Source of the DNA: Elioraea thermophila (ex Habib et al. 2022)
GTDB lineage: Bacteria; Pseudomonadota; Alphaproteobacteria; Acetobacterales; Acetobacteraceae
DNA length: 64,000 nucleotides
Assembly: GCF_003336755.1 (NCBI RefSeq)
Contig: NZ_QMDI01000005.1
Coordinates: 1 to 64,000 of the forward strand
Direction: 5' to 3'
Position numbers and translations under genes: made by a program. The notes beneath the pieces were generated by a model. The model was given only the letters and a program-made list of their open reading frames with translations, ran no database searches and had not been told where the DNA came from. This document shows positions 1-64,000 of the stretch, piece after piece (position 1 is the first letter of the stretch; every line of letters starts with the position of its first letter).

Positions 1-78
1 CGTCTTGCCATGGTCGACATGACCAATCGTCCCGATGTTGCAGTGCGGCTTCGTCCGCTCAAACTTCGCCTTCGCCAT
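1..78 (-). CDS. tuf: Elongation factor Tu, N-terminal fragment (window edge)
   Basis: Only the first 26 codons are inside the window. They read MAKAKFERTKPHCNIGTIGH, followed by VDHGKT. This is the canonical EF-Tu N-terminus with the P-loop GHVDHGKT that binds GTP. EF-G starts differently (an MAHIDAGKT-type P-loop), so this is not fusA. EF-Tu delivers aminoacyl-tRNA to the ribosomal A site. The gene follows rpsG after 41 nt on the same strand, so it is probably cotranscribed with rpsL-rpsG. fusA normally lies between rpsG and tuf in this operon and is absent here. Confidence 0.93.
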   Translation of the reverse strand, partial: MAKAKFERTKPHCNIGTIGHVDHGKT

Positions 79-119
79 GGCCCTTCCCTATCGCTCGTCC
101 GTCTGCCGTTTCGTCCGCG

Positions 120-599
<480 letters not shown>

Positions 600-613
600 T
601 CAGCCCTCCTCGC

Positions 614-985
614 TCACTTCGGCCGCTTCGCGCCGTACAGCGACCGGCGCTGGCGACGCTTGGCGATGCCTTGCGTGTCGAGCACGCCGCGCAGGATGTG
701 GTAGCGCACGCCCGGCAGGTCCTTCACGCGACCGCCGCGAATCATGACCACCGAATGCTCCTGCAGATTGTGACCTTCGCCCGGGATATACGAGACGACC
801 TCATAGCCGTTCACCAGGCGAACCTTCGCCACCTTGCGCAGGGCGGAGTTCGGCTTCTTCGGCGTCGTGGTGTAGACGCGCGTGCACACGCCGCGCTTCT
901 GCGGGCATCCCTGCAGAGCCGGCACCTTGTTTCGCCTCTTCTTCGCCTCACGCCCCTTGGCGATCAGCTGATTGATCGTCGGCAT
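614..985 (-). CDS. rpsL: 30S ribosomal protein S12
   Basis: S12 has 123 residues and starts at [18 protein letters not shown] longer in-frame opening to 1039 exists, but the family start and a purine-rich GAGGGATGGG just upstream favour 985. The decoding-centre loops are intact: [12 protein letters not shown] with Lys43 and [13 protein letters not shown] with Lys88. These lysines are mutated in classic streptomycin-resistant strains, so this allele looks streptomycin-sensitive. It is the first gene of the rpsL-rpsG-tuf unit, behind a candidate promoter at 1177-1205 and a roughly 190-nt leader. Confidence 0.98.
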
Positions 986-1097
986 CCCATCCCTCGCGCC
1001 GCACCGGTCACCCGGTCGATCATCCTCACAACAAATCACCCCGGCCGTCGGCCCGAAGGCGACAGCCGTGATTTGACCCTCATCTGCCCCGACCTAA

Positions 1098-1114
1098 GCT
1101 CTCCAACGGAGAGC
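1098..1114 (-). promoter_or_regulatory. Hairpin in the rpsL leader
   Basis: A perfect 7-bp inverted repeat with a 3-nt loop (GCTCTCC/GGAGAGC, loop AAC on the plus strand) lies in the untranslated leader, about 110 nt upstream of rpsL. It falls between the predicted rpsL promoter and the start codon, so it would be in the mRNA. It could take part in ribosomal-protein feedback or transcript processing, but nothing shows which. Confidence 0.4.
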
Positions 1115-1176
1115 GGCGCCGGAGCCGATCGCATCCCTTGAGCAGCCGCGGCGGCCCCGCCAACCGCGAGGCGCGC

Positions 1177-1205
1177 AACCTATCGGCGGCGGCCTAGGCC
1201 GTCAA
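1177..1205 (-). promoter_or_regulatory. Candidate promoter of the rpsL-rpsG-tuf operon
   Basis: Read on the minus strand there is a TTGACG -35 element at 1200-1205, a 17-bp spacer and a TAGGTT -10 element at 1177-1182. This is close to the sigma70 consensus with optimal spacing. It lies just after the putative rpoC end structure and about 190 nt upstream of rpsL, which would let the str operon be transcribed separately from rpoBC. Confidence 0.6.
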
Positions 1206-1236
1206 GCGGAGCACCGCCGCCTCAGGGCCGCAGGAC

Positions 1237-1269
1237 AGCCCACCCCCCCGCGCATGTCGGCGGTGGGCT
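1237..1269 (-). terminator. Hairpin just after rpoC, possible terminator
   Basis: An 8-bp inverted repeat (AGCCCACC at 1237-1244, GGTGGGCT at 1262-1269) starts 4 nt after the rpoC stop codon. No T-run follows on the minus strand, so it is not a textbook intrinsic terminator. It could be a Rho-assisted end, an attenuator or a 3'-end stabilising structure ahead of the rpsL promoter. Confidence 0.5.
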
Positions 1270-1273
1270 CTGC

Positions 1274-9719
<8,446 letters not shown>

Positions 9720-9815
9720 CGACCCGCTCTCCCGCCAGAGCAACCGGCACCGCCCGCGCGGACGGCACTATCGGGCCCTCGGCCGCCGTGAGGACGGCCG
9801 AACACAAAGCCGAAG

Positions 9816-9846
9816 GCCGGGCGGAGGGGCCCCCTCTCCGCCCGGC
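9816..9846 (-). terminator. Attenuator-like hairpin between rplL and rpoB
   Basis: An 11-bp GC stem (9816-9826 with 9836-9846, core CCGGGCGGAG/CTCCGCCCGG) can extend by three further inner pairs to leave a 3-nt loop. It lies about 45 nt after rplL and about 97 nt before rpoB. In E. coli a partial terminator at this place lowers rpoBC expression relative to the L7/L12 gene. Position and strength suggest the same role here, although no U-rich tail follows. Confidence 0.55.
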
Positions 9847-9891
9847 ACCTGCGTGCGGCCGAAGCCGCTCTGCTGACAGGGGCGAGACCGA

Positions 9892-10287
9892 TCACTTGAT
9901 CTCGACGGTCGCGCCCTGCTCTTCCAGGATCTTCTTGATCTTCTCAGCCTCTTCCTTGCTCACCCCGGACTTCACTTCCTTCGGCGCGCCCTCGACCAGG
10001 TCCTTGGCCTCCTTCAGGCCAAGCCCGGTGATGGTCCGCACCTCCTTGATCACGTTGATCTTCTTGTCGCCAGCCTTGGCCAGGATGACGGTGAACTCGG
10101 TCTGCGCCGGAGCGGCCTCGGCCGCCGGGGCCGCAGCACCGGCCGCCGCCGCGCCGGGCACCGCCGCCACCGCGACGGGCGCGGCGGCCGACACGCCCCA
10201 CTTCTCCTCGAGCATCTTGGCGAGCTCGGCCGCCTCAAGGACGGTCAGGCTCGAGAGCTCGTCCACCAGTTTTGCAAGATCCGCCAT
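9892..10287 (-). CDS. rplL: 50S ribosomal protein L7/L12
   Basis: The 131-residue protein has the standard architecture. An N-terminal dimerisation domain ([21 protein letters not shown]) is followed by a long Ala/Pro-rich flexible hinge at roughly 36-62. The C-terminal factor-binding domain contains [20 protein letters not shown] and [12 protein letters not shown]7/L12 forms the ribosome stalk that recruits and activates EF-Tu, EF-G and other GTPases. It is encoded 98 nt downstream of rplJ, as usual, and the two proteins form the stalk pentamer or heptamer. The hinge is slightly longer than in E. coli. Confidence 0.98.
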
Positions 10288-10385
10288 CGGGTTATCCTTT
10301 CTTCACTCGGTTCGGTCTTCGCACGCAACCCGCTCGTCCCGGGCTGCACGTTCACGTTTTGCTCAGGGCGACGCCGTTTCCCCGC

Positions 10386-10904
10386 TCACGCCGCCTCGTC
10401 CTTGCGCGCATAGGCGCCGATCACCCTGGCCAGCTGGCCGGCCGGCGCGGCGAGCATGCCCGCCACCCGTGTCGGCGGTGCCTTCAGCACGCCGAGCAGC
10501 TTCGCCCGCAGCACGTCGAGCGAGGGCAACTCGGCCAGTGCCTTGACCCCTTCCGCATCGAGGGTGCGGGTGCCGACCGCGCCCCCGATGATCACCAGCT
10601 TCTCGTTGGCCTTGGCGAACGTCACCACCGTCTTGGCCGCGGCCACGGGATCCTTCGACCACGCCAGCGCGGTCGGACCCTTGAGCAGCGGAACCACGGC
10701 CTCGAACGGCGTGCCGCGAAGGGCGAGAGCGGCGAGACGGTTCTTCGTCACCCGGAAGGTCGCGCCGGCCGCGCGCATCTGCCGCCTCAGCTCCGACACC
10801 TCCGCCACCGTCAACCCCTCGTTGCGGGTGACGACGACGATCGGCACGGAGGCGAAGGTGGCGGAGAGCGAAGCCACGAGCTCCCTCTTCTCCGTACGGT
10901 CCAC
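10386..10904 (-). CDS. rplJ: 50S ribosomal protein L10
   Basis: The preferred start is the GTG at 10904, giving 172 residues that begin VDRTEKRELVASLSATF. This matches the family start, and a GGAG lies at good distance (GGAGACGGGAC then GTG). An upstream ATG at 10940 in the same frame would add 12 non-conserved residues. L10 anchors L7/L12 dimers to 23S rRNA at the stalk base. The conserved VTRNEGLTV and FRVTKNRLAALAL segments are visible. The long untranslated stretch upstream is where L10-L12 autoregulation is expected. Confidence 0.96.
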   Translation of the reverse strand: MDRTEKRELVASLSATFASVPIVVVTRNEGLTVAEVSELRRQMRAAGATFRVTKNRLAALALRGTPFEAVVPLLKGPTALAWSKDPVAAAKTVVTFAKANEKLVIIGGAVGTRTLDAEGVKALAELPSLDVLRAKLLGVLKAPPTRVAGMLAAPAGQLARVIGAYARKDEAA

Positions 10905-11258
10905 GTCCCGTCTCCATCGCTCCGGCGCGCCCGAAGCCATCCCCGAACGCGCCGACCTTCACCATGGACGACCCGATCCGGGCTTGCGCCCGCACCGGCC
11001 CGCCCGGCTCGCCTGCCCGAACGAAGAAGACCGAACCGAACCGCGACACCCGAGGCACTTGCTCGCCCCGGCCGTCACGCCCGATCGGCTCCTCCTGTCT
11101 ACCGCCTGCGGGCCCGAAGGCCCTTCACGGGGTCACCCCCACATGCGGTCTCGGACAGGATCGGGCGGATCGAACCCGACCCGCCCTTGCTTCCGACACG
11201 CGGGCCGAGCCCCCGGCCGGAACCCGTACGCCCCTCAGCCGGGGGCAGAACCTCTCGC
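10905..11258 (-). promoter_or_regulatory. Long rplJ leader with several stem-loops, no gene
   Basis: These 354 nt between rplA and rplJ hold no convincing gene. On the minus strand they contain a 9-bp stem after rplA (11209-11246), a 6-bp stem GGGCGG/CCGCCC (11163-11168 with 11181-11186) and a 5-bp stem closed by a UUCG-type tetraloop (11110-11123). In other bacteria the leader before rplJ binds the L10-(L12)4 complex for translational feedback. The size and structure fit, but I cannot identify the binding fold. No clear TTGACA-type promoter is visible. Confidence 0.5.
11209..11246 (-). terminator. Stem-loop after rplA, terminator or attenuator
   Basis: A perfect 9-bp inverted repeat (GCCCCCGGC at 11209-11217, GCCGGGGGC at 11238-11246) starts 12 nt after the rplA stop codon. 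The loop is 20 nt and no T-run follows. It may separate rplKA from rplJL expression by partial termination or processing. Confidence 0.45.
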
Positions 11259-12014
11259 TCAGACCCCGACCGAAGCGGGATCGACCTTCACCCCCGGCCC
11301 CATGGTCGAGGAGAGCGAAATCTTCTTCACGTAGGTCCCCTTCGCCCCCGAGGGCTTGGCCTTGATGATGGCGTCGATGAAGGCGCGGGCGTTCTCGACC
11401 AGCTTCTCCTCGGGGAAGGACGCCTTGCCGATGCCGGCGTGCACGATGCCAGCCTTCTCGGCGCGGAACTCGACCTGCCCGCCCTTCGCCGCCTGCACCG
11501 CCCCCTTCACGTCCATCGTCACCGTGCCGAGCTTCGGGTTCGGCATCAGCCCCCGAGGCCCGAGGATTTTGCCCAGACGGCCGACGAGGGCCATCATGTC
11601 CGGGGTGGCGATGCAGCGGTCGAACTCGATCTTGCCGGCCTGCACGGCCTCGGCGAGATCCTCCGCTCCCACGATGTCGGCACCGGCGGCCTTGGCCTCC
11701 TCGGCCTTCGCCCCCTTGGCGAACACGGCGACCCGGAGCGTCTTGCCGGTTCCGTTCGGCAGCACCGTCATGCCGCGCACCGCCTGGTCGGCGTGGCGCG
11801 GATCGATGCCGAGATTCATCGCAATCTCGATCGTCTCGTCGAACTTCGCCCGCGCGTTCTGCTTGACGAGGCGCACCGCCTCCTCGAGCGGGTAGGCCTT
11901 GTTCGGGTCGAAGCCGGCATAGAGCGCGGCGAGCCGCTTGCCGGCCTTCAGCGCGCGCGGCGGGACGGCGGGCTTGCCGGCAGCGGGGGTGGTGCGGGCC
12001 TCAACCTGCGCCAT
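11259..12014 (-). CDS. rplA: 50S ribosomal protein L1
   Basis: The 251-residue product is about 16 residues longer than usual at the N-terminus ([20 protein letters not shown]). It then enters the family fold with [21 protein letters not shown]. The L1 signature [17 protein letters not shown] is intact. L1 binds 23S rRNA at the mobile stalk that moves E-site tRNA, and it represses its own operon in E. coli. It starts 4 nt after rplK with a GGAGGG ribosome-binding site that overlaps the rplK end, so the two are translationally coupled. A downstream start would remove the extension, but the SD supports 12014. Confidence 0.97.
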
Positions 12015-12018
12015 CGCC

Positions 12019-12453
12019 TCAGCCCTCCACCACCTCGAGGCCCATCGAGCGCGCCGAACCGGCCAGCATGCGCATCGCCGCCTCCTCGTCGTAGCAGTTC
12101 ATGTCGCGCATCTTGATCTTGGCGATCTCGCGCAGCTGGCTCGTCGTCACCTTGCCGACCTTCGCGCCCTTCCCCGGCGTCTGACTGCCCTTCTCGAGCT
12201 TGGCCGCCTTGAGCAGGAAGTAGGTGTTGGGCGGGGTCTTGATGACGAAGGTGAAGGTGCGGTCGGAATAGGCGGTGATGACCACCGGCGTCGGCACACC
12301 CGGCTCCATCTGCTGGGTGGCGGCGTTGAATTCCTTGCAGAACTGCATGATGTTGAGCCCGCGCTGACCGAGTGCGGGGCCCACGGGGGGCGAGGGGTTC
12401 GCCTTCCCGGCCGGAATCTGCAACTTGATGTAGCCAACGACCTTCTTCGCCAT
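12019..12453 (-). CDS. rplK: 50S ribosomal protein L11
   Basis: L11 has 144 residues, with [20 protein letters not shown] followed by [22 protein letters not shown]. The conserved proline-rich N-terminal domain binds factors and thiostrepton, and the C-terminal domain binds the 23S GTPase-centre RNA. L11 is also needed for RelA activation. It is the first gene of the rplKA-rplJL-rpoBC series. secE and nusG, normally directly upstream, are not there. Instead a promoter with a perfect TTGACA box overlaps the end of a broken chromate transporter gene. Confidence 0.98.
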
Positions 12454-12532
12454 CGTTCACCCCCGCCTGCTCAAGGGGGCCGCGGTGCCAGCGGAGGCGC
12501 ATCCTCCTCCCGCGTCCCGAAACGAGGCGCGC

Positions 12533-12561
12533 GCTATGCTCCCTCGCCCCGCCGCTGTCAA
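12533..12561 (-). promoter_or_regulatory. Promoter of the rplK operon
   Basis: On the minus strand a perfect TTGACA (12556-12561) is followed after 17 bp by CATAGC (12533-12538). The rplK start codon is about 80 nt further. The -35 box includes the stop codon of the chrA remnant. This is the strongest sigma70-like match I noticed in the window and fits a growth-rate-controlled ribosomal operon. Confidence 0.65.
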
Positions 12562-13854
12562 GGGTCGAGAGCGCGGATCAGCACGCCGATCCCGGCACAA
12601 GCGCCGAGGGTGCAGAGCACGCCGAGGCGGAGCGCGAACAGGGCAACGACGCCCACCCCCGCCACCGCGACGGCTGCCCAGTCCGGTACCGCCGGCAGGG
12701 GCAGGCGCAGGGCGCCGACCGGTAGCCAGGCAACCTCGCGAAAGAGGACGGAGAGGGCGAAGGTCGCACCGAGGCTCGCGATCAACCCGACGGCGGCGGC
12801 AGAGATGCCGGCAACCGCCGCCCTCGCACGGGCGCTGCCGGCGAGGCGGTCCGCCACCGGCACCGCCAGCAGCGGCAGGGCGAAGGAGGGCAGGAAGAGC
12901 AGGACGACGGCGAGAAACCCCACCGCCGTGCCGTGCCCGAGCCCGCCCTCGCGCGCCCCGGCCAGCACGGCGAGGAACTGCAGCACCAGGATGGTGGGTC
13001 CCGGCGTGGTTTCGGCGACGGCGAGCCCGTCGATCAGTTCGGTCGCCGTCACCCAGCCGCGCCGGGCGACCGCCTCTTCCGCCACCCAGGCGAGGATGGC
13101 GTAGGCCCCGCCGAAGGCGAGGACGGAGACCTTGGCGAAGAACCGTCCGATCGCACCCGCCGCCTCGCCCATGGCTGCGGCGCCGGCGATGGCGAGCCCC
13201 CACAGCAGCATCAGCGCGAGGCCGGCCGCGACGACACCCGCTCGCCCGGGCGGCGCGACGTTCGGCGAGGGGGCGGTGTGGCCCGCCCCGCGCGATGCGA
13301 GCCTTCCGCCGATGAGCCCGAAACCAGCCGCCGCCAATACGATCGAGGGGGCGGGGAGACGCAGGAAGAAGGCGGCGGCGAATGCGGACGCCGCAACCGC
13401 CAGCGCGATCCGGCCGGATGGCGCGACGCGAGAGGGCCACCACCGCCTGCGCCAGGATGGCGAGCACCGCCCCGCGCAGCCCGAAGAACAGGGCGGAGAG
13501 CGCCGGCGCCTCGGCGTGGGCGGCGTAGAGCGCAGCCAGCGCGGCGATGGCGACCGTGCCGGGCAGGATGAACAGCGTGCCCGCGGCCATCGCCCCCGTC
13601 ACGCCGTGCAGGCAGAAGCCGAGCCAAGTCGCGAGCTTGTGCGCCTCCGGACCGGGCAGCAGCAGCGCGACGGCAAGGCCGAGCGCGAACCGCCCCTCTC
13701 CCACCCAGCGCCGTTCCGCCACCACGAGGCGATGGAGGAGGGCGATCTGCGCCGCCGCTCCTCCAAACGAGACGAGACCGAACGCCAGCCACACCCGGCA
13801 GGCGGTCGCGAAGGAGGGGGCCGGCGCCGCCTCAGCGCCGGATGCGGCTGGCAT
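12558..13854 (-). pseudogene. chrA: Chromate transporter ChrA, disrupted by a frameshift
   Basis: Two halves of a CHR-family protein lie in different frames. The first half starts at ATG 13854 and carries FGLVSFGGAAAQIALLHRL and LLLPGPEAHKLATWLGF. The second half, readable to the stop at 12558, carries VSVLAFGGAYAILAW and AETTPGPTILVLQF. The frames join near 13411-13418 (plus-strand CGGCCGG). Removing one base there restores ...AIRRIALAVAAS... and a protein of about 431 residues, normal for ChrA. ChrA expels chromate or sulfate through duplicated membrane domains. This is either a real inactivating mutation or a sequencing error in a palindromic GC run. Confidence 0.8.
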
Positions 13855-13980
13855 GGTGGGGTGCTTTCCGACGAGCTGTTCGAGCGGTGGGACAGGACCG
13901 AAGCAGCCCCGCAACCGCCACGCCAGCGAGGATCCGCCCCCCTCCCGCGCCCGTGATGCGGCTCGTGCTACCCTCCTGCC

Positions 13981-14625
13981 ATGGCGTGCATCCGGTTCGC
14001 CCCGGCCGTCCTCGCCCTCGCCGTGATGCTCTCCGCCTGCAGCGACACGCCGGGCGGGGCGGTGGTCGAGGTGCTCAGCGAGGCCGTGGCACCCGATCGC
14101 ACCCCCCCGGTCAGCCGGGCCGAGGCGATGGCCCTTCCTTACGCCTCCGCCCTGGGCACCCTCGGCGGTCGGCGGCCGGCCTTCGTCGTGCTGCATTCGA
14201 CGCAGGGCGGGCGGCAGATCTGGCTGAGTGCCGACCGGGTGGCGATCGCGACCGAACAGGGCCGCGTCGTCGCCCTCGCCGGCCTTGCCGGCACGATCAC
14301 CGAAACCCGCTTCCGCGACGGTCAGCCGCCGAAGCCGCTCGCGGGCGGCGAACACCTGCGGCTGGTCGACATCGCGCCCAACCTCTGGGGCCTCACCATC
14401 GCTTGCGCCAACCGCGAGGACGGGGAGGAGACGATCCGCATCCTCGGGGAACCGGCGCCGACCTTGCGGGCCGTGGAGACCTGCCGCACGGAAACCGCTG
14501 AGCGCTTCACCGAACGGTTCTGGATCGGCGCCGAGGACGGGCTGATCCGGCGGGCCGAGCAGTGGATCGGGCCCGGCCTGCGGCGGCTCACCTTCGAGCT
14601 GGTGAAACCCCCGACCAGCTGGTGA
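13981..14625 (+). CDS. YjbF/GfcB-family outer-membrane lipoprotein
   Basis: The 214-residue protein has a lipoprotein signal peptide with lipobox LSAC; Cys20 is the predicted lipidation site. The rest is soluble and beta-rich (GGRQIWLSADRVAIATEQGR, NLWGLTIACANREDG), resembling YjbF/GfcB proteins linked to group 4 capsule and exopolysaccharide secretion. Neighbouring wecA-like, CapD-like and glycosyltransferase genes support an envelope polysaccharide role. There is no Shine-Dalgarno, and a -10-like TACCCT ends 6 nt before the ATG, so the mRNA may be leaderless. The 3' end overlaps the convergent wecA-like gene by 38 bp. The family call rests on overall resemblance. Confidence 0.65.
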   Translation: MACIRFAPAVLALAVMLSACSDTPGGAVVEVLSEAVAPDRTPPVSRAEAMALPYASALGTLGGRRPAFVVLHSTQGGRQIWLSADRVAIATEQGRVVALAGLAGTITETRFRDGQPPKPLAGGEHLRLVDIAPNLWGLTIACANREDGEETIRILGEPAPTLRAVETCRTETAERFTERFWIGAEDGLIRRAEQWIGPGLRRLTFELVKPPTSW

Positions 14626-15673
14626 GGCCGGCCCGTCGCGCCCGCCACGCCACCCAGGCGGCGTAGAGGGCGAGCGCGGCGACCACCCCGGCCACCACCG
14701 CGAGCTTGGCGGGCGGAGAGAGGGCGACGAAGCGGAAGGCCACGAGGCCGAGCACCGCCGTCATCCCGACCGACAGCGCGCTCACCGCCAAAGGCGGCAC
14801 GCCCGTGCGCGCCAGCACCTGGTAGAGATGGCCGCGATGCGCCTCGGCAAGCCTCTCCCCCGCGAGCGCCCGGCGGATCAGGGTGAAGGCGACATCGAAG
14901 ATGGGTACCGCGAGCAGCAGCGGCACGATGTAGAGCGAGACGCGCGCCTGGTCGAAGCGGGCGGCGGCGATGCCGAGGATGGCGAACAGGTAGCCGATGA
15001 ACTGCGACCCCACATCGCCCAGGAAAATCTGCGCCCGCGGCACATTGAACGGCAGGAACCCGGCACAGCCCGCGGCAAGGCTTAGGGCGGCGACGTAGAC
15101 GAAGGCCCCGCCCTCGGCGAGTGCCAGCGCGGCGAGAAAGAGAGCGGCAACCAGCGCGATGCCCGCACACATGCCATCCAGCCCGTCGATGAAGTTCATC
15201 GCATTGGTGAGGAACACCACCCAGAGCACCGTGAGAGGCCAGGCGAGCGGCCCGAGTGGGACGGGCCCGATCCAGGGCAGCGAGAGGGTGTCGATGGCGA
15301 GCCCCCAAGGCAGGGGGGCGATCGCCGCCGCCACCTGAGCGAGCAGCTTCCAGTGCTGGCGGAACGACAGGATGTCGTCGGCGAGCGAGACGGCGGCGAT
15401 CGCCGCCGCTCCGACGATCACGGCGAGAAAGTACGGGTCGTCGAGGCGGGCAAGCGTGGCGAACCGATACTGGATGAGGAGCCCCACCAGGGTGGCGACG
15501 ACGACGCCGAGCCCCCCACCCTTGGGGATGGGCCGGGCATGGGCGGAACGATGGTTCGGCACGTCCAGGATCCGCCACGCGATCGCGAGCCGCACGCACA
15601 GCGCGGACAGGAGGGCGAGTGCCAGGAAGAACCCGGCGTGACGAAGCGCCGCGTCGGGGGCGAGAGGAAGCAT
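14588..15673 (-). CDS. WecA/TagO-type polyprenyl-phosphate sugar-1-phosphate transferase
   Basis: The 361-residue polytopic membrane protein has about 11 hydrophobic segments. It shows the glycosyltransferase-4/MraY-like signatures in order: HRSAHARPIPKGGGLG, SLADDILSF, NAMNFIDGLDGM, PIFDVAFTLIRR and the C-terminal EAHRGHLYQVL. Such enzymes move a HexNAc-1-phosphate from a UDP-sugar to undecaprenyl phosphate, the first step of O-antigen or exopolysaccharide repeat synthesis. The sugar specificity is not evident. The start codon has no ribosome-binding site and abuts a hairpin, so the transcript may be leaderless. It overlaps the convergent lipoprotein gene tail to tail. Confidence 0.85.
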   Translation of the reverse strand: MLPLAPDAALRHAGFFLALALLSALCVRLAIAWRILDVPNHRSAHARPIPKGGGLGVVVATLVGLLIQYRFATLARLDDPYFLAVIVGAAAIAAVSLADDILSFRQHWKLLAQVAAAIAPLPWGLAIDTLSLPWIGPVPLGPLAWPLTVLWVVFLTNAMNFIDGLDGMCAGIALVAALFLAALALAEGGAFVYVAALSLAAGCAGFLPFNVPRAQIFLGDVGSQFIGYLFAILGIAAARFDQARVSLYIVPLLLAVPIFDVAFTLIRRALAGERLAEAHRGHLYQVLARTGVPPLAVSALSVGMTAVLGLVAFRFVALSPPAKLAVVAGVVAALALYAAWVAWRARRAGLTSWSGVSPARR

Positions 15674-15680
15674 GCGGCGG

Positions 15681-15710
15681 CGGATAGGCCGCCCACCGCC
15701 CGACCGGCAA
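15681..15710 (-). promoter_or_regulatory. Candidate promoter of the wecA-like gene, predicted leaderless start
   Basis: On the minus strand TTGCCG (15705-15710) and TATCCG (15681-15686) are separated by 18 bp. The -10 box ends only 7 nt before the ATG at 15673, so transcription would begin at or next to the start codon. A 6-bp inverted repeat (15676-15681 with 15688-15693) overlaps the -10 box. Confidence 0.4.
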
Positions 15711-15747
15711 GGCCCCGACGGCGTCTTCCCGTCCCGGCGGCGCGCGC

Positions 15748-17694
15748 TCAGCCGCCGGGCGCCGTCCGCTCCACCGCCTCGCCGCCCTCGCGCGCGAACT
15801 CCGGCACCAGCGCGGCGAGCACGGAGAGTGCGGCCGCTTCCCGCCCCGCCCGCGCCGCCGTCGCCGCCTCGTCGATCGCGCGCGCGACGATGGCGAGATC
15901 GACCGTGCGCGGGGCGGCCATCAGCAGACCGGGCAGCCCGAGCTCGATCAGCCGTTCGCGGCCGTGGAACAGCTCCTCGTGCAGCTTCTCGCCCGGCCTC
16001 AGCCCGGTGTAGCGGATCTCGACGTCGATCTCGGGGCGAAGCCCGGCGAGGCGGATCATGCGCCGAGCAAGATCGACGATCTTCACCGGCTTGCCCATGT
16101 CGAGCACGAAGATGCCGCCCTGCCGCGCCGACTCGGGGATCGCCTCGTCCTTCACCCGCACCACGGTGGCAGCAAGGACCAGCCCGACCGCCTCCTGCAC
16201 CGTCATGAAGTAGCGCTGCATGTCGGGGTGGGTGACGGTGAGCGGGCCCCCGCGCTCGAGCTGGCGGCGGAACAGCGGCACCACCGACCCGGTCGAGCCG
16301 AGCACGTTGCCGAAGCGGACGGTGACGAAGCGCGTGCCCTGGCCATCCGCGCGCGCCTTCAGGTCGAGCGCCTGGCAGTACATCTCGGCGAGCCGCTTCG
16401 TCGCCCCCATCACCGAGGTCGGGTTCACCGCCTTGTCGGTGGAGATCAGCACCATCGCCACCGCGCCGTAGAGGCGAGCGGCATCGGCGACGATGCGGGT
16501 GCCCAGCGCGTTGGTGAGAATGCCCTCGCCCGGGTTCGCTTCGACGATCGGCACGTGCTTCAGCGCGGCGGCGTGGAAGACGAGCTCGGGGCGGTGGCGC
16601 GCGAACAGGGCGAGGATCCGCTCGCGGTCGCGGATGTCGGCGATGACGGCGACGCGCGGCACCTCGGGCGCGGTCTCGGCGAGTTCGAGATCGATCGCGT
16701 AGAGGGCGAACTCGCTGTTCTCGGCGAGCACGAGTTCGGCCGGGCCGAGGGCGGCGATCTGGCGCGAGAGCTCGGCGCCGATCGTGCCGCCCGCGCCGGT
16801 GACCAGCACGCGCCGGCCCTGGATCAGCCGCGCCATCGCCTCGCGATCGAGCGGGCGCTGCGGGCGATCGAGCAGGTCCTCGATGGCGACGGGCTTGAGT
16901 TCGATCCGTGCCGGCTCGCCGCGGGCGGCGGGGCGGAGATCCGTCAGCCGCGGCATCACCGCGACCGAGACCCCAGCCGCCTCGGCGACATCGAGCAGGC
17001 GCTCGAGACGTTCGCCCGCGATCTCGCGCCCGGTGACCACGATCTGCTTCGGGCTTTTCCCCTTGCGCGCGAGCTTGCGCAGCGCGTGCGCGATGTCGTC
17101 CACCGTGCCCTCGACGCGCACGCCATGCATCAGCCGCCCCGACTGCTGCGGGTCGTCGGTGACGAGGCCGACGACGCGGTAACGCGGTGCGGCCTCACGG
17201 GCGATGGCGCGCAGGAAGAGATCGGCCCCGTCGCCGCCGCCGGCGAGCAGCACGGGGGTCGCCCCTTCGCCGTCGCCGTGCCGGTCGGCCGCCGCGCGCC
17301 AGGCACCGCGGGCGCCGAGCAGCAGCGCGGACACGACGAGGGCATGAATGACCGGCAGGAGCGGCGTGAAACCCGCGAGGTGACCGACCCCGCCGAGCAC
17401 GAGCCCGAACAGCACGGCGCAGAGGGAGGCCGTGCCGATCACGCGCAACAGATCGCCGAGCCCGAGATAGCGCCAGGACACGCGCGGGATGCGCGCCGCG
17501 AGGAAGGCAACCGCGCAGAGAGCGGCGAAGGCCCACGCCTCCAGGGCGGTCTCGCCCCAGCTGCGGCCGGCGAGGCCGGCCGGCGACGCAAGGCCGAGGG
17601 CGAGCGGCCAGGATAGGGCGGCGGCCAGCGCGTCGGCGGCCAGCACCGCGCGGGAGCGCGAGAAGCGCGAGAGCAGACGGTCGGTCGCCGCCAT
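15748..17694 (-). CDS. UDP-sugar 4,6-dehydratase, PglF/WbpM/CapD type
   Basis: The 648-residue protein has four N-terminal transmembrane segments (about 15-130), a first nucleotide-binding-like domain and a C-terminal Rossmann SDR domain. The NAD-binding motif GAGGTIG is at 300-306. The active-site region STDKAVNPTSVMGATK is at 418-433 with Met429 and Lys433 in the SxxxMxxxK-like arrangement of inverting or retaining 4,6-dehydratases. It probably makes a UDP-4-keto-6-deoxy-HexNAc for the lipid-linked saccharide started by the WecA-like enzyme 74 nt downstream. It is divergent from the glycosyltransferase gene at 17814. Confidence 0.88.
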   Translation of the reverse strand: MAATDRLLSRFSRSRAVLAADALAAALSWPLALGLASPAGLAGRSWGETALEAWAFAALCAVAFLAARIPRVSWRYLGLGDLLRVIGTASLCAVLFGLVLGGVGHLAGFTPLLPVIHALVVSALLLGARGAWRAAADRHGDGEGATPVLLAGGGDGADLFLRAIAREAAPRYRVVGLVTDDPQQSGRLMHGVRVEGTVDDIAHALRKLARKGKSPKQIVVTGREIAGERLERLLDVAEAAGVSVAVMPRLTDLRPAARGEPARIELKPVAIEDLLDRPQRPLDREAMARLIQGRRVLVTGAGGTIGAELSRQIAALGPAELVLAENSEFALYAIDLELAETAPEVPRVAVIADIRDRERILALFARHRPELVFHAAALKHVPIVEANPGEGILTNALGTRIVADAARLYGAVAMVLISTDKAVNPTSVMGATKRLAEMYCQALDLKARADGQGTRFVTVRFGNVLGSTGSVVPLFRRQLERGGPLTVTHPDMQRYFMTVQEAVGLVLAATVVRVKDEAIPESARQGGIFVLDMGKPVKIVDLARRMIRLAGLRPEIDVEIRYTGLRPGEKLHEELFHGRERLIELGLPGLLMAAPRTVDLAIVARAIDEAATAARAGREAAALSVLAALVPEFAREGGEAVERTAPGG

Positions 17695-17779
17695 GTCCGC
17701 CCCTTATCAGCGAACGCGGTCGAAGGGAACCGCCGGGCGTGTGGGGAGTGCTTCCGCTGCAACTCGGTCGGGGCTAGGA

Positions 17780-17795
17780 GCGGGGCTCGCCCCGC
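17780..17795 (+). other. Small GC hairpin ahead of the glycosyltransferase gene
   Basis: A 6-bp inverted repeat (GCGGGG/CCCCGC, 4-nt loop) sits 18 nt before the start at 17814 within the 119-nt divergent spacer. It may fold in the 5' UTR and modulate initiation; no Shine-Dalgarno sequence is evident downstream of it. Confidence 0.25.
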
Positions 17796-17813
17796 CACCG
17801 GGATCGCTCTCCC

Positions 17814-19010
17814 ATGCCGTGCCGCCTCCTCTTCCTCGCCCACCGCATCCCCTATCCGCCGGACAAGGGCGAGAAGATCCGCGCCTGGCACATGCTCGAT
17901 CATGTCGCGAAACGATACGTCGTCGATCTCGGCTGCCTGGTCGACGATCCGCGCGACCTCGCTCACCTGCCCCGGCTCGGCCAGATCTGCGCCGAAGTGC
18001 AGGCCTTCGCAGTCGGTGGCAGCGTGCGCGGCGCGCTGCGCGCGCTGCTGCGGGCCCGCCCGGGCGTGCCGCTGTCGCAAGGCTGGTTCCACCACCCCAA
18101 GCTCGCCGCCTGGGTCGAGGCGGGGCTGCGCCAACGCCGCTGGGATGCCGCCCTCGTCTACTCCTCCTCGATGGCGCCCTACCTGATGGGGGATGCCAGG
18201 CTGTTCCGCGTGCTCGACATGGTCGATGTCGACTCGACCAAATGGGCGGCGTACGCGGCGGGTGCGCGCGGCGTGATGCGCCGCGTGTGGCAGCGCGAGG
18301 CGCGCACCCTCCTGGCGCTGGAGCGGCGCGCGGCGGCGACGTTCGAGCGAACCCTGTTCGTCTCCGAACAAGAGGCACGGCACTTTCTCGACCTTTGCCC
18401 GGAGGCGGCTGGACGGGTCGATTGGGTGGAGAACGGGGTCGATCTCGCCCGCTTCGACCCGACGGTTCCGCAGCCCAATCCGTTTCCCCAAGGCACGCTG
18501 CCGATCGTCTTCACCGGCACGATGAACTATCGTCCGAATGTCGAGGCAGTCGTGTGGTTCGCCGAACAGGTGCTGCCGCGGATCAGAGCACGGTTTCCGG
18601 CAGCGGGCTTCTGGATCGTCGGCGCCAACCCCGCCCCGCCGGTGCGTGCGCTCGCGCGGCTGCCCGGCGTGTCCGTCACCGGCTCAGTGCCGGATGTGCG
18701 TCCGTTCCTCGCCCATGCGGCAGCCGCCGTCGCCCCCCTCTTCATCGCGCGCGGCATCCAGAACAAGGTGCTGGAGGCGATGGCAATGGCGCGACCGGTC
18801 GTCGCCTCGCCGCAGGCCTTCGAGGGCGTGCGCGCGGTGCCCGGCCGGGACCTGCTGGTCGCCGAGGGCGTCGAGCCGACGCTTCAGGCCGTCTGCGCCG
18901 TGCTGGAGGGGCGGCATCCGGGGCTCGGCGAGCGGGCACGGGCGGCCGTGCGCGAGGGCCACGACTGGAGCGCGACCCTCGCCCGGCTCGACTCCCTCCT
19001 GCCGGTCTGA
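17814..19010 (+). CDS. GT4 glycosyltransferase, exosortase/PEP-CTERM-associated type
   Basis: The 398-residue GT-B fold protein begins LLFLAHRIPYPPDKGEKIRA, a start typical of the sugar transferase family found with exosortase-A/PEP-CTERM exopolysaccharide systems. The C-terminal nucleotide-sugar half has FTGTMNYRPNVEAVVWF and the GIQNKVLEAMAMARPVVAS loop that holds the donor-binding acidic region. It probably adds a sugar to the lipid-linked saccharide of this locus. No exosortase (EpsH) or PEP-CTERM protein gene is in the window, so the association is by family only. It is divergent from the 4,6-dehydratase gene and converges on the rhodanese gene after 11 nt. Confidence 0.75.
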   Translation: MPCRLLFLAHRIPYPPDKGEKIRAWHMLDHVAKRYVVDLGCLVDDPRDLAHLPRLGQICAEVQAFAVGGSVRGALRALLRARPGVPLSQGWFHHPKLAAWVEAGLRQRRWDAALVYSSSMAPYLMGDARLFRVLDMVDVDSTKWAAYAAGARGVMRRVWQREARTLLALERRAAATFERTLFVSEQEARHFLDLCPEAAGRVDWVENGVDLARFDPTVPQPNPFPQGTLPIVFTGTMNYRPNVEAVVWFAEQVLPRIRARFPAAGFWIVGANPAPPVRALARLPGVSVTGSVPDVRPFLAHAAAAVAPLFIARGIQNKVLEAMAMARPVVASPQAFEGVRAVPGRDLLVAEGVEPTLQAVCAVLEGRHPGLGERARAAVREGHDWSATLARLDSLLPV

Positions 19011-19021
19011 TCCCTGGAGGC

Positions 19022-19888
19022 TCAGGCGGCCTCGGCGTAGGGAAGAAGGCCCGGTGCGCCCTCCTCGATCGGGCACGCCGGATCGCGGGACCATTCGTTC
19101 CAGGAACCGAAGTAGATCCGCACGTCCTTCACGCCCGCCTCCTTCAGCGCGAGGAAGGTGTTGGAGGCACGCGCCCCCTTGAAGCAGTAGAGGGAGACGG
19201 GCGTGTCGGGCGTGATGCCGACGGTGGCGAGCTCGGCGCGGATCTCGGCCGGGGCCTTGAACATCGGCCCGGCTGCGGTGGGCTTCATGAAGCGGTACCA
19301 CTCGATCCATCGCGCGCCCGGGATCCGGCCCTTGCGCGGGCAGAAATCCTTGCCGTAGGGCGAGGAGGACTCGCCGATCCACTCGTCGACGTCGCGCACG
19401 TCGAGGATCGCGACGTCGGGCCGGCCAAGGGCATCGAGCATGTCCTCCTTGGTCGCCATGATCGACGCCGGTTCGGCGCCGAGCGGAAAGGTCGCGGCGG
19501 CGCGCAGCGTCGGCTCCGTCGTCACCGGCAGTCCGGCCGCCGTCCATGCGGCGAGCCCGCCGTGCAGCACCGCGACCTTGGGATAGCCGAGCCAGGTGAG
19601 CAGGTAGTAGCCGCGGCAGGACCGACCGAAGCCCGTGTTCATCGACTGCTCGTAGAGCACCGCCGTCTCCGCCCCCGACAGGCCGGCGGAGGCGAAGGCC
19701 TGGGCGAAAGTGCCGCGCAGCTTCGCCAACCCTTCCGCATCCGACGTGGCGAGGTAGGTGAAGATCTCAGGCAGGTTCACCGCCCCCGGAATGTGGCCGG
19801 CCGCGAAGGCCTCCGGCGCGCGGGTGTCGATCGGCACCGCGTCCGGCATCGCCGCCAGCTCGGCGGGTGAAATCAGCGTCTTGACCAT
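19022..19888 (-). CDS. Sulfurtransferase with two rhodanese domains
   Basis: The 288-residue protein has tandem rhodanese domains. The N-terminal one (about 5-120) lacks the active-site cysteine loop. The C-terminal one has YCFKGARAS with catalytic Cys235, followed by a FGSWNEW motif typical of thiosulfate or 3-mercaptopyruvate sulfurtransferases. It would transfer sulfane sulfur to thiol acceptors or cyanide. A GGGAGACGGAG ribosome-binding site supports the start. It is the last gene of the minus-strand run with an acyl-CoA-dehydrogenase-like enzyme, an OsmC-like protein and a sulfonate-type ABC transporter, which suggests handling of sulfur released from an imported compound. Confidence 0.88.
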   Translation of the reverse strand: MVKTLISPAELAAMPDAVPIDTRAPEAFAAGHIPGAVNLPEIFTYLATSDAEGLAKLRGTFAQAFASAGLSGAETAVLYEQSMNTGFGRSCRGYYLLTWLGYPKVAVLHGGLAAWTAAGLPVTTEPTLRAAATFPLGAEPASIMATKEDMLDALGRPDVAILDVRDVDEWIGESSSPYGKDFCPRKGRIPGARWIEWYRFMKPTAAGPMFKAPAEIRAELATVGITPDTPVSLYCFKGARASNTFLALKEAGVKDVRIYFGSWNEWSRDPACPIEEGAPGLLPYAEAA

Positions 19889-19962
19889 CTCCGTCTCCCT
19901 CGTTCGTTGGGTGACGGGCGTTCCTCCTCAACGTCGACGCACGGCGGCGAACCGCCAGGGCG

Positions 19963-21093
19963 TCACTGTGGCCTCTGCACGCCTGGACCGTCGTCGAGGT
20001 CGTGCAGCATCTTGCGCAGCTGCTTCGTCGCCGGGGTGACGATGGCGACGAACTGCGCCTCGCGCAGCCGCCGCTGCGGGCGGGCGGAGGCGAGATAGCC
20101 CCGCGCGCCGGCATGCAGCATGGCGGCCTGCGCCGCCTTCAGCGTGGCCTCGCCGGCGGCGAGCCGCAGCGCGATCACCCGCCGCCAGTGGCCGGGCGAG
20201 GGGTCGAACGGATCCTCCGCCAGCGCCTGCGCCTCACGCGCGAAGGCCGCGCATTCCGCCTCCAGAGCATCCGGCTGCACCTCGAGGAAGCGGTTGACGT
20301 GACCAAGGGCCGGTTCGACCTCGCGCATGATGGCGATGCAGTCGCGGATCAGCCCCAAGGCCATGCCGGACTGCAGCAGGACGAAGCCCGCCCGGATGCG
20401 GGAGAGGTAGCCGTCGATCGGGTCGGCGAGCACGTTCCGGTAAGGGATCGGTGCCTCCTTGAAGCGCACCGCGTAGGTCGCGGTGCCTTCGAGCGCGATG
20501 AAGGGCCCGGCACGCTTGATCTCCACCCCCGGGGCGCCGCATTCGGCGAGGAAGAAGACCTTGCTGCCGTCGTCGACGCACTCCGCGATGGTGCCGAACA
20601 CGTGCCCCTCGCCCAAGTTCGACACCCACGGCAGGGTCCCGTCGACGATGAACCCGTCGCCGGCACGGCGCGCCTTCAGTCGCAGCCGCTCGATGCCGAA
20701 GAAGGCCTTCATCGGGTTGGAGAGCCCCGTGCCGCCGAGAAGGCGCGCCGCGGCGGCGGGCTCGAGCCAGGCCTCGCGCGCGGCGGCGTTCGGGCTGTTG
20801 CGCACGTACCAGATCAGCGCCGACTGGCACCAGGCAAGGAACCCCGTCGAGAGGCACACCTCGCTCACCCGCGCGATGACATCGACCTGGCTGGAGAGGT
20901 CGGCGGCGGCAACGGGACGGAAACCGCCCACCGCACCGAGCCGGCGCAGGAACGGTTCGGGATAGAGACCATCGCGGTCGATGCGTACCGCGAGGGGGGC
21001 GAGTTCGGTGTCGGCAAGCGCCGAGACGGTCGCGCCGAGCTCCGGGGTGGCGGGCTTGGGCGCGGCGGCATCGCTCAGGGTGATGGTCTGCAT
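19963..21093 (-). CDS. Acyl-CoA dehydrogenase-fold flavoenzyme (SfnB/DszC-like)
   Basis: The product has 376 residues from the ATG at 21093, chosen because AAGGAGAG precedes it at ideal distance; a longer open frame has no such signal. The sequence follows the acyl-CoA dehydrogenase layout: an N-terminal helical domain, a beta domain with DGFIVDGTLPWVSNLG, and a C-terminal helical domain. The catalytic glutamate is not obvious, and the family includes flavin-dependent monooxygenases such as DszC and SfnB that act on sulfur compounds. Its operon position next to a sulfonate-type transporter, OsmC and rhodanese genes favours an oxygenase or desulfurisation role over beta-oxidation. The substrate is unknown. 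Confidence 0.7.
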   Translation of the reverse strand: MQTITLSDAAAPKPATPELGATVSALADTELAPLAVRIDRDGLYPEPFLRRLGAVGGFRPVAAADLSSQVDVIARVSEVCLSTGFLAWCQSALIWYVRNSPNAAAREAWLEPAAAARLLGGTGLSNPMKAFFGIERLRLKARRAGDGFIVDGTLPWVSNLGEGHVFGTIAECVDDGSKVFFLAECGAPGVEIKRAGPFIALEGTATYAVRFKEAPIPYRNVLADPIDGYLSRIRAGFVLLQSGMALGLIRDCIAIMREVEPALGHVNRFLEVQPDALEAECAAFAREAQALAEDPFDPSPGHWRRVIALRLAAGEATLKAAQAAMLHAGARGYLASARPQRRLREAQFVAIVTPATKQLRKMLHDLDDGPGVQRPQ

Positions 21094-21148
21094 CGTTCGC
21101 TCTCCTTGATCCGATCTCGCAATGGACTCGCCGCCGCGCCCCGACGGC

Positions 21149-21745
21149 TCACTTCGGCGCGACGGTGAGGTTGACGGGCCTGAGGAAGGTGTTGGCGACG
21201 GGCGACCACTTGGTGACATGCGCGATCAGTGCGGCGACCTCCTCCGGTGGGGCATCGCACTCCATGTCCACTTTCACGCGCACGTCGGTGAAGCCGACCG
21301 GCTTGTCGGAGGTGTCGCCCGTGCCCCAGACGGCGGTGATGTTGAGGTCGCCCTCGAGTTCGAGTTCGAGCTTGCGCACGGTCCAGCCCTTGTGCACGGC
21401 GTTGGCGTGCAGCCCGACCGCAAGGCACGAGCCGAGGGCGGCGAGCGTGGCCTCGGACGGATTGGGGGCGGTATCGTCGCCGAGGAGTTGCGGGGGTTCG
21501 TCGACGATGTAGGGGGGAAGCGAGCGGATGTAGTTGGCGTGGCGGAACTTCCCTTCCGCCACCGTGCGGCACTTCAGGGTCTTGATCGCCTTCGGGTTCG
21601 CCTTGCCGGACTCGATCAGCTTCAGCAGCCCCTCGCGGTCGATCGGCGTCAGGCAGCCGGAAGCGGCGGGCGCCGCCGACGGGGCAGGCGCATCGCCCGG
21701 GCTCAGGCAGGAGGGGAGGATCGCCGGCGGGGTCGTTTCGTTCAT
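21149..21745 (-). CDS. OsmC-family protein
   Basis: The 198-residue protein has an OsmC fold after a variable, Pro/Ala-rich N-terminal 30 residues. The peroxidatic-type cysteine is Cys107 in AALGSCLAVGLHANA. The partner position near the C-terminus reads WSPVANTFLRPV, with Ser181 where organic hydroperoxide reductases have the second cysteine. It therefore cannot form the usual Cys-Cys pair and is probably not a classical Ohr/OsmC peroxidase. OsmC-like proteins without that pair are common beside sulfur-compound uptake genes. It sits 24 nt after the permease gene and 55 nt before the flavoenzyme gene. Confidence 0.82.
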   Translation of the reverse strand: MNETTPPAILPSCLSPGDAPAPSAAPAASGCLTPIDREGLLKLIESGKANPKAIKTLKCRTVAEGKFRHANYIRSLPPYIVDEPPQLLGDDTAPNPSEATLAALGSCLAVGLHANAVHKGWTVRKLELELEGDLNITAVWGTGDTSDKPVGFTDVRVKVDMECDAPPEEVAALIAHVTKWSPVANTFLRPVNLTVAPK

Positions 21746-21769
21746 GGTTCGTTGCTCCGTGGTTGGCGC

Positions 21770-22588
21770 TCAGGGTTCGCGGATCCAGGAGGCGCGCGCC
21801 TGCGCCTCCTGACAGAGGAGATCGAGGGCGAAGCCGATCAGTCCGATCAGCAGCACGGTGGCGGCGAGGCGGTCGTATTCGAGCGTGTCGCGGGCGTCGT
21901 TGATCGCGTAGCCGAGCCCGGAGGTGACGCCGAGGAACTCGGCCGGCACCAGCACCACCCACGCGATGCCGACGGCAAGGCGGATCCCTGTCAGCACGTC
22001 GGGCAGGATCGCGGGCAGGATGACGAACCAGAGGAGATGCGGCGGGCGTGCCCCGAGATTGCGCGACATGCGAAGCCACGCCGGATTGATGCGGCGGTAG
22101 CCGGCGGCGGTGGCGAACAGCACCGGCCAGACGGCGGCGACCGCGATCAGGAAGATGATCGCCTCGTCCCAGCTGCGGAAGGCGAGCACCGCGATCGGCA
22201 TCCAGGCGAGCGGGCTCACCATGCGCAGGATCTGGAACGGCAGGTTGGTCGCGGTGCGGACGGAGGGCGAGGCGCCGATCAGGATGCCGACCGGCACGCC
22301 GATCGCGATCGCGATGGCGAGGCCGTGGAGGATGCGGTTCAAGGAGGGAGCCGTCATCGCCCAGGCCTCGCCGCTCGCGAGCATCAGCCAGAAGCGGGCG
22401 AAGGTCGGGCCCGGGGCGAAGTCGGCGAAGGCCGAAGTGCGCGGGTTGGCCGCCACCGCCGCCGCGCCCAGCCACCAGGCGAGCCCGATCACCCCGAGCC
22501 CGGCGGCGATCAGGACGACCCGCATCGCCCCGCGACGGAGCGCGAGCGGTGCGGGGCGCGCGGCGGCAGGAAGGGCGAGCGCGGTCAC
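21770..22588 (-). CDS. ABC transporter permease, sulfonate/nitrate/taurine type
   Basis: The 272-residue membrane protein starts at a GTG (22588) whose bases overlap the upstream stop codon (GTGA). It has about six transmembrane segments and the BPD_transp_1 EAA-like cytoplasmic loop (YRRINPAWLRMSRNLGA followed by PPHLLWFVILPAILPDVLTG). It resembles SsuC, TauC and NrtB permeases. With the ATPase and binding protein encoded upstream it would form an importer. The start is well supported by translational coupling. Confidence 0.9.
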   Translation of the reverse strand: MTALALPAAARPAPLALRRGAMRVVLIAAGLGVIGLAWWLGAAAVAANPRTSAFADFAPGPTFARFWLMLASGEAWAMTAPSLNRILHGLAIAIAIGVPVGILIGASPSVRTATNLPFQILRMVSPLAWMPIAVLAFRSWDEAIIFLIAVAAVWPVLFATAAGYRRINPAWLRMSRNLGARPPHLLWFVILPAILPDVLTGIRLAVGIAWVVLVPAEFLGVTSGLGYAINDARDTLEYDRLAATVLLIGLIGFALDLLCQEAQARASWIREP

Positions 22589-23817
22589 AGCGCGAGCACC
22601 TCCTGGCGAACGAAGGGGTCGGGGCGTGACACGCCGGCGTCGTTGATCCAGTCCGGGAAGCGATCGAGAGCGCGCCGGACGGGCCCGTAAGCGACGAGGT
22701 CGCGCGCGACGAAGGCAGGATCGAGGGTGGCGAGGAAGCCCGCATCGCCGCCGACCACGGTATCCTTCAGCAATGTCACCATCAGTTCGGTGGCGGACGG
22801 ATAGGGCCAGGGCTGGAAGTCGATCCGCCCCGCCTGCCAGTCGGCGTGCTTGATCGCGCCCGAACTGCGATAGGCGGGCTCGTCGTAAGCAAGCATCGCG
22901 CGCTCGACGACATCGGCGGGAACCGGCAGGTACCCCTCGCCGTCGCGCGACAACAGGCGCGCCACCTCGCGCTTGTTCTGCGAAGCGTAGATGGCGCCGC
23001 GCACGACGGCGGTGACGACGCGATCGGTCCAATCCGGGTCGTCGGTGAGGCGGTTCTCGCGCACGCAGGCGACACAGCACGGATGGTGCTTCCAGATGTC
23101 GCCGGTGAAGCGCAGCATGCGCCCGCCGGCGCGGAGTTCGCCGAGCGCGTTGAACGGTTCGGCGACGATGTAGGCGTCGAGCTTGCCGGCGGCGAGCGCG
23201 GGCGGCATGTCGGGTGGGGGCATGATCTGCAGGTTGCACTCGTCCGGGCCGAGTGCCGCTCCTTGCGGTTTGATCACAGCGCGCACGCCCGCCGCACGCA
23301 GCGCGTACTGCAGCACGATGTTGTGCATCGAGTACCAGAAGGGCACCGCGACCTGCTTGCCGGCGAAGTCGCGGAAGGAGGCGATGCCCGAGTTGCGACC
23401 GACCACGATGCCTGAGCCGTTGGTGTGCGCCCAGGCGACGATCTTCACCGGGAAGCCGTTGCCGTAGCGCATCCAGATCGGGATCGGCATCAGGAAGTGG
23501 ACGAGGTTCACCCGGTCGGCGGCGAAGGATTCGACGAGGGGGGCCCAGCCGCGCATCAGAACGGGCCGTTCCGCCTCGAGCCCCGCTTCGCGGAAGAAGC
23601 CCTTGGCGTAGGCGACGAGGAGGGCGGTGGCGTCGGTGATCGGGATGTAGCCGATGCGCACCACGCGATCGGACGCGCGTGCCTGGCGCGCGCCGGCGGC
23701 GAGCGCGGCCGCCACGCCGCCGGCGGTGATCGCCTCGAGGAAGCCGCGCCGGGGCAGTGCCACGTAGTCGGAGGCGTACAGGGTGGCCCAGGGGCGGGGC
23801 AGGCGCGGCTCAGGCAT
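22585..23817 (-). CDS. ABC transporter substrate-binding protein, NrtA/SsuA-like, Tat-exported
   Basis: The 410-residue protein starts at ATG 23817, overlapping the ATPase gene end by 8 bp. A twin-arginine signal (RRGFLEA at 23-29) and hydrophobic stretch end near AGARQARA, so it is probably exported folded by the Tat system. The mature part starts VVRIGYIPITDATALLVAYA, typical of the CmpA/NrtA-like periplasmic binding family (NMT1/THI5-like). Tat export is common in this family. The ligand could be a sulfonate, taurine, nitrate or a related anion. Gene context favours a sulfur compound, but the sequence alone does not decide. Confidence 0.85.
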   Translation of the reverse strand: MPEPRLPRPWATLYASDYVALPRRGFLEAITAGGVAAALAAGARQARASDRVVRIGYIPITDATALLVAYAKGFFREAGLEAERPVLMRGWAPLVESFAADRVNLVHFLMPIPIWMRYGNGFPVKIVAWAHTNGSGIVVGRNSGIASFRDFAGKQVAVPFWYSMHNIVLQYALRAAGVRAVIKPQGAALGPDECNLQIMPPPDMPPALAAGKLDAYIVAEPFNALGELRAGGRMLRFTGDIWKHHPCCVACVRENRLTDDPDWTDRVVTAVVRGAIYASQNKREVARLLSRDGEGYLPVPADVVERAMLAYDEPAYRSSGAIKHADWQAGRIDFQPWPYPSATELMVTLLKDTVVGGDAGFLATLDPAFVARDLVAYGPVRRALDRFPDWINDAGVSRPDPFVRQEVLAL

Positions 23818-24652
23818 GGGAGAAGCTCCGTTCGACGGGGACGGGACGGACGGACGGGGTGGGGGGCGAAGCCTCGGTCGCGGCCTCGGGCGGGGCGAGA
23901 TCGCCGGCGAGGGCGGCATACAGACGGGCGCGCGCCTCGGCGAAGCGGGGATCGAGCGGGGAACGATCCGCCGGCAGATCGAAGGTGAGATCGGCGACGA
24001 TGCGGCCCGGCTCGCCCGCCAGCACGACCGCGCGGTCGCACAGCGCGACCGCTTCCGCGATGTCGTGCGTGACGAGGATGAGGGTGAGGCCGAGCCGTTC
24101 GGCGATCGCGCGCACGTCGCGCTGCAGGGCGGCACGGGTCAGCGCATCGAGGGCGGAGAAGGGCTCGTCGAGCATCAGGAGGTCGGGCTCGACGGCGAGG
24201 GCGCGGGCGAGGGCCACGCGCTGCTGCTGCCCCCCCGAAAGGTCCTGGGCGTTGCGGTCGGCGAAGGCCGACAGCCCGACGAGGTCGAGCAAGGCGGCGA
24301 TCTTCTCCTTTCTGCCCTCGCGGCGGCCGAGGAAGGAGAGGCCGAGGCCTACGTTGCGCGCGGCCGTGAGCCAGGGCAGCAGGCAGGGCTCCTGGAACAT
24401 CACCACGCGCGAGGGGTCGGGGCCGGTGACGCGCCGGCCGTCGATGTGAATGGCCCCGAGGGTTGGGGTGGCGAGACCGGCGATGAGGTGCAGGAGGGTG
24501 GACTTGCCGCAGCCGGAGCGGCCGATCAGGGCGACGCGGCTGCCGGGGGCGATCTCGAGCGAGACGTCGGCGAGCACGGGGCCGGAGCCGCGCCGGTAGC
24601 GGTGCGACAGGGCGTCGATCTGGACGTGGGCGCCTCTGCCGCGTCGGGTCAT
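23810..24652 (-). CDS. ABC transporter ATP-binding protein, sulfonate/nitrate type
   Basis: All ATPase motifs are present: Walker A GRSGCGKST, Q-loop MFQEP, signature LSGGQQQR, Walker B LLMLDEP and the switch THD. It is an SsuB/TauB/NrtD-type cytoplasmic subunit that drives the adjacent permease. The start at 24652 (MTRRGRGAHVQIDAL) gives 280 residues. An in-frame ATG at 24688 adds 12 arginine-rich residues and cannot be excluded; neither has a strong ribosome-binding site. It is the first gene of the operon, transcribed away from the TetR gene across a 220-nt control region. Confidence 0.9.
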   Translation of the reverse strand: MTRRGRGAHVQIDALSHRYRRGSGPVLADVSLEIAPGSRVALIGRSGCGKSTLLHLIAGLATPTLGAIHIDGRRVTGPDPSRVVMFQEPCLLPWLTAARNVGLGLSFLGRREGRKEKIAALLDLVGLSAFADRNAQDLSGGQQQRVALARALAVEPDLLMLDEPFSALDALTRAALQRDVRAIAERLGLTLILVTHDIAEAVALCDRAVVLAGEPGRIVADLTFDLPADRSPLDPRFAEARARLYAALAGDLAPPEAATEASPPTPSVRPVPVERSFSHA

Positions 24653-24675
24653 GGTGTGGCGCCTGCGACGCCTGG

Positions 24676-24700
24676 ACCGGAACAGCATGTCCGGTTTTTT
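24676..24700 (+). terminator. Orphan terminator-like hairpin in the ssuB-like/tetR control region
   Basis: ACCGGA (24676-24681) and TCCGGT (24690-24695) form a 6-bp stem with an 8-nt loop, followed on the plus strand by a run of six T. That is the form of an intrinsic terminator, yet no plus-strand gene lies upstream. It overlaps the 5' end of the ATPase gene in antisense. It could insulate the TetR gene from antisense transcription, or act as a protein-binding site. Confidence 0.4.
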
Positions 24701-24754
24701 GGCACAACCCGGTCAAAAAGTGTAGAAAACATTTTTGCCCTTCACCACTAAGAC

Positions 24755-24768
24755 AGACTGGTCAGTCT
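24755..24768. promoter_or_regulatory. Palindromic operator, probable TetR-family binding site
   Basis: AGACTGGTCAGTCT is a perfect 6-2-6 inverted repeat located between the divergently transcribed ATPase and TetR genes, in an AT-rich island unlike the surrounding DNA. TetR-family repressors typically bind such short palindromes in the intergenic region next to their own gene. A possible tetR promoter (TTGGCA at 24699-24704, TAGAAA at 24723-24728) lies just upstream, so binding here would block tetR and probably the transport operon as well. Confidence 0.6.
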
Positions 24769-24873
24769 CTCCGTGTGCACAGCCTTGCACAAACTGTGCC
24801 AGCCTTGCCCCACCCGGACACCCGGCGACCCGGCCTTTCCAGCCCTCGCCAAGGCTGCTACCGAACGCGGCAC

Positions 24874-25539
24874 ATGCCTGAAATGGACGCGCCCGCTGCT
24901 CAGGATTCGACCACCACGCAGACGATCGCAGGCGAGCGCGGCCCCGGGCTCAGCCGGACCGACGAAGCCCGCGCCCGTCTCCTCTCCGCCGCCGAACGGC
25001 TGATCTGCGCCCGCGGAGTCGCCGGCACGGGAATCGAGGCGATCCTCGCCGAGGCCGAGGTCGCCAAGGCCACCCTGTACCGCCTCTTCGGGTCCAAGGA
25101 GGCGCTGGTCGAGGCCGTGCTCGACCGCCACAGCCGCGGCTGGAGCGCCTGGTTCGCGGCCCGCCTCGCCGAAACGCCGGGCCCTGCCGAGGAGCGTCTG
25201 CTCGCCGGCTTCGACATCCTCGCGGAATGGTTTCGTTCGCCCGGCTTCCGGGGCTGTCCGATCCTGAACGCGATCGGCGAGGGCCCGGCCGCCGGCGACG
25301 CGCCACGCCGCGTCGCCGCCGCGCACAAGGCTCGGCTCTCGCCCGTGCTGGTCGGCCTCGCCCGCGAGGCCGGTGTGCCCGACCCGCAGGCCCTGGTCGA
25401 TGCCTTCATCCTGCTGATGGACGGCGCGATCGTCGTTGCCCTCGCCTCGGGCTCGCCGGCCCCGGCGATGACCGCCCGCGCCACCTTCGCCGCCGTGCTG
25501 CAGGCGGCGAAGGCGAGCACCCACGCCCCGGCCGCCTGA
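24874..25539 (+). CDS. TetR/AcrR-family transcriptional regulator
   Basis: The ATG at 24874 gives 221 residues; the reading frame stays open upstream, so the start is uncertain. The N-terminal helix-turn-helix GTGIEAILAEAEVAKATLYR followed by LFGSKEALVEAVL is typical of TetR regulators. The C-terminal ligand and dimerisation domain is helical (FRGCPILNAIGEG), resembling TetR regulators with a conserved CxxxN in this position. It is divergent from the sulfonate-type ABC operon with a palindrome between, so it most likely controls that operon and itself. The inducer is unknown. It converges on hemW after only 4 nt. Confidence 0.9.
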   Translation: MPEMDAPAAQDSTTTQTIAGERGPGLSRTDEARARLLSAAERLICARGVAGTGIEAILAEAEVAKATLYRLFGSKEALVEAVLDRHSRGWSAWFAARLAETPGPAEERLLAGFDILAEWFRSPGFRGCPILNAIGEGPAAGDAPRRVAAAHKARLSPVLVGLAREAGVPDPQALVDAFILLMDGAIVVALASGSPAPAMTARATFAAVLQAAKASTHAPAA

Positions 25540-25543
25540 CCCC

Positions 25544-26695
25544 TCAGCGCACGACGAGCGGCAGCAGCGCCTCCAGCCTGAGCCGCCCCGCTGCGGTGGC
25601 GACGAGCCTGCCATCGGGGCGGCGCACCAGCCACCCCTCGGCCTCCGCCAGCGCAAAGCCTCGGGGGTCCAGCGCCTGGTCGAGCGCAACCCCGGTGCGG
25701 GCGCGGAAACCCTCCGGTTCCACCCCCTCGGCGAGCCTCAGCCCCATCAGCAGCGCCTCACGTGCCCGCGTCGGCGGATCGAGCGCCTCCTCCTCCGCCA
25801 CCCCATGCCCGAGGCGCTCGACCTGCTCCATCCAGGCCTCGGGGGCGCGCACGCGTCGCGTCGCCACCAGGCCGTTCTCGACCGGCACCCGCCCATGCGC
25901 CCCGGGCCCTACGCCCAGGTAGGGCTGGTAGCGCCAGTAGGCGAGGTTGTGCCGGCTCTCCGCCCCCGGCCGCGCGTAGTTCGACACTTCATAGGGGACG
26001 AGCCCGGCGCGTTCGGCCTCCTCCGCCGTCGCCGCGTAGAGCTCGGCCTGAGTGCCGTCGTCCGGCAGCACGAGCTCGCCGCGGGCCTGGGCGCGGGCGA
26101 ACGGCGTGCCCGGCTCGATCGTCAACTGATAGAGCGAGAGGTGGTCGAGCCCGAACGCCAAGGCGGCGCGCAGCTCCGCCCGCCAGCCGGCCTCGGTCTG
26201 TCCGGGCCGCGCGTAGATCAGGTCGAACGAGGCGCGGGGGAAGGTCGCCCGCGCCAGCGCGAGCGCGGCGCGCGCCTCCGCCGCCGTATGACGTCGGCCG
26301 AGGAAGGCGAGGGCAGCGTCGTCCAGCGCCTGCACGCCGAGCGAGATCCGGTTCACCCCCGCCTCCCGAAAGCCGCGCAGCCGACCCGCCTCGACCGAGG
26401 TCGGGTTCGCCTCGAGCGTGATCTCCGGCTCGTCGGCCGCGGGGAAGGCCGCCCGTGCGGCGTCGATGATCGCCGCCACCGTCTCGGGCGACATCAGCGA
26501 CGGCGTGCCGCCGCCCAAGAACAGCGAACCGAGCGGCCTGGGGCCGACGCGGGCTGCCTCGAAGGCGAGGTCGGTCAGCACCGCGCGGCGGTAGCGCACC
26601 TCGTCGATGCGCTCGCGCACGTGGGCGTTGAAGTCGCAATAGGGGCAGCGCGACAGGCAGAACGGCCAGTGCACGTAGAGCGCGATCGGGTCCAT
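25544..26695 (-). CDS. hemW: Radical SAM heme chaperone HemW (HemN-like)
   Basis: The 383-residue protein begins MDPIALYVHWPFCLSRCPYC. The radical-SAM cluster ligands are Cys13, Cys17 and Cys20 (CxxxCxxC). The conserved GGGTPSL and the EANPTS motif follow. Its length, and a start directly at the radical SAM domain, place it in the HemW group rather than oxygen-independent coproporphyrinogen oxidase HemN, which has an N-terminal extension. HemW binds heme and hands it to target proteins. It is often annotated as coproporphyrinogen III oxidase. It stands alone, divergent from glgX. Confidence 0.88.
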   Translation of the reverse strand: MDPIALYVHWPFCLSRCPYCDFNAHVRERIDEVRYRRAVLTDLAFEAARVGPRPLGSLFLGGGTPSLMSPETVAAIIDAARAAFPAADEPEITLEANPTSVEAGRLRGFREAGVNRISLGVQALDDAALAFLGRRHTAAEARAALALARATFPRASFDLIYARPGQTEAGWRAELRAALAFGLDHLSLYQLTIEPGTPFARAQARGELVLPDDGTQAELYAATAEEAERAGLVPYEVSNYARPGAESRHNLAYWRYQPYLGVGPGAHGRVPVENGLVATRRVRAPEAWMEQVERLGHGVAEEEALDPPTRAREALLMGLRLAEGVEPEGFRARTGVALDQALDPRGFALAEAEGWLVRRPDGRLVATAAGRLRLEALLPLVVR

Positions 26696-26773
26696 CAGCC
26701 GCGATATGGGCAGGGGTCAACCACCGGACAGGCGCCGTTGCGCGCGCCCGCCCGCCCGCGTGAACTGGAACCC

Positions 26774-28858
<2,085 letters not shown>

Positions 28859-28963
28859 AACGCCCGCAAAGGCGTCGCCCCTTTCCGCGGCCGAAGGTAT
28901 CATGCCGGTGATGCGGTGCAGCGAAGCGCCGAACAGCGCCATGGCGATGGTATTGGAGGGATC

Positions 28964-31474
28964 TTGGATACGCTGACGACACCGGCCACCACGGCCTCGA
29001 TCGACCCCTCCAGCTTGCGCGCGGCGATCGTGCGCAAGCTCACCTACGATCTCGGCCGCTCCAGCCAGTCGGCCTCCGATCACGCCTGGTTCGTCGCCAC
29101 CGCGCTTGCCATCCGCGAACGGTTCGTCGATCGCTGGATCGCCACCAACCGCCTCGCCTACGAGAGCGGGGCGAAGCAGGTCTACTACCTCAGCCTCGAA
29201 TTCATGATCGGGCGGCTGTTGCGCGACAGCATCGACAACCTCGGGCTCACCGAGGCGGTCAACGACGCGCTCGCCCCCCTCGGCGTCACCCTCGAGCGCA
29301 TGCGCCAAGCGGAGCCGGACGCCGCCCTCGGCAATGGCGGTCTCGGCCGGCTCGCCGCCTGCTTCCTCGAGAGCATGGCCTCGCTCGGGATCCCGGCCTT
29401 CGGCTACGGCATCCGTTACGATCACGGTCTGTTCCGCCAGGTGATCGCCGACGGCTGGCAGCACGAGTACCCGGAGGACTGGCTCGCCTGCGGCAACCCT
29501 TGGGAGTTCGCCAAGCCGGAGATCGCGCACGAGATCGGCTTCGGCGGCGCGGCCGTGCCCCTCGGTGCCGACCCGCTCGGTCCGCATCGCTGGCAGCCGG
29601 CGGAGACCGTGCTCGCCGTCGCCTACGACACCCCCATCGTCGGCTGGCGCGGGCGGTCGATGACGACGCTCCGCCTCTGGTCCGCCCGCGCGCCCGACCC
29701 CCTGCTGCTCGAGGCCTTCAACAAGGGCGACCATGTCGGGGCGATCGCGCATCGCGCGAGACTGGAGTCGATCAGCAAGGTGCTCTACCCCGGCGACGAG
29801 ACCACGGCCGGGCAGGAGCTGCGCCTGCGCCAGCAGTATTTCTTCGCCTCGGCCGCGCTGCAGGACCTGATCCGCCGCCACCTGCGCGTCTATCAGGACC
29901 TCTCCTCGCTGCCCGACAAGGTGGCGATCCAGCTCAACGACACGCACCCCGCCATCGCGGTGGCGGAACTGATGCGGCTCTGCATCGACCAGCACGGTGT
30001 CGCCTGGGACGACGCCTGGGACATCACCCGCCGCACCATCGCCTACACCAACCACACCCTGCTGCCGGAGGCGCTGGAATCCTGGCCGGTGTGGATGATG
30101 GAGAAGGTGCTGCCGCGGCACATGCAGATCATCTACCTGATCAACGCCCGCCACCTCGAGGACGTGCGCACCCGCTTCCCGAAGGACGACCGTCTGGTCG
30201 CCTCCGTGTCGCTGATCCACGAGAACATGGAACGGCGTGTGCGCATGGCGCACCTCGCCTTCATCGGCTCGCACCGCACCAACGGCGTGTCCGCCCTGCA
30301 CACGGAACTCCTGAAGCGCACGGTGTTCCACGATCTCGATCGCGTCGCACCCGGGCGCATCGTCGGCATCACCAACGGCATCTCGTTCCGACGCTGGCTG
30401 TTCCAGGCCAACCGGCCGCTTGCGTCACTGATCGAGCAGACGATCGGCCCTCGCTTCCGCGACGACGCCGAGGCGCTGGCCGCGCTGCGTCCGCGCGCGG
30501 ACGATGCGGGCCTGCAGGCGGCGGTGGCGGCGGTGAAGAGGCGCAACAAGCAGGCGCTCGCCGACATGCTCAAGCGCGACCTCGGCGTTCGGCTCGACCC
30601 CGGCGCGCTGTTCGACGTGCACATCAAGCGCATTCACGAGTACAAGCGCCAGCTCCTGAACCTCCTGGAGACGATCGCCCTCTACGACGCGATCAAGGCT
30701 GACCCCGGTGCCGCTTGGGTGCCGCGGGTGAAGATCTTTTCCGGCAAGGCCGCCGCCTCCTACTGGCGGGCGAAGCTGATCATCCGTCTCGCCCACGACA
30801 TCGGCCGCAAGGTGGCCGAAGACCCCGTCGTGCGCGACCTGCTGAAGGTCGTGTTCATCCCCAACTACAACGTGTCGATCGCCGAGATGGTCATTCCGGC
30901 CGCAGACCTTTCCGAACAGATCTCGACCGCCGGCATGGAAGCCTCCGGCACCGGCAACATGAAGCTCGCGCTGAACGGCGCGCTCACCATCGGCACACGC
31001 GACGGGGCGACCGTCGAGATGGCCGAGCGCATCGGCGAGGAGAACATGTTCCTCTTCGGCCTCTCCGCCGAGGAGGTGACGGCGCGCCGGGCGCAGTGGG
31101 TCGGTGGGGCGGCGGAGATCGCGAAATCCCCCCGCCTGGGTGCGGTGCTGGAGGCGCTTGCCGCCGGCGCCTGGTCCCCCGACGACCCCGCACGTTACCG
31201 CGTGCTGGTCGATTCCATCCGCGGCGAGGACCGCTTCATGCTCGCGGCCGATTTCGAGTCCTATTGGGCGGCGCAGCGCGCGGCGGATGCGCTCTGGCGC
31301 GATCAGGCCGCCTGGCAACGCGCAGCGATCCGCAACATTTCCGCCATGGGCTGGTTCTCCGCCGACCGTTCGATCGCGGAATACGCCGCCAAGGTTTGGG
31401 ACATCCCGCTGCCGCGCCTGCCCGTGCCCGCCGCTGAACCGCCGCGCCCCGCCGTACCGGTGGACGCCGCCTGA
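28964..31474 (+). CDS. glgP: Glycogen phosphorylase
   Basis: The 836-residue GT35 enzyme releases glucose-1-phosphate from glycogen. The pyridoxal-phosphate lysine is Lys667 in ASGTGNMKLALNGALTIGT. The N-terminal ALGNGGLGRLAACFLESMA and HPAIAVAELMR segments are conserved. The start is unclear: TTG at 28964 follows GGAGGG closely, and an in-frame GTG at 28916 would add 16 residues. No ATG fits. It lies between glgX and glgC in the same direction, so synthesis and breakdown genes form one cluster. Confidence 0.95.
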   Translation: MDTLTTPATTASIDPSSLRAAIVRKLTYDLGRSSQSASDHAWFVATALAIRERFVDRWIATNRLAYESGAKQVYYLSLEFMIGRLLRDSIDNLGLTEAVNDALAPLGVTLERMRQAEPDAALGNGGLGRLAACFLESMASLGIPAFGYGIRYDHGLFRQVIADGWQHEYPEDWLACGNPWEFAKPEIAHEIGFGGAAVPLGADPLGPHRWQPAETVLAVAYDTPIVGWRGRSMTTLRLWSARAPDPLLLEAFNKGDHVGAIAHRARLESISKVLYPGDETTAGQELRLRQQYFFASAALQDLIRRHLRVYQDLSSLPDKVAIQLNDTHPAIAVAELMRLCIDQHGVAWDDAWDITRRTIAYTNHTLLPEALESWPVWMMEKVLPRHMQIIYLINARHLEDVRTRFPKDDRLVASVSLIHENMERRVRMAHLAFIGSHRTNGVSALHTELLKRTVFHDLDRVAPGRIVGITNGISFRRWLFQANRPLASLIEQTIGPRFRDDAEALAALRPRADDAGLQAAVAAVKRRNKQALADMLKRDLGVRLDPGALFDVHIKRIHEYKRQLLNLLETIALYDAIKADPGAAWVPRVKIFSGKAAASYWRAKLIIRLAHDIGRKVAEDPVVRDLLKVVFIPNYNVSIAEMVIPAADLSEQISTAGMEASGTGNMKLALNGALTIGTRDGATVEMAERIGEENMFLFGLSAEEVTARRAQWVGGAAEIAKSPRLGAVLEALAAGAWSPDDPARYRVLVDSIRGEDRFMLAADFESYWAAQRAADALWRDQAAWQRAAIRNISAMGWFSADRSIAEYAAKVWDIPLPRLPVPAAEPPRPAVPVDAA

Positions 31475-31568
31475 GCTGAACTCGGGCGGCCGGGCTTGCC
31501 GGGCCCTCGCCGGGTCGCGCTAGCATCCCCTGCCGACGGGCCGAGGAACAGGCGGAGGAACGGACGGG

Positions 31569-32846
31569 ATGGCGCACGCACGCGAGACGACTCAGGGGCC
31601 CCTCGCGCGCACCGCCATGGCCTTCGTGCTGGCCGGCGGACGCGGCTCCCGTCTGATGGAGCTGACCGACCGCCGCGCCAAGCCGGCCGTGTTCTTCGCC
31701 GGCAAGTCGCGCATCATCGACTTCGCCCTCTCCAATGCGCTCAATTCCGGCATCCGCCGCATCGCGGTCGCCACCCAATACAAGGCGCACAGCCTGATCC
31801 GCCACCTGCAGCGCGGCTGGACCTTCTTTCGCCCCGAACGCAACGAGAGCTTCGACATCCTGCCGGCCTCGCAGCGTGTGTCCGAACATCTCTGGTACCG
31901 CGGCACCGCGGATGCCGTGTTCCAGAACATCGACATCATCGCCGACCACGCGCCGCGCCACGTCGTCATCCTGGCGGGCGATCACGTCTACAAGATGGAC
32001 TACGAGGTGATGCTGCAGGAGCACGTGCGGGCCGGGGCGGAGGTCACCGTCGCCTGCATCGCCGTGCCGCGCGAGGAGGCGAGCGCGCTCGGCGTGATGG
32101 CGGTCGACGAGACGGGTCGCATCGTCGACTTCGTCGAGAAACCGGCCGACCCGCCGGCGATGCCGGGTGCGCCACACCTCGCCCTCGCCTCGATGGGCAT
32201 CTACGTGTTCGACACCGACTACCTCTTCGACGTGCTGAAGGAGGATGCGGCGGACGAGTCCTCGACGCACGATTTCGGCCGCGACCTGATCCCCCGCATC
32301 GTGCGGCGGGGTCGTGCCCATGCCCATGCCTTCGAACGGTCCTGCGTGCGCTCGCGCGACGAGGCCGCGCCCTATTGGCGCGATGTCGGCACCATCGATG
32401 CCTACTGGGAGGCGAATATCGACCTCACCGACGTCGTGCCCGATCTCGATCTCTACGACCAGAACTGGCCGATCTGGACCTATGCCGAGGTCGTGCCGCC
32501 GGCGAAGTTCGTGCACGACGAGGAGGGGCGGCGCGGTCAGGCCGTGTCCTCGCTCGTTTCGGGCGGCTGCATCATCTCGGGCGCCTTCGTGCACCGCTCG
32601 CTGCTGTTCACCGGCGTGCACGTGCACTCCTACGCCCGGCTGTCGGGGGCGGTGGTGCTGCCGCAGGTGGACATCGGCCGACACGCGCGGCTGACCAACG
32701 TCGTGGTCGATCGCGGCGTGCGCATCCCGCCCGGCCTCGTCGTCGGCGAGGACCCGGAACAGGACGCGCGGCGGTTTCGTCGCACCGCGCGCGGGGTGTG
32801 CCTGATCACGCAGACGATGATCGACCGGCTGGGCGCGCCGTCGTGA
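31569..32846 (+). CDS. glgC: Glucose-1-phosphate adenylyltransferase (ADP-glucose pyrophosphorylase)
   Basis: The 425-residue enzyme has the nucleotide-binding loop GGRGSRL at 23-29, [20 protein letters not shown], and FVEKPADPP. The C-terminal left-handed beta-helix region ends in [11 protein letters not shown]. It makes ADP-glucose from ATP and glucose-1-phosphate, the committed and usually allosterically regulated step of glycogen synthesis. A GGAGG sequence lies upstream of the ATG. The last codons overlap the glgA start by 4 bp (GTGA), so the two are translationally coupled. Confidence 0.97.
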
Positions 32847-34276
32847 CGCTCTCCGTCCTCGCTGTTGCCTCCGAGGTCTACCCGCTGGTGAAGACCGGCG
32901 GACTCGCCGATGTCGTCGGCGCCTTGCCCGCTGCCCTCGCCCCGTTCGACGTCACCGTCACCACCCTGGTTCCGGGCTACCCGACGGTGTGCGACGCGCT
33001 CGAGGAGGCAGCCGAGATCGCCGCCTGGCATGACCTGCCGGGCGGGCCGGCGCGTGGCATGCGCGGGCGTGCGGCCGGGCTCGACCTTGTGGTGCTCGAC
33101 GCCCCGCAGCTCTTCGATCGCCCCGGCAACCCGTATCTCGGCCCCGACGGCGCGGACTGGCCGGACAACGGCCTGCGGTTCGCCGCCCTCGGCGCGGCGG
33201 CCGCCCGCCTCGCACACCTCCTCGGCGTCGATGCGGTGCACGCGCACGACTGGCAGGCGGGGCTCGCGCCCGCCTATCTCAGGCATGGTCACGGTCGCGC
33301 GATCCCCTCGCTCTTCACCGTGCACAACCTCGCCTTCCAGGGCCGGTTCGGGGCCGATCTCTTTCCGCTGCTCGGCCTCCCCCCCTCGGCCTTCGCCATC
33401 GACGGCGTGGAGTTCCACGGCGGTGTGGGCTTCCTCAAGGCCGGGCTGTGGTACGCCGACGCGCTCTCCACCGTCTCTCCGACCTACGCCGAGGAGATCC
33501 TCACACCCGAGGGGGGCATGGGGCTCGACGGATTGCTGCGCGGGCGAGCGGAGGCTCTGTTCGGCATCCGCAACGGGCTCGATGTGGAGCAATGGAACCC
33601 GGCGACCGACCCGCATCTGGCCGCGCGGTTCTCCGCCGACGACCCCTCCCCGCGCGCGGCCAACGCCGCTCTGCTGCGGGAACGCTTCGCGCTCGATGCG
33701 AACCTGGCCGGGCCGCTGTTCGCCTTCATCGGCCGCCTCACCTGGCAGAAGGGGATCGATCTTCTGCTCGAGGCCCTGCCCGCCCTGCTCGATACCGGCG
33801 CCGCGCTCGTCATCCTCGGCCAGGGCGAGGCCGCCCTGGCCGCCGCCTGCGAGGCGGCGCAAGCCGCCCACCCAGGCCGGGTCGGCACGTTCGTCGGCTA
33901 TTCGGAGCCGCTCGCTCGCCTCGTCTATGGCGGGGCGGATGCCGTGCTCATCCCCTCGCGCTTCGAGCCCTGCGGCCTCGTCCAGCTGATCGCGCAGCGC
34001 TACGGTGCGCTCCCCGTCGTCGCCCGCACCGGCGGTCTCGCCGACACGGTGATCGACGCCAACGATGCCGCGCTTTCCATGGGCTGCGGGACGGGGGTGA
34101 TGTTCTCGCCCCCCTCCGCCGCCGCTCTCGCCGCCGCGATCCGACGCACCAGTCGCCTGTTCCAGGACCAAAACGTCTGGCGCGTGCTGCAGGCCAACGC
34201 AATGCGGCTCGACGTCTCCTGGCGAGGGTCGGCCGAACGCTACGCCGCGCTCTTTCGCCGCCTTGCCGGCCGCTGA
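32843..34276 (+). CDS. glgA: Glycogen synthase (ADP-glucose type)
   Basis: The 477-residue GT5 enzyme starts at a GTG that overlaps the glgC stop. The ADP-glucose-binding motif KTGGL lies at 17-21 (Lys17). The C-terminal donor site [20 protein letters not shown] and TGGLADTV are intact. It extends alpha-1,4 chains from ADP-glucose made by GlgC. The branching enzyme GlgB needed for glycogen is not encoded in this cluster. The gene converges with icd, 34 nt away, with no obvious terminator hairpin between. Confidence 0.97.
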
Positions 34277-34310
34277 GGACGGCGATCGCGCACCGCTCCC
34301 TCCGCCCGGC

Positions 34311-35552
34311 TCACTCGGCGGCGGCTTTCGTGTCCCACGCCGTCATCGCCGCGCGCAGGTTCGCCGCGATCCGGTCGAGGAAGGCGTGGGTGTTCAGCCA
34401 GGGCTGCTGCGGGCCGATCAGCACCGCGAGGTCCTTGGTCATGTAGCCAGCTTCGACGGTCTCGATGCATACGCGCTCGAGCGTCTCGGCGAACCGCATC
34501 ACCTCCGGCGTGTCGTCGAACTTGCCGCGGTAGTAGAGCCCGCGCGTCCAGGCGAAGATGGAGGCGATCGGGTTGGTCGAGGTCTCTCGCCCGGCTTGGT
34601 ATTCCCGATAGTGGCGGGTCACCGTGCCGTGCGCGGCCTCTGACTCGACGCACTTGCCATCGGGAGTGAGCAGCACCGAGGTCATCAGCCCAAGGCTGCC
34701 GAAGCCCTGCGCCACGACGTCGGACTCGACGTCGCCGTCGTAGTTCTTGCAGGCCCACACGTAGCCACCGCGCCACTTCAGCATGCAGGCGACCATGTCG
34801 TCGATCAGGCGGTGCTCGTAGATGAGGCCTCGGCGGTCGAACTCCTCCTTGAACTCGGCGTCGAAGATCTCCTGGAACACATCCTTGAACAGCCCGTCAT
34901 AGGCCTTGAGGATGGTGTTCTTGGTCGAGAGGTAGACGGGCATGTTGCGCATCAGCCCGTAGTTGAAGCAGGCGCGCGCGAAGCCCTCGATCGAGGCGCG
35001 GGTGTTGTGCATCCCCAAGGCCACGCCGGGGCCCTTCATGTCGATCACCTCCATCGCCAGCCCCGGCGTGCCGTCGTGCGGCGTCCAGGTGATCGTCACC
35101 GTGCCGGGGCCGGGGATGCGGAACTCGGCCGCGCGGTAGATGTCGCCGTAGGCGTGGCGGCCGACGATGATCGGCTTGTCCCAGTGCGGCACCAGGCGGG
35201 GAACGTTGCGGCAGATGATCGGTTCGCGGAAGATCGTGCCGTCGAGGATGTTGCGGATGGTGCCGTTCGGGCTCTTCCACATCTTCTTCAGCCCGAACTC
35301 CTTCACCCGCGCCTCGTCGGGGGTGATGGTGGCGCATTTCACGCCCACACCGTATTCGCGCGTCGCATGGGCCGCCTCGACCGTGACCCGGTCGTCGGTG
35401 GCGTCGCGGTTCTGGATCCCGAGATCGAAGTACTTCAGGTCGATGTCGAGGTAGGGAAGGATCAGCTTCTCCTTGATGAGCGCCCAGATCACGCGCGTCA
35501 TCTCGTCGCCGTCCATCTCCACGATGGGGTTCTTCACGCGGATCTTGCTCAT
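34311..35552 (-). CDS. icd: NADP-dependent isocitrate dehydrogenase, eukaryotic-type
   Basis: The 413-residue protein is the homodimeric subfamily II form common in alphaproteobacteria and mitochondria ([20 protein letters not shown]). The isocitrate loop SPNGTIRN starts at Ser94. The metal and catalytic region [20 protein letters not shown] and the [16 protein letters not shown] coenzyme loop are conserved. It converts isocitrate to 2-oxoglutarate in the TCA cycle while making NADPH. It stands as a single gene, convergent with glgA and divergent from the histidine kinase gene. Confidence 0.97.
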
Positions 35553-35690
35553 CGATCTGGTCCCCGATTGCTGCGGCAGCCTGCCACGATCGGCCGCAAG
35601 CCTTGCTAGGCTTCGCCCTGCGCCGGCACCTTATGGTCAAGATCGGGCGAGGACAACCGAAGCCGCCGCCGAGGAGGAGTGCAGGACGGT

Positions 35691-38633
35691 ATGAACGGTC
35701 GCAGCGCGCGGTTCGGCATCGCCGCGGTCGGCGTCCTTCTCCTCGCCCTCGCCTGGGTGGCCGTCGTCCTGCATACCCTGCGCGATCGGGCCGAGAGCGA
35801 GGCGGCGAGGGCGGAGAGGGCGCGCCTCGCCGCCCTCGTGCTCGAAGATCACCTCAGACGGCAGCTCGTCCCGCTCGATGAGGCCGCAGCCCGCCTGGCC
35901 CGCGCGGCAGGCGGCCGGGCGGAGACGATCCCCCCCGCTGCGCTTGCCGCCGTCGCGGAGGCGGCGGGCCCGGCCCTGCGCGCGCTCGCGGTAATCGATG
36001 GCGACGGCCGCGTGCTCGCCTCCAACCTGGGCCTTCCCGGCACCCGCCTCACCGTCGACCTCGACGAAGTGGGGCGGAGTGTGCTGCTGTTCGATCCTGG
36101 GCGGGCGGTGGTCGGGCGCGTCGCCCCCAACCCCGTCACCGGCGAGGCCGCGCTGCCGATGGCGCGTCGCATCACGCGGGCCGGCGGCACGTTCGGCGGC
36201 CTCGTCGTCGCCTACCTCGATCCCGACGCCCTGTTGCGGCGCCTGCCGGACGCTGTCGCGACGGGAGAGAGCATGGCAGCGGTCATCCGCAGCGACGGCT
36301 GGCTGTTGGCCGCTTCCGGTGCCGCCCTCGGACCGATCGGCTCGCCGCTGACCCAGGACGGGCTCTACGACGCGCTTCGCGCCCGCGCCGAGGGCGTGGT
36401 GCCGCTCGAGGACGGGACTGCCGGCGGGGTGAGCCTCCTCGCCTTCCGCCATCTGCCGGAACTGCCGCTGATCGCTGCGGTTGCGGTCTCCCCTCGCACC
36501 GTGCTCGGCGGGCTGTCGCCGGCCGAGGCGCTCGGGGCGGCCTCAGCCGCCGTCCTCGCCCTGGGGCTGGTCGCGATGCTGGCGGGGCTCGCCACCCAGG
36601 CGCGACGGATGCAGGCCCGCGAGGCCGCGCTCGCCCAGGATCGCAAGGCGCTGGAGGAACGGAGCCTCGCGCTCGCCCGTGAGAAGCGGCTTGCCGACAG
36701 CAAGACCGAACTCCTTGAGACCACCCTCGCCGCCCTCGCCGACGGGGTGATCGTCGTCGATGGCAACCTTCGCCTCGTCACCTGGAACAATCGCGTGCCC
36801 GACCTGCTCGGGGTGCCGCCGCAGCTGCTGCAGGTCGGCGTGCGCTACGAGGAGATCCTGCGGGCCCTCGCCCGGGCGGGCGAGTTCGGCCCGGTTGCGC
36901 TGGAGAGCGAGGTGCGCCGACGCCTCGACGAGGCGCGGGCGGGAATCTCTGCGACCGAGGAGCGTCGTCGGCCGAACGGGCGAGTGATCGAGACCAGGAG
37001 CTCGCCCTTGCCCGCGGGCGGTTTCGTCGCCATCCTGCGCGACGTCACCGCCCGCCACGAGGCGGAGGAGCAGCTTCGGCGCGGGCGGGAGATGGCAGAG
37101 GCCGCCTCGGCGGCGAAATCCAACTTCGTCGCCATCGTCAGCCACGAGATCCGCACGCCGATGAACGCGATCATCGGCACGCTCGGCCTGCTTGCCGACA
37201 CCGCGCTCGATGCCGAACAGAAGCGCTATGTCGAGACCGCGCGCGACAGTGCCGAGCACCTGCTCGACATCATCAACGACATTCTCGACCTCTCCAAGAT
37301 CGAGGCCGGCCGGCTTGCGCTCGAGCCCGCCGACTTCGCCCTGGCACCCCTCGTCTCGGCCGTGGTCGACCTCTACCGTCCCGCCTGTCTCGCCGCCGGC
37401 ATCGCGCTCGAGGTCGCGATCGAGCCCGGTGTGCCGCCGTTCGTGCGCAGCGACCCGGGGCGCATTCGCCAGATCCTGCTCAACTTGCTGTCGAACGCAG
37501 TCAAGCACACGCAAACGGGCGACATCCGGGTCGAGATCGGGCTTGCGGCGCCACCGCGACGCGGCGAACCCTGGCAGGTGCGGTTCGCGGTGGCGGATCG
37601 CGGCCCCGGCGTGCCGCCGGAACGCAAGGCGGAGCTCTTCGAGCCCTTCGCCGAGATGGAGCCGGCAGGGCAGCGCCGGCCCGGCGGCACTGGGCTGGGG
37701 CTTGCCATCTGCCGCCGCCTGGTTGAACTGCTCGGCGGCAGCATCGGCATCGCCGATCGCGCGGGCGGCGGGGCCGTCTTCTGGTTCGTCCTGCCGCTCG
37801 CCGAAGCGGCCTCCCGTCCCGACCAGCCGGCGGAGCCCTTGCCCCTGCCGCGCGCCCGGCGCGCCCGCGTGCTGATCGCCGAGGACAGCCCTGCCAACCA
37901 GCTCGTCGCAGCCACCTGGCTGCGCAAGGACGGCCATCACGTGGACGTGGTCGGCAATGGCCGGGAAGCGGTGGACGCGGTCGCCTCCCGTCCCTACGAC
38001 ATCGTGTTCATGGACCTGATGATGCCGGAGATGGACGGCCTCGCCGCCACGCGGGAGATCCGCCGGCTGCCGCCGCCTGCCGGCACGGTGCCGATCATCG
38101 CGCTGACCGCGAACGTGATGGCGGGGGATCGCGAGCGTTTCCTCGCCGCCGGCATGAGCGGCGTGCTCGCCAAGCCGGTGACGGGGCGGATGCTGAGCGA
38201 GGCGTTGCTCGCCGAACTCGGCCCGGCTGAGGCGGCCGAGCGCACCTCCCGGCCGGAGCCGACCACCCCCCTGCCCGCCGCGGCCGAGGTGATCGACCGT
38301 GCGCACCTCGCTGCGCTCGCGCGCGGTCTGACGCCGGAGACGCTGCGCGGGCTGCTCGAGGCCTGTGCCGAGGATGTACGCGCGCGCCTTGCCGCCCTGG
38401 AGGAAGCAGGCCAGCGCGGCGACCTCACGGCCGTTCGCCACGAGGCGCACGCCTTGCGCGGCAGTGCGGCCAACTACGGCTTGGTCGCGCTCGCCGCCGC
38501 CGCCGCCGCGGTCGAGCGGGCGGCGGGGCTTGACGATGCCGAGGCTGCGCTCGCCGGGCTGGCGCGCCTGCGCGCCGCCGCCGAGGCCGCCCTGGCGCGG
38601 CTCGCCGAGACCGCGCCGGCCGGGAGTGCGTGA
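35691..38633 (+). CDS. Hybrid sensor histidine kinase with REC and Hpt domains
   Basis: The product has 980 residues from the ATG at 35691 (AGGACGGT upstream; a GTG 12 nt earlier lies too close to the purine run). Order: transmembrane helix (about 8-28), periplasmic Cache-like sensor (about 30-275), second transmembrane helix, coiled coil, PAS (about 345-445), HisKA with His485 in VSHEIRTPMN, HATPase with LLNLLSNAVKH and GGTGLGLAI, REC with phospho-acceptor Asp775 in FMDLMMPEMDG, and Hpt with His920 in EAHALRGSA. This is a full phosphorelay in one chain. The output regulator is not nearby. Two tiny coupled genes follow directly. Confidence 0.93.
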   Translation: MNGRSARFGIAAVGVLLLALAWVAVVLHTLRDRAESEAARAERARLAALVLEDHLRRQLVPLDEAAARLARAAGGRAETIPPAALAAVAEAAGPALRALAVIDGDGRVLASNLGLPGTRLTVDLDEVGRSVLLFDPGRAVVGRVAPNPVTGEAALPMARRITRAGGTFGGLVVAYLDPDALLRRLPDAVATGESMAAVIRSDGWLLAASGAALGPIGSPLTQDGLYDALRARAEGVVPLEDGTAGGVSLLAFRHLPELPLIAAVAVSPRTVLGGLSPAEALGAASAAVLALGLVAMLAGLATQARRMQAREAALAQDRKALEERSLALAREKRLADSKTELLETTLAALADGVIVVDGNLRLVTWNNRVPDLLGVPPQLLQVGVRYEEILRALARAGEFGPVALESEVRRRLDEARAGISATEERRRPNGRVIETRSSPLPAGGFVAILRDVTARHEAEEQLRRGREMAEAASAAKSNFVAIVSHEIRTPMNAIIGTLGLLADTALDAEQKRYVETARDSAEHLLDIINDILDLSKIEAGRLALEPADFALAPLVSAVVDLYRPACLAAGIALEVAIEPGVPPFVRSDPGRIRQILLNLLSNAVKHTQTGDIRVEIGLAAPPRRGEPWQVRFAVADRGPGVPPERKAELFEPFAEMEPAGQRRPGGTGLGLAICRRLVELLGGSIGIADRAGGGAVFWFVLPLAEAASRPDQPAEPLPLPRARRARVLIAEDSPANQLVAATWLRKDGHHVDVVGNGREAVDAVASRPYDIVFMDLMMPEMDGLAATREIRRLPPPAGTVPIIALTANVMAGDRERFLAAGMSGVLAKPVTGRMLSEALLAELGPAEAAERTSRPEPTTPLPAAAEVIDRAHLAALARGLTPETLRGLLEACAEDVRARLAALEEAGQRGDLTAVRHEAHALRGSAANYGLVALAAAAAAVERAAGLDDAEAALAGLARLRAAAEAALARLAETAPAGSA

Positions 38634-38636
38634 GCG

Positions 38637-38855
38637 GTGACGGAACGACGCTCCCCTGCCACCCGCCACCCGGGAAGCGCGATCGCCGAGGCGCTCGATC
38701 GTGCGACCTACGCGGGCTACGCCGCCGGCTTCGCCGCCGCCCGCGACACCGCGGCAGCGCTTGCCGAGGCCGACGGGGCGACGGGTCTTGCCGAGCGCAT
38801 CCGCGCCCTCGCGCCCCTGCCCGATCGCAACCGGCGAGCGCCAGGCCGCGCATGA
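38637..38855 (+). CDS. Small helical protein of unknown function, coupled to the hybrid kinase gene
   Basis: A 72-codon frame starts at a GTG only 3 nt after the kinase stop, with GGAG about 12 nt upstream. The product (MTERRSPATRHPGSAIAEAL...) is Ala/Arg-rich and probably helical, with no recognised domain, signal peptide or membrane segment. Tight spacing to the kinase and an ATGA overlap with the next small gene argue that it is translated. Codon composition matches the neighbours. Function unknown; an accessory role in the signalling unit is only a guess from position. Confidence 0.5.
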   Translation: MTERRSPATRHPGSAIAEALDRATYAGYAAGFAAARDTAAALAEADGATGLAERIRALAPLPDRNRRAPGRA

Positions 38856-39040
38856 CGCGGCCCACGCCGATGCCGCCGCGGCGCGGCGAGGTGCTCGCCT
38901 GTCCCTTCTGCGACGAGGTGACCCAGCCCAACCGGCTGAGCGACGGGTCGGTCGTTTGTTCCTGCCCCGCCGCTCGTGCGCTGCCCGCCGAGGAGCGGGC
39001 CCTTGCGCCCGATCAAGGTACCGCACGAGCGCGGCGGTGA
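38852..39040 (+). CDS. Small four-cysteine protein, possible zinc ribbon
   Basis: The 62-residue frame begins at an ATG that overlaps the stop of the previous small gene (ATGA). Four cysteines are arranged as CPFC (17, 20) and CSC (36, 38), which could bind zinc or another metal, although the second pair is closer than in classical zinc ribbons. The C-terminal third is basic. No named family is recognised. It may be cotranscribed with the hybrid histidine kinase and lies 36 nt before the PHA synthase gene. Confidence 0.5.
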   Translation: MTRPTPMPPRRGEVLACPFCDEVTQPNRLSDGSVVCSCPAARALPAEERALAPDQGTARARR

Positions 39041-39076
39041 CACTGCCCTCCCGTCCCTCGGCTCGGCAGTCCCGCC

Positions 39077-40873
39077 ATGACCTCGCTTTCCGGCCCGCCT
39101 GAACCGCTCGCCGCCCCGTTCAGCCCCGCCGCGCAGGCGCCCTCGCCCGGCGAGGCGATGGAGCGGCTCGGTGACGCTTACGACCGCGTGCTGCGCGGCG
39201 CGGTCGCCCGCCTCACCGCCGGGGTGTCGCCGAAGGCGATCGCGCTCGCCTTCACCGATTGGTGGCTCCATCTCGCGGCCTCGCCCGGACGGCAGGCCAT
39301 GCTCGGGGTGAAGGCGGCAACCAAGGCCGCGCGGCTCGCCACCTACGCCGCCCGCTGTTCGCTCGACCCCTCGGCCGAACCCTGCATCACGCCGCTGCCG
39401 AACGACTCGCGCTTCGCCCATCCTGGCTGGCAGATGCCGCCGTTCAGCCTCTACGCGCAGTCTTTCCTGCTCACCCAGCAGTGGTGGCATGTCGCCACCC
39501 ACGGCGTGCGTGGCGTGTCGCGCCACCACGAGGAGGTCGTGTCCTTCGTCGTGCGCCAGATGCTCGACGTCGTCTCGCCCTCGAATTGGATCGTCACCAA
39601 CCCGGAAATCCTTGAACGCACCCTGGCCGAGGGTGGACGCAACCTGTGGCGCGGGCTGCAGCACGCGGCGGAGGACGCGGCGCGCGAACTCGCCGGCCTT
39701 CCTCCCGTGGGTGCCGAGGCCTACCGTGTGGGCGAGACGATCGCCTGCACGCCCGGCCAGGTCATCTTCCGCAACCGACTGATCGAGCTGATCCAGTACG
39801 CGCCGACGACGGATCGGGTGCGGGCCGAACCGGTGCTGATCGTGCCGGCCTGGATCATGAAGTACTACATCTTGGATCTTTCGCCGCACAATTCGCTGAT
39901 CCGCCACCTGGTGGCGCAGGGCTTCACCGTGTTCGCGATCTCCTGGAAGAACCCGGGGCCCGAGGATCGCGACCTCGGCATGGACGACTACCGCCGGCTC
40001 GGCGTGCTCGCCGCACTCGATGCGATCCGCACCGTCTGCGGCGCGGTGCGCGTGCACGCGCTCGGCTATTGCCTCGGCGGCACGCTCGCCGCCATCACCG
40101 CCGCCGCGATGGGGCGCGACGGCGACGACCGCCTCGCGACCCTCACCCTGCTCGCCGCGCAGACCGACTTCTCGCAGCCCGGCGAACTCGCCCTCTTCAT
40201 CGACGAGAGCGAGGTCGCCTGGCTCGAGGACCAGATGGCGCTCACCGGCACCCTCGATGCCCGGCAGATGGCGGGCGCCTTCCGCATGCTGCGCTCGGCC
40301 GACCTGATCTGGTCGCGGCTCGTACGCGAGTACCTGCTCGGCGAACGCTCAGCCGTGACCGACCTGATGGCGTGGAACGCGGACGCCACGCGCATGCCTG
40401 CGCGCATGCACGGCGAGTACCTGCGCCACCTCTTCCTCGACAACGACTTCGCCGCGGGCCGTTGGATCGTCGACGACCGGCCCGTCTCCCCCAACGACAT
40501 CCGCCCGCCCCTGTTCGTGGTCGGCACCGAAACGGATCACGTCTCGCCCTGGCGCAGCGTGTTCGCCATCCACCACCTCACCGAGGGCGAGGTGACGTTC
40601 GTGCTGACCAATGGCGGGCACAACGCCGGCATCGTTTCGCCGCCCGACCATCCGCGGCGGCGTTACCGCATTCGCACGCATCGGCCGGGCGAGTCTCATC
40701 TCGACCCCGATGCATGGCTGGCGGCTGCCGAGGCGCGCACCGGGTCCTGGTGGGGGGCCTGGTTCGACTGGCTCGCCGCCCACAACGGCGCGTGGGTGGC
40801 GCCGCGCGTGCCGGGCGAGGCGGGGCTGCCGGCGCTCTGCCCCGCCCCCGGCACCTACGTGCTGATGCGGTGA
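39077..40873 (+). CDS. phaC: Poly(3-hydroxyalkanoate) synthase, class I type
   Basis: The 598-residue alpha/beta hydrolase-fold enzyme has the PhaC N-terminal domain and a lipase-box-like GYCLGG with catalytic Cys332. The triad is completed by Asp487 (TETDHVSPW) and His515 (NGGHNAGIV). VLIVPAWIMKYYILDLSPHN is a PhaC hallmark. It polymerises (R)-3-hydroxyacyl-CoA into storage polyester granules. No phaA, phaB, phasin or phaR gene is adjacent, so precursor supply must be encoded elsewhere. Its stop codon forms one end of a 22-bp palindrome shared with the convergent gene. Confidence 0.93.
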   Translation: MTSLSGPPEPLAAPFSPAAQAPSPGEAMERLGDAYDRVLRGAVARLTAGVSPKAIALAFTDWWLHLAASPGRQAMLGVKAATKAARLATYAARCSLDPSAEPCITPLPNDSRFAHPGWQMPPFSLYAQSFLLTQQWWHVATHGVRGVSRHHEEVVSFVVRQMLDVVSPSNWIVTNPEILERTLAEGGRNLWRGLQHAAEDAARELAGLPPVGAEAYRVGETIACTPGQVIFRNRLIELIQYAPTTDRVRAEPVLIVPAWIMKYYILDLSPHNSLIRHLVAQGFTVFAISWKNPGPEDRDLGMDDYRRLGVLAALDAIRTVCGAVRVHALGYCLGGTLAAITAAAMGRDGDDRLATLTLLAAQTDFSQPGELALFIDESEVAWLEDQMALTGTLDARQMAGAFRMLRSADLIWSRLVREYLLGERSAVTDLMAWNADATRMPARMHGEYLRHLFLDNDFAAGRWIVDDRPVSPNDIRPPLFVVGTETDHVSPWRSVFAIHHLTEGEVTFVLTNGGHNAGIVSPPDHPRRRYRIRTHRPGESHLDPDAWLAAAEARTGSWWGAWFDWLAAHNGAWVAPRVPGEAGLPALCPAPGTYVLMR

Positions 40874-40892
40874 GCCGGCGCGCGCCGGCTCA
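40871..40892. terminator. 22-bp perfect palindrome containing both convergent stop codons
   Basis: The sequence from the phaC TGA (40871-40873) to the TCA that is the minus-strand TGA (40890-40892) is a perfect palindrome; its core is GCCGGCGCGCGCCGGC. Either transcript could fold an 8- to 9-bp GC hairpin whose foot is the stop codon. It probably serves as a bidirectional terminator or 3'-end protector, but there is no T-run on either strand. Confidence 0.55.
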
Positions 40893-41876
40893 AAGGTCCA
40901 CACCCCAGGGCAGCGCGTGCCAGGCGAAGCCCTCGCCCTCGGCGGCGACGTGACCGACACCGGGGAAGGGGAAGTGGTAGGAGAGCACGAAAGTGCGCTC
41001 GCGCGCGATCTGCCGCAGCAGGCGAAGCCGCGTCTGCGCCGACTGCTTCGGGTCCGTATCAAAGGCGAATTCGATCAGCGGACGCCGCAGCATGATCACC
41101 TGGTGGTGCGCGAGGTCGCCGATGAACATCGCCACCCGGTTGCCCGACTGGATGGCGTAAGCCGTGTGCCCCACCGTATGTCCGGGTGCGGCGACCGCGA
41201 CCACACCCGGCACCACCTCCTTGCCGTCCTCGGCGAAGGTGAGCCGGTCGCGCACGGGAAGAAGGTTTCGCCGCGCGCCCTGTACGAAAGTGCCGACCCA
41301 GCCGGCGGCGGAGGCGCGCGCCTCGTCCGTCCAGTAGTCGAAATCGGCCTTGCTGATGAACACCTGGGCGTTGGGGAAGTTCGGCTTGCCGTCGCCGCCG
41401 ATGATGCCCCAGACGTGGTCGATGTGGCCGTGGCTGCACACCACGGCATCGATCTCCTCGGGGCGGATGCCGGCCGCGCGCAGGTTGGCGAGCAGCATTC
41501 CCGTGTTCGGGCCGAAGGGGCGCGTGTAGCCGACCCCGGTGTCGAACAGCACGAGCTGGCGGCCCGTGTTGAGGACGAAACAGTTCTGCGGCAGCACGAG
41601 CTTGTCGGTCGGCAGGAAATGCTCGCGCAGCAGCGCGGTGAGATCGTCCTTCGGGTGTCCGGGGAAGCCGCCCGCTGGGTCGCCGAGATCGAGATCGCCG
41701 TCGCCCACCACCGTGATCTCGAACTCGCCGAAGCGGAAGCGGTACCACTCGGGCGGGCGGAGGAAGGTGCGCGGAGCGGCGGCGGCGGTTTCGCGCCGCG
41801 TCGCCGCCAGCGCCGCCAGGGCCACGGCACCGCCGAACAGCCTCCGACGCGCCACAGACATCCCGTGTTCCCTCAT
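40890..41876 (-). CDS. Metallo-beta-lactamase-fold hydrolase with Tat signal
   Basis: The product has 328 residues from the ATG at 41876, supported by GGGGAGGACGCG just upstream. An ARRRLFGG twin-arginine signal and hydrophobic stretch end around residue 35, so export is likely. The metal-binding motif is His149, His151, Asp153 and His154 in SHGHIDH, with His233 (APGHTVGH) and Asp254 (FIGDLAHHQ) completing a dinuclear site. It resembles lactonase or quorum-quenching members of the fold, but the substrate is not evident. A promoter-like pair lies at 41934-41962. It is convergent with phaC. Confidence 0.85.
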   Translation of the reverse strand: MREHGMSVARRRLFGGAVALAALAATRRETAAAAPRTFLRPPEWYRFRFGEFEITVVGDGDLDLGDPAGGFPGHPKDDLTALLREHFLPTDKLVLPQNCFVLNTGRQLVLFDTGVGYTRPFGPNTGMLLANLRAAGIRPEEIDAVVCSHGHIDHVWGIIGGDGKPNFPNAQVFISKADFDYWTDEARASAAGWVGTFVQGARRNLLPVRDRLTFAEDGKEVVPGVVAVAAPGHTVGHTAYAIQSGNRVAMFIGDLAHHQVIMLRRPLIEFAFDTDPKQSAQTRLRLLRQIARERTFVLSYHFPFPGVGHVAAEGEGFAWHALPWGVDL

Positions 41877-41933
41877 CGCGTCCTCCCCGATCCGTCTCCT
41901 GTCGGTCACACCTTGTCGCGGCGTGTGCACGCA

Positions 41934-41962
41934 AGGGTAGCGCGCCAGCCCAGGACGCGCAA
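41934..41962 (-). promoter_or_regulatory. Candidate promoter of the metallo-hydrolase gene
   Basis: On the minus strand TTGCGC (41957-41962) and TACCCT (41934-41939) are separated by exactly 17 bp, in the 102-nt gap between holA and this gene, leaving a 5' UTR of about 50 nt. The same -35 hexamer occurs before the mrp operon. Confidence 0.45.
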
Positions 41963-41978
41963 CGAAACGACGGAAGCC

Positions 41979-42995
41979 TCAGCGACGCGCGGCGGCGAGC
42001 GCGATCTCGACCACCATGCGGCGCGCGATCAGCACGTCCGGCATGCCGGTGCTCTTGCAGGCGAGTTCGGCCGCGAACAGACGATCCGCCACCGCGGCCG
42101 CACGCTCGCCGCTCCAGCGGGAGAGCGCGCGGGCGAAATCCTGTTCGTGGCGAAAGAACACCGGCGGCTTGGCCCGGCGCGCGGCCTCCTTCGCCGGCAG
42201 GCGTGCGAGCCCCTCCGCGGCGGCGAGGGCGAGCCGCTGCAGGTGACGAAGCGCGGCGCGCAGCACGGCGACACTGCTGGCACCTTCGGCGACAGCAGCG
42301 GCGAGCGCGCGATCGGCGCGCGCCACATCGCCGGCGGTGGCGGCGAACAACGCATCCTCCACGCCGAGCCCGGCATGGTCTCCCACCACCGCTTCGCACG
42401 CCGCGACGTCCGCCCGGCCCCCCTCGCCGACATAGAGGGCGAGTTTCTCCAGTTCGCGGCGCGTGATGCCGCGATCCTCGCCGAGATGCTCGGCGAGCCA
42501 GGCAGCCGCGTCCGGCTCGGCCGACACGCCGAGCTCGCGCAAGGTGGCGCCGATGGATTGGGCGAGTTCCGCCCCGCGCTCCGGCCAGCAGGCGATGGCG
42601 ACGACGTCGTTGCGGCGTTCGAACAGCGTGCGCAACTTCTCGCCGGCCTTGAGCGCGCCCGCCTCGACGAGGAGGAAGGAGTCGCCCGGCACATCGAGCG
42701 CGGCGGAAACCGCGGCGGCGAGCGCGTTGGTGGCCCCGCGCAGCCGCACGCAGCGCCGCCCCCCGGTCAGGCTGAGGGCGGCCATCTCGCCCGCGAGAAG
42801 GCCGGGGTCGGCAGAAGCCGCCTCGCGCGAAACGACACTGAGGCGAAATGGATCCTCCGTCGCACCGAGCACTGCGCGCACCAGCGCCTCGGCGCGATCG
42901 CGGATCAGCCCCTCGTCCTCGCCGTAGAGCAAAGCGCCGCGCGAGGCGCCCGGGTCGGCGAGGAAGGCGGCGAGCTGGCGGCCGTCGAGCTTCAC
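41979..42995 (-). CDS. holA: DNA polymerase III subunit delta
   Basis: The 338-residue clamp-loader subunit starts [14 protein letters not shown] and has the HolA signature ALLYGEDEGLIRDRAEAL. The three-domain AAA-like layout is preserved, and the product is of normal length for the family. HolA opens the beta clamp during loading. It starts at a GTG (42995) overlapping the lptE stop (GTGA), so it is translationally coupled. The leuS-lptE-holA order is conserved in many proteobacteria, which supports both this call and the lptE call. Confidence 0.92.
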   Translation of the reverse strand: MKLDGRQLAAFLADPGASRGALLYGEDEGLIRDRAEALVRAVLGATEDPFRLSVVSREAASADPGLLAGEMAALSLTGGRRCVRLRGATNALAAAVSAALDVPGDSFLLVEAGALKAGEKLRTLFERRNDVVAIACWPERGAELAQSIGATLRELGVSAEPDAAAWLAEHLGEDRGITRRELEKLALYVGEGGRADVAACEAVVGDHAGLGVEDALFAATAGDVARADRALAAAVAEGASSVAVLRAALRHLQRLALAAAEGLARLPAKEAARRAKPPVFFRHEQDFARALSRWSGERAAAVADRLFAAELACKSTGMPDVLIARRMVVEIALAAARR

Positions 42996-43537
42996 GTGCT
43001 GCCCGCGCCGCGGGCGTAGAAGGCGGCGAGCTGGGCGACGATGTCCTCGGCGAGCCGCTCCGCCACCCGGGCCTCCGCCGCCTCGCCGGACAGCTGCGCG
43101 GCGAAGAATTCGTTCGGCACGATGTTGAACGCATCGACGGCGTAGGCGCGCCCCGCGAACACGGGATCGCCCGAGGGCAGCGGACGGAGCGTGAACTCGG
43201 CCGTCGCGTTCACCCGCTGGCGGGATGCCGTTTCGTCGCGCCGCACGCCGAGGAGCTCGCGCCGGATGGTCAGCGCCACCCGCAACTCGTGGCGCGGCGC
43301 GATCCCGGGACCGTTGCCGAGACGCTGGATGATGGCGTTGCGCAGGATCTGCCCCTGGCGGTCGGGGATGGTGGCGACCCGCGTGGCGGCGAGTGCGCGG
43401 GCGGTCGACGGCGCCTCGCCGCGCGGGCGGTCGTCGTAAAGCGGGCGGAAGCCGCAGCCCCCGAGGCCGAGCGCGGCCAAAACGATCAGCCTTCGGCCCG
43501 GCTCACAGGACGAAGTTGACGATCTTGCCCGGGACAT
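42992..43537 (-). CDS. lptE: LPS-assembly lipoprotein LptE
   Basis: The 181-residue protein has a lipobox LGGC with Cys28, followed by GFRPLYD, the typical start of mature LptE. The rest ([20 protein letters not shown]) fits the family. LptE plugs the LptD barrel that inserts lipopolysaccharide into the outer membrane. Its predicted start lies inside the leuS 3' end (35-bp overlap) and no clear ribosome-binding site is visible, so it may depend on leuS translation. Position between leuS and holA matches the conserved order. Confidence 0.85.
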
Positions 43538-46115
43538 GGATGCGCTTGCGGATCGGCCTGCCGGCGATGGCGCGGGCGACGTTGGGCTCGGCTTCGGCGG
43601 CGGCGAACACGCTGGCCTCGTCGGCGCCGACGGGGACCTCGATCGTGCCGCGCAGCTTGCCCATCACCTGCACTGCGATGGTGAGCGTCTCGGCGGCGGC
43701 GAGGGCCGGGTCGTGCTCCGGCCAGGGCTCGGTGGCGAGCATCGGCTCGCCCGGCGCGAGCAGCGACCAGCACTCCTCAGCCAAATGCGGGATCATCGGC
43801 GAAGCAAGCCGAATGAGCGCCTCGAGCGCTTCGCGGCGCGCCCACGAAAGCGAGGGGTCGCCCTGGTCCGCCTTCGCCTCCGCGATCGCGTTGGCGAGCT
43901 CGTGCAACCGCGCGACCGCGACGTTCATCGCGAAGCTCTCGAGGGCCTGGGTGACGGCGGCGATGGTGCGGTGGGTGGAGCGGCGCAGCGTACGGGCGGC
44001 ATCGCTCATCGGCTCGGGCGGGGCGGTGCCACGCGGCGGCAGAGACGGGAGCGCGCCGGTGACCAGCGCCCACACGCGGCGGAGGAAGCGGTGCGCACCG
44101 GCCACCCCGGCTTCCGTCCACTCCATGTCGCGCTCGGGCGGGTTGTCGGAGAGGATGAACCAGCGCGCGGTGTCGGCCCCGAAACGGTCGATGATGGCGC
44201 CGGGGTCGACGGTGTTGCGCTTCGATTTGCTCATCGCCTCGACGGCGCCGACCGTCACCGGTTCGCCCGTTTCCTTGTGCACGGCCGTGCCGTCAGGCCG
44301 CTTCTCCACCTCCCACGGGTAGAGCCAACGCCCATCCGGCCCCTTGTAGGTCTCGTGCTTCACCATGCCTTGGGTGAAAAGGCCGGCGAAGGGTTCGCCG
44401 GAAGCGAGCCCCAAGTGCCCCGTGTCGCGCATCGCGCGGGTGAAGAAGCGCGAATAGAGAAGATGCAGGATCGCGTGCTCGATGCCGCCGATGTACTGAT
44501 CGACGGGAAGCCAGGCATCGACCGCTTCGCGCTTCGTCGGTGTCGCCGCGTGCGGTGCGGTGAAGCGCGCGAAGTACCACGAGGAATCGACGAAGGTGTC
44601 CATGGTGTCGGTCTCGCGCCGCGCCGGCGCACCGCAGCGCGGGCAGGCGACATGCTTCCAGGTCGGGTGGTGGTCGAGCGGGTTGCCGGGGCGGGAGAGG
44701 TCGACGTCCTCGGGCAGGGTGACGGGAAGATCCGTCTTCGGCACCGGGACGATGCCGCAGGCTTCGCAGTGGATGACGGGGATCGGGCAGCCCCAGTAGC
44801 GCTGGCGAGAGATGCCCCAGTCCCTCAGCCGCCACTGCGTCACCCCCGTTCCACAGCCGTTCCGTTCCAGCTCCTCAATCACGCGGCGCTTGGCGGAGGC
44901 GACGTCCAGCCCATCGAGGAAGGCGGAGTTGATCAGCGTGCCGTCGCCGACGTAGGCCTCGTCACCGATGGCGAACGAGCCGGCGTCCGCTCCCGGCGGC
45001 AACACGACGGGGGTGACGGAGAGGCCGTAGGCGCGGGCGAAATCGAGGTCGCGCTGATCATGCGCGGGGCAGCCGAAGATCGCGCCCGTGCCGTACTCCA
45101 TCAGCACGAAGTTGGCGATCCAGACCGGGAAGGTGCGGTCGAGGAACGGATGACGCACCAAAAGCCCCGTCTCGAAGCCGCGCTTCTCGGCGGTTTCGAT
45201 CGCGACCTCGGTGGTGCCGAGGCGTCGGCACTCGGCGATGAACTCCGCCGCCTTCGCGTCCCGTTCGGCGACGGCGGCGGCGAGCGGATGGTCGGCCGAG
45301 ATGGCGAGGAAGCTCATGCCGAACAACGTGTCGGGGCGCGTGGTGAAGACTTCGACCGCGTCGATGCCGCCGATCGGGGCGACGAGCGGGAAGCGCACGC
45401 GCGCCCCTTCGCTTCGCCCGATCCAGTTGCGCTGCATGGTGCGCACGCGCTCGGGCCAGCGGTCGAGGCGATCGAGGGCGGCGAGCAGGTCCTCGGCGTA
45501 GGCGGTGATTTTCAGAAACCATTGCGCGAGCTTGCGCCGTTCGACGGGGGCGCCGGAGCGCCAGCCGCGGCCGTCGATCACCTGCTCGTTGGCAAGCACC
45601 GTCTGATCGACCGGGTCCCAGTTGACGAAGGCCTCCTTGCGCTCGACGAGCCCCTTCTCCAGGAAGTCGAGGAACAGCGCCTGCTGGTGGCCGTAATAGG
45701 CGGGGTCGCAGGTGGCGAATTCGCGCGACCAGTCGAGCGAAAGCCCCATGCGCTTCAGTTCCGCCCGCATGGTGGCGATGTTGTCCCAAGTCCAGCGCGC
45801 GGGGTGGATGCCGCGCTCGCGCGCCGCGTTCTCCGCCGGCAGGCCGAAGGCGTCCCAGCCCATGGGGTGCAGCACGACGAAGCCGCGCGCGCGCTTGTAG
45901 CGGGCGACCACGTCGCCGAGCGTGTAGTTGCGCACGTGCCCCATGTGGATTCGCCCCGAGGGGTAGGGGAACATCTCGAGCACGTAGTATTTCGGCCGCG
46001 TGCCATCGGGCACGTCGGGGGCGGCGAAGCACGCCGCGTCCTCCCAGGCTTTCTGCCAGCGGGTTTCGATGGTGGCGGGGTCGTAGGCGCGGGGGGCGGG
46101 CGAGAGCTCGTTCAT
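43503..46115 (-). CDS. leuS: Leucyl-tRNA synthetase
   Basis: The 870-residue class I synthetase has the HIGH-type motif HMGH at 57-60 ([16 protein letters not shown]) and the KMSKS-type loop [10 protein letters not shown] around 627-635. Its editing (CP1) domain includes [13 protein letters not shown] and a conserved [15 protein letters not shown]. It charges tRNA-Leu and removes misacylated products. A 6-bp hairpin (46128-46143) lies about 12 nt before the start. It is followed by lptE and holA with overlaps and preceded by a DUF3576 lipoprotein gene 112 nt upstream. Confidence 0.98.
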
Positions 46116-46227
46116 GCCCGTTGTGTTGGCGCGAAACCGCGCCCCGGTCCAGGGGCGGCGTCGCGGGTTCGGCGCGTGGTGGGGCGGGACGGGAAGGCTT
46201 GGTGGGTGGCGCGGAAGCAGCGGGGGC

Positions 46228-46743
46228 TCAGCGCCCGGCGAGCTGAGACTGCACGCGGAGTTCGCGGGCGCGGGCGAGGATCTTGTCCTCGAGCTGCGGG
46301 GCCATGTCGGCGGTCACCGGCACGTCGATCCACTGCCCGCGGGAGTTCACCTGGCGGAAGACGGAGACGCGGATGCCATCGGCCCTGAGTTGCCGGCCAA
46401 GGATGTAGGCGGTGACCTTGAAGCGTTCGTTGGGGGCTTCGGGCGGCGAGTACCAGTCGGTGATGATGACGCCGCCGAAGGGGTCGGCGGAGACGAGCGG
46501 CATGAAGGAGAGGGTGTCGAGCGTGCCGCGCCAGAGGAAGGCGTTGACGCCGAGTGCGCCCCCACCTTCGTCGCGGCGCGACCGGTCGGTGCCGAAGACG
46601 ATCAAGCCGTCCCGTCCCGCAATCGAACCGCGCTCCGGCCCTCGGTTGAAGTCATCGTTGTACTCGCTCTCCTCGACGTACCGCCCCTGACCGCAGGCGG
46701 TCAGCGCGAGGACGGCAAACAGCGCGAGCCAAACCCTTCGCAT
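46228..46743 (-). CDS. DUF3576-family lipoprotein
   Basis: The 171-residue protein has a signal peptide ending in lipobox LTAC (Cys17). The conserved body includes [20 protein letters not shown] and [15 protein letters not shown], the DUF3576 signature found upstream of leuS in alphaproteobacteria. The function is unknown; cell-envelope location is predicted. The gene order DUF3576-leuS-lptE-holA is itself characteristic of the class. The start at 46743 gives a good signal peptide. Confidence 0.85.
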
Positions 46744-46815
46744 GCCACGTGATCCTGCCTCAGGCGATCAGACCCCCTATGTCGCGCGCCGCGACCAGCG
46801 GGTCAACCGGTGGGC

Positions 46816-46845
46816 CTCGTGCGAACAGAACTCGTGCGAACAGAA
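46816..46845. repeat. Tandem 15-bp duplication beside the porin terminator
   Basis: CTCGTGCGAACAGAA occurs twice in perfect tandem (46816-46830 and 46831-46845). The second copy runs into the A-run that forms the T-tract of the porin terminator on the minus strand. It looks like a recent slippage duplication and lies outside any coding sequence. Confidence 0.8.
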
Positions 46846-46872
46846 AAAGGGCGGCGGATCGCTCCGCCGCCC
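46844..46872 (-). terminator. Rho-independent terminator of the porin gene
   Basis: A perfect 10-bp stem (GGGCGGCGGA at 46849-46858, TCCGCCGCCC at 46863-46872) with a 4-nt loop is followed on the minus strand by five T and TCTGTT-like sequence. It starts about 22 nt after the porin stop codon. This is the clearest intrinsic terminator I found. Confidence 0.9.
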
Positions 46873-46894
46873 CGACCTCCCAAGAGGATCCGAC

Positions 46895-48190
46895 TCAGAA
46901 GCCGATGCCGACGCCAACCAGAACCACGTTGGCGGTCATCTTGTCCTGCGTCCCGACCTGGTAGTTGAAGAAGTCGCGGCCGCTCTCCCTCACGCGGCTG
47001 TAGAGGTACTCGGCGAACAGGGCAAGGCCGGGGCCAAGCGAGTAGGAGCCGCCGAGGCCGAAGCCACGCTCCCTCAGGTCGGCCGGGTTGCCCTGGTCGC
47101 CCTCGGTCTTCAGCTCGTGATAGGCGGCGCCGACCGTGAAGGCGCCGAAGGTGTAACGGGCGCCGATCTGCCAGCCGAACGCGCTGTCCTTCGTGCCGCC
47201 GGCAGCCGTGTCCTGCAGCGGGGCGAAGCTGCGCTGGTAGCGGCCGCCGTGCATCAAGCCGCCGACAGTAAAGCCGGCAAAGGTGACCTCGGCACCGCCG
47301 ATCAGACCCCACGGGTTCTTGAAGGCGGTGGCGCCGTTGGTCGCGTCCGCCGTGCTGGCCATGCGGCCACCGAACGAGGCGGCGACGCCAACCCCGCCGA
47401 AGGTGCCGCGGTAGCGCAGCATGGCGTCGACGATATTGCGCACCTGATTGGCGTTGGTGCCGCCGCCGCCGACGCGCTCGATGCGATCGCAGTTGCGCAT
47501 CGCGGCGTCGCCGCAGTCACCCAGGAAGCCCTTCTCCGACGGGGCGAAGGAGAGGCCGATGTCGAACCCGGCGAATTGCGGCGAGTAGTAGCCGATGGCC
47601 GTGCTGCGGTTGACGACGGAGGACGAATACCAGAAGTTGTTGGCCGCCAGGAAGCCACCGCCGGTGTAGAAGAAGTCTGACGCATCGCCATCGAGCAGCC
47701 CGGTCGCGATCGAGCCCATGATGTGGCCGACATGCATCTGCTCGACCGCCATCACGTTGCCGGAACCGAAGCGGAGCTGGCCGAGGGTCGGGGTGCCGAC
47801 GAAGCCGGTGACACGGCGGAAGAACATGGTGGGTGAGCCACCGCCGGTCGCGGCCATACGGGCTTCGAGCCGGCCACCGTAGATCAGCCCGGCCTCATTG
47901 CGGCCGGAGAGGTCGAAACGCAGGCGGCCATAGGTGTTGAAGTCGTACTTCGCGAGCTTGTCGCCGTCCTGGTGGTTGAGAGTGGCCACATTGGCGCTGT
48001 CGCCGCTCTGGTCGACCCAGGCGCCATGGAAGCGGAAACGGCCCGAAACGGTCAGCGACAGCCCCGGCTGCGGGGTCTGCCCGGTGACTTGCGCCGCCTG
48101 GGCGTAGGCCGGCGCGGGGGTCGCGCCGTTCGCCACCAGGGCGGCGAAACCGGCCGCGGTGGCGAGGAGGATCTTGCGCATCCTGTCCAT
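46895..48190 (-). CDS. Outer-membrane porin, Gram-negative type
   Basis: The product is about 431 residues from ATG 48190 (an alternative ATG is at 48181). A signal peptide ends near ATPAPAYA. The mature protein begins with beta strands (GLSLTVSGRFRFHGAWVD), has alternating amphipathic strands throughout, and ends VVLVGVGIGF with the C-terminal phenylalanine needed for BAM-mediated assembly. A constriction-loop-like segment with two cysteines (DCGDAAMRNC) is visible. General diffusion of small solutes is the likely role. It is monocistronic with a strong terminator, as expected for an abundant porin. Confidence 0.88.
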   Translation of the reverse strand: MDRMRKILLATAAGFAALVANGATPAPAYAQAAQVTGQTPQPGLSLTVSGRFRFHGAWVDQSGDSANVATLNHQDGDKLAKYDFNTYGRLRFDLSGRNEAGLIYGGRLEARMAATGGGSPTMFFRRVTGFVGTPTLGQLRFGSGNVMAVEQMHVGHIMGSIATGLLDGDASDFFYTGGGFLAANNFWYSSSVVNRSTAIGYYSPQFAGFDIGLSFAPSEKGFLGDCGDAAMRNCDRIERVGGGGTNANQVRNIVDAMLRYRGTFGGVGVAASFGGRMASTADATNGATAFKNPWGLIGGAEVTFAGFTVGGLMHGGRYQRSFAPLQDTAAGGTKDSAFGWQIGARYTFGAFTVGAAYHELKTEGDQGNPADLRERGFGLGGSYSLGPGLALFAEYLYSRVRESGRDFFNYQVGTQDKMTANVVLVGVGIGF

Positions 48191-48211
48191 CCCTCTCTCG
48201 TGTTGCACAAC

Positions 48212-48227
48212 GCCGGGTCGACCCGGC
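48212..48227. promoter_or_regulatory. 16-bp perfect palindrome in the porin 5' region
   Basis: GCCGGGTCGACCCGGC lies 21 nt upstream of the porin start. It could be an RNA hairpin that stabilises or regulates the porin mRNA, or an operator. No clear -35/-10 pair is visible in the 200-nt region upstream. Confidence 0.45.
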
Positions 48228-48405
48228 AGCCATCCCTCACGCGGGGTCGCTCACCACTCCCCCACGCGTCGGCCCCGCCCTCCCCCCGCACGCCGCACGC
48301 CATGCCGCACGGTGCGCATGACGGGACCAGGGGCCGGACCTCGCGGCGGATCATGCTCAACAGGGCGCGAGACTGTCCACGGGGTGCAGCGCCCGAGCGT
48401 GCGTT

Positions 48406-49044
48406 TCAGGGCACACCGTGGCGAGGCTGCAACACCGGCCCGGCCAGGGCCCCCACAGCGGCGAAGGCCACCGCCCCGGCCCGACGCGCCGCCACCGCCC
48501 GCCCCCCGCCCGCAAGCCCGCCCAAGGCCGCCACCGGCAGCCCGGCCCGACGGGCGAGTGCGGCGAACCGAACCGGCCCCAACGCCGCCGCACCGGGATG
48601 GGACAGGGTGGGAAAGAGCGGGGAGAGGAGGGCGAGATCGGCCCCCAGCGCCTTCGCCCGGCGCAGCGCGCGCGCCCCGTGTGCAGCGACGGTGAGCAGC
48701 GCGCCGCGCCGCGGCCTCCAGCAGAGGGGGCGGGGCATGCCGTCAGCGAGATGCAGGCCCGCCCCGAGCCGAGCCGCGAGCCGGGCGTCGCGGGCGACGA
48801 CCAGCCGCAGCCCCCGGCTGCGGCAGAGGCGGGCCAGGACCGCGGCGAGCCGCTCCCGCCCCGCCACCCCGTCATGGCGCAGCACCACCGCCGCCCAACC
48901 CGGCCCGCACCCCCGCACTCGGGCGGGCGGCAGACGCGAGGCGGCCGCCACGGGGTCGCCGCCGCGCGCGGCATCGGTCATAAGGATCAGGCGCGGCAGG
49001 CCTGGCCGAGGCCCGAGCCGCCGCGCCGCCGCCACCAGGTCCAT
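48406..49044 (-). CDS. Thiamine-phosphate synthase-like protein
   Basis: The 212-residue TIM-barrel-like protein resembles the TMP-synthase/TenI superfamily: GLPRLILMTDAARGGDP near the start, VVLRHDG, and the late segment GADLALLSPLFPTLSHPG, which corresponds to the GADYxxxGPxFPT motif of ThiE. Several canonical phosphate-binding residues are altered, and the substrate-loop GxHLGQxDLP appears as GLHLADGMP. It may be a divergent ThiE or a paralogue with another role. Its ATG (49042-49044) shares a CATG with the divergent yggS start, so one of the two starts, or the promoter arrangement, is unusual. Confidence 0.65.
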   Translation of the reverse strand: MDLVAAARRLGPRPGLPRLILMTDAARGGDPVAAASRLPPARVRGCGPGWAAVVLRHDGVAGRERLAAVLARLCRSRGLRLVVARDARLAARLGAGLHLADGMPRPLCWRPRRGALLTVAAHGARALRRAKALGADLALLSPLFPTLSHPGAAALGPVRFAALARRAGLPVAALGGLAGGGRAVAARRAGAVAFAAVGALAGPVLQPRHGVP

Positions 49045-49735
49045 GCCCGACACCCCACCCCCCTCGGCCGAAACCCCCGTCGCCCAAGCGCTCGCGCGCA
49101 TCCGCGCCCGAATCGCCGCCGCCTGCGCGCGCGCCGGGCGCGACCCTGCCTCCGTCACCCTGGTCGCGGTGAGCAAGACCCACCCGGCCGAGCGCGTGGC
49201 GGAAGCGATCGCGGCGGGGCAGATGGTGTTCGGCGAGAACCGCGTGCAGGAGGCGAAGGCGAAGTTCCCCGCCCTGCGCGCCGCCCACCCCGGGCTCACG
49301 CTCCATCTGATCGGGCCCCTGCAGACGAACAAGGCAGGGGACGCCGTGGCGCTGTGCGACGCGATCGAGACGCTGGATCGGCCGAGGCTCGCCGAGGTGC
49401 TGGCGAAGGAGATGGCGAAGCAAGGCCGCCGGCCCGATGTGTTCCTGCAGGTGAACGTGGGCGATGAGCCGCAGAAGGCCGGGGTGGCGAAGGGGGAGGC
49501 CGCCTCCTTGCTTCGCCTCGCGCGCGAGGAGTTCGGGCTTCCCGTGGTGGGGGCGATGTGCATCCCCCCCGTCGATCAGGACCCCGCGCCCCACTTCGCC
49601 TGGCTTGCCGCCTTCGCCCGCGACCAGGGCCTCGCTTGCCTCAGCATGGGCATGAGCGGGGATTTCGAGGTCGCGATCGCCCACGGTGCCACCCATGTGC
49701 GGGTGGGGACCGCCATTTTCGGCGCGCGCGGTTGA
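49043..49735 (+). CDS. yggS: YggS-family pyridoxal-phosphate homeostasis protein
   Basis: The 230-residue PLP-binding protein (COG0325) has the lysine site LVAVSKTHPAE (Lys45), GENRVQEAKAKFPAL, LHLIGPLQTNK and the C-terminal LSMGMSGDFEVAIAHGATHV. It fits the alanine-racemase-like barrel without catalytic activity and maintains free PLP levels. Length is normal. The start at 49043 overlaps the divergent ThiE-like start by two bases. A GC hairpin follows the stop codon. Confidence 0.93.
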   Translation: MPDTPPPSAETPVAQALARIRARIAAACARAGRDPASVTLVAVSKTHPAERVAEAIAAGQMVFGENRVQEAKAKFPALRAAHPGLTLHLIGPLQTNKAGDAVALCDAIETLDRPRLAEVLAKEMAKQGRRPDVFLQVNVGDEPQKAGVAKGEAASLLRLAREEFGLPVVGAMCIPPVDQDPAPHFAWLAAFARDQGLACLSMGMSGDFEVAIAHGATHVRVGTAIFGARG

Positions 49736-49736
49736 G

Positions 49737-49764
49737 GCGGGGCGGAAGCCCGGCTTCGCCCCGC
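49737..49764. terminator. Hairpin between convergent yggS and hypothetical gene
   Basis: GCGGGGC (49737-49743) pairs with GCCCCGC (49758-49764), continued after a one-base bulge by GAAG/CTTC. It gives an 11-bp stem with a 5-nt loop directly after the yggS stop. It is a plausible bidirectional terminator but lacks a T-run. Confidence 0.45.
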
Positions 49765-49784
49765 TCCCTGCACGATCCGGCGCC

Positions 49785-50258
49785 TCAACGCCGGCCGAGG
49801 GCGGCGATCAGGCCGTCGATCTCCGCCACCCGATCGGCCTTGACCCGCCAGGCTTGCTCGGCCTCCGCCGCCTCGCCGGCGAGGGTGTGGCGCAGCCGAA
49901 GCAGGGCACGCCGCAACGGGCGGGACGGGTCCGCGGCGTCGGCGGCCTTGCGCCGGGCGCTGCGCGCGGCATCGAGCACCGCGGTTTCGGCCGGGAAGCG
50001 CCGGCGGATCTCCGCCGCCAGCAGCGCGCCGGCGAAGCCGGGGCCGCAGTCGTCGTCATGCAGGCGCTCGTAGCGGGCGAGGAGCCCCACCGCCTCCTCC
50101 GGCAGGGGGCCGAGGATGGCGGCGAGTCGCGCCCGCTCCTCCACGGATGGAGCCACCGCATGGGCGGCGAGCGGATCGGCCGCCTCCCACCCATCGGCAC
50201 GGCCCTCCTCGCGCGGCTCGTCCGCCCTTGCCCTGTCGCCGTCGTTCGTTGCGCTCAT
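49785..50258 (-). CDS. Hypothetical protein, helical
   Basis: The product has 157 residues from the ATG at 50258, chosen for its GGAGGGACCG ribosome-binding site; the frame is open further upstream. The protein is acidic at the N-terminus, then predicted helical and Arg/Ala-rich (RLAAILGPLPEEAVGLLARY, LLRLRHTLAGEAAEAEQAW). No signal peptide or membrane segment is visible and I do not recognise a family. It lies between yggS (convergent) and motA (same strand, 386 nt upstream), so a link to motility is possible but unsupported. Confidence 0.6.
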   Translation of the reverse strand: MSATNDGDRARADEPREEGRADGWEAADPLAAHAVAPSVEERARLAAILGPLPEEAVGLLARYERLHDDDCGPGFAGALLAAEIRRRFPAETAVLDAARSARRKAADAADPSRPLRRALLRLRHTLAGEAAEAEQAWRVKADRVAEIDGLIAALGRR

Positions 50259-50644
50259 CGGTCCCTCCGTCGCTGCAACCGTCATCGGAGGGGGGAGCGC
50301 CTCGGCCCGCTTCGTTGCCCCGCAGGCGCCGTGCGCCTGGAGCCACATCCCGCGCGGAGCCCGGAGCGCCTCGGCCCAAGCCCCGTCGCGGCAGCCACCT
50401 TGCCCGGGCGGGCAGGTTGGCGGGGGCGAAACCGCCCCACTCGCGATGACACCCGGAGGATCGGCGGTGCCGACGTCGCCGTCAACCGCCCCGGCACCCC
50501 CCGCCTTGCCGCTGCGTCCGACCCTGACGCACGACGGGCGATGCCGGCCGGTCGTCCGCCGCCCTCTTCGTCAGCCGTGTCGGGATTGCCCACCCTCCGC
50601 CTGCCCGTCTGCCGCCGATCCCGGCCGCGCGACATGCAATGGGG
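50259..50644. other. 386-nt spacer between motA and the hypothetical gene
   Basis: No convincing gene. Open frames exist on both strands but have no ribosome-binding site and no family features. It contains a direct repeat of GGAGCGCCTCGGCCC (50294-50308 and 50363-50377) and a 7-bp hairpin (50323-50329 with 50333-50339). It may carry the motA 3' end and the promoter of the hypothetical gene. Confidence 0.5.
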
Positions 50645-51511
50645 TCAAGCTATCTTCAGCTCCTGCAGCGCCGCCTCGAGCTCCTGGAACGACGGCATGT
50701 GCTCGGTCGGTGCCATCTTCCGCCCCGTTTCCACCGCCACCTGCGGCGCGTTGCCGTGCAGATGGGCGACCAGCACGGCGCGGATCACCTCGTAGTACTT
50801 CATCTCCTCCTCGACCACGCCGGCGAGACGCGACGAAAGCGGCCCCATCAACCCGTAGGCGAGCAGCACGCCGAGGAAGGTGCCGACGAGCGCGCCGCCG
50901 ATCATCCTGCCGAGCACGGGGGGCGGTTCGGTGATCGAGCCCATCGTCTTGATGACGCCCATGACCGCGGCGACGATGCCCAAGGCCGGCAGGGCGTCCG
51001 CCATCTTCTGCATGGCGTGTGCGGGGTGCATCTCCTCGGCCAGCATCTTCTTCAGCTCGCGGGCGAACACGTCCTCGATCTGGTGCGGGTCGTCGGCGTT
51101 CATGCCCACCATGCGCAGGTAGTCGCAGATCAGGGTCACCGCGTGGTGGTCGGCCGCGATCTTGGGGAACTTGTTGAACGCCGCGCTTTCCTGCGGCTTC
51201 TCGATGTGCGGCTCGAGCGCCATCGAACCCTTGGTGCTGGCAAGCCGCACGAAATAATAGAGCAGGCTCAAGAGCTCGATGTAGTCGGCTTTCTTGAACC
51301 GCGCACCCTTGATGATCTTGCCGAAGCCTGCCAGCACGTGCTTCACGCCGTGCATCGAGTTCGCCATGATCAGCGTGCCGATGGCGGAGCCGCCGATGAT
51401 CATCATCTCGAACGGCAGGGCGGCGAGGATGATGCCGAGCTTGCCACCGGCCAGGATGTAGCCGCCGAAGACGCAGATCAGCACGACGACGAAGCCGACG
51501 ATCGTCAGCAT
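50645..51511 (-). CDS. motA: Flagellar motor stator protein MotA
   Basis: The 288-residue protein has four transmembrane segments: two near the N-terminus (MLTIVGFVVVLICVFGGYIL and the next) and two after residue 170 (GIVAAVMGVIKTM, GALVGTFLGVLLAYGLMGPL). The cytoplasmic loop with conserved charged residues (YFVRLASTKGSMALEPHIE) contacts FliG. MotA with MotB forms the proton-driven stator of the flagellar motor. It lies 186 nt downstream of motB, the reverse of the usual motA-motB order. No other flagellar gene is in the window. Confidence 0.95.
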   Translation of the reverse strand: MLTIVGFVVVLICVFGGYILAGGKLGIILAALPFEMMIIGGSAIGTLIMANSMHGVKHVLAGFGKIIKGARFKKADYIELLSLLYYFVRLASTKGSMALEPHIEKPQESAAFNKFPKIAADHHAVTLICDYLRMVGMNADDPHQIEDVFARELKKMLAEEMHPAHAMQKMADALPALGIVAAVMGVIKTMGSITEPPPVLGRMIGGALVGTFLGVLLAYGLMGPLSSRLAGVVEEEMKYYEVIRAVLVAHLHGNAPQVAVETGRKMAPTEHMPSFQELEAALQELKIA

Positions 51512-51697
51512 CGGGCCTGGTCCCCGTCACGACCTGAGGAACACCGCGCGAAGGCGAGGCTGATGAGCGGCTGCGGCCTCGGCCGGTCGGACGACGGCTC
51601 TTGACCGACGGTCTCGTCGGGCAAGGACGCCGCCGTCACGCGTGCCCGAGTGATCACTGGCCCTCCACCCCTGCGCCGCATGGCCTGCCCCTCGCCA

Positions 51698-52747
51698 TCA
51701 GTTGACCGCCGCGGCCGTGACGCCCTGCGGGCCCGGCACCGTGCGCTGGACGAAGATCGCGATCCGGCGGTTGGCCGGCGCGCGGGGATCGGCCGGCAGG
51801 AGCGGTTCGCGATCCGCCCGCCCGGAGACCGACTGCACGAGCCGCTCCGGCAGTCCTGCCTCCTGCAACACGCGCCGCGCGGCATTGGCCCGCTCGGCCG
51901 ACAGGTCCCAGTTGCTCTGCGCACTGCCCGGGCGGAACGGCGCGGCATCCGTATGGCCGGCGATGGTCACCGGCTTGTCCAGCCGGGCGAGGATCGGCGC
52001 CACCTTGGCGAGCAGCGCGCGCGCCGCCTCGTTCGGCTGCGCCGACCCGAGTGCGAACATCGCCCGGTTCTCGCTGTCGAGCAGCTGCAGGCGCAAGCCT
52101 TCCGGCGTGACGTCCACCGCGAGGTGGCGGGCGAGGGCAGCGAGCGCCGGGTCGGCCGCGACCTCGGCCTTGATCGCCTCCGCTGCGGCCTCGAGCGCGC
52201 GCGCCTCCGCCTCCGCCTCCGCCTCCGCCCGCTCGCGTTCCGCCTGCGCCTGGCGAGCGGCCTCGCCCTCCGTCGCATCGAGCCCGCCTTCGCCACGGGT
52301 CCGCGGGTCGGCGAAGCGCCCCCCTTCGGCGTAGGGGTTGGCGAAGGCCCCGCCTTCGGCGAACTGGGCCTGATGCGGCTCACCCTCATCCGGCACGTCC
52401 ACCTGGTCGGGCGGGAAGGAGCGTGGCACCTGCGGCACGGTCGGCGTGCCCGCGCGCCCGACCAGCGAGTCGTCGTGCGTCATGTCGGCGCCGCCGAAGG
52501 GACGGCCCATGCCGGAATTGCCCGAGCCGAAGATGTTCGCCTCGGCGAAGTAGTTGGCGATGCCGAGCCGCTGCTCCTCCGTCGTGGCGTTGAGCAGCCA
52601 CATCAGCAGGAAGAACGCCATCATCGCGGTGACGAAGTCGGCATAGGCGACCTTCCAGGCCCCGCCGTGATGACCGTGGCCCTCGCCCTCGTCGCGGCGG
52701 ATGACGATCGGCGCGGCGTCCTTGTCCTTGCCCTTGCCCTTGCTCAT
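51698..52747 (-). CDS. motB: Flagellar motor stator protein MotB
   Basis: The product has 349 residues from the ATG at 52747 (a GTG 9 nt upstream is possible). A single transmembrane helix follows WKVAYADFVTAMMAFF; Asp37 is the proton-binding residue. A long Glu/Ala-rich linker with likely coiled coil (about 155-195) precedes a C-terminal OmpA-like peptidoglycan-binding domain (TIAGHTDAAPF, SAERANAARRVL). MotB anchors the stator to the cell wall. It is divergent from the mrp operon and upstream of motA. Confidence 0.94.
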   Translation of the reverse strand: MSKGKGKDKDAAPIVIRRDEGEGHGHHGGAWKVAYADFVTAMMAFFLLMWLLNATTEEQRLGIANYFAEANIFGSGNSGMGRPFGGADMTHDDSLVGRAGTPTVPQVPRSFPPDQVDVPDEGEPHQAQFAEGGAFANPYAEGGRFADPRTRGEGGLDATEGEAARQAQAERERAEAEAEAEARALEAAAEAIKAEVAADPALAALARHLAVDVTPEGLRLQLLDSENRAMFALGSAQPNEAARALLAKVAPILARLDKPVTIAGHTDAAPFRPGSAQSNWDLSAERANAARRVLQEAGLPERLVQSVSGRADREPLLPADPRAPANRRIAIFVQRTVPGPQGVTAAAVN

Positions 52748-52864
52748 CGTGCCCACGTGCCGGGATGGAAGCCGCCTCGCGCGACCCCGCCCGCTCCCGA
52801 CACTGCCGCACAGGGATTAAGCCTTGCCTAAACGCCGGCGCATGCCCGGCCTGGCGGCGCCCGG

Positions 52865-52893
52865 TTGCGCCCCGTCACCCCGGCGCCTATATG
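52865..52893 (+). promoter_or_regulatory. Candidate promoter of the mrp operon
   Basis: TTGCGC (52865-52870) and TATATG (52888-52893) are separated by exactly 17 bp, in otherwise GC-rich DNA. The predicted transcription start near 52900 leaves a leader of about 110 nt before the upstream ORF and 155 nt before mrpA. Confidence 0.6.
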
Positions 52894-52937
52894 CGCGCCC
52901 GGCGCGGGTCGGCCCCGTGCTGCGTGCATGAAGACCT

Positions 52938-52993
52938 CGGGGCATCGCCCGACTGCCCCGGACCGGACGGCGAGCGCAGCCGCGCCCGCGTCC
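52938..52993 (+). promoter_or_regulatory. Structured 5' leader of the mrp operon, possible riboswitch
   Basis: Two consecutive stem-loops are visible: CGGGGCA/TGCCCCG (52938-52944 with 52954-52960) and GGACG/CGTCC (52965-52969 with 52989-52993), which encloses an inner GCGC/GCGC stem. They are followed by the purine-rich GGGGGAGAGAG that acts as ribosome-binding site for the upstream ORF. Leaders of cation transporter operons can carry lithium- or sodium-responsive riboswitches (nhaA-I and DUF1646 classes). I cannot match this one to a known consensus. Confidence 0.35.
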
Positions 52994-53008
52994 TTCTGGG
53001 GGAGAGAG

Positions 53009-53062
53009 ATGGCGATTGGCGAGGCCCTGAGCGAGCGGCGGCGGAGCGACTGGCTGTGCTGA
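53009..53062 (+). CDS. 17-codon upstream ORF overlapping the mrpA start
   Basis: An ATG at 53009 directly after the strong GGGGGAGAG ribosome-binding site opens a frame encoding [17 protein letters not shown], ending in TGA at 53060-53062. The GTG start of mrpA (53056-53058) lies within its last codons in another frame. Ribosomes finishing the small ORF would thus be delivered to mrpA, whose own ribosome-binding site is weak. This suggests translational coupling or a regulatory leader peptide rather than a functional protein. Confidence 0.5.
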   Translation: MAIGEALSERRRSDWLC

Positions 53063-55350
53063 CTGTCGTTCTCGCCCCCTTCTTCGCTGCCCTCGCCGCG
53101 CCGTGGCTGGTGCGACGTCTCGACCGCCGGGCGTCCTTCGTCCTCGCCCTCGTTCCGGTCGCGATCTTTGCCTGGACCCTCTCGCGCCTGGATGCCTTCG
53201 CCGCGGGGTTGACGGACGTGACACCGTGGGTGCCGGGGCTCGACGTCGCGCTGGCCTTCCGACTCGACGGGCTGTCGGGGCTGTTCGTGCTGCTGATCTC
53301 CGGCATCGGCACGCTCGTCGTGCTGTATGCCGGCGGTTACCTCGCCGGGCACCCGATGCTCGGCCGGTTCTTCGTGTTCCTGATGCTGTTCATGGGCGCG
53401 ATGCTCGGCCTCGTTCTGGCCGACGACCTGATCGCGCTCTTCGTGTTCTGGGAACTGACGAGCCTCGCCTCCTACCTCCTGGTCGGCTTCCAGAGCGAGA
53501 AGCCGGCCGCGCGGCGGGCCGCGCTGCAGGCGCTGCTGATCACGGGGACGGGCGGGCTTGCGCTGCTCGCGGGCCTGATCCTCGCCGCGATCGCCGGCGG
53601 CTCCTGGCGACTCTCCGACCTCGTCCTCGCCGGTGAGGCAATCCGCGGCCATGGGCTCTACCTGCCGGCGATGGGGCTGATTGTGCTCGGCTCGTTCACC
53701 AAGAGCGCGCAGTGGCCGTTCCACTCCTGGCTGCCCGGCGCGATGCAGGCACCGACCCCCGTCTCGGCCTACCTCCATTCCGCCACCATGGTGAAGGCCG
53801 GCGTCTATCTCCTCGCCCGGCTGGATCCGGCCTTCGGCGGCACCGCGGCCTGGACCACCACCCTGCTCGTCATCGGCGGCATCACCATGCTGGCGGGGCT
53901 CGTGCTCGCGCTCCTCGAGACCGACCTCAAGCTCGTCCTCGCCTGGACCACGGTGTCCGCCCTCGGCGCGCTCGTCTTCCTGATCGGCCCGGCGACCGAG
54001 GACAGCGCGCGGGCGGCGATGGCCTTTCTGCTCACCCACGCCCTCTACAAGGGTGCCCTCTTCATGGCGGCGGGCAATGTCGATCACGAGGCGGGAACGC
54101 GCGACCTGCGCGACCTTTCGGGGCTGGTTCGCGCGATGCCGATCACCTTCGCCGCCACCGCCGTCTCCTCGGCCTCCATGGCGGGGTTTCCCTTGAGCCT
54201 CGGCTGGGTCAGCAAGGCGATCACCAAGGCCGCCGCGATCGAGGCGGGGGGGTTCGTGCCGGTGGCGGTGGTCACCTTCGCCACCCTGCTCCTGGTGGCG
54301 ATCGCCGGCGTGGTCGCGATCGAACCGTTCCTCGGGCGCAAAAGCGAGGCGGCGAAGGAGGCGCACGAGGCGCCGCCCTCGATGCTGGTCGGGCCGCTCG
54401 CACTGGCCTCCCTTTCGCTCCTCTTCGGCCTCTTCCCCGATCTCGTCTCCGACGCGGTGCTCGCTCCCGCCGCCTCCGCCGTCGCCGGCGTGCCGCTTGC
54501 CGTCGAGGCGAAGGTGATCAAGCCGTTCGACTGGACCCTCGGCCTCACCCTCGTCGCCTTCGCCGCCGGTGCCGCGCTCTACGTGCTGTGGCAGCGCCGT
54601 GCCGAGCTCTGGCGCGATCGGCTCGAGCCGGTGCTCTCGCGCGGGCCCGATGCCGGATACGATCATGCCCTCGTCGGCCTCGCGCGCCTCGCCGCCTGGC
54701 AGACGCGGCTTTGGCAGCCGGGCCTCCTGCATCGCTACACCGCGGCAACCTTCGCCGTCATCGTCGTCGCCACCTTGGCGGCCCTGTTCCGCGGCGATCT
54801 CCGCCTCGCCTTCCCGCTGGATGGGCTGCGGCTGATCGAAATCGCGGTGATGGCGCTCACCGCTGCGGCCGCGATCGTCGCCGCCATCGCCACCACCCGG
54901 CTGCTCGCCGTCACCGCGCTCGGCATGGTCGGCATCGGGGTCGCGCTGATCTTCATGCTGTTCGGCGCGCCCGATCTCGCCATCACCCAGTTCATGGTCG
55001 AAACGCTGGTCGTCGTGCTGCTGGCGCTCGTCTTGGTCCGCCTGCCCGGCTTCCGCCTCTCCGCCACCGCCGACCGCCCGCGCGCGCTGCACGCGGCGAT
55101 CGCCGGGGCGACGGGGCTTCTCGTCATCGTGCTCCTGCTCGGCGTGCTCGCCGAACCGTTCGATTCGCGGCTTTCCGAGTGGTTCGCGCGCACCTCCGTG
55201 CCGGAGGCCTTCGGGCACAACATCGTCAACGTCATCCTGGTCGATTTCCGCGCCATCGACACCCTGGGCGAGATCATTGTCGTGTTCGCGGCCGCCCTCG
55301 CCGGGCTTGCCGCCATCGCGGCGCGGGCGACGCGGCGGGGGGCGCGATGA
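53056..55350 (+). CDS. mrpA: Mrp Na+/H+ antiporter subunit A
   Basis: The 764-residue membrane protein, starting at the GTG at 53056, is homologous to complex I NuoL-type antiporter subunits. It has [34 protein letters not shown] and a C-terminal extension with [16 protein letters not shown] and [15 protein letters not shown], the domains shared with MbhD/MbhE. It is the largest subunit and contributes proton and Na+ paths. Length fits group 1 Mrp. The start is inferred because no ATG precedes the first helix in this frame. It overlaps mrpB by 4 bp (ATGA). Confidence 0.93.
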
Positions 55351-55790
55351 GCAGCCTGATCCTGCGCGCAGGCACGCGGATCCTCGCGCCGATGATGCTT
55401 CTGCTCTCGGTGTTCCTGCTCTGGCGCGGGCACAACCTGCCGGGTGGCGGCTTCATCGGCGGCCTCGTCGCCACCTCGGCGATCGCGCTGCAGGGCATCG
55501 CCTTCGGCCCCGAGGCGATCCGCCGCACCCTGGTCGTCCCCCCCGCCGTCGTGGCCGGGGTGGGCGTGCTGATCGCCGTTGTCGCGGCGTTGCCGGCCGC
55601 GCTCGCGGGCTTGCCGTTCTTCACCGGGCTCTGGCTCAAGCTCGACCTCGGCGACGGCGCGGTGCTGCCGCTCTCCACGCCCCTCCTGTTCGACATCGGG
55701 GTCTATCTCACCGTCATCGGCGGGGTGTGCGCGTTGATCGCCGCCCTCGAGGAGGAGCCTTCGCTCGAGGGCGGCGAAGAGGGCGGCTGA
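55347..55790 (+). CDS. mrpB: Mrp antiporter subunit B
   Basis: The 147-residue MnhB-like protein has four predicted transmembrane segments and the conserved [16 protein letters not shown] motif followed by a late [17 protein letters not shown] segment. It starts in an ATGA overlap with mrpA and lies 4 nt before mrpC. It is an essential small membrane subunit of the seven-part antiporter and cannot act alone. The acidic C-terminal tail ([14 protein letters not shown]) is unremarkable. Confidence 0.93.
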
Positions 55791-55794
55791 GGCG

Positions 55795-56153
55795 ATGGAA
55801 CTGCCGCTGGTCCTCCTCATCGGCCTGCTGACCGCGGTCGCGACCTGGCTGATGCTGTCGCGCAACCTGATCCGCCTGTTGTTGGGTTTCGCCGTGCTCG
55901 GCAACGCGGTGAACCTCGCGATCTTCGTCTCTGGGCGCCTCACGCGCGATGCGCCGCCGCTCGTGCCGCTCGATGCCGAAACGATCACCGGTGCCTTCGC
56001 CAACCCCCTGCCGCAGGCGCTGGTGCTGACCGCGATCGTGATCGGCTTCGGCCTCCTCGCCTTCGCCCTCGTCCTCGCCTGGGTGGCCTACGAGCGCCTC
56101 GGCACCGTGCGCACCGACGAGATGCGCGTGGCCGAGCCTCCCGAGGAGAAGGC

Positions 56154-56157
<4 letters not shown>
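55795..56157 (+). CDS. mrpC: Mrp antiporter subunit C (NuoK-like)
   Basis: The 120-residue protein has three transmembrane helices like NuoK. Conserved elements are RNLIRLLLGFAVLGNAVNLAIF and DPLPQALVLTAIVIGF-type sequence, here ANPLPQALVLTAIVIGFG. It probably packs between MrpA and MrpD, as NuoK does in complex I. It lies 4 nt after mrpB, and its stop overlaps the mrpD start. Confidence 0.94.
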
Positions 56158-57652
<1,495 letters not shown>

Positions 57653-57656
<4 letters not shown>

Positions 57657-58144
57657 ACCGCGACGTCGGGTTGTTCGCCATCAACCTGCTGTTGATGCTC
57701 GCCTGGTGCGCGGCCTTCGGCTCGTTCTCGCTCTGGACCATGGGCACGGGTTTCGCGGCCGGTTTCGGTGCGCTCTATCTCACGCGCGACCTCTGGGCCG
57801 GTGGCACGCCGGCCTATTTCCGCAAGACCGTCCGCTTCCTCGCCTTCACCCTCTTCTACGCCAAGGCGCTCGTGCAGTCCTCGCTGCAGATCGCGCGCCA
57901 GGTGCTGAGCCCGCGCCTCGTGGCGCACCCGGGCGTGATCGCGGTGCCGCTCGCCGCCGAGCGCGACGTCGAGATCGCCGCACTCGCCAACCTGATCACG
58001 CTCACCCCGGGCACGCTCGCCCTCGACGTCTCGGAGGATCGCTCGACCCTCTACGTGCACGCGATGTTCCTCGACGACCCAGAGGCCGCGCTCGCCGACA
58101 TCAAGGGCAACTTCGAGGCCCGGCTTCTCGGGTTCCTGCGATGA
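57653..58144 (+). CDS. mrpE: Mrp antiporter subunit E
   Basis: The 163-residue MnhE-family protein has two or three N-terminal membrane helices and a soluble C-terminal half with LITLTPGTLALDVSEDRSTLYVH and a late acidic HAMFLDDPE stretch. The LTPGT motif is the family signature. MrpE is needed for a stable and fully active complex. It starts within an ATGA overlap with mrpD, and its stop codon overlaps the mrpF start. Confidence 0.94.
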
Positions 58145-58461
58145 GCGGCATCGTCTCGGTCGCCATCTGGTTCGGCTGGGTGATGATCGCGGCGGCCTTC
58201 GCGATCGGGCTCGCGCGCCTCGTCAAGGGCCCGCACCTGCCGGATCGCATCGTCGCCCTCGACATGCTCGCTCTCACCTGCATCGCCGCCGCCTGCCTGA
58301 TGGTGCTCTCCTCAGGGATCGCGGCCTATCTCGACTTCGCGCTGGTGATGGCGCTCGTCTCCTTCCTCTCCACCGTCGCCTTCGCCCGCTACGTGGAGTG
58401 GGTGGCGTTGCGCCGCGCCCGCCAGGCCGAGCCGCCGCCGCTCGAGCAGGCCGATGACTGA
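58141..58461 (+). CDS. mrpF: Mrp antiporter subunit F
   Basis: The 106-residue protein has three transmembrane helices and the conserved RLVKGPHLPDRIVALDMLAL motif. The ATG lies in an ATGA overlap with mrpE, and the last 8 bp overlap mrpG. MrpF is a small structural subunit. In some bacteria it also promotes bile-salt or sodium efflux, but no separate role is evident here. Confidence 0.94.
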   Translation: MSGIVSVAIWFGWVMIAAAFAIGLARLVKGPHLPDRIVALDMLALTCIAAACLMVLSSGIAAYLDFALVMALVSFLSTVAFARYVEWVALRRARQAEPPPLEQADD

Positions 58462-58879
58462 TCTCCTGCTCGATCTCCTCCTCGTCGTGCTGATCCTCGC
58501 GGGAGCGGGCTTCGCGCTGATCGCCGCGATCGGCATCTGGCGCCTGCCCGATTCGCTGATGCGCATGCACGCCTCGTCCAAGGCCGGCACGCTGGGCGGC
58601 TCCCTCCTCCTGTTCGCGGTCGCGATCGGGGTGGGCGAACTCGACGTCGTCGCGCGCGCCCTCGCCGGGGTCGGTTTCCTGCTCTTCACGACACCGATCG
58701 CCTCGCACTTGATCGCGCGCGCCACCTACCTGCTCGGCGTGCCGCGCTGGGAAGGGCAGGTGCGCGACGATCTCGAGGGCCGCTACGACCTCGCCGTCCG
58801 AATCTGCCGCGCCCCGGCGAGGACCGCCGACAGCGCCGCACCGAGCCCGGCGAAGGCGGAGGGATCCTCCACCGGCTGA
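58454..58879 (+). CDS. mrpG: Mrp antiporter subunit G with extended C-terminus
   Basis: The 141-residue protein has three membrane helices and the motif GIWRLPDSLMRMHASSKAGTLG followed by TTPIASHLIARA, typical of MrpG/MnhG. Family members are usually about 100-125 residues. The last roughly 30 residues (RICRAPARTADSAAPSPAKA...) are low-complexity and are encoded in the 97-bp region that overlaps the convergent racemase gene. They may be a read-through extension created by loss of an earlier stop. It completes mrpABCDEFG. Confidence 0.92.
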   Translation: MTDLLLDLLLVVLILAGAGFALIAAIGIWRLPDSLMRMHASSKAGTLGGSLLLFAVAIGVGELDVVARALAGVGFLLFTTPIASHLIARATYLLGVPRWEGQVRDDLEGRYDLAVRICRAPARTADSAAPSPAKAEGSSTG

Positions 58880-59550
58880 GCCGCGCGCGGGGCGAGGCCG
58901 AGGGAGGCGAGGGCGAGCGCGAACCGCACCCCTGAGGCGAGGCTGTCGAGCACGGGAACCGGGATGAGGGGAGCGAGCCGCGGCGCGAGCCCGGCAAGCC
59001 CCGCCCCGCCGAGCACCACCACCTCCGCCCGATCGCGCTCCACCGCCGCTCGCGCCTCTTCCACAAGCGAGGCGAGCGCCGCTTCGGGGTCGCGCGCGAT
59101 CCGGTCCCCCGTCGCCGCCACCGCGCGCACGATCACGCGACCGCTGAAGCCCATCGCGGCGGCGAATTCCTCGAGCATCGGCACCCAGGCCGCCCCGCCC
59201 GTCAGCAGCGCGATGCGCTGCCCGACCGCCGCCGCGACGAGGATGGAGGCCTCCGCCATGCCGGTGACGGGGACGGGCGCGAGCTCGCGCAGGGCATGCA
59301 GCCCTGGGTCGCCGAAACAGGCGATCAACACGGCATCCGGCTCGCCGCCCTGCGCCGCCGCCTCGGCATAGGCGTCGAGTACGGCGTGGGCGGCGATCGC
59401 GGCCGCGACGCGGCTGGCGATGTAGCGGGCGCCGAAACGCGCGGTCGCGCCGTTCACCTCGACGCCCTGGCCGACCTCGGCCATCGCCAACCCGACCATG
59501 CGCGCGGTCAGCGCCGCATCGGTGTTGCCGTTGATCAGCAGGAGCCGCAT
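58783..59550 (-). CDS. Aspartate/glutamate/hydantoin racemase-family protein
   Basis: The product has 255 residues from the ATG at 59550, supported by GGAGGGGCG. The fold is recognised from LLLINGNTDAALTARM and LIACFGDPGL with Cys78 as one catalytic cysteine. The second position, normally a cysteine in LGCAGM-type sequence, reads VLGGAGLAG with Gly182, so a two-base racemisation mechanism is unlikely. It could be a one-cysteine isomerase, lyase or decarboxylase of the same superfamily. It overlaps mrpG tail to tail and is divergent from a dipeptide-type ABC transporter. Confidence 0.8.
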   Translation of the reverse strand: MRLLLINGNTDAALTARMVGLAMAEVGQGVEVNGATARFGARYIASRVAAAIAAHAVLDAYAEAAAQGGEPDAVLIACFGDPGLHALRELAPVPVTGMAEASILVAAAVGQRIALLTGGAAWVPMLEEFAAAMGFSGRVIVRAVAATGDRIARDPEAALASLVEEARAAVERDRAEVVVLGGAGLAGLAPRLAPLIPVPVLDSLASGVRFALALASLGLAPRAAQPVEDPSAFAGLGAALSAVLAGARQIRTARS

Positions 59551-59726
59551 CGCCCCTCCGCCCGAATCGTCATCCCTCGCTGCCCATTGCGCGGGCAGGC
59601 GGTCGATCCGACCCTGCCGTCCGCCCCGCCGCAAGACGCCGCCTCGTCACGGCACACGCCTTGCGTCCCCTCGTCGTGTCTGGAACGCTCCTACCCGGGC
59701 TTCACTGAAACGACAGGGACACCGCG

Positions 59727-61346
59727 ATGCACCTGCGCCGCCTGCTGCTCGCCGCCACCTTCGGGCTTCTGCCCGCCCTCGCCGCCAACCATGCCGCCGC
59801 CCAGGGCACCATCCGCATCGGCATGACGGCGGCCGACATCCCGCTCACCCACGGCCAGCCCGACCAGGGCTTCGAGGGCAACCGCTTCACCGGCATCCCG
59901 CTCTACGACAGTCTCACCGCCTGGGACCTCACCCGGGCCGACCGACCGACTCCGCTCGTGCCCTCCCTCGCCACCGAGTGGTCGGTCGATCCGAACGACA
60001 AGACGCGCTGGATCTTTCGGCTGCGCCGCGGCGTGAAGTTCCACGACGGCTCCGAGTTCAACGCCGATGCTGTGGTGTGGAACGTGCGCAAGGTGCTCGA
60101 TCGCGACGCGCCGCACTTCGACCCGCGTCAGGTCGGCGTCACCGCCACCCGCATGCCCACGCTGCGGCGGGCGGAGAAGATCGACGACTACACCGTGGCG
60201 TTGATCACCTCGGAGCCCGACTCGCTCTTGCCGATCAACCTCACCAACCTGTTCATGGCGAGCCCCACGCACTGGGAGCGCAAGCGCGCCGCCGCCCCCA
60301 ACGCCGAAGCCGCCTGGAACGCCTTCGCCGCCGACCCCTCCGGTACGGGCCCGTTCCGCCTCGTGCGCTTCGTGCCGCGCGAGCGCGTGGAGTACGTGCG
60401 CAACGAGAACTACTGGGGGGAGATCAAGGCCAAGGCCGAGCGCATCGTGCTGCTGCCCATCCCGGAAGCGAATGCGCGCACCGCGGCCCTGCTGTCGGGC
60501 CAAGTGGATTGGATCGAGGCCCCCGCCCCCGATGCGCTGCCGCAGCTGCGCGCGCGCGGCATGCAGATCCACTCCAACGTCCAGCCGCATGTCTGGCCGT
60601 GGCAGCCCTGCTTCGTCGAAGGCTCTCCGCTCGCCGATGTGCGGGTGCGCAAGGCGATCAACCTCGGCATCGACCGCGAGGGGCTGAAGACCCTGCTCGG
60701 TGGGATGATGGTGCCGGCCGTGGGCACGGTGCAACCGGGCCATCCCTGGTGGGGCAACCCCTCGTTCCAGATCAAGTACGATCCCGCCGAGGCCCGCCGC
60801 CTGCTCGCCGAAGCGGGCTACGGCCCGCAGCGGCCGCTCAACCTGAAGGTGCAGATCTCGGCCTCCGGGTCGGGGCAGATGCAGCCCCTGCCGATGAACG
60901 AGTTCATCCAGCAGAACCTGCGCGCGATCGGGGTGAACGTCGAGTTCGACGTGCTCGAGTGGAACACGCTGTTCACCAACTGGCGCCGCGGCTGCAAGGA
61001 CCCGTCCGCCCGCGGCGCGCACGCGATCAACGTCTCCTTCGCCGCGATGGACCCCTTCTTCGCCATGGTGCGGTTCTGGGACAGCAAGATGGCCCCGCCC
61101 GTCTCCAACAACTGGGGCCACTTCTCGGACCCCCGCTTCGACGCGATGGTGGCGGCGGCGCGCAACGCCTTCGACCCGGCAGAGCGCGACGCCGCGCTTG
61201 CGCGCCTGCACGCGGCCGGTGTGGATGAGGCGCTGTTCATCTGGATCGCGCACGACGTCGGCCCGCGGGCGATGAGCCCGCGCGTGCGCGGCTTCGTGCA
61301 GCCGCAGTCGTGGTTCGTCGATCTGCGCCTGCCGTTCATCCAGTGA
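59727..61346 (+). CDS. ABC transporter substrate-binding protein, dipeptide/oligopeptide family
   Basis: The 539-residue SBP_bac_5 family protein has a signal peptide (MHLRRLLLAATFGLLPALAA, cleavage near AAAQ). The mature part shows LYDSLTAWDL, PSLATEWSVDPNDKTRWIFR and LRRGVKFHDGSEFNADAVVWN, the solute-binding signature of DppA-like proteins. Specificity (peptides, amines, nickel, glutathione) cannot be read from sequence. It is the first gene of an importer with two permeases. No ATPase gene is seen before the SRAP gene, so ATPases must be elsewhere or shared. Confidence 0.9.
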   Translation: MHLRRLLLAATFGLLPALAANHAAAQGTIRIGMTAADIPLTHGQPDQGFEGNRFTGIPLYDSLTAWDLTRADRPTPLVPSLATEWSVDPNDKTRWIFRLRRGVKFHDGSEFNADAVVWNVRKVLDRDAPHFDPRQVGVTATRMPTLRRAEKIDDYTVALITSEPDSLLPINLTNLFMASPTHWERKRAAAPNAEAAWNAFAADPSGTGPFRLVRFVPRERVEYVRNENYWGEIKAKAERIVLLPIPEANARTAALLSGQVDWIEAPAPDALPQLRARGMQIHSNVQPHVWPWQPCFVEGSPLADVRVRKAINLGIDREGLKTLLGGMMVPAVGTVQPGHPWWGNPSFQIKYDPAEARRLLAEAGYGPQRPLNLKVQISASGSGQMQPLPMNEFIQQNLRAIGVNVEFDVLEWNTLFTNWRRGCKDPSARGAHAINVSFAAMDPFFAMVRFWDSKMAPPVSNNWGHFSDPRFDAMVAAARNAFDPAERDAALARLHAAGVDEALFIWIAHDVGPRAMSPRVRGFVQPQSWFVDLRLPFIQ

Positions 61347-61405
61347 CGGCGAGGCGATGACGCCCGCGGGGGCGGGAGAGCCCCGCCCCCGACCCGAACA
61401 CCACG

Positions 61406-62359
61406 ATGCTCCTCTACCTCCTCCGACGCCTGCTCTACGCGGTGCCGATCGCCCTCTCGGTCGGGCTCGTCTGCTTCCTCCTCGTGCACATCGCGCCGGG
61501 CGACCCGATCAACGCCATCGTGCCGGCCGATGCGCCGCAGGAGCTGGTCGAGCAGATCCGGCGCGACTACGGGCTCGACCGCCCGCTGCCCATCCAGTTC
61601 GCGGTCTGGCTCGGCAAGGTGGCACAAGGCGATTTCGGCAATTCGCTGGCGACCGGCCGCCCCGTGTGGGCCGACCTTTCGGTCGCCATCGGCAACACGC
61701 TGCGGCTTGCGTTCGCCGCCGCGCTGATCGGGTTCGTGCTCGGCACCGTGTTGGGCGGGCTCGCGGGGTCGTTCCAGGGCAGCCCGATCGATAAGCTCGC
61801 GGTCGCCTTCGCGGTCGCCGGCGTGTCCGTGCCGCACTACTGGCTCGGCATGGTGCTGGTGGTCATCTTCTCGGTCCAGCTGAACTGGCTGCCCGCCATG
61901 GGGGCGGGGCCGGGAGGGTCGTCGGACTGGGCGTGGGATGCCGAACACGTCCGCCACCTGATCCTGCCTGCGGTCACCCTCTCCGTCATCCCGATGGGAA
62001 TCGTCACCCGCACCGTGCGCGGCATCGTCGCCGAGATCCTGAACCAGGACTTCGTGCAGACGCTGCGCGCCAAGGGCCTTTCGGGGTGGGGCGTGTTCCT
62101 GCACGTCGTCAAGAACGCCGCGCCCAACAGCATCGCGGTGATGGGGCTGCAGCTGGGCTACCTCCTGGGGGGCTCGATCCTGGTCGAGACGGTGTTCTCC
62201 TGGCCCGGCACGGGGCTGTTGTTGAACAACGCGATCTTCCAGCGCGACCTTCCCGTGCTGCAGGCGACCATCCTCGTGCTCGCGATGTTCTTCGTCGTGC
62301 TCAACCTCGCGGTCGATCTCGTGCAGACGGCGATCGACCCGCGCATCCGCCGAGGCTGA
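61406..62359 (+). CDS. ABC transporter permease, DppB/OppB type
   Basis: The 317-residue protein has six transmembrane segments, the N-terminal LLRRLLYAVPIALSVGLVCF and LVHIAPGDPINAIV, and the EAA-type loop YVQTLRAKGLS-like sequence (NQDFVQTLRAKGLSGWGVF). Together with the next gene it forms the membrane channel of the dipeptide-type importer. It starts 59 nt after the binding-protein gene. It lies only 3 nt before the partner permease gene, so the two are cotranscribed. Confidence 0.93.
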   Translation: MLLYLLRRLLYAVPIALSVGLVCFLLVHIAPGDPINAIVPADAPQELVEQIRRDYGLDRPLPIQFAVWLGKVAQGDFGNSLATGRPVWADLSVAIGNTLRLAFAAALIGFVLGTVLGGLAGSFQGSPIDKLAVAFAVAGVSVPHYWLGMVLVVIFSVQLNWLPAMGAGPGGSSDWAWDAEHVRHLILPAVTLSVIPMGIVTRTVRGIVAEILNQDFVQTLRAKGLSGWGVFLHVVKNAAPNSIAVMGLQLGYLLGGSILVETVFSWPGTGLLLNNAIFQRDLPVLQATILVLAMFFVVLNLAVDLVQTAIDPRIRRG

Positions 62360-62362
62360 AGC

Positions 62363-63274
62363 GTGAGCACCGCGCGCCCTTCCGCGTCCGCCGCCGCCGA
62401 ACTCGCCGTCCAGGCCCGCGAGGCGGCCACACGCCGGGAGGGCTACTGGGCGGGGGTGCGCAAGCGGCTCGCGCGCGATCCCGTCACCATCGCCTGCGGC
62501 GTGATCCTGCTCGCCATGTTGGCGGCGATCGTCTTCGCCCCCCTTCTTGCACCGCACGACCCCTACCAGGGCTCGATGCTGCGCCGCCTGCGCCCGATCG
62601 GCACGCCGAACTACCCCCTCGGCACCGACGAGCTCGGGCGCGACATGCTCACGCGCCTGCTCTACGGCGGGCGGCTCTCCTGGTTCATGGGCATCACCCC
62701 CGTCGTGCTCGCCTTCGTCATCGGCACCGTGCTCGGCGTGCTCGCGGGCTTCGTCGGCGGTGGCGTCAACATGCTGATCATGCGCGCTACCGACGTGTTC
62801 TACGCCTTCCCCTCGGTGCTGCTCGCGATCGCGATCTCCGGCGCCCTCGGAGCCGGCACGATGAACGCCATCCTCTCGCTCACCTTGGTGTTCATCCCGC
62901 CCATCATCCGGGTGGCGGAGAGTGTCACCACCGGGGTGCGCAACCTCGACTTCGTGGAAGCCGCCCGCGCCTCTGGGGCGGGGCCGCTGACCATCATCCG
63001 CGTGCACATCCTCGGCAACGTGCTGGGGCCGATCTTCGTCTACGCCACCAGCCTCATTTCGGTGTCGATGATCCTCGCCTCGGGCCTCTCCTTCCTCGGC
63101 CTCGGCGTCACCCCGCCCGAACCCGAATGGGGGCTGATGCTGAACACGCTGCGCACGGCGATCTACGTCAATCCCGGTGTCGCCATGCTGCCGGGGGCGT
63201 GCATCTTCGCGACCTCCTTGTGCTTCAATCTGCTCTCGGACGGGCTCAGGCAGGCGATGGACGTGCGCGCGTGA
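62363..63274 (+). CDS. ABC transporter permease, DppC/OppC type
   Basis: The 303-residue permease starts at a GTG 3 nt after the DppB-type gene. It has the DppC N-terminal extension, GTDELGRDMLTRLLYGGRLSWF-type motif (GTDELGRDMLTRLLYGGR) and EAA loop FVEAARASGAGPLTIIRVHI. It pairs with the preceding permease. No ATP-binding genes follow, since the next gene encodes an SRAP protein. Confidence 0.93.
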   Translation: MSTARPSASAAAELAVQAREAATRREGYWAGVRKRLARDPVTIACGVILLAMLAAIVFAPLLAPHDPYQGSMLRRLRPIGTPNYPLGTDELGRDMLTRLLYGGRLSWFMGITPVVLAFVIGTVLGVLAGFVGGGVNMLIMRATDVFYAFPSVLLAIAISGALGAGTMNAILSLTLVFIPPIIRVAESVTTGVRNLDFVEAARASGAGPLTIIRVHILGNVLGPIFVYATSLISVSMILASGLSFLGLGVTPPEPEWGLMLNTLRTAIYVNPGVAMLPGACIFATSLCFNLLSDGLRQAMDVRA

Positions 63275-63296
63275 GCGCTCGGCCTCGCCCCGCCGC

Positions 63297-63319
63297 CGGG
63301 CCCTGACGGGCCGGGCCCG
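63297..63319 (+). terminator. Hairpin after the dipeptide transporter genes
   Basis: CGGGCCC (63297-63303) can pair with GGGCCCG (63313-63319), or a shorter GGCCC/GGGCC stem forms around TGAC. It begins 23 nt after the permease stop. No T-run follows. Possible transcript end; weak evidence. Confidence 0.35.
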
Positions 63320-63339
63320 CCTACCCTATCCTCGGCGCC

Positions 63340-64000
63340 ATGTGCGGCCGCTACGTCCAGACCACGCCGCCTGCGTCCCTCGCGCGGCTGTTCCGCACCG
63401 TCAACCCGGTGCCGAACCACCCCCCCTCCTGGAACGTGGCACCCACCCAGGAGGGGCTTGTCGTGCGCTTCAACCCTCAGACGCGGGCGCGCCACCTCGA
63501 CCCCCTGCGCTGGGGGCTGGTGCCGCGCTGGGCGGAGGACCCTTCGATCGGCTCGCGCATGATCAACGCCCGCGCCGAGACCCTCGCCACCAAGCCTGCC
63601 TTCCGCGACGCCTACCGCAAGCGCCGTTGCCTGGTGCCGATCGACGCCTTCTACGAATGGTACGCGCCGCCTGGTTCGCGCACGAAACAACCCTACGCCG
63701 TGGCTCTCGCCTCCGGCGAACCGATGGCGCTCGCCGGGCTGTGGGAGGGCTGGCGAGCGCCGGACGGCACGATCCTGCGCACCTTCACTGTCGTCACCAC
63801 CGACGCCAACCCGCGCCTTGCGCTCCTGCACGAGCGCATGCCGGTGGTGGTGGCGCCGGAGGATTGGCCGCTCTGGCTCGGCGAGGAGGAGGGAGACCCC
63901 GCCCGCGTCCTGAAGCCCTCTCCGGCCGAGGCCTTCGCGGTCTGGCCGGTCTCCACCCGCGTCAACGGCACGAGGGCGAACGATGCGTCCTTGCTCGACC
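63340..64000 (+). CDS. SRAP-domain protein (YedK/HMCES), truncated by the window edge
   Basis: The first 220 codons are visible; the gene runs off the window. Translation begins MCGRYVQ, with Cys2 as catalytic nucleophile after methionine removal. NARAET (Asn76), DAFYEW (Glu106) and LLHERMP (His164) complete the SRAP active site. YedK/HMCES proteins form a covalent thiazolidine crosslink to abasic sites in single-stranded DNA and so protect replication forks. There is no Shine-Dalgarno, and a TATCCT -10-like box ends 7 nt before the ATG, so the transcript may be leaderless. Confidence 0.93.
   Translation, partial: MCGRYVQTTPPASLARLFRTVNPVPNHPPSWNVAPTQEGLVVRFNPQTRARHLDPLRWGLVPRWAEDPSIGSRMINARAETLATKPAFRDAYRKRRCLVPIDAFYEWYAPPGSRTKQPYAVALASGEPMALAGLWEGWRAPDGTILRTFTVVTTDANPRLALLHERMPVVVAPEDWPLWLGEEEGDPARVLKPSPAEAFAVWPVSTRVNGTRANDASLLD

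Follow-up and report, generated by a model that had tools for sequence, protein, structure and literature searches.

A conserved operator-like dyad beside a sigma-54-like promoter element between tetR and an ABC transporter and OsmC operon of Elioraea thermophila

The window analysed here, a 64,000-nucleotide stretch of Elioraea thermophila DNA, carries a gene for a TetR-family regulator, tetR (24874-25539, + strand), and a divergent operon on the - strand. The TetR_N helix-turn-helix domain of the regulator scores above the cut-off (PF00440, 51.1 bits versus 24, E 1.1e-13), and TetR_C_31 lies barely above its own. The operon encodes, in this order, an ABC transporter ATPase (23810-24652; PF00005), a substrate-binding protein of the NMT1_2 family (22585-23817), a permease (21770-22624; PF00528), an OsmC-like protein (21149-21745; PF02566), an acyl-CoA-dehydrogenase-like flavoprotein (19963-21093; PF02771) and a tandem rhodanese resembling 3-mercaptopyruvate sulfurtransferase (19022-19888; PF00581, best NCBIfam match below cut-off). 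The start codons of the permease and flavoprotein genes were chosen by us, and the ATG of the ATPase gene at 24652 is conserved in an alignment of four Elioraea-type sequences. A previous reading of the sequence alone, referred to below as the sequence-only reading, had correctly proposed a divergent ABC operon; this operon is longer than was claimed, with the OsmC, flavoprotein and rhodanese genes added, and the sigma-54-like element described below had been overlooked. The nearest named relatives of the locus are two MAGs labelled Elioraea (86% in TetR). A gene for a HemW-type radical SAM protein (25544-26695) is convergent to tetR, and this neighbour is retained in L019, L035 and L036.

Database matches place the gene products only broadly. 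The solved sequences nearest to the binding protein are nitrate/bicarbonate transport proteins, its closest NCBIfam model belongs to a sulfonate family and is below cut-off, and the solved-structure matches of the flavoprotein are acyl-CoA dehydrogenases. No listed NCBIfam model reaches its cut-off for TetR, the binding protein, the permease, OsmC, the flavoprotein or the rhodanese; for the ATPase, none of the best 25 of 188 matches does so, and SfnB and SfnR are absent among the NCBIfam matches listed. There is some likeness to the Sec-assisted organometallic (SAO) system, as far as the available text of its description goes (PMC13188914): the permease has SaoP as its best-scoring model, SaoX ranks second among those of the binding protein, and OsmC matches a (seleno)protein-related OsmC model. 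Membership in the SAO system is not supported, as the scores are far below the cut-offs (SaoP 138.9 versus 295 bits, SaoX 47.2 versus 300 bits and OsmC_like_Se 52.2 versus 95 bits).

The partnership between these genes is conserved. OsmC relatives at E<=1e-60 are encoded in 23 of 397 genomes of the family, including that of E. thermophila, and the 20 that fall outside the window's genus all have a divergent TetR relative beside the OsmC gene. The flavoprotein gene follows OsmC in 19 of the 20, and in L101 the contig ends. Two layouts occur, in which the divergent TetR gene faces either OsmC and the flavoprotein directly or a series of ATPase, binding protein, permease, OsmC and flavoprotein. 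The OsmC proteins of tetR-linked relatives are 65-87% identical to that of the window; the corresponding values are 97% in G1027 and 57% in G708, and the latter genome has the operon genes without a TetR relative in the stretch examined. In the wider class OsmC is rare: at E<=1e-50, 3 of 385 genomes have one, E. thermophila included. Six loci were scanned for the gene adjoining the operon, which encodes a rhodanese in L037, L111, L119, G556 and G153 and a DSBA-like protein in L042. In G153 a phage-type integrase gene (L152:5663-6946) is located about 0.4 kb past tetR, which hints at horizontal transfer. The combination of OsmC, a mercaptopyruvate-sulfurtransferase-related rhodanese and a nitrate/bicarbonate- and sulfonate-like binding protein suggests that the operon may function in scavenging a sulfur or nitrogen compound.

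The sequence AGACTGGTCAGTCT occupies positions 24755-24768 of the window and forms the inverted repeat AGACTG-GT-CAGTCT. It was described in the sequence-only reading as a 14-bp perfect palindrome in an AT-rich island between tetR and the ABC operon. The palindrome is imperfect: the 6-bp arms pair, but the GT between them cannot pair with itself, which leaves 12 of 14 positions symmetric. The AT-rich setting was confirmed, with 43-47% GC in 60-bp windows from 24680, 24700 and 24720 compared with 65-80% farther out on both flanks, and the repeat does lie between the two divergent genes. Perfect repeats with 6-bp arms and a 2-nt spacer occur 44 times in the 64-kb window and on average 40.5 times in 20 shuffled sequences (maximum 51); hence, symmetry alone is no proof of function.

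Conservation was examined in 33 divergent tetR/operon regions, 4 of them Elioraea-type, 20 from other family members and 9 from other alphaproteobacteria. Excluded from this set were G1027, where the stretch ends before the promoter, G708, for its missing TetR relative, and ABC-only loci. The comparison points to a putative TetR-family operator, an imperfect 18-bp dyad at 24751-24768 with the + strand halves AGACAGACT and GGTCAGTCT, of which the repeat is an off-axis portion. Read on the operon strand, the best site matches the consensus AGACWGACCNGTCTGT at 12 or more of 15 positions in 30 of the 33 regions; lower scores were obtained for G556 (11), L039 (10) and G742 (10). The observed score was reached by none of 200 shuffles for 29 of these 30 regions and by one of 200 for L038, a control that leaves some bias since the consensus was derived from the same 33 regions that it scores. 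Aligning the 31 sites that score at least 11, the window included, places the symmetry axis between window positions 24759 and 24760, with at least 29 of the 31 sites identical in six columns to the left and five to the right of it. The ideal form of the operator has the halves AGACAGACC and GGTCTGTCT, and the operon strand of the window reads AGACTGACC and AGTCTGTCT.

Relative to the repeat's own axis, the conserved one is shifted leftwards by 2 bp. Across the 31 aligned sites, symmetric pairs average 0.74 at the conserved axis and 0.54 at that of the repeat; in the window sequence alone the two tie at 0.78. The repeat at 24755-24768 arises from changes in the window that make a second, shifted axis. 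The exact 14-mer is present in 2 of the 33 regions, namely the window and L036, and with its deviating axis it was ruled out as the operator. Conservation beside orthologous tetR genes, the pre-set test of the sequence-only proposal, thus separates two sequences: the exact 14-mer is not conserved, and the operator that contains it is. The proposed TetR binding, referred to the predicted 18-bp operator, is thus well supported by comparison (30 of 33 regions). As a handle on the regulon, the repeat yields little, as the genome (3,029,972 bases) holds a single exact copy of AGACTGNNCAGTCT, and the operator consensus finds one perfect place and six more at two mismatches. A second operator-like site is present between the genes in 5 of the 33 regions (G164, G978, L037, G386 and G863), with which the suggested autoregulation of tetR fits; it is plausible to this extent, although the tetR promoter that had been placed beside the repeat was not located, a consensus scan of 24600-24950 having given no sigma-70-type promoter. 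Judged from this conservation, the predicted operator is very probably the landing site of the repressor encoded by tetR.

Sites of this kind are also found upstream of other TetR genes. Twenty-four TetR relatives with no adjacent OsmC gene in the available stretch were used as controls. In a scan of their upstream 400 bp with ACAGACNNGTCTGT, five score 12 of 12 and one 11 of 12; many others carry a GACCGGTC core with different flanks. The operator type therefore seems to extend to a wider TetR clade. Three controls, L017, L021 and L030, are not clean, since their recognition helix resembles that of the OsmC-linked clade.

The operon strand carries, shortly before the operator, the sequence TGGCACAGTTTGTGCA (24801-24786, - strand), a sigma-54-like -24/-12 element with GG at 24800-24799 and GC at 24788-24787 that matches TGGCAYG-N4-TTGCW at 10 of 12 positions. 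An element scoring at least 10 of 12 is found in 27 of the 33 regions, many of which come from related genomes, with 3-22 nt between the C of the -12 box and the operator. The 27 regions span eight numbered genera of the family and include five regions outside it. A strict GG-N10-GC is present in 21 of them; in the other six (G019, G164, G945, G1008, G1032 and G1052) the -12 box is TTGG or TTGA and not TTGC. Elsewhere in the 33 regions, beyond the 45 nt before the operator, such scores occur at 0 of 11,515 positions on the same strand and 6 of 13,000 on the opposite strand, and in five g97 genomes both the operator and the element are among the fully conserved alignment blocks. The element is absent from L019, where -24 is retained and -12 is lost, and from G012, L038, L039, G863 and G742. 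Of the 24 controls, three attain 10 of 12 somewhere in the 400 bp scanned, on one of the two strands. The claim of a sigma-54-like element rests on comparison between genomes, because in the window region by itself the score is reached by 9 of 200 shuffles and in the whole genome TGGCAYRN5TGCW is not enriched (12 sites versus 23 for the reversed pattern). Beside the operator, the promoter backed by this comparison is predicted to be sigma-54-like and to belong to the operon itself, on the strand opposite to tetR. At sigma-54 promoters transcription starts about 12 nt after the C of the -12 box, a geometry that would put the operon start at 24773-24777 (- strand).

Two side observations concern individual genomes. 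In G197 (L019, L090) the matches to tetR, the permease and the flavoprotein are divided between reading frames, in addition to the lost -12 box, indicating a decaying copy or assembly errors. In G017, G108, G163 and G944 (L095, L098, L097 and L099) the tetR strand holds a second sigma-54-like sequence, scoring 9-10 of 12, within a block that is conserved among the four.

The components needed to use such a promoter are encoded by E. thermophila, whose genome has one RpoN and seven strong and four weak Sigma54_activat matches. Five of the seven strong ones were read by eye, and L062 alone of these five was covered by the profile scan. One is encoded beside a flagellar gene, three have receiver-type N-termini and one, L062, lacks such an N-terminus. 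By the same reading of translations, L061 and L059 are response-regulator-type sigma-54 activators encoded beside molybdopterin-oxidoreductase-like genes. Among the 34 operon-bearing genomes, close relatives of L062 are confined to G386 (60%) and three further genomes of Elioraea type (92-94%). A tblastn search with L062 of 53 loci and the window, a set that excludes the activator gene of G556, gave no match. In G556, a gene for a PAS-AAA+ sigma-54 enhancer-binding protein (L151:8770-10695) adjoins the operon's rhodanese gene convergently; at E<=1e-90 the protein has no homologue in 14 other genomes. An activator gene adjoining the operon was found in G556 only, with no generally linked one, and the search for a shared upstream activator site gave none that convinces (best dyad in 5 of 18 regions versus 3-4 in shuffles).

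RpoN is found in 30 of the 34 operon-bearing genomes; those without a match are G944 (67% complete), G1136 (the L036 MAG), G863 and G1140 (L038). Of the element-bearing genomes 25 of 27 have RpoN, and the two exceptions, G944 and G1136, are drafts. G863 and G1140 lack both an RpoN match and the element; each retains an operator-like site, scoring 13 of 15 in G863 and 12 of 15 in G1140. This pattern is as expected if the element needs RpoN, but it is only suggestive, since the other four of the six element-less genomes (G197, G012, L039 and G742) have RpoN.

Taking the computed conservation of the operator and of the sigma-54-like element, the position of the latter, the conserved gene partners and the presence of rpoN and activator genes together, we hypothesize, with reasonable confidence, that an 18-bp operator for the tetR-encoded repressor lies just past a sigma-54-dependent operon start, and that transcription would need both an activator and the release of TetR. 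An AAA+ enhancer-binding protein would remodel the closed complex of sigma-54 RNA polymerase at the element upon a limitation or stress signal, and a TetR dimer bound to the operator would block melting and open-complex formation, or escape. A ligand would free TetR, which together with the sigma-54 activator would turn the operon on; we infer the binding of this TetR to the operator, the reading of the element by sigma-54, the repression by TetR and the kinds of signal that act. With a start near 24775 the window operator would extend from about +8 to about +25, and at the shortest spacings (L037, L040 and L042) the operator would span about -9 to +9. Since a sigma-54 promoter stays silent unless its activator is at work, a repressor on its start site would mean that two independent signals must agree. 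If this reading is true, the operon would be on only when activation and repressor release coincide.

The main competitor accepts the TetR operator and assigns the operon promoter to sigma-70, the TGGCA...TGC sequence being recognised by a different regulator or belonging to an extended -10 (TGCATAAT, in Beijerinckiaceae-type loci). We regard this as unlikely. It draws on the sequences beside the operator in L040 (TGCATAAT), L042 (TGCATAAA) and L037 (TGCATACT), on G012, which retains TGCATAAAA without a preceding TGGCA, and on the 6 of 33 regions that have no sigma-54-like element. However, TGGCA with GG-N10-GC is retained in lineages that have no -10-like sequence after the TGC, the window region is without a sigma-70 consensus promoter, and two of the six element-less genomes are also without RpoN.

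Two further explanations concern the operator itself. That it serves mainly the autoregulation of tetR, with control of the operon being secondary, is improbable: the five regions with a second operator-like site would fit, as would the window operator ending 105 bp before the tetR start codon, but the distance kept is that to the operon promoter element (3-22 nt), compared with 95-379 nt to the start of the tetR match. It is most improbable that the repeat is a functionless chance palindrome, since 30 of 33 regions keep the operator in the equivalent position next to the orthologous genes, even if 44 comparable repeats in the window against about 40 after shuffling are what chance would give.

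Beyond the preferred reading of an activator-dependent promoter with a TetR operator at its start, we tentatively consider a broader possibility, which we hold with less than even confidence. The alphaproteobacterial module of OsmC, flavoprotein and, often where examined, rhodanese, with an optional nitrate/sulfonate-type ABC importer, may constitute a scavenging pathway that has yet to be described, with a sulfur compound as the probable substrate. The module's promoter might act as a naturally occurring AND-NOT gate that opens when the sigma-54 activator is on and TetR is off, with the start-site geometry kept in roughly a dozen lineages of genus rank and the TetR half alone kept in two or more rpoN-less genomes. 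The promoter finding would link this uncharacterised gene set and give a handle on the substrate consumed.

Discussions of TetR operators usually concern sigma-70 promoters, and what appears to be new here is the sigma-54-like -24/-12 element predicted beside one. No description of the operator or of the operon was recognised in the open-licence literature, judged mostly from titles and the beginnings of abstracts. With TetR-family repressors of divergent operons, such as NemR, which is among the solved-sequence matches, the locus shares the TetR_N domain, the divergent layout and a putative intergenic dyad operator; it differs in that no listed NCBIfam equivalog model reaches cut-off for this TetR and that the predicted operator is located at the start of a sigma-54-like promoter. 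According to the available text of PMC2680268, a TetR-type protein is also found at a sigma-54 promoter in Vibrio, where LuxR/HapR activates the qrr promoters and binds upstream of the activator site. In contrast, the Elioraea site would be situated at the start point or beyond it, and the action proposed is repression. Engineered circuits, as far as the accessible parts of their descriptions go, include a sigma-54 promoter construct carrying TetR, LacI or TraR sites in the upstream loop (PMC4740811), as well as repressor sites after the start point that act as an elongation block, in which the lambda CI sites are placed behind pBAD and pRHAB and not behind the sigma-54 promoter (PMC4490610). 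Unlike the Elioraea locus, the circuits in both of these sources are engineered.

Follow-up and report, generated by a model that had tools for sequence, protein, structure and literature searches.

How do ribosomes reach the first gene of an antiporter operon when that gene has only a weak Shine-Dalgarno (SD) sequence, and a tiny open reading frame (ORF) with a strong SD overlaps its start? This question is raised by the mrp locus in the window (i.e., the whole 64,000-nt stretch of DNA analyzed here), which comes from an Elioraea (Acetobacteraceae) genome. The genes for the subunits MrpA to MrpG lie in order at 53056-58879 on the + strand and form an Mrp (CPA3) antiporter operon, with Pfam matches for all seven products. 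The first gene, mrpA (53056-55350, +), has a GTG start and encodes 764 aa (PF00361, PF00662, PF13244, and PF20501); its similarity to relatives starts at GTG 53056. It is followed in the same operon by mrpB-mrpC-mrpD-mrpE-mrpF-mrpG (55347-58879, +; PF04039, PF00420, PF00361, PF01899, PF04066, and PF03334), in which neighboring genes abut or overlap.

A sequence-only reading of this DNA had proposed a promoter with 17-bp spacing and a leader of about 155 nt, and the coordinates of both were confirmed. The promoter (52865-52893, +) consists of TTGCGC (-35; 52865-52870), a 17-nt spacer, and TATATG (-10; 52888-52893), which places the predicted RNA start at ~52900, or 156 nt ahead of the mrpA GTG. 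In the window, this promoter scores below a generic sigma-70 threshold; it is credible only through its motif and spacing, which all relatives keep. Among the nine Elioraea species (two GTDB genera) with a readable mrp leader, all have TTGNNN-N17-[TC]ATAT, and all five species of Skermanella (Azospirillaceae) have TTGAAA-N16/17-CATATAG.

The mini-ORF (53009-53062, +) was also found as described: it has 17 codons, begins at ATG 53009, and ends with a TGA (53060-53062) that overlaps the mrpA GTG (53056-53058) within GTGCTGA. It is preceded by the SD GGGGGAG (52998-53004, +), which is kept in relatives. The anti-SD duplex energy is -8.4 for the mini-ORF and -5.8 for mrpA, consistent with the claim that the mrpA start is weakly signaled. 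The mini-ORF does not, however, have the operon's best ribosome-binding site, as was further claimed: the values for mrpB (-9.4) and mrpD (-8.7) equal or exceed it. A longer version of this ORF, starting from ATG 52928 in the same frame (52928-53062; 41-44 codons, 44 in the window), was considered and rejected; its SD is weak, and the extension is open only in the three-species subclade that includes the window and is absent from the other subclades.

Among dinucleotide shuffles of the leader that preserved the mrpA start, ~3% contained an ATG mini-ORF ending at the gene start with an SD of -8.4 or stronger, and 6% did so when GTG starts were allowed. For its composition, the whole leader in the window has an unremarkable fold energy (z -1.35), which was dropped as evidence of structure because it is not significant. 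Little can therefore be proved from one sequence, and we relied on comparison. If the mini-ORF had arisen by chance, from an ATG that falls behind G-rich sequence within a GC-rich leader, as its frequency of about 3-6% in shuffled leaders might allow, it would not be expected to be kept in 9/9 Elioraea and 5/5 Skermanella species when only ~1/46 other loci have one. The arrangement is more than chance because it is kept in relatives, and a fortuitous origin is scarcely credible.

In all nine Elioraea species, the promoter is followed by a leader of ~90-110 nt, a GGGG(G)A-type SD, and an ATG that opens an ORF out of the mrpA frame. In the window, this leader is about 109 nt long. The ORF has 14, 17, 24, or 28 codons and starts at -47, -68, or -80; its frame relative to mrpA is identical in 9/9. 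The stop is at +4 of the mrpA start in eight species, with the overlap reading [G/A]TGCTGA or GTGTTGA, and at -5 (5 nt upstream) in the remaining one. The mini-ORF SD has duplex energies of -5.7 to -10.3 (-8.4 to -10.3 in eight of the nine species), whereas the SD of mrpA itself is weak throughout (-2.4 to -5.8). These leaders thus share the features of a coupled minicistron, namely, a stop at or overlapping the mrpA start and a strong upstream SD vs. a weak mrpA SD, both conserved. The sequence-only reading had staked its case on the small ORF and the stems being conserved in close relatives, and the position, frame, and stop of the ORF are indeed kept in all nine species.

The subclades have no sequence in common in the encoded peptide, yet they retain the SD, ATG, frame, and stop position of the ORF. 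Between the window and a relative at 91% identity, the mini-ORF body has changed by 25%, compared with 31% for mrpA third positions and 30% for the upstream spacer. The block comprising the SD and ATG has 0-2 changes in 18 positions among the three species closest to the window, and 2/18 against the 91% relative. In the E. rosea subclade (clade B), the mini-ORF body contains large indels and the frame is still retained. A variable body with a retained frame is the pattern expected if translation matters and the peptide does not. The stop itself is less telling: a TGA at +4 is nearly free, because MrpA begins with Val/Met-Leu-Thr/Ser and its start accordingly reads (G/A)TG CTG A. The overlap is thus partly dictated by the MrpA N-terminus, which leaves the SD, ATG, and frame retention as the informative parts.

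Two other explanations for the upstream SD and ORF were rejected. An N-terminal extension of MrpA is contradicted by two features of the mrpA frame: it has no usual start codon close to the SD in the window, and a stop closes it in E. rosea. For a programmed frameshift from the mini-ORF into mrpA, inspection of the Elioraea and Skermanella sequences showed that the overlap lacks a conserved slippery sequence.

The strong SD could also act directly on the mrpA GTG 47 nt downstream, as a stand-by or distant site, with the mini-ORF untranslated. Such action at a distance has been reported in another alphaproteobacterium, Sinorhizobium, in which an SD was proposed to act 74 nt upstream of the metA start (PMC9373788). 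However, an ATG is present at normal SD spacing in every species, and the frame and stop position of the ORF are retained despite indels, which makes this explanation quite unlikely.

Outside Elioraea, the same arrangement was found in Skermanella. All five species have a 10-codon ORF with an SD of -9.4 to -10 that ends in ATGCTGA at mrpA; their leader is short and lacks the Elioraea hairpins (see below), and in three of them a second SD-like stretch, GGAGGA, lies inside the mini-ORF and could serve mrpA directly. In Azospirillaceae without the mini-ORF, the SD of mrpA is strong (mostly -7 to -11). In the MrpA tree, Skermanella is nested among Azospirillaceae that mostly have a strong mrpA SD and no such mini-ORF, for which a separate gain in Skermanella is the simplest reading; this arrangement was probably gained independently there. 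A comparable ATG mini-ORF is present at one of ~46 other alphaproteobacterial mrpA loci. The mrpA of another Acetobacteraceae genome (G060; L065, ~1370-1440) is preceded by a 22-codon ATG ORF with an SD of -8.6 that ends at +1 of the likely mrpA start, which is possibly a third occurrence.

Taken together, these sequence comparisons suggest that mrpA is likely to be coupled to a natural leader minicistron through termination-reinitiation, with a structured leader as the gate, and that ribosomes probably reach mrpA only by first translating the mini-ORF. The mrp mRNA would open with the structured leader, followed by the minicistron; after initiating from the strong SD (52998-53004), ribosomes would read its 17 codons and stop at the TGA, which shares GTGCTGA with the mrpA start, before re-initiating at mrpA. 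Re-initiation is proposed because the SD of mrpA itself is only weak. The minicistron would serve as a landing pad, with the peptide itself irrelevant.

The leader that precedes this putative landing pad is under clear selection, judging from its substitution pattern. Among the closest relatives of the window, synonymous sites and the upstream spacer change three to five times more than the RNA from promoter to SD. The leader has changed by 6-10% among the three closest species, compared with 25-37% at mrpA third positions, and by 6% between the window and the 91% relative. In the E. rosea subclade, the leader has changed by 22-24% vs. 53-61% for the upstream spacer; the trend is weaker in the tepidiphila pairs.

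The sequence-only reading had also described two stem-loops in the leader, and two hairpins are predicted in the window. Clade A comprises six Elioraea sequences, including the window. The 5'-terminal hairpin (52900-52922, +) folds in all six despite sequence differences (shuffle p 0.002-0.08 each). The second hairpin (52956-53001, +) is predicted to pair CCCCGGA (52956-52962) with TCTGGGG (52995-53001) around an inner helix and to occlude the mini-ORF SD; its predicted probability is 0.96-1.0 in 6/6 clade-A leaders, or six of the nine species overall. Its arms are invariant in clade A. With regard to compensatory changes, which had been suggested as a check, the inner helix stays paired though its sequence varies in clade A (GGACG/CGTCC, GGTCCGG/CCGGGCC, and GGT.CCGG/CCGGACC; dinucleotide-shuffle p 0.002-0.06), but fold scores at the alignment level are weak and only suggestive (z about -1.5). 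When sequences are taken individually, occlusion of the SD does not go beyond shuffles (10-26 of 100), and a joint alignment of clades A and B gave no common structure (z +0.97). In clade B, a hairpin is predicted at the matching place with the SD less occluded. The hairpins are likely on these predictions. In the window and five relatives, the landing-pad SD would be buried by the 52956-53001 hairpin, and the leader would therefore set, and may switch, ribosome traffic into the operon.

A possible alternative state is also present. CGGGGC (52938-52943) could pair with GCCCCG (52955-52960) to form an anti-sequestering hairpin (52938-52960, +), the arms of which are kept in 6/6 clade-A sequences; it is predicted to exclude the SD hairpin and free the SD. 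A regulated RNA is possible because the leader is under selection and able to adopt mutually exclusive helices, and switching between them is possible on the folding models. A riboswitch or other RNA sensor of ions, pH, or temperature that toggles the two hairpins to gate the minicistron would account for the invariant arms of both helices in clade A and for the strong conservation of the leader, and mrp is a plausible target of such control. However, the SD-open state is predicted to be 6-12 kcal/mol less stable once the SD has been synthesized, clades A and B have no evident large aptamer-like core in common, and the searches described below, of Rfam and with a model of the leader, gave no support. 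We find a sensor of this type doubtful, and consider rather unlikely a new Elioraea sensor RNA that responds to cations, pH, or heat by flipping these two helices.

The covariance search that had been suggested for the leader, against nhaA-I, DUF1646, and other ion riboswitches, gave no match. With Rfam models, no gathering match was found in the window, including the Na+ (DUF1646) and Li+ (nhaA-I/II) riboswitches; at E <= 10, the sole matches of the leader were to two eukaryotic families and fell far short of the cut-offs. In 397 Acetobacteraceae genomes, a covariance model made for the leader itself recovered only mrp leaders of the genus of the window and one weak match (G108, E 0.008), which sits in apparent coding sequence, such that no credible copy of the leader was found elsewhere. 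The earlier proposal of a cation-responsive RNA or a translational-coupling switch is well supported for the coupling by the comparison of 9/9 Elioraea and 5/5 Skermanella species, and is unsupported for cation sensing. No terminator-like site was found in 52500-53300. Transcription attenuation by a leader peptide is thus unsupported: no intrinsic terminator follows the ORF, and the peptide sequence is not conserved.

It is quite possible, if short of an even chance, that the landing pad is constitutive. In such a case, the minicistron would simply keep the mrpA start open and supply it with ribosomes, as a natural "bicistronic design," and the hairpins would serve mRNA stability and have no regulatory role. 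The unconserved peptide, the mini-ORF of Skermanella with its short leader free of Elioraea hairpins, the weak SD occlusion in clade B, and the absence of a known riboswitch match in Rfam are consistent with this explanation. It leaves unaccounted for the leader being the most constrained non-coding stretch, and the invariance in clade A of three segments capable of alternative pairing.

Parts of the proposed gated coupling have precedents. Re-initiation at overlapping stop and start codons has been established experimentally for overlapping gene pairs (PMC6728339). Such ATGA/TGATG pairs and engineered bicistronic designs (PMC5995908) share with mrp a short strong-SD cistron, the stop of which overlaps a weak-SD start; the mrp case differs in being natural, in having a conserved structured leader ahead, and in an overlap of (G/A)TGCTGA or GTGTTGA rather than ATGA. 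In Mycobacterium tuberculosis, a landing-pad uORF was shown for ppe2, which depends on uORF translation by termination-reinitiation (PMC11260477). There too, a structured leader is followed by a uORF that overlaps the main gene start, but the ppe2 leader contains a B12-binding riboswitch of a known class, the overlap is AUGA, and the uORF is longer; the likeness comes with no sequence relation seen. In Salmonella, translation of the short ORF mgtQ enables translation of the Mg2+ transporter gene mgtB via alternative stem-loops (PMC8092293). Both mgtQ and the mrp mini-ORF are tiny ORFs that directly precede a gene for an ion transporter; however, mgtQ is intergenic within an operon and encodes 8 aa with Asp/Glu codons that matter, whereas the mrp mini-ORF peptide is unconserved. 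The Na+ (DUF1646) and Li+ (nhaA-I/II) riboswitches (PMC9337991, PMC9646797) are likewise leader RNAs ahead of cation transporter genes, and differ in that the mrp leader has no covariance-model match. We found no report of mrp control by a coupled minicistron in the open-access papers searched, and a term search of one Mrp review gave no mention of leaders or promoters.

Two separate alphaproteobacterial lineages seem to place the same device before the same antiporter operon, which provides a natural test of why an operon for a large membrane complex would have its first gene fed through re-initiation. For RNA-based control by ions or pH, the conserved leader offers a concrete candidate. If the sensor reading were true, translation of a 17-codon ORF with no meaning of its own would control a whole seven-subunit antiporter operon.

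Upstream of the mrp promoter, motility genes adjoin this Na+/H+ antiporter operon: motB (51698-52756, -) and motA (50645-51511, -) are divergent from it. The CtrA consensus is TTAA-N7-TTAA, and a CtrA-site-like box, TTAAGCCTTGCCTAA (52817-52831; TTAA-N7-CTAA), lies between motB-motA and the mrp promoter. This TTAA-N7-CTAA box is kept in the six clade-A Elioraea, and two clade-B Elioraea have TTAA-N7-TGAA.
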